From Acidimicrobiales bacterium (lineage in GTDB: Bacteria > Actinomycetota > Acidimicrobiia > Acidimicrobiales > Palsa-688): a DNA stretch of 12,849 nucleotides. The notes below the pieces were generated by a model. That model did no database searches. It saw only the letters and a list, made by a program, of their open reading frames with translations, and was not told the DNA's origin. The translations under genes and the position numbers were made by a program. The stretch is from positions 1 to 12,849 of the forward strand of contig JASHVH010000187.1 of assembly GCA_030039575.1 (NCBI GenBank), given 5' to 3'. This document shows, piece by piece, positions 1-12,849 of the stretch; the first letter of the stretch is position 1, and every line of letters starts with the position of its first letter.

Positions 1-1
1 C

Positions 2-175
2 GCCGGCTACGGTATCGCCGACCCGATCATGGGGATCGAGGCCCTGCCGGAGGGTGCGGGTTACAGGCTGGTTGACACGGGCGGTGAGCTGTTCTGCTAC
101 GGGCTGGCCACGGACCTCGGTACCGCCAGCACGGCCCCCCACGAGAGCGTCGTGGTGGGGATCGCGGCACCATGA
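2..175 (+). CDS. C-terminal end of a GYW-type repeat surface protein (partial)
   Basis: Only the last 57 residues are in the window; the frame is open from base 2 to the TGA at 173-175. The visible part reads IMGIEALPEGAGYRLVDTGG followed by ELFCYGLATDLGTAS, then HESVVVGIAAP. This matches the actinobacterial repeat pattern (I-V-G-I-A-x-T-P-D-G-x-G-Y-W-L-V-x-x-D-G-G-x-F-x-F-G-D-A-x-x-x-G-S), with Tyr-Arg in place of the usual Tyr-Trp. The final VVGIAAP looks like the start of a further, cut-off repeat. Such repeats usually occur in tandem in large secreted or cell-wall proteins and are thought to form propeller-like folds; that is family knowledge, not seen here. The function of the whole protein cannot be stated. 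The next gene begins about 95 bp downstream, and I see no convincing terminator between them. Confidence 0.72.
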   Translation, partial: AGYGIADPIMGIEALPEGAGYRLVDTGGELFCYGLATDLGTASTAPHESVVVGIAAP

Positions 176-268
176 CCACACCCAGTGCTTGGGCAGAGTG
201 CCGGGCCCTTGACGGGCGGCCCGCATCCACCTTCAGCTCCACCACAGGCGCTAACGTGGCGCTCTCGT

Positions 269-742
269 ATGACGAACAGCAACGGCGGCTCTGCGGCTCC
301 CAAGGTCCCCGACCTCGGCCCCGCCACCCTCGTGTACATCGAGAAAGTGCGCCAGGCGACCCGGCGGCTCAAGGCACGGGAGTCCAAGCCGGACAACGTT
401 CGCGAGGCCATCGACGCCCTGCGGGAAGTGGCTACCTTCGACGTGGAGGTCCCGACGGCCAGCCAACGGCGCGAGTGGGAGTTCGTGAAGATCGCCATCA
501 AGAAGCTGACTTCCTGGTACTTCCGGTTCCTGGCGGCCCAATTGAACTCGTTCGGCGCCCACGTCTTGACCCTCGGGGACACATTGGCAGCCAAAACGGA
601 AGGGCTCGAGTCGGCCTCCGACGAGCTGGCCGTCCGTTTGGGGGCGGCCGAAGAGCGCTTGAGGCGGCTGGAATCGCTCGTCGAGACGCGGGCCACCCGG
701 GCGAAGCGAAGCGTGGGCAAGGAAGCGAGCAGTGAGGATTAG
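269..742 (+). CDS. Hypothetical coiled-coil protein next to glycosyltransferases
   Basis: A 157-residue protein of unknown function. I chose the ATG at 269 over an in-frame GTG at 185 because the added stretch is Pro/Gly-rich and looks like translated spacer; no strong ribosome binding site supports either. The first 20 residues are polar. Residues about 20-80 are charged and helical. A stretch near residues 80-105 is rich in Trp, Tyr, Phe and Leu (KKLTSWYFRFLAAQLNSFG) and looks amphipathic rather than fully membrane-spanning. The remainder is a Glu/Arg/Leu heptad-like coiled coil with the segment LGAAEERLRRLESLVE. It ends 3 bp before the next gene, a GT4 glycosyltransferase, so the two are very probably co-transcribed. 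Similar helical segments precede methyltransferase domains in some actinobacterial glycan clusters, but no enzyme domain is present here. A role as a scaffold or helper in glycan assembly is inference only. Confidence 0.75.
   Translation: MTNSNGGSAAPKVPDLGPATLVYIEKVRQATRRLKARESKPDNVREAIDALREVATFDVEVPTASQRREWEFVKIAIKKLTSWYFRFLAAQLNSFGAHVLTLGDTLAAKTEGLESASDELAVRLGAAEERLRRLESLVETRATRAKRSVGKEASSED
734..738 (+). promoter_or_regulatory. Ribosome binding site of the first glycosyltransferase
   Basis: GAGGA lies 7 nt before the ATG at 746 and inside the end of the upstream gene. It supports this ATG as the start and suggests coupled translation of the two genes. Confidence 0.6.
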
Positions 743-745
743 TTC

Positions 746-1834
746 ATGAGGATCGACCAGTACCTGCCCGGCTTCGCGCCTCACGACGCCATCGGCAACC
801 ACACCCTCCAAACTCGCCGGGTCCTGCGCCAGGCCGGTTTCAAATCGGAGATCTGGGCAGAACACATCCTCCCGCCCCTCGGGAACGAGGCCAAGCCGTA
901 CCTGGAAGACCCCCGGCGGCCGGGCGAAGAGCGCGTGCTCCTGTACCAGTCATCGACCAGCTCGCCCATGGCGGGTTGGCTCCGGTCCCGGGCGGAGGGC
1001 GGCGAGCCGCTGATCGGCCACTACCACAACATCACCCCGGCCCAGTACTTTGCCCGGTGGGAGCCGCACATTGCCGCCGCCATGCAAGAGGCTCGCCAGG
1101 AGCTGGCCCTAATGGCGCCCCACGTCAGCTTCTCCTTCGCCGATTCGGGTTTCAACGAGGCCGAGCTGGTCGACTGCGGTTATAAGCAGACCCTCGTGTG
1201 CCCCCTGCTGGTGGACCTGGAGGAGTACCACCGCCCGCCCGACCGGGCCACGCTGGACCGGCTGCGCAGGCGCCATGCCCGTTCCGGTGCGCAGTGGCTC
1301 TTCGTGGGCCGGGTCGCCCCCAACAAGTGCCAGCACGACGTGGTGGGGGCCTTCGCTGTCTACCGCCGGGTGTTCGACCCTGGCGCCCGGCTGACACTCG
1401 TCGGAGGGGGGACGTCGGTCCAGTACCTGCGAGCGCTCGAGCGCCTGGTGGACGACCTGGAACTGGGTGACAGCGTCGAGGTCCTGAACGCCGTCGGCGA
1501 CGCCGAGCTGTTGGCGTACTGGGCCGTGGCCGACGTGTTCGTTTGCCTTTCAGAGCATGAAGGGTTTTGTGTCCCGGTGCTGGAGGCGATGGAGCTCGGG
1601 GTGCCCGTGGTCGCTTACGCCGCCGCCGCCGTGCCCGAGACGCTTGGCGGCACCGGAGTGCTCGTCGAGGACAAGGACCCCCTGACCGTGGCGATGGCAG
1701 TGGACGAGGTGTGCCGGCCGGGCCCCGGGCGGGACCATCTGGTCAAAGCCGGGAAAGAAAGAGCAGCCGAGTTCTCGCTGGAGAAGACGTCAAAGCAGCT
1801 GTTATCGGGCATCGAGGCCTATCTGACCGATTGA
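746..1834 (+). CDS. GT4-family glycosyltransferase (GT-B fold)
   Basis: A 362-residue, complete glycosyltransferase of the retaining GT4 type, expected to act at the cytoplasmic face of the membrane and move a sugar from a nucleotide-sugar donor to a growing glycan. The C-terminal donor-binding half is clear: WLFVGRVAPNKCQ (residues 184-196) opens the domain, ARLTLVGGG follows (214-222), and EHEGFCVPVLEAMELGVPVV (270-289) carries the E-x7-E signature with Glu272 and Glu280. The N-terminal acceptor half begins MRIDQYLPGFAPHDAIGNHT. The His-rich GHYHNITPAQYF (91-102) recalls the segment in relatives that lines the acceptor cleft. The donor and acceptor cannot be read from sequence. The gene lies 3 bp after the coiled-coil gene and converges on a second GT4 gene whose stop is 22 bp away. 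Confidence 0.92.
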   Translation: MRIDQYLPGFAPHDAIGNHTLQTRRVLRQAGFKSEIWAEHILPPLGNEAKPYLEDPRRPGEERVLLYQSSTSSPMAGWLRSRAEGGEPLIGHYHNITPAQYFARWEPHIAAAMQEARQELALMAPHVSFSFADSGFNEAELVDCGYKQTLVCPLLVDLEEYHRPPDRATLDRLRRRHARSGAQWLFVGRVAPNKCQHDVVGAFAVYRRVFDPGARLTLVGGGTSVQYLRALERLVDDLELGDSVEVLNAVGDAELLAYWAVADVFVCLSEHEGFCVPVLEAMELGVPVVAYAAAAVPETLGGTGVLVEDKDPLTVAMAVDEVCRPGPGRDHLVKAGKERAAEFSLEKTSKQLLSGIEAYLTD

Positions 1835-1871
1835 CCCCGGGCTAATTGACCCTGGGCTAATTGACCCGGGC
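1831..1871. repeat. 15-bp tandem repeat holding both convergent stop codons
   Basis: Two adjacent 15-bp units, ttgaccccgggctaa (1831-1845) and ttgaccctgggctaa (1846-1860), differ at one base and are followed by a partial third, ttgacccgggc (1861-1871). The TGA that ends the plus-strand glycosyltransferase (1832-1834) is in the first unit, and the TAG of the minus-strand gene (complement of 1857-1859) is in the second. The units contain the short palindrome cccggg, but no long stem followed by a T run, so a classical terminator is not supported. Confidence 0.8.
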
Positions 1872-3044
1872 GGCAGCCGAGTCGTGGTACAGCGTCACGA
1901 GGCCCGCCGCGCAGGCCGGCCAGGTATAAAGGGCGGCCCGTTCTCGGCCCTTGCGGCTCAGCTTTTCCCGCTCGGGGGCGTCGTCGAGAAGGTTTTCGAG
2001 CGCATTGGCCAGGGCGTCCTCGTCCCCCACGGCGACAAGGCAGGCCGCATCACCGAGGACCTCCTTCAAGGCGCCTGTGGCGCTCGCCACCACCGGGGCG
2101 CCACCGGCCATGGCCTGGAGTGGGGGTAATCCGAAGCCCTCGTAGCGTGACGGGTAGGCGAACACCGCTGCCCCTTCGAGCAGGGCGTCCCGGGCGGCTT
2201 CGTCGACCCAGCCCAACCTGAGGATGCGGTCTCCGGCCTTGGCCGCAGCCACCGCCACTGTGAGCTGGTCGGAGCCCCAACCGTCGGGCCCCGCGATCAC
2301 CAGCGCCAGCCCCGGGTGGCGGCCGGCGCAGCGGTCGAACGCCCGCACCAGAGTGGGCAGGTCCTTCCTCGGTTCCACCCGGCCCAGGGCCAGCACGTAC
2401 GAGCGCACCCAGGCCGGCAGCAGGGCACGCCAGCCGGCGGGGCCGGCGTCGCCGGTGGTGCCGGCGTCGCCGGTGGGCTGAGTCAGGGGCTGGGCCACCG
2501 GCGGGGTCACCCCGAGATAGACGGGCCTCACTCGTTCCGGCGGGGCCCCGAGCGCCTCCACCACCTCGCCGGCGACGAACTCCGAGTCGGTGTGGACCCA
2601 CGCCCCCCGGTCGACGGCCTTTTTCACCAGTTCGGGGTAGGCACGGGCGGCGGGACGGCAAAACTGCGGGAAGTGCAGCGGGCTGAGGTCATGGACCGTC
2701 ACCACCATGGCCGCCTTGTGCGAGGGAGGGACGACGAAGTTCGTCCCGTGCACCAGGTCCACGTTGCCCGTGTAGAACTCGGCGGGTGGAAAGGCCCATC
2801 GCGCCCACGAGTCGTGCACCAGCCTGGCCGGCAGGCCGGGGCCGGGTGGCCCCAGGGCCTTGACCCCAGGTGGGAGCAGGGCGCTGATCCCGTTCCGGCC
2901 GCGGCGGCTGACCGAGAACGCCCCGACCTTTAGGTCGGGCATGGTCCCCAACTCCTCGAGGATCTTCGAACAGAACTCGCCGATGCCGGTTTGGGGCCCC
3001 TGCAGCGGGGTGGCGTCCAGGGCGATGTTCAAGGGTGGCGGCAT
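1857..3044 (-). CDS. GT4-family glycosyltransferase, mannosyltransferase-like
   Basis: A 395-residue glycosyltransferase. I place the start at the ATG at 3044-3042, preceded by GGGAG at 8 nt. A longer frame reaches 3152, but its extra 36 residues are only Pro/Gly/Arg translated from a GC-rich repeat. Features are the N-terminal glycine loop LDATPLQGPQTGIGEF (9-24), the linker HDLSPLHFP (118-126), the donor-domain opening VLALGRVEPRKDLPTLVRAF (217-236), VIAGPDGWGS (249-258) and PSRYEGFGLPPLQAMAGGAP (298-317). This pattern is typical of GT4 mannosyltransferases and related enzymes of surface polysaccharide synthesis. In the E-x7-E signature the second Glu is replaced by Gln310, a change in a residue that usually contacts the donor. 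Residues about 181-205 form a low-complexity insert containing TGDAG twice. The gene converges with the upstream glycosyltransferase and diverges from the next one. Donor and acceptor are unknown. Confidence 0.9.
   Translation of the reverse strand: MPPPLNIALDATPLQGPQTGIGEFCSKILEELGTMPDLKVGAFSVSRRGRNGISALLPPGVKALGPPGPGLPARLVHDSWARWAFPPAEFYTGNVDLVHGTNFVVPPSHKAAMVVTVHDLSPLHFPQFCRPAARAYPELVKKAVDRGAWVHTDSEFVAGEVVEALGAPPERVRPVYLGVTPPVAQPLTQPTGDAGTTGDAGPAGWRALLPAWVRSYVLALGRVEPRKDLPTLVRAFDRCAGRHPGLALVIAGPDGWGSDQLTVAVAAAKAGDRILRLGWVDEAARDALLEGAAVFAYPSRYEGFGLPPLQAMAGGAPVVASATGALKEVLGDAACLVAVGDEDALANALENLLDDAPEREKLSRKGRERAALYTWPACAAGLVTLYHDSAAARVN
2442..2477. repeat. 18-bp tandem duplication inside the minus-strand glycosyltransferase
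   Basis: The unit gccggcgtcgccggtggt (2442-2459) is repeated at 2460-2477 with one mismatch. It encodes the doubled TGDAG motif in the linker between the two halves of the glycosyltransferase. The length is a multiple of three, so copy-number change would keep the frame. Confidence 0.75.
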
Positions 3045-3078
3045 GGCGATGGCTCCCGCCTGCAGAGGCCCCGGCGAC

Positions 3079-3185
3079 GGCCCCCGGCGGGGTTGGGGCC
3101 CCCGCCTTGGGGGAGGAGCCTGGGGATGGGGCCCCAGGCGGGTAGACAGCATAGGCCCCCGGCGGGGTTGGGGCCCCAGGCGGGT
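3079..3185. repeat. GC-rich dispersed repeats in front of two divergent glycosyltransferase genes
   Basis: A 24-bp stretch at 3079-3102 recurs identically at 3154-3177, 75 bp away. The second copy extends into ggggccccaggcgggt (ending at 3185), which also occurs at 3128-3143. Each unit contains ggcccc followed by ggggcc and can fold on itself. The block lies in the leader region of the minus-strand glycosyltransferase (start 3044) and before the plus-strand one (start 3340). It contains no credible coding sequence. Confidence 0.7.
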
Positions 3186-3256
3186 TTACGGGCTTAGTTG
3201 AGGGTGCAGCTTACTTGGGCGGTCGGCGCCCTCGAACTGTGCGGTGAGGGCACCGG

Positions 3257-3343
3257 ATGAGCGGGGCAACACCGCTACGCTTGGCCTTCGTGAGCAGCCT
3301 CGGGGCATCGCCCGCTCGTAGATCTCGCAGATCTCGTAGATGA
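3257..3343 (+). CDS. Possible 28-residue leader ORF coupled to the next glycosyltransferase
   Basis: A small frame begins at the ATG at 3257, after GAGGG at 3246-3250 (6 nt spacing), and ends at a TGA at 3341-3343. That stop overlaps the ATG of the following glycosyltransferase as ATGA. The product would be MSGATPLRLAFVSSLGASPA followed by RRSRRSRR. The glycosyltransferase has no recognisable ribosome binding site of its own, so ribosomes ending here could restart on it. The segment LRLAFVSS resembles the N-terminal strand of GT4 enzymes (the next gene begins MRLAFVPP), so this may alternatively be the stub of a lost glycosyltransferase. Its last codons come from the repeated agatct block. 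It is supported by its signals and placement, not by any known family. Confidence 0.4.
   Translation: MSGATPLRLAFVSSLGASPARRSRRSRR
3319..3341. repeat. Short agatct direct repeats before a start codon
   Basis: tagatctcgcagatctcgtag contains two copies of the palindrome agatct (3320-3325 and 3329-3334), each followed by cg, and then tagat at the start codon. It encodes the Arg/Ser-rich end of the leader ORF and takes the place where a ribosome binding site would be expected. Confidence 0.55.
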
Positions 3344-4521
3344 GGCTGGCGTTCGTCCCCCCCCGGTTCGGGCCGGGGGTGTTTGGTGGGTCTGAGGCGG
3401 TGTCCCGGGAAGCGGCGTTCGGCTTGGCCTCGAGGGGCCACGAGGTCGAGGTCATCACCACTTGCGCCCTCGACCATTACACGTGGGCGAACGAGCTGCC
3501 TGAGGGCATATCGGAGGAAAATGGGCTCGCCGTGCGGCGCTTCCCGGTCGTCCGCCACCCGAGCAGGCCGGCGCTGCGAGCACAGCTGTCCATTCAGGCC
3601 GGCCGGATCCCGGACCTTAACCACCAGGTGAGCTGGATGGGGTTCCTGTTCAGCGTGCCGGCGCTGTTCGAGTACCTCCTGCGGGAGGGCCGGGGTTACG
3701 ACGCCCTCGTGTTTTCGCCGTACCTGTTCTGGACGACCAGCGTCTGTACCCCGTTCGTGGCCGAACGTGCGGTCGTCATCCCCTGCCTGCACGACGAGAC
3801 TTACGCCCGGCTCGATGTGCTCAGGCCGGTACTGGCGGGGCCGGCCCTCGTCTGGTTCCTGTCCAGCCCGGAGCACAGCCTCGCCCACCGGCTCGGCCCC
3901 GTGGCCCGCCGGCACAGCGTGACCGGCGCCGGCGTACCGGTGCCCTCGCACTACGACCCCTGCGGGTTCATGGAGCGGCACGGCTTGAAGCGCCCCTTCG
4001 TGCTTCATGCCGGCCGGCGCGAGGAAGGCAAAGGCCACGATGAGCTGCTCGAAGCGTTCTCCTCGGCCGTCCTGGACGGTGGGCTCGACCTCGACCTGGT
4101 CAGTATCGGGAAAGGAGAGTTCGACAGACCGTTGCGGGTGCAGGGCCCACTGGCGGACCGGGTCGTCGACCTCGGCTTTGTCTCCGACCAGGAACGCGAC
4201 AATGCCTTCGCCGCTGCCACCGCCTACGTGCAGACGAGCCGCGTGGAGAGCTTCTCCCGGACGATCATGGAGGCCTGGCTGGCGGGGACACCGGTGGTCG
4301 CCTCCGACGCCAGCGAGGTGGTCGCGTGGCACTGCCGGCGCTCGGGAGGCGGGCTCATGTTCTCCGGCCTGGCCGAGCTGGCCGAGCAATTACGCCTGGT
4401 GGCGGCGAAGCCCGAGGTGGCTTCGGAGCTGGCGGCGGCGGGCCGGCGGTACGTGATCGAGAACTACAGCTGGCCCACCGTGCTCGACCGCATGGAGGCT
4501 AGCTTGCAGGCCGCCTTTTAG
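3340..4521 (+). CDS. GT4-family glycosyltransferase (GT-B fold)
   Basis: A 393-residue glycosyltransferase with the classic N-terminus MRLAFVPPRFGPGVFGGSEA, giving the first strand and the glycine-rich loop, then SRGHEVEVIT (31-40). The donor half opens at FVLHAGRREEGKGHDELLEA (220-239) and contains ESFSRTIMEAWLAGTPVVAS (303-322), with Glu303 and Glu311 as the E-x7-E pair. A TAG lies directly before the ATG, so no earlier start is possible in this frame. No Shine-Dalgarno sequence precedes it; translation may depend on the overlapping leader ORF through ATGA. The next gene begins 11 bp after its stop, so they probably form one transcript. It likely adds a sugar to a lipid-linked or surface glycan in the cytoplasm; the specific sugar is not readable. 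Confidence 0.92.
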   Translation: MRLAFVPPRFGPGVFGGSEAVSREAAFGLASRGHEVEVITTCALDHYTWANELPEGISEENGLAVRRFPVVRHPSRPALRAQLSIQAGRIPDLNHQVSWMGFLFSVPALFEYLLREGRGYDALVFSPYLFWTTSVCTPFVAERAVVIPCLHDETYARLDVLRPVLAGPALVWFLSSPEHSLAHRLGPVARRHSVTGAGVPVPSHYDPCGFMERHGLKRPFVLHAGRREEGKGHDELLEAFSSAVLDGGLDLDLVSIGKGEFDRPLRVQGPLADRVVDLGFVSDQERDNAFAAATAYVQTSRVESFSRTIMEAWLAGTPVVASDASEVVAWHCRRSGGGLMFSGLAELAEQLRLVAAKPEVASELAAAGRRYVIENYSWPTVLDRMEASLQAAF

Positions 4522-4532
4522 CCTTCAGCCGG

Positions 4533-5324
4533 ATGTTGCCCCACCCTCGCACCTGCCTCGTCGCCGGCAGTTACCCGCCGGTCCCGGGCCCGGCCGCGGC
4601 GGCCACGGTGGCGGCCGTGAGGCGGGCCTGGGCCGACGGTCGGGAGGTCGTCGTCGTATCTCCTCGTCCGAGCGCGGCACCGCTGGTCATTCCGGTGGTG
4701 GGGGGTGCCGTTGGTCGCGCCCTGGTCAGGTTGCGCGTTTCCGCCGGGGCCGGCGCAGGCCTCCCCGGTCGTCGTTGCGACGAGGTCGTGGTCTGCATGG
4801 AGCCTGGCTGGCCCCTGGGCCGGGGGTCCCGGCCGGCCCGGGGCCGCCCGGTCAGCCGGGCCGAGCTCGAACGGTCCGCCCGGTCGTTGGCGCTGGCACT
4901 GTCCGGTTTCGAGCGGGCCGAGCTGGTGGTCACCGGCGACCTCGGGGTACCTCAGGACGTCCTGGCCCTGCTGTGGCCGGCGGTCGACGCGGTCACCGCC
5001 AGTTCCGAGGACGTGGCCGCGGCGCTGGAGTCGGCCGGGGCACCGGGCGTGAGCGTGGTGGAGCCGTACTGCGCCGCCGGCCTCCCGGCGGCGGGAGTGG
5101 ACGCCCGGTTGGCGGTCGAGCGATTGGCGCCGGGCGGGCCCCGGTTGCCGGGGGCGGTGAGCCCCCTCGAGCCGGCTGATTGGATCTTGGTGGCGCGAGG
5201 CCGGCGGTTGGTGGGCAGTGCCGCCCGGAAGGCGCTCGGCCCGAGGGCGCCGGCCGTCCGGGCCTACCTCCTTCGGGTGTGGGTGCGTTCCCGGCAAGCA
5301 ACCAGGAAGCCGGGAAGTAGATAA
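4533..5324 (+). CDS. Hypothetical protein resembling only the N-terminal half of a GT-B glycosyltransferase
   Basis: A 263-residue Ala/Val/Arg-rich protein starting 11 bp after the preceding glycosyltransferase. The first 45 residues, CLVAGSYPPVPGPAAAATVA then DGREVVVVSPRPSAA, follow the strand, Pro/Gly loop, helix, strand order of the N-terminal Rossmann half of GT-B enzymes. Later strands are CDEVVVCMEPGWPL, AELVVTGDLGVP and ADWILVARG. No donor-binding half with the GR-x-x-x-x-K/E-G and E-x7-E motifs follows, and the normal C-terminal 150 or so residues are absent. It ends with a basic tail (RVWVRSRQATRKPGSR). It may be a degenerate or partner subunit of a glycosyltransferase, or an unrelated Rossmann-like protein. 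The reading frame is uninterrupted and codon use fits its neighbours. The start has no clear ribosome binding site. Function is unknown. Confidence 0.7.
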   Translation: MLPHPRTCLVAGSYPPVPGPAAAATVAAVRRAWADGREVVVVSPRPSAAPLVIPVVGGAVGRALVRLRVSAGAGAGLPGRRCDEVVVCMEPGWPLGRGSRPARGRPVSRAELERSARSLALALSGFERAELVVTGDLGVPQDVLALLWPAVDAVTASSEDVAAALESAGAPGVSVVEPYCAAGLPAAGVDARLAVERLAPGGPRLPGAVSPLEPADWILVARGRRLVGSAARKALGPRAPAVRAYLLRVWVRSRQATRKPGSR

Positions 5325-5443
5325 GGACCGCTGGGCACGCCGCCCGGGTCGCCCGGGGCGTTCACGACAGGCCGTATCGAGGGGCGTGGCCCTGGAGCGG
5401 ATAAATCTCGGTATCAGCCCCCTTTCTCGACCGGTGGCTTTGC

Positions 5444-5505
5444 GCATTTTTGTCCGCCGCCGGTCGGCAGAGAGGGACTTTTCTACGCCCGGCGGATAAA
5501 AATGC
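5444..5505. terminator. Possible bidirectional terminator hairpin
   Basis: The 16-bp stem formed by 5444-5459 and 5490-5505, with a 30-base loop, lies between the ends of two convergent genes. The T and A runs are inside the stem rather than after it, so it is not a textbook intrinsic terminator. The call rests on position and symmetry. Confidence 0.35.
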
Positions 5506-5595
5506 AAACGGCGAAGAACGCCTGTGTGCCTGCCGGGTAAAAGTTGCCGTTTGCCCCCCATTTCAGAGGTGAACTTTTGGCATTTTTATCCGCGG
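5444..5595. repeat. Family of 16-bp A/T-core elements in both orientations
   Basis: Three copies are present: gcatttttgtccgccg at 5444-5459, its inverted relative cggcggataaaaatgc at 5490-5505, and gcatttttatccgcgg at 5580-5595. A shorter related piece, cggataaat, is at 5398-5406. The middle copy can pair with the first (16 bp with one G-U) or with the third (13 bp perfect). Between copies 2 and 3 lie two further inverted pairs: gcaaacggc (5504-5512) with gccgtttgc (5546-5554), and aaaagtt (5539-5545) with aactttt (5572-5578). Confidence 0.75.
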
Positions 5596-5713
5596 GCAGT
5601 CACCGTTCCGGGCTTTACGACGCCCGCCGGGGCAAGAACTGGGCACAACGGCGGGGGCCCTCGGCGCCAACGCCCACGCGCCGCCCCTCTGCGGGCGGCT
5701 CCGGTGGCACCGC

Positions 5714-6670
5714 TTAGGAGCGGCCCGCTTCGAGCACGATCAGCTGGTCCCCCGCCGCCAGCACCACGTCGTGCTCGACGCCGACCGTCACGCGGCCGTC
5801 GTGCACGGCCCCGAGGACCAGGCCCGGGTGCTCCTTCCGGATGCTGGTCAACGCCCGGCCCAAATAGGACGCCTCGACCGGCAGCTCTTTCAACTGGTAG
5901 CCCTCGGAGTCGACCAGGCGCAGCAGGAGCTCGCCGGCGTGGGGGGCCTCCATGCTCTTGGCCAGCGTGTGGACCAGCAGCTCGTCAGATGAGAGGGTGG
6001 CGTCGACGCCGAGGTCGCGCAGCGCCACACTGACCGCCCCCGACCCGACCACAGCGAGGGTAGGTACCTTCGGCGCTATGTGCCGCAACAGGACGGCGGT
6101 CACGAGCACGTCTGCATCGCTCGGCCCAGTGACGAGCAGCTGACCGGCCTTCTCAGGGTGGCTGCGCCTGACCGCCTCCTCGCTTGTCGGGTCGGCCGTT
6201 ATCAGCTGCACGCCGTCGGGGAGGGTGGAGCGGTCCGTGTCGGCGACCACGATTACTCGCCGGCCCACCTCTTTCAGTTCAGTGGCGACCCGGGGCACGA
6301 CCGGGCTGAACCCGTAGATGGCGACCGCTTGCTCATCGGGCTCGAGGTGGACCACGCCGAGCAGCCTACGCAAGTGGGTGCTCACCACCGCCCCTGCCAA
6401 GAGGGCAAAAGCGGAGGCGAACAGAGGGATGGTCGTGAGCATGACGCCCACGGCGACGGCCCGTCCGGCGGGGTTCTTGGGCGTGATGTCGCCGTAGCCC
6501 ACGGTGGTGGCCGTTGTGATGGCCCAATAGAGGGCGGTGGGGAAAGAGATCCCCTGGGTAGCCGAGAACAAAGCGGCTCCAGCCAACAGGCACGCCACGC
6601 CGACGGCAACAAGTCGTAGCGCCTGGGACCTCTTGACCTGCGTGAAGACGAAGCTGACGAGATGGACCAT
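5714..6670 (-). CDS. Two-TM potassium channel with RCK (TrkA-N/TrkA-C) domain
   Basis: A 318-residue ion channel subunit. TM1 spans about residues 17-37, the pore helix and selectivity filter ITTATTVGYGD is at 51-61, and TM2 spans about 73-97. The filter TVGYGD is the potassium-selective signature. Residues about 113-235 form the cytoplasmic RCK/TrkA-N Rossmann domain, with VIVVADTD at 139-146 supplying the acidic residue that usually meets a nucleotide ribose. Residues 245-315 form a TrkA-C domain, where such channels often bind regulators. The nucleotide loop is degenerate: GFSPVV (120-125) instead of GxGxxG. Assembly as a tetramer in the plasma membrane is family knowledge. The ATG at 6670 has no strong ribosome binding site. 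It lies downstream of the csoR-permease pair on the same strand but about 270 bp away, so it may have its own promoter. Confidence 0.93.
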   Translation of the reverse strand: MVHLVSFVFTQVKRSQALRLVAVGVACLLAGAALFSATQGISFPTALYWAITTATTVGYGDITPKNPAGRAVAVGVMLTTIPLFASAFALLAGAVVSTHLRRLLGVVHLEPDEQAVAIYGFSPVVPRVATELKEVGRRVIVVADTDRSTLPDGVQLITADPTSEEAVRRSHPEKAGQLLVTGPSDADVLVTAVLLRHIAPKVPTLAVVGSGAVSVALRDLGVDATLSSDELLVHTLAKSMEAPHAGELLLRLVDSEGYQLKELPVEASYLGRALTSIRKEHPGLVLGAVHDGRVTVGVEHDVVLAAGDQLIVLEAGRS

Positions 6671-6939
6671 GCGCCAAGCATTCCAGCCCGGGCCCGGCCG
6701 GCCACATTCGTGCCCCTCGGCTGCTCAGGGCCTACTTCCGCCGGCGGCGCGGCGACTACTTCGCCTACTTCGCCAAGCCTCCTCAGGCGAACTCACCGCT
6801 CGAAAACTCAAAGGTGGCCTCGAACTGGCAAGTCGCTCTCTCGGCGGGCCCTGGTGGGCGCGTGGCTTCCCGCTCCCGCACTGCCCGCCCGCTGTGCCCC
6901 GGCGTCGAGGCGCTCGGCGCACTCGTCGGAGCAGGACCA
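6671..6939. other. Spacer between the permease and the potassium channel, holding the permease read-through frame
   Basis: Nearly half of this stretch (6808-6939) continues the permease frame after its TAA and encodes the missing half of a YHS domain. The remainder includes ctacttcgc twice in tandem (6756-6773) and a related copy at 6732. I see no other gene here. Confidence 0.6.
6808..6939 (-). pseudogene. Second half of a YHS metal-binding domain, cut off from the permease by a TAA
   Basis: Directly after the permease stop, the same frame continues for 43 codons to a TGA at 6810-6808 and begins WSCSDECAERLDAG. YHS domains follow the pattern DPVCGM...T-Y-Y-F-C-S-x-x-C-x-x-x-F. The permease ends in DPVCGI...EGAGT and this frame supplies W-S-C-S-D-E-C, so the TAA occupies the position of the conserved Tyr (TAC or TAT to TAA is one base). 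The two Cys at codons 3 and 7 after the stop would be the metal ligands. After about 14 residues the sequence turns into Ala/Arg-rich tail. It is either a recent nonsense mutation, an error in the sequence, or a read-through extension. Confidence 0.72.
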
Positions 6940-8184
6940 TTACGTACCAGCGCCCTCGGTCCGGCTCGCCGTCGCCGCCGTTGGGGGGACGTGGATGCCG
7001 CAGACCGGGTCGGTGGCGTAGCCCGAGCCGCTTTCAGCCCGGCTCCGGTCCCGGTACAGCCAGTACAGGACGGCGAACACCCCCAGGAACACGATGTTGA
7101 GGACCGTCGTGTAGTCCCAGCTGAAGCCGACGGCCACGATCTGGGTCGGCCGGTGCTGGGGGACCAGCCCGACGGCCGAGAAGAGGGCACCCACAACGAG
7201 GCCGGCGCCGGCCATGACCGCCCAGAACAGCCCGACCAGCCGCAGGGTGAGGGCGCCGGCGTAGTAACGGCGGTAGATGAGCACCAGCGGAGCGGCGACG
7301 AGGTCGGCGAAAATGAAGCTGACCACGCCACCGAAACTGATCCCACCTTTCCAAAGGGCAGCGGCCAGGGGGACGTTGCCGATCGAGCAGACGAAGCTCA
7401 AGAAGGCGATTACGGGGCCGACTACCGCGTTCTCGATGGCGGTCCAGACGCCGTGCCCGTGGACGAACAGGGTGGCCCACACGTGGTCAGGCACCAGCAC
7501 CGCCAGGAAACCGGCCGCGACGTACCCGATCACCATTTCCTTGCGGAGCATTTTCAGGTCGGCCATGGTGTAGCCGGCGGCGCCGGACCAGGCCGCCTTG
7601 GACCGTAGTTGCCGCCCCCATGACCTCTCCTCGGCATAGTCTCCGCCGTGCGAAGGGCCGCCGTGCACGTGCTCATGGCGGCCGCCGCCCGCCCCCCGTT
7701 CGAAGCGGCGCCGGGCCGCCGCCACCAGCCGGGGGCTGAGGACCAGCCCTCCGAAGGCGGCCAGGAGCACGATCATTATCGGCCCACCAACGAACTCCGC
7801 CGCCGTGAACTGCCAGCCGATCAGCACCGCCAGCACGATCCCCAGCTCGATCACCAGGTTGGTGGAGGCGACCATGAACACCATGGCCGAGACGAAATCG
7901 GCCCCCTTCTGGAAGAGGGACTTCGCCATGGCCGCGGCGGCGTAAGAACACGACGACGACGCCATCCCGAACCCGCTGGCTCGGGCGATGGCGGCCGGGC
8001 GGTGGTTGCCTAACGAACGTCCCATGTCGTGAGTTGTGACGAACGCCTGAACTGCGCCCGAAAGCCCAAAGCCGAGCACTATTGGCCACAGGGTCTCCCA
8101 GAACATGAAGAACGCTTCCCGCAGCGACCTGCCGATGTCGCCTAGCGCGTCGCCGGCAGTGGTGGCGACGAGGTGGTCAAACAC
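6940..8184 (-). CDS. Heavy-metal (probably copper) permease, ArsP/DUF318-like, with a truncated YHS tail
   Basis: A 414-residue multi-spanning membrane protein. It shows the two-fold motif of this permease family: GFGMASSSCSYAAAAMAKSL (71-90) and SFVCSIGNVPLAAALW (263-278), each placing a Cys (79, 266) next to small residues in a membrane helix. Between the halves is a cytoplasmic loop with clustered His (170, 172, 174, 179), a likely metal-binding site. The C-terminus has TDPVCGIHV (391-399), the opening of a YHS metal-binding domain, then a TAA. The start is a GTG at 8184, 21 bp after the csoR stop and in the same frame as it; no strong ribosome binding site precedes it, so translational coupling is likely. 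CsoR upstream points to efflux or handling of Cu(I); other metals remain possible. Membrane location is certain from hydrophobicity, substrate is inferred. Confidence 0.85.
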   Translation of the reverse strand: MFDHLVATTAGDALGDIGRSLREAFFMFWETLWPIVLGFGLSGAVQAFVTTHDMGRSLGNHRPAAIARASGFGMASSSCSYAAAAMAKSLFQKGADFVSAMVFMVASTNLVIELGIVLAVLIGWQFTAAEFVGGPIMIVLLAAFGGLVLSPRLVAAARRRFERGAGGGRHEHVHGGPSHGGDYAEERSWGRQLRSKAAWSGAAGYTMADLKMLRKEMVIGYVAAGFLAVLVPDHVWATLFVHGHGVWTAIENAVVGPVIAFLSFVCSIGNVPLAAALWKGGISFGGVVSFIFADLVAAPLVLIYRRYYAGALTLRLVGLFWAVMAGAGLVVGALFSAVGLVPQHRPTQIVAVGFSWDYTTVLNIVFLGVFAVLYWLYRDRSRAESGSGYATDPVCGIHVPPTAATASRTEGAGT

Positions 8185-8205
8185 CTGGGCGCCGTGTGAC
8201 TGCGT

Positions 8206-8487
8206 TCACGAGCGCACCAACCTCTCGATAGCCTCCCGGGCTTCACGCAGCTTGGCGTCCGCCTCCGGGCCTCCCTCGGCCACTGCGTCGCGCACGCAAT
8301 GGCCCAGGTGATCACCTAGCAATTCGAGGGCCACGGACTCCAGGGCGCGGGTGGCGGCGGAAACCTGGGTCAGCACGTCGATGCAGTAAGCGTCCTCATC
8401 GACCATGCGCTGTAGCCCTCTGACCTGCCCTTCGATGCGGCGGAGGCGCCGCAGTACACCCTCTTTGTCTTCGCTGTAGCCAGCCAT
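8206..8487 (-). CDS. csoR: CsoR-family copper-sensing transcriptional repressor
   Basis: A 93-residue all-helical repressor starting at the ATG at 8487 (MAGYSEDKEGVLRRLRRIEG). A longer frame reaches 8547, but that region is the ribosome-binding repeat. The W-X-Y-Z copper signature is complete: Tyr34-Cys35 in EDAYCIDVLTQVSAATRALE, His60 in LLGDHLGHCV, and Cys64. These match the Cys-His-Cys Cu(I) ligands of the actinobacterial CsoR proteins. The absence of a nickel or formaldehyde ligand pattern argues against RcnR or FrmR. CsoR releases DNA when it binds Cu(I), so the permease 21 bp downstream should be induced by copper. A CsoR-type operator overlapping a promoter lies at 8561-8593, making autoregulation likely. 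The gene is divergent from tatA. Confidence 0.93.
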   Translation of the reverse strand: MAGYSEDKEGVLRRLRRIEGQVRGLQRMVDEDAYCIDVLTQVSAATRALESVALELLGDHLGHCVRDAVAEGGPEADAKLREAREAIERLVRS

Positions 8488-8496
8488 TCGCCGCCT

Positions 8497-8520
8497 TCTC
8501 CTGTTCTCCTGTTCTCCTGT
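8497..8520 (-). repeat. Three tandem 8-bp repeats each carrying a Shine-Dalgarno core
   Basis: On the plus strand the unit tctcctgt occurs three times in a row (8497-8504, 8505-8512, 8513-8520); on the coding strand each reads ACAGGAGA with an AGGAG core. The nearest core is about 10 nt before the csoR ATG. A partial fourth, AGAGGA, follows at 8521-8526. Confidence 0.85.
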
Positions 8521-8560
8521 TCCTCTGCCTGCACCCGTTGCACCCAAGGCCTAAACCCTG

Positions 8561-8575
8561 TACCCCTATAGGGTA
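8561..8575. promoter_or_regulatory. CsoR-type operator
   Basis: tacccctatagggta is a near-palindrome with the perfect core ccctataggg (8564-8573). Known Cu(I)-CsoR operators share this layout of C-rich and G-rich arms flanked by TA. It lies 74 bp upstream of the csoR ATG and covers the predicted -10 box, which fits repression in the absence of copper. Recognition by this CsoR is inferred. Confidence 0.7.
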
Positions 8576-8593
8576 TTCTAGTCCAGTCGGCAA
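8565..8593 (-). promoter_or_regulatory. Predicted promoter of csoR and the permease
   Basis: On the minus strand TTGCCG (complement of 8588-8593) and TATAGG (complement of 8565-8570) are separated by 17 bp, a good fit to sigma-70-type promoters. The -10 box is inside the operator palindrome. Transcription would begin near 8558 and leave a leader of roughly 70 nt. Confidence 0.6.
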
Positions 8594-8680
8594 AGATCAT
8601 CCAGACGGCCGGGCAGCTACGAAACTCAAATAGGCTCTCCGCGAGGTGCCGGAGAACGTGCCGACCGGTAATGTTGAGAA

Positions 8681-8686
8681 GGGAGG
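8681..8686 (+). promoter_or_regulatory. Ribosome binding site of tatA
   Basis: GGGAGG lies 8 nt before the GTG at 8695 and fixes that start. Confidence 0.75.
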
Positions 8687-8694
8687 TGTGAGCA

Positions 8695-9057
8695 GTGGTC
8701 TCTACGATTTTTTCGGGTTGGGACGACCTGATCGTCATCCTGGTAGCGCTCGTCGTCCTCTTCGGGGGGACGCAATTGCCAAAGCTCGCCCGCAACACAG
8801 GCGAGGCGCTGCGGGAGTTCCGCAAGTCTCATTCCGAGGCGGAGTCGGCTAGCTCAGCCGTCAGCGCACCCCCTGCGCCGGCTGCCACCCCAACTACCCC
8901 GGCCTTGCCGACCACGGCGCAGGCCGGCGGGACCGGCCAGGGCGTTGCGGCACCGGCTGCACCTGACACTGTGACGCTGACGCAGGCGCAGCTCGATGCT
9001 CTCGTTGCCGAGCGCGTCGCCCAGACCCAAGCCGAGGGGCGCAAGGCGGGGAGCTGA
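8695..9057 (+). CDS. tatA: TatA, twin-arginine translocase subunit
   Basis: A 120-residue protein that begins at a GTG with a strong GGGAGG. Residues about 8-24 form one transmembrane helix, followed by the hinge FGGTQLPKLARNTGEALREF (23-42), the TatA signature with F-G-x-x-x-L-P and an amphipathic helix. TatA oligomerises to form the passage for folded Tat substrates carrying twin-Arg signals. Residues about 50-90 are Ala/Pro/Thr-rich, and the C-terminus (VTLTQAQLDALVAERVAQ) is a second amphipathic helix that ordinary TatA tails often lack. It is the first of three tat genes in a row and is divergent from csoR. Confidence 0.92.
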   Translation: MVSTIFSGWDDLIVILVALVVLFGGTQLPKLARNTGEALREFRKSHSEAESASSAVSAPPAPAATPTTPALPTTAQAGGTGQGVAAPAAPDTVTLTQAQLDALVAERVAQTQAEGRKAGS

Positions 9058-9100
9058 CCCCATGGCGGCCATGCTCCCTGAACTGCTGCCCGCCTAGGCC

Positions 9101-9106
9101 GGGGAG
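9101..9106 (+). promoter_or_regulatory. Ribosome binding site of the tatB-like gene
   Basis: GGGGAG lies 6 nt before the GTG at 9113 and supports that start over any later one. Confidence 0.7.
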
Positions 9107-9112
9107 CAAGCG

Positions 9113-9544
9113 GTGAACCTCGACCCCGAAAAGCTCCTGGTGCTTTTCGTCATTGCCATGCTCGTCCTCGGGCCAAAAAGGTTGCCAGAGGCCGCCCGGA
9201 CAATGGGGCGGTGGATGGCGGAGCTGCGCAAGTACACGTCAGGCTTCCAATCGGAGTTCAACAACCTGCTCGCCGAACCCCGCGAGCACACTTCTGCACT
9301 GCGCGACGAGTTCCGCAATGTCCTGGCCGAACCCCGGGCGGCCCTCGAAGCCGGGGCCCGTGAGGCACAGTCAGCGGTCAACGAGGCCAGTGCCGCCGCC
9401 GCCACCGCCGCCACCCCCACCACGGCCGCCGGCGCTGAAGTGGTTGCCCCCATTCAGAGCCCGCCAGCGCCGAGCCCGGTCCAACCGCAGGAGCCTGTAA
9501 GCGCGCCTCTCAACGCAGTCCCCGACGACCCCAGCCTCAACTAG
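9113..9544 (+). CDS. tatB: TatB-like twin-arginine translocase subunit
   Basis: A 143-residue Sec-independent translocase protein. A single N-terminal membrane helix (about 7-20) leads to LVLGPKRLPEAARTMGRWMA (17-36). The G-P-x-R-L-P hinge is the TatB form rather than the F-G of TatA, and the long amphipathic helix continues to about residue 80. TatB binds TatC and receives the twin-arginine signal peptide. Residues 48-57 (EFNNLLAEPR) and 66-75 (EFRNVLAEPR) are an 18-residue-spaced duplication. The tail is Ala/Pro/Thr-rich and disordered. It lies 55 bp after tatA and 106 bp before tatC. A second TatA is the alternative, since many actinobacteria keep tatB away from tatAC. Confidence 0.85.
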   Translation: MNLDPEKLLVLFVIAMLVLGPKRLPEAARTMGRWMAELRKYTSGFQSEFNNLLAEPREHTSALRDEFRNVLAEPRAALEAGAREAQSAVNEASAAAATAATPTTAAGAEVVAPIQSPPAPSPVQPQEPVSAPLNAVPDDPSLN

Positions 9545-9618
9545 CGCGGCAGCTCGAAGTGAGCCCTGTGACCGTCCCGGGAACTGCAGCCGGACCGTAC
9601 GTGTCCCGTAACCGCCGG

Positions 9619-9641
9619 CCCCGCAGTCGCCGGCGGGGAGG
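9619..9641 (+). promoter_or_regulatory. tatC ribosome binding site with an overlapping small hairpin
   Basis: GGGGAGG (9635-9641) sits 9 nt before the ATG at 9651. The 6-bp inverted pair ccccgc (9619-9624) and gcgggg (9633-9638), loop 8, would cover part of it. The hairpin may lower tatC translation; this is a structural guess from complementarity only. Confidence 0.4.
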
Positions 9642-9650
9642 ACGCTGAGC

Positions 9651-10565
9651 ATGGCCGGCGACCACGACCCGCAGGAGGGCCAGGGGGCGGAGGCGCTGGG
9701 GGACCTGCCCAGCACGATGTTGGGCTCAGAGGGTATAGGGGTGGCAGTCCCGGAAAACGGTGCGACGGCCGCTCCACTGGACGACGTGGCGACGGCCAGC
9801 CTGAACGGCCACCAGCCTGGCGAGGCGGAACTGGATGGTGCCGGGGGCACCATGACCCTGTTCGAGCACCTGGCCGAGCTGCGCAAGCGGGTCCTCATTT
9901 GCGCCGTAGCCGTCGTCGTGACCTCCATCGCCGGCTACTTCCTGTACAACCCGGTGCTCCACTTCATGACCGGGCCGTACCGGAACTTCTATAAGCACCA
10001 CAAGGACATGATCACCTCGCAGCTGGTGATCTCCAGCCCCACCGAGGGTTTCACTACCAGGCTGAAAGTGTCCATGTACATCGGGGTAGCGCTGGCCGCG
10101 CCTGTCTGGCTATGGGAGCTGTGGCGGTTCATCACTCCGGGCTTGAAAAAGAACGAGAAGCAATACGCCATCCCGTTCGTCCTTTCGGCCTGCATCCTGT
10201 TCGCGATGGGCGTGGCTACGGCCATATTTATCTGGCCAAAGGCCCTCAACTGGCTGATCGACGCCAGTGGCACGGGGGTGGCCCCGCTTTTCAGCCCGGC
10301 CGGCTACGTCCACATTTACGTACTCATTTGCCTGGTGTTCGGGGCCGTGTTCCTGTACCCGATCATCGTCGTCTTCCTGATGATCTCGGGCGTGGTGCCG
10401 TCCAGAAAGTGGCGGAAATGGCGCCGCCCCGCCATTGTCGTCCTGTGCGGCATTGCCGCGGTCGTAACGCCCTCCAACGACCCCTTCAGCTTCACGGCAC
10501 TGGCGGTGCCCATGGTGTTGCTTTACGAGGGTTCGATCGTCGTCGGCCGGTTACTGAAGAAGTAA
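9651..10565 (+). CDS. tatC: TatC, twin-arginine translocase receptor subunit
   Basis: A 304-residue polytopic membrane protein of the Tat system, which recognises twin-Arg signal peptides together with TatB. After a 67-residue acidic, disordered N-terminal extension comes the invariant MTLFEHLAELRKRVLICAVA (68-87). The middle section SSPTEGFTTRLKVSMYIGVA precedes APVWLWELWRFITPGLKKNE, with the conserved Pro/Glu/Trp pattern of the first periplasmic and cytoplasmic loops. VVTPSNDPFSFTALAVPMVL, near the C-terminus, is the last conserved motif. Six membrane helices fit the hydrophobic profile. The upstream ATG at 9651 has GGGGAGG; the ATG at 9852 would give the family's usual N-terminus but has no ribosome binding site. 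It is the last gene of the tat set. Confidence 0.93.
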   Translation: MAGDHDPQEGQGAEALGDLPSTMLGSEGIGVAVPENGATAAPLDDVATASLNGHQPGEAELDGAGGTMTLFEHLAELRKRVLICAVAVVVTSIAGYFLYNPVLHFMTGPYRNFYKHHKDMITSQLVISSPTEGFTTRLKVSMYIGVALAAPVWLWELWRFITPGLKKNEKQYAIPFVLSACILFAMGVATAIFIWPKALNWLIDASGTGVAPLFSPAGYVHIYVLICLVFGAVFLYPIIVVFLMISGVVPSRKWRKWRRPAIVVLCGIAAVVTPSNDPFSFTALAVPMVLLYEGSIVVGRLLKK

Positions 10566-10667
10566 TCCCCCAGCCCCTTCTGCGCGCCACAAAACGCCTA
10601 TACGGGCCATAAGCGACGGCATCGACTAGCGTCCGTTGCGCGAAGCGCCCGAAGTTTTGGAGGTCCT

Positions 10668-10672
10668 GGAGG
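10668..10672 (+). promoter_or_regulatory. Ribosome binding site deciding the MscS-like start
   Basis: GGAGG lies 8 nt before the TTG at 10681. An earlier in-frame TTG at 10636 has no such signal, so 10681 is preferred. Confidence 0.6.
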
Positions 10673-10680
10673 TAGACAAC

Positions 10681-11691
10681 TTGCCGCGTCGGTACCCGCT
10701 CCACGGCTGGGTGATCGGGATCTTTTCGGGTGCAGTCACGCTCGCTGCGCTCGTCGCCGGGTCGATATACGGCAACGGCGAGGCGAAGACCTTCAACCCC
10801 AAGCTCGTAGCCTGGGTCTGCGCCGCCGCTATCGTCGGGTTCGGCATCCTGGCGACTGCCAGGCTGTCTACGGCGCTCAGCCGTCTAATGGCGCGTCGGA
10901 ACGCCCCCGCCTTCGAAGGGGCGGTGAAGTTCCTGTCGGCCGCGGTTGGTTACTTGTTCGTGGGCTTCGCTGCGCTGGCCGTGCTCCAGGTTTCGCTGGC
11001 GCGCCTGCTCGTAGGGGCCGGGGTGGCCGGCATCGTGCTCGGCATCGCCGCACAGCAAAGCCTCGGCAACATCTTCGCCGGCCTGGTGCTGATCCTGTCC
11101 AGGCCGTTCGTGGTCGGTGACCACATCCGGATCCGTTCGGGGGCGCTGGGCGGGATCTTCGACGCCTGGGTGCTCGAAATGAGCCTTGTCTACGTCACCG
11201 TCCGGACCGATGACGGGGAACTGAAGATCCCGAACACGGCCATGCTGGCCGCCGGCGTCGGGAGGTTACCGCGCCACGACGCCCCGCCCAAACGAAGGAG
11301 GGGACGCCGGGCCGAAGCCGCCGCCGCGGCCGCCGCCGCTCAAGCGTCCACGGCTCCAACCGCCCCCACCCCAGCACCTCCGGCCCCAACTGCAGGCGCC
11401 CAGGCCGCCCCCGCTCAGGTCGCCGCAGAACAGCCTGCCTTGGTCTCGACGGACGGGGGGCAGGCCGCCTCCGCCCAGGTTGTGGTCCCTCAAACTGAAG
11501 CCACACATGTCGCCCCTCCCGAGACGAAGCCCACCGCGACCGCGCCCGCCAAGCCCGCCGCCACCAAGACGAAGCGGCGGGTCGGCCGGCCCAGGGCTGG
11601 CCGGCTGGCGACGATCAGGGCGAAGGCAAACCGGGAGGAGCCGGCCCCGGCCCCGCCGCCAGGGTCTCCGGGGGGGCCAGAGGCCCAGTGA
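10681..11691 (+). CDS. Shortened MscS-type mechanosensitive channel with an Ala/Pro-rich basic tail
   Basis: A 336-residue membrane protein started at TTG 10681 (a longer form from 10636 is possible). Two membrane helices precede the MscS pore segment: [20 protein letters not shown] (110-129), then [20 protein letters not shown] (130-149), the family's most conserved stretch. A beta domain follows, with the motif [12 protein letters not shown] ending near residue 191. The alpha/beta vestibule domain of about 80 residues found in full MscS proteins is absent. In its place is a tail of about 140 residues made mostly of Ala, Pro and Thr, with basic clusters KRRRGRR and [14 protein letters not shown]. 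The tail is presumably cytoplasmic and disordered. The family relieves osmotic stress; whether this short form still gates is unknown. Its stop overlaps the next gene by four bases (GTGA). Confidence 0.85.
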
Positions 11692-12849
11692 CCCCTCCAC
11701 GGATCCGGGCCGAGCGGGGGACGCAGCGCACGTGCAAGGGCTGGCCTCAGGAGGCGGCGCTGCGCATGCTCCATAACAACCTGGACCCGGAGGTGGCCGA
11801 GCACCCCGAGGCCCTGGTCGTCTACGGCGGCACCGGCCGGGCGGCGCGGGACTGGCCGTCGTTCTATGCCATCGAGGCGGCGCTGCGGGCGCTCGAGGAC
11901 GACGAGACGCTGCTGGTCCAGTCCGGCCGGCCCGTCGGCGTCTTCCGCACCCACGAGTGGGCGCCCCGAGTCCTTATCGCCAACGCCAACCTGGTCCCGG
12001 AGTGGGCGAACTGGGACGAGTTCCGCCGCCTCGAGCGGCTCGGGCTCACCATGTACGGCCAGATGACCGCCGGCAGCTGGATCTACATCGGTACTCAGGG
12101 GATCCTCCAGGGGACCTACGAGACCTTTGCCGCCATAGCCGACAAGCGCTTCGACGGCAGCCTGGTGGGGACGTTGACGGTCACCTGCGGCGCCGGTGGC
12201 ATGGGCGGCGCCCAGCCGCTCGCCGTGACCATGAACGGGGGCGTCGTCCTCTGCTGCGACGTCGACCCGAGCCGGGTCGAACGCCGGCTGCAGACCAGCT
12301 ACCTGGACACCGTGGCCCACGACCTGGACGAGGCGTTGGCCCTGGCCGAACAGGCGCGCCAAGACGCCCGGCCCCTGTCGATCGGGCTGGTGGCCAACGG
12401 GGCCGAGACCATCCCCGAGATCGCCCGCCGCCACGTACCGGTCGACATCGCCACCGACCAGACCCCGGCCCACGACCCGCTCAGCTACGTGCCCGAAGGG
12501 ATGAGCCTGGCGGAAGCGGCCGACCTGCGGGCCACCCGCCCGGCCGAGTACCTGAAGCGGGCGCGAGCGTCGATGGCGGCCCACTGTGCCGCGCTGGTCG
12601 ACCTGCTCGACCGGGGGGCCGAGGTGTTCGACTACGGCAACAGCCTGCGGGCCGAAGCCCGCCTCGGCGGCTTCGACCGGGCCTTCGACTACCCGGGCTT
12701 CGTCCCCGCCTATATCCGCCCCCTGTTCTGCGAGGGGAAGGGCCCGTTCCGGTGGGCCGCCCTCTCGGGTGACCCGGAAGACATCGCCGCCACCGACGCC
12801 GCCGTGCAGTCGCTGTTCCCGGACAACGACCGCCTGTGCCGTTGGCTTG
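11688..12849 (+). CDS. hutU: Urocanate hydratase (partial, runs off the right edge)
   Basis: The GTG at 11688 opens a frame of 387 codons that reaches the window end without a stop; the full family length is about 550 residues. It matches urocanase throughout: [19 protein letters not shown] (10-28), [16 protein letters not shown] (44-59), [20 protein letters not shown] (121-140) and [20 protein letters not shown] (165-184), which carries the glycine-rich NAD-binding loop. The right end, [20 protein letters not shown] (344-363), is another conserved block. The enzyme adds water to urocanate using NAD as an electrophilic cofactor, the second step of histidine breakdown in the cytoplasm. The catalytic Cys that family members have in the missing C-terminal part cannot be checked. 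It overlaps the MscS-like gene by 4 bp. No hutH is visible to the left. Confidence 0.95.

Follow-up and report, generated by a model that had tools for sequence, protein, structure and literature searches.

Does the permease gene of this 12,849-nucleotide stretch of DNA (the window) end where it seems to end? Its 414-residue product has the C-terminus DPVCGIHVPPTAATASRTEGAGT, followed by TAA, and past this stop the same frame reads WSCSDECAERLDAGAQRAG, remaining open for 43 codons with both cysteines present, i.e., the frame continues into the second half of a YHS domain. The stop could be a nonsense mutation, a sequence error, a site of read-through or the start of a further reading frame. 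We consider it highly probable that a nonsense mutation deprived the permease of its YHS tail while the remainder of the protein has been maintained. The body of the protein belongs to the ArsP_1 family (PF03773), scoring 181.7 bits over residues 27-332 where the cut-off is 32.3, and no solved structure matched its sequence at E ≤ 1. The coordinates are shown in the table below. Between 6600 and 7000, no site resembling a promoter or terminator was detected. ARAGORN also called a tRNA-Pro at 3101-3185 (plus strand) and a tRNA-Arg at 11277-11348 (minus strand), both absent from an Rfam tRNA search of the organism's own genome, and these calls are probably false.

Table. Features of the window (positions count from its first nucleotide)
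Feature	Position	Strand	Remarks
Permease ORF including stop	6940-8184	minus	
ArsP_1-type permease (PF03773)	6943..8184	minus	GTG start, 414 aa; residues 386-414 are the first half of the YHS domain, with D392 and C395 retained
TAA stop	6940-6942	minus	at a codon that is Tyr in close relatives; next base T (UAAU)
In-frame remnant, second half of YHS domain and end	6862..6939	minus	C418/C422 retained, F417S/F426L; untranslated barring read-through
CsoR/RicR-like metal-sensing repressor (PF02583)	8206..8511	minus	21 bases upstream of the permease; coordinates with provisional start
Two tatA/B-type genes and tatC	8695-10562	plus	
MscS-type channel gene and urocanate hydratase gene	within 8695-12848	plus	urocanate hydratase gene truncated at the end of the contig

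The nearest protein among the matches listed, P0002 (443 residues), is 91% identical to the window permease, and the next, P0003, is 88% identical. Both have Tyr at the position of the TAA, preceding the W-F-C of a C-terminal YHS domain, and in the alignment with homologues these nearest relatives carry the whole domain (in P0002, 25.8 bits and E = 1e-5 with the Pfam profile). Because P0002 reads DPVCAMHVPLMGATASRTEGGETYWFCSDECAGRFDAGAQRAG at this site, the stop falls exactly at a Tyr codon of the YHS domain, as the initial annotation had stated. The remnant is identical to P0002 at 21 of 26 residues, with both cysteines kept, and the downstream match is therefore not due to chance. The same annotation described this Tyr as conserved, which is true of the nearest relatives; across the family the residue is Tyr in just 55 of 117 (Val in 24, Phe in 11), so that the column is not strongly conserved in the subfamily.

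A closer relative was also sought at the DNA level, in three sets that each included the organism's own genome (32 genomes from the family, 397 from the order and 99 from mixed relatives), in two further families (3 and 17 genomes) and in the best 80 of 366 confirmed contig matches. Among the matches listed, the best besides the window itself (G152) reached 70-73% identity across most of the query length. A short fragment covering residues 7-136 (G119) was 81% identical and contained a TAG, and two genus-mate drafts (92% and 68% complete) gave no match. Among the best 80 of 366 confirmed matches, the closest loci came mostly from Actinomycetota drafts of uncultured organisms.

The alignment comprised the window frame and 119 relatives (P0002-P0120), taken as the best 120 out of 7996 hits less the window's own, and changes were counted at columns conserved in at least 95%, of which 10 lay in the YHS region and 154 in the permease body. 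Changes private to the window were found at 3/10 of the former and 0/154 of the latter (Fisher p = 1.7e-4), the ten YHS columns being few and the region having been picked after the sequence was seen. When all changes were counted, the body had 2/154, both common to P0002 (p = 1.6e-3); the distribution of private changes was additionally examined in bins. One YHS change, M397I, lies before the stop, at a position that is Met in 116/116 relatives with a residue there, and two lie after it, F417S (Phe in 116/117) and F426L (Phe in 113/117). At the same columns, 102 of 117 other relatives had no deviation, 11 had one, 3 had two and 1 had five, where at least 8 such YHS columns were required (P0011 and P0046, with too few, were dropped). 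The sole relative with at least three, P0045, has a tail that looks frameshifted, and P0002 deviates once, with G396A. When the threshold was loosened to 90% the contrast was weaker, the window deviating at 4/17 YHS columns versus 5/191 in the body, and the intact relatives P0005 and P0010 each had 4/17 YHS deviations, equal to the window.

The profile searches agree with this count. With X placed at the stop, the frame read through gave no match to the Pfam YHS model (E limit 10, although the HMMER filters drop most matches above about 0.1), whereas 8/8 close relatives did match, at 21.4-27.8 bits, themselves below the Pfam cut-off of 30.3. The 414-residue protein gave no row with PF04945 (YHS) at E ≤ 1; searched separately, the final 24 residues scored 12.8 bits (E = 0.12), and at E ≤ 0.001 PF04945 matched nothing in the organism's own genome, a 68% complete draft. 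From the private changes, 3/10 versus 0/154, and the missing YHS match, the permease core looks constrained and the YHS tail looks to be decaying. This runs counter to two statements of the initial annotation, one calling the remainder of the domain intact and the other denying visible decay of the downstream frame, since near-invariant YHS positions are substituted on both sides of the stop. The truncation is nevertheless recent, because the remnant still matches P0002 at most positions, keeps its Cys pair and has a high third-codon-position GC (0.85), and the remnant may still be under some degree of selection.

The same pattern bears on the possibility of a single-base assembly or consensus error, in which case the gene would truly encode a full-length permease with a complete tail. 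The host assembly is a 3.83-Mb draft in 565 contigs, 68% complete (the window is contig 355), and one wrong base would suffice to make the stop. However, the domain carries three private changes besides the stop and the body none at 154 columns, and errors are not expected to cluster in one domain; moreover, the domain fails the Pfam model even when the stop is masked. We therefore regard an error as unlikely.

Programmed or leaky read-through, yielding two permease forms with and without a Cys pair, seems very improbable. It would account for a frame that is open past the stop with both cysteines retained, but core residues of the part that would be read through have been lost, and neither constraint past the stop nor conservation of the stop, the marks of programmed read-through, was found. 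A stop at this codon occurred in 0/108 distinct YHS motifs from relatives' loci, in a search that required an intact FC...C. Of bacterial termination signals, the context UAAU has been reported to be the strongest (PMC5289835, in the portion available), and TAA is also the stop of 3/9 other window genes examined (4/10 with the permease). No stop-decoding anticodon was present in 24 ARAGORN tRNAs (25 tRNA-family hits; the genome is incomplete, and tRNA-Tyr was likewise unseen), and the organism's own genome encodes two release factors of the RF-1 family. RNA from the stop onward folds no better than shuffled sequences (z = -0.68). Because near-invariant YHS positions changed on both sides of the stop and the body did not, both selected read-through and random sequence error are disfavoured, and of the three readings offered in the initial annotation it is the nonsense mutation that the stop, the YHS substitutions and the conserved body support.

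A related proposal, that the permease subfamily makes a minority YHS-tailed form by low-level read-through of stops, is also scarcely credible. Under that reading a better candidate than the window would be locus L130 (G015:C8), a second nonsense case in the permease family, in which a TAG at 2728-2730 of the locus, followed by C, lies within the FCS-x-x-C of the first YHS domain. Past this TAG the frame runs on for another 96 codons, which encode a second, intact YHS domain. In the five relatives inspected this codon is GAG, GAA or CAA, and the same genome has another copy of the gene with an intact YHS domain (L156).

Least probable is that the TAATG at the stop opens a translationally coupled small ORF of 71 residues, for which the stop was selected. 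TAATG is a frequent form of stop-start overlap, and this frame runs for 71 codons without a stop, but a GC bias by codon position is absent from its first 50, it passes through the old YHS remnant in the wrong frame, and its ATG is a by-product of the change to TAA. Selenocysteine at the permease stop was rejected, as it needs TGA whereas the codon is TAA; a review of selenoproteomes does include a YHS-domain protein (PMC13188914, seen in excerpt).

What would a nonsense truncation have cost the permease? The likely metal ligands of a YHS domain, as reported for a mycobacterial adenylyl cyclase, are one Asp and three Cys (PMC4626032, in part). By alignment these correspond to D392, C395, C418 and C422, and the translated window protein has the first two only. 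The stop thus removes two of four predicted ligands, and because C418 and C422 fall beyond it, the metal site is expected to be missing from the truncated protein. In that report the YHS domain of the Mycobacterium phlei cyclase is described as a probable copper sensor; its ligand set, Asp and Cys followed by Cys-x3-Cys, agrees with the intact permease relatives, in contrast to the window protein with its Asp and first Cys. The ancestral permease would have borne a C-terminal YHS domain of this metal-binding type, with a probable role in metal binding or sensing. Relaxed selection on the tail in the window lineage would have allowed core positions to be substituted, and the TAA would have removed the half with the C-x3-C pair. 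To judge from its conserved body, the truncated permease may still work without the tail.

Similar losses recur among the relatives. Loci were taken from the best 80 of 366 confirmed matches and from the genome searches of the family, the order and relatives, keeping only distinct loci that reach the end of the permease body. Of the 68 such loci whose body is at least 55% identical, 60 had an intact first YHS domain and 8, including the window, had a broken or absent one, although this is not an unbiased sample since fetched loci were added to the best matches. In L005 (apparently) and L181 the domain is broken by a frameshift, in L092 by a TAG inside FCS-x-x-C; it is degenerate in L007 and L012, and no YHS domain is in frame in L141 and L165. 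A tree was drawn with 87 rows, of which 11 are broken (seven loci and proteins P0011, P0045, P0046 and P0085); these require 9 state changes on it, and well-supported branches force at least 7; L181 matched too little of the permease body and stands outside the tree. For some of the losses (L005, L181, P0045 and P0085), a frameshift error in the draft contig may be the cause. Because such losses recur, the window truncation appears to reflect the usual erosion of a gene, not a novel mode of decoding, and domain loss by nonsense mutation is an ordinary kind of event. This suggests that the YHS tail is an optional module of this CsoR-linked permease family, repeatedly lost while the permease is kept, and natural pairs with and without the domain offer a way to ask what it does on a transporter. 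In literature on YHS-domain permeases, and on YHS domains with stop codons, no title or opening of an abstract described such a truncation.

The initial annotation spoke of a copper-type permease. This is reasonable in view of the repressor-like gene upstream, which scored 102.7 bits with PF02583 (cut-off 22.8) and 140.1 of the 175 bits of the RicR exception model, below its cut-off. By reading, it also has what we take to be the Cys-His-Cys motif. The permease itself lies far under the cut-offs of its nearest NCBIfam models, SaoE (NF040736, 50.8 of 325 bits) and SO_0444 Cu/Zn efflux (NF033936, 46.4 of 300 bits). On this basis the protein is probably a CsoR-linked copper exporter, with copper as its presumed substrate, and the repressor and ArsP_1-type permease genes probably form a copper-induced metal exporter. 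Among loci at 55% identity or more, a csoR-like gene lies on the same strand within about 310 bases upstream in 20/33 and anywhere in the locus in 23/33, and L005 and L007, which have lost the YHS domain, keep it adjoining the permease.

The closest known counterparts are the ArsP_1/YraQ (UPF0718) permeases with at least one C-terminal YHS domain, found mostly in Actinomycetota drafts. They resemble the window in a body up to 91% identical and in the csoR-like neighbour just described, and differ in that the YHS domain of the window is cut in the middle and eroded. In Mycobacterium tuberculosis, the putative permease gene rv2963 is reported, in the portion of the source available, to belong to the copper-responsive RicR regulon (PMC10961391). 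The likeness of the window to this type lies in the gene setting, a putative permease under a copper repressor of the CsoR family. No YHS domain was seen in the mycobacterial permeases fetched, which are 46-52% identical to the window.

Below 55% body identity, a YHS domain was present in 1/46 loci (L099, at 54%) and absent in 45/46, and a csoR-like gene was found in 1/47 of the more distant loci. Several of these outgroup loci, to which L103 also belongs, have His-rich tails (e.g., L045, L063 and L067), as if one type of metal-binding tail had replaced another.
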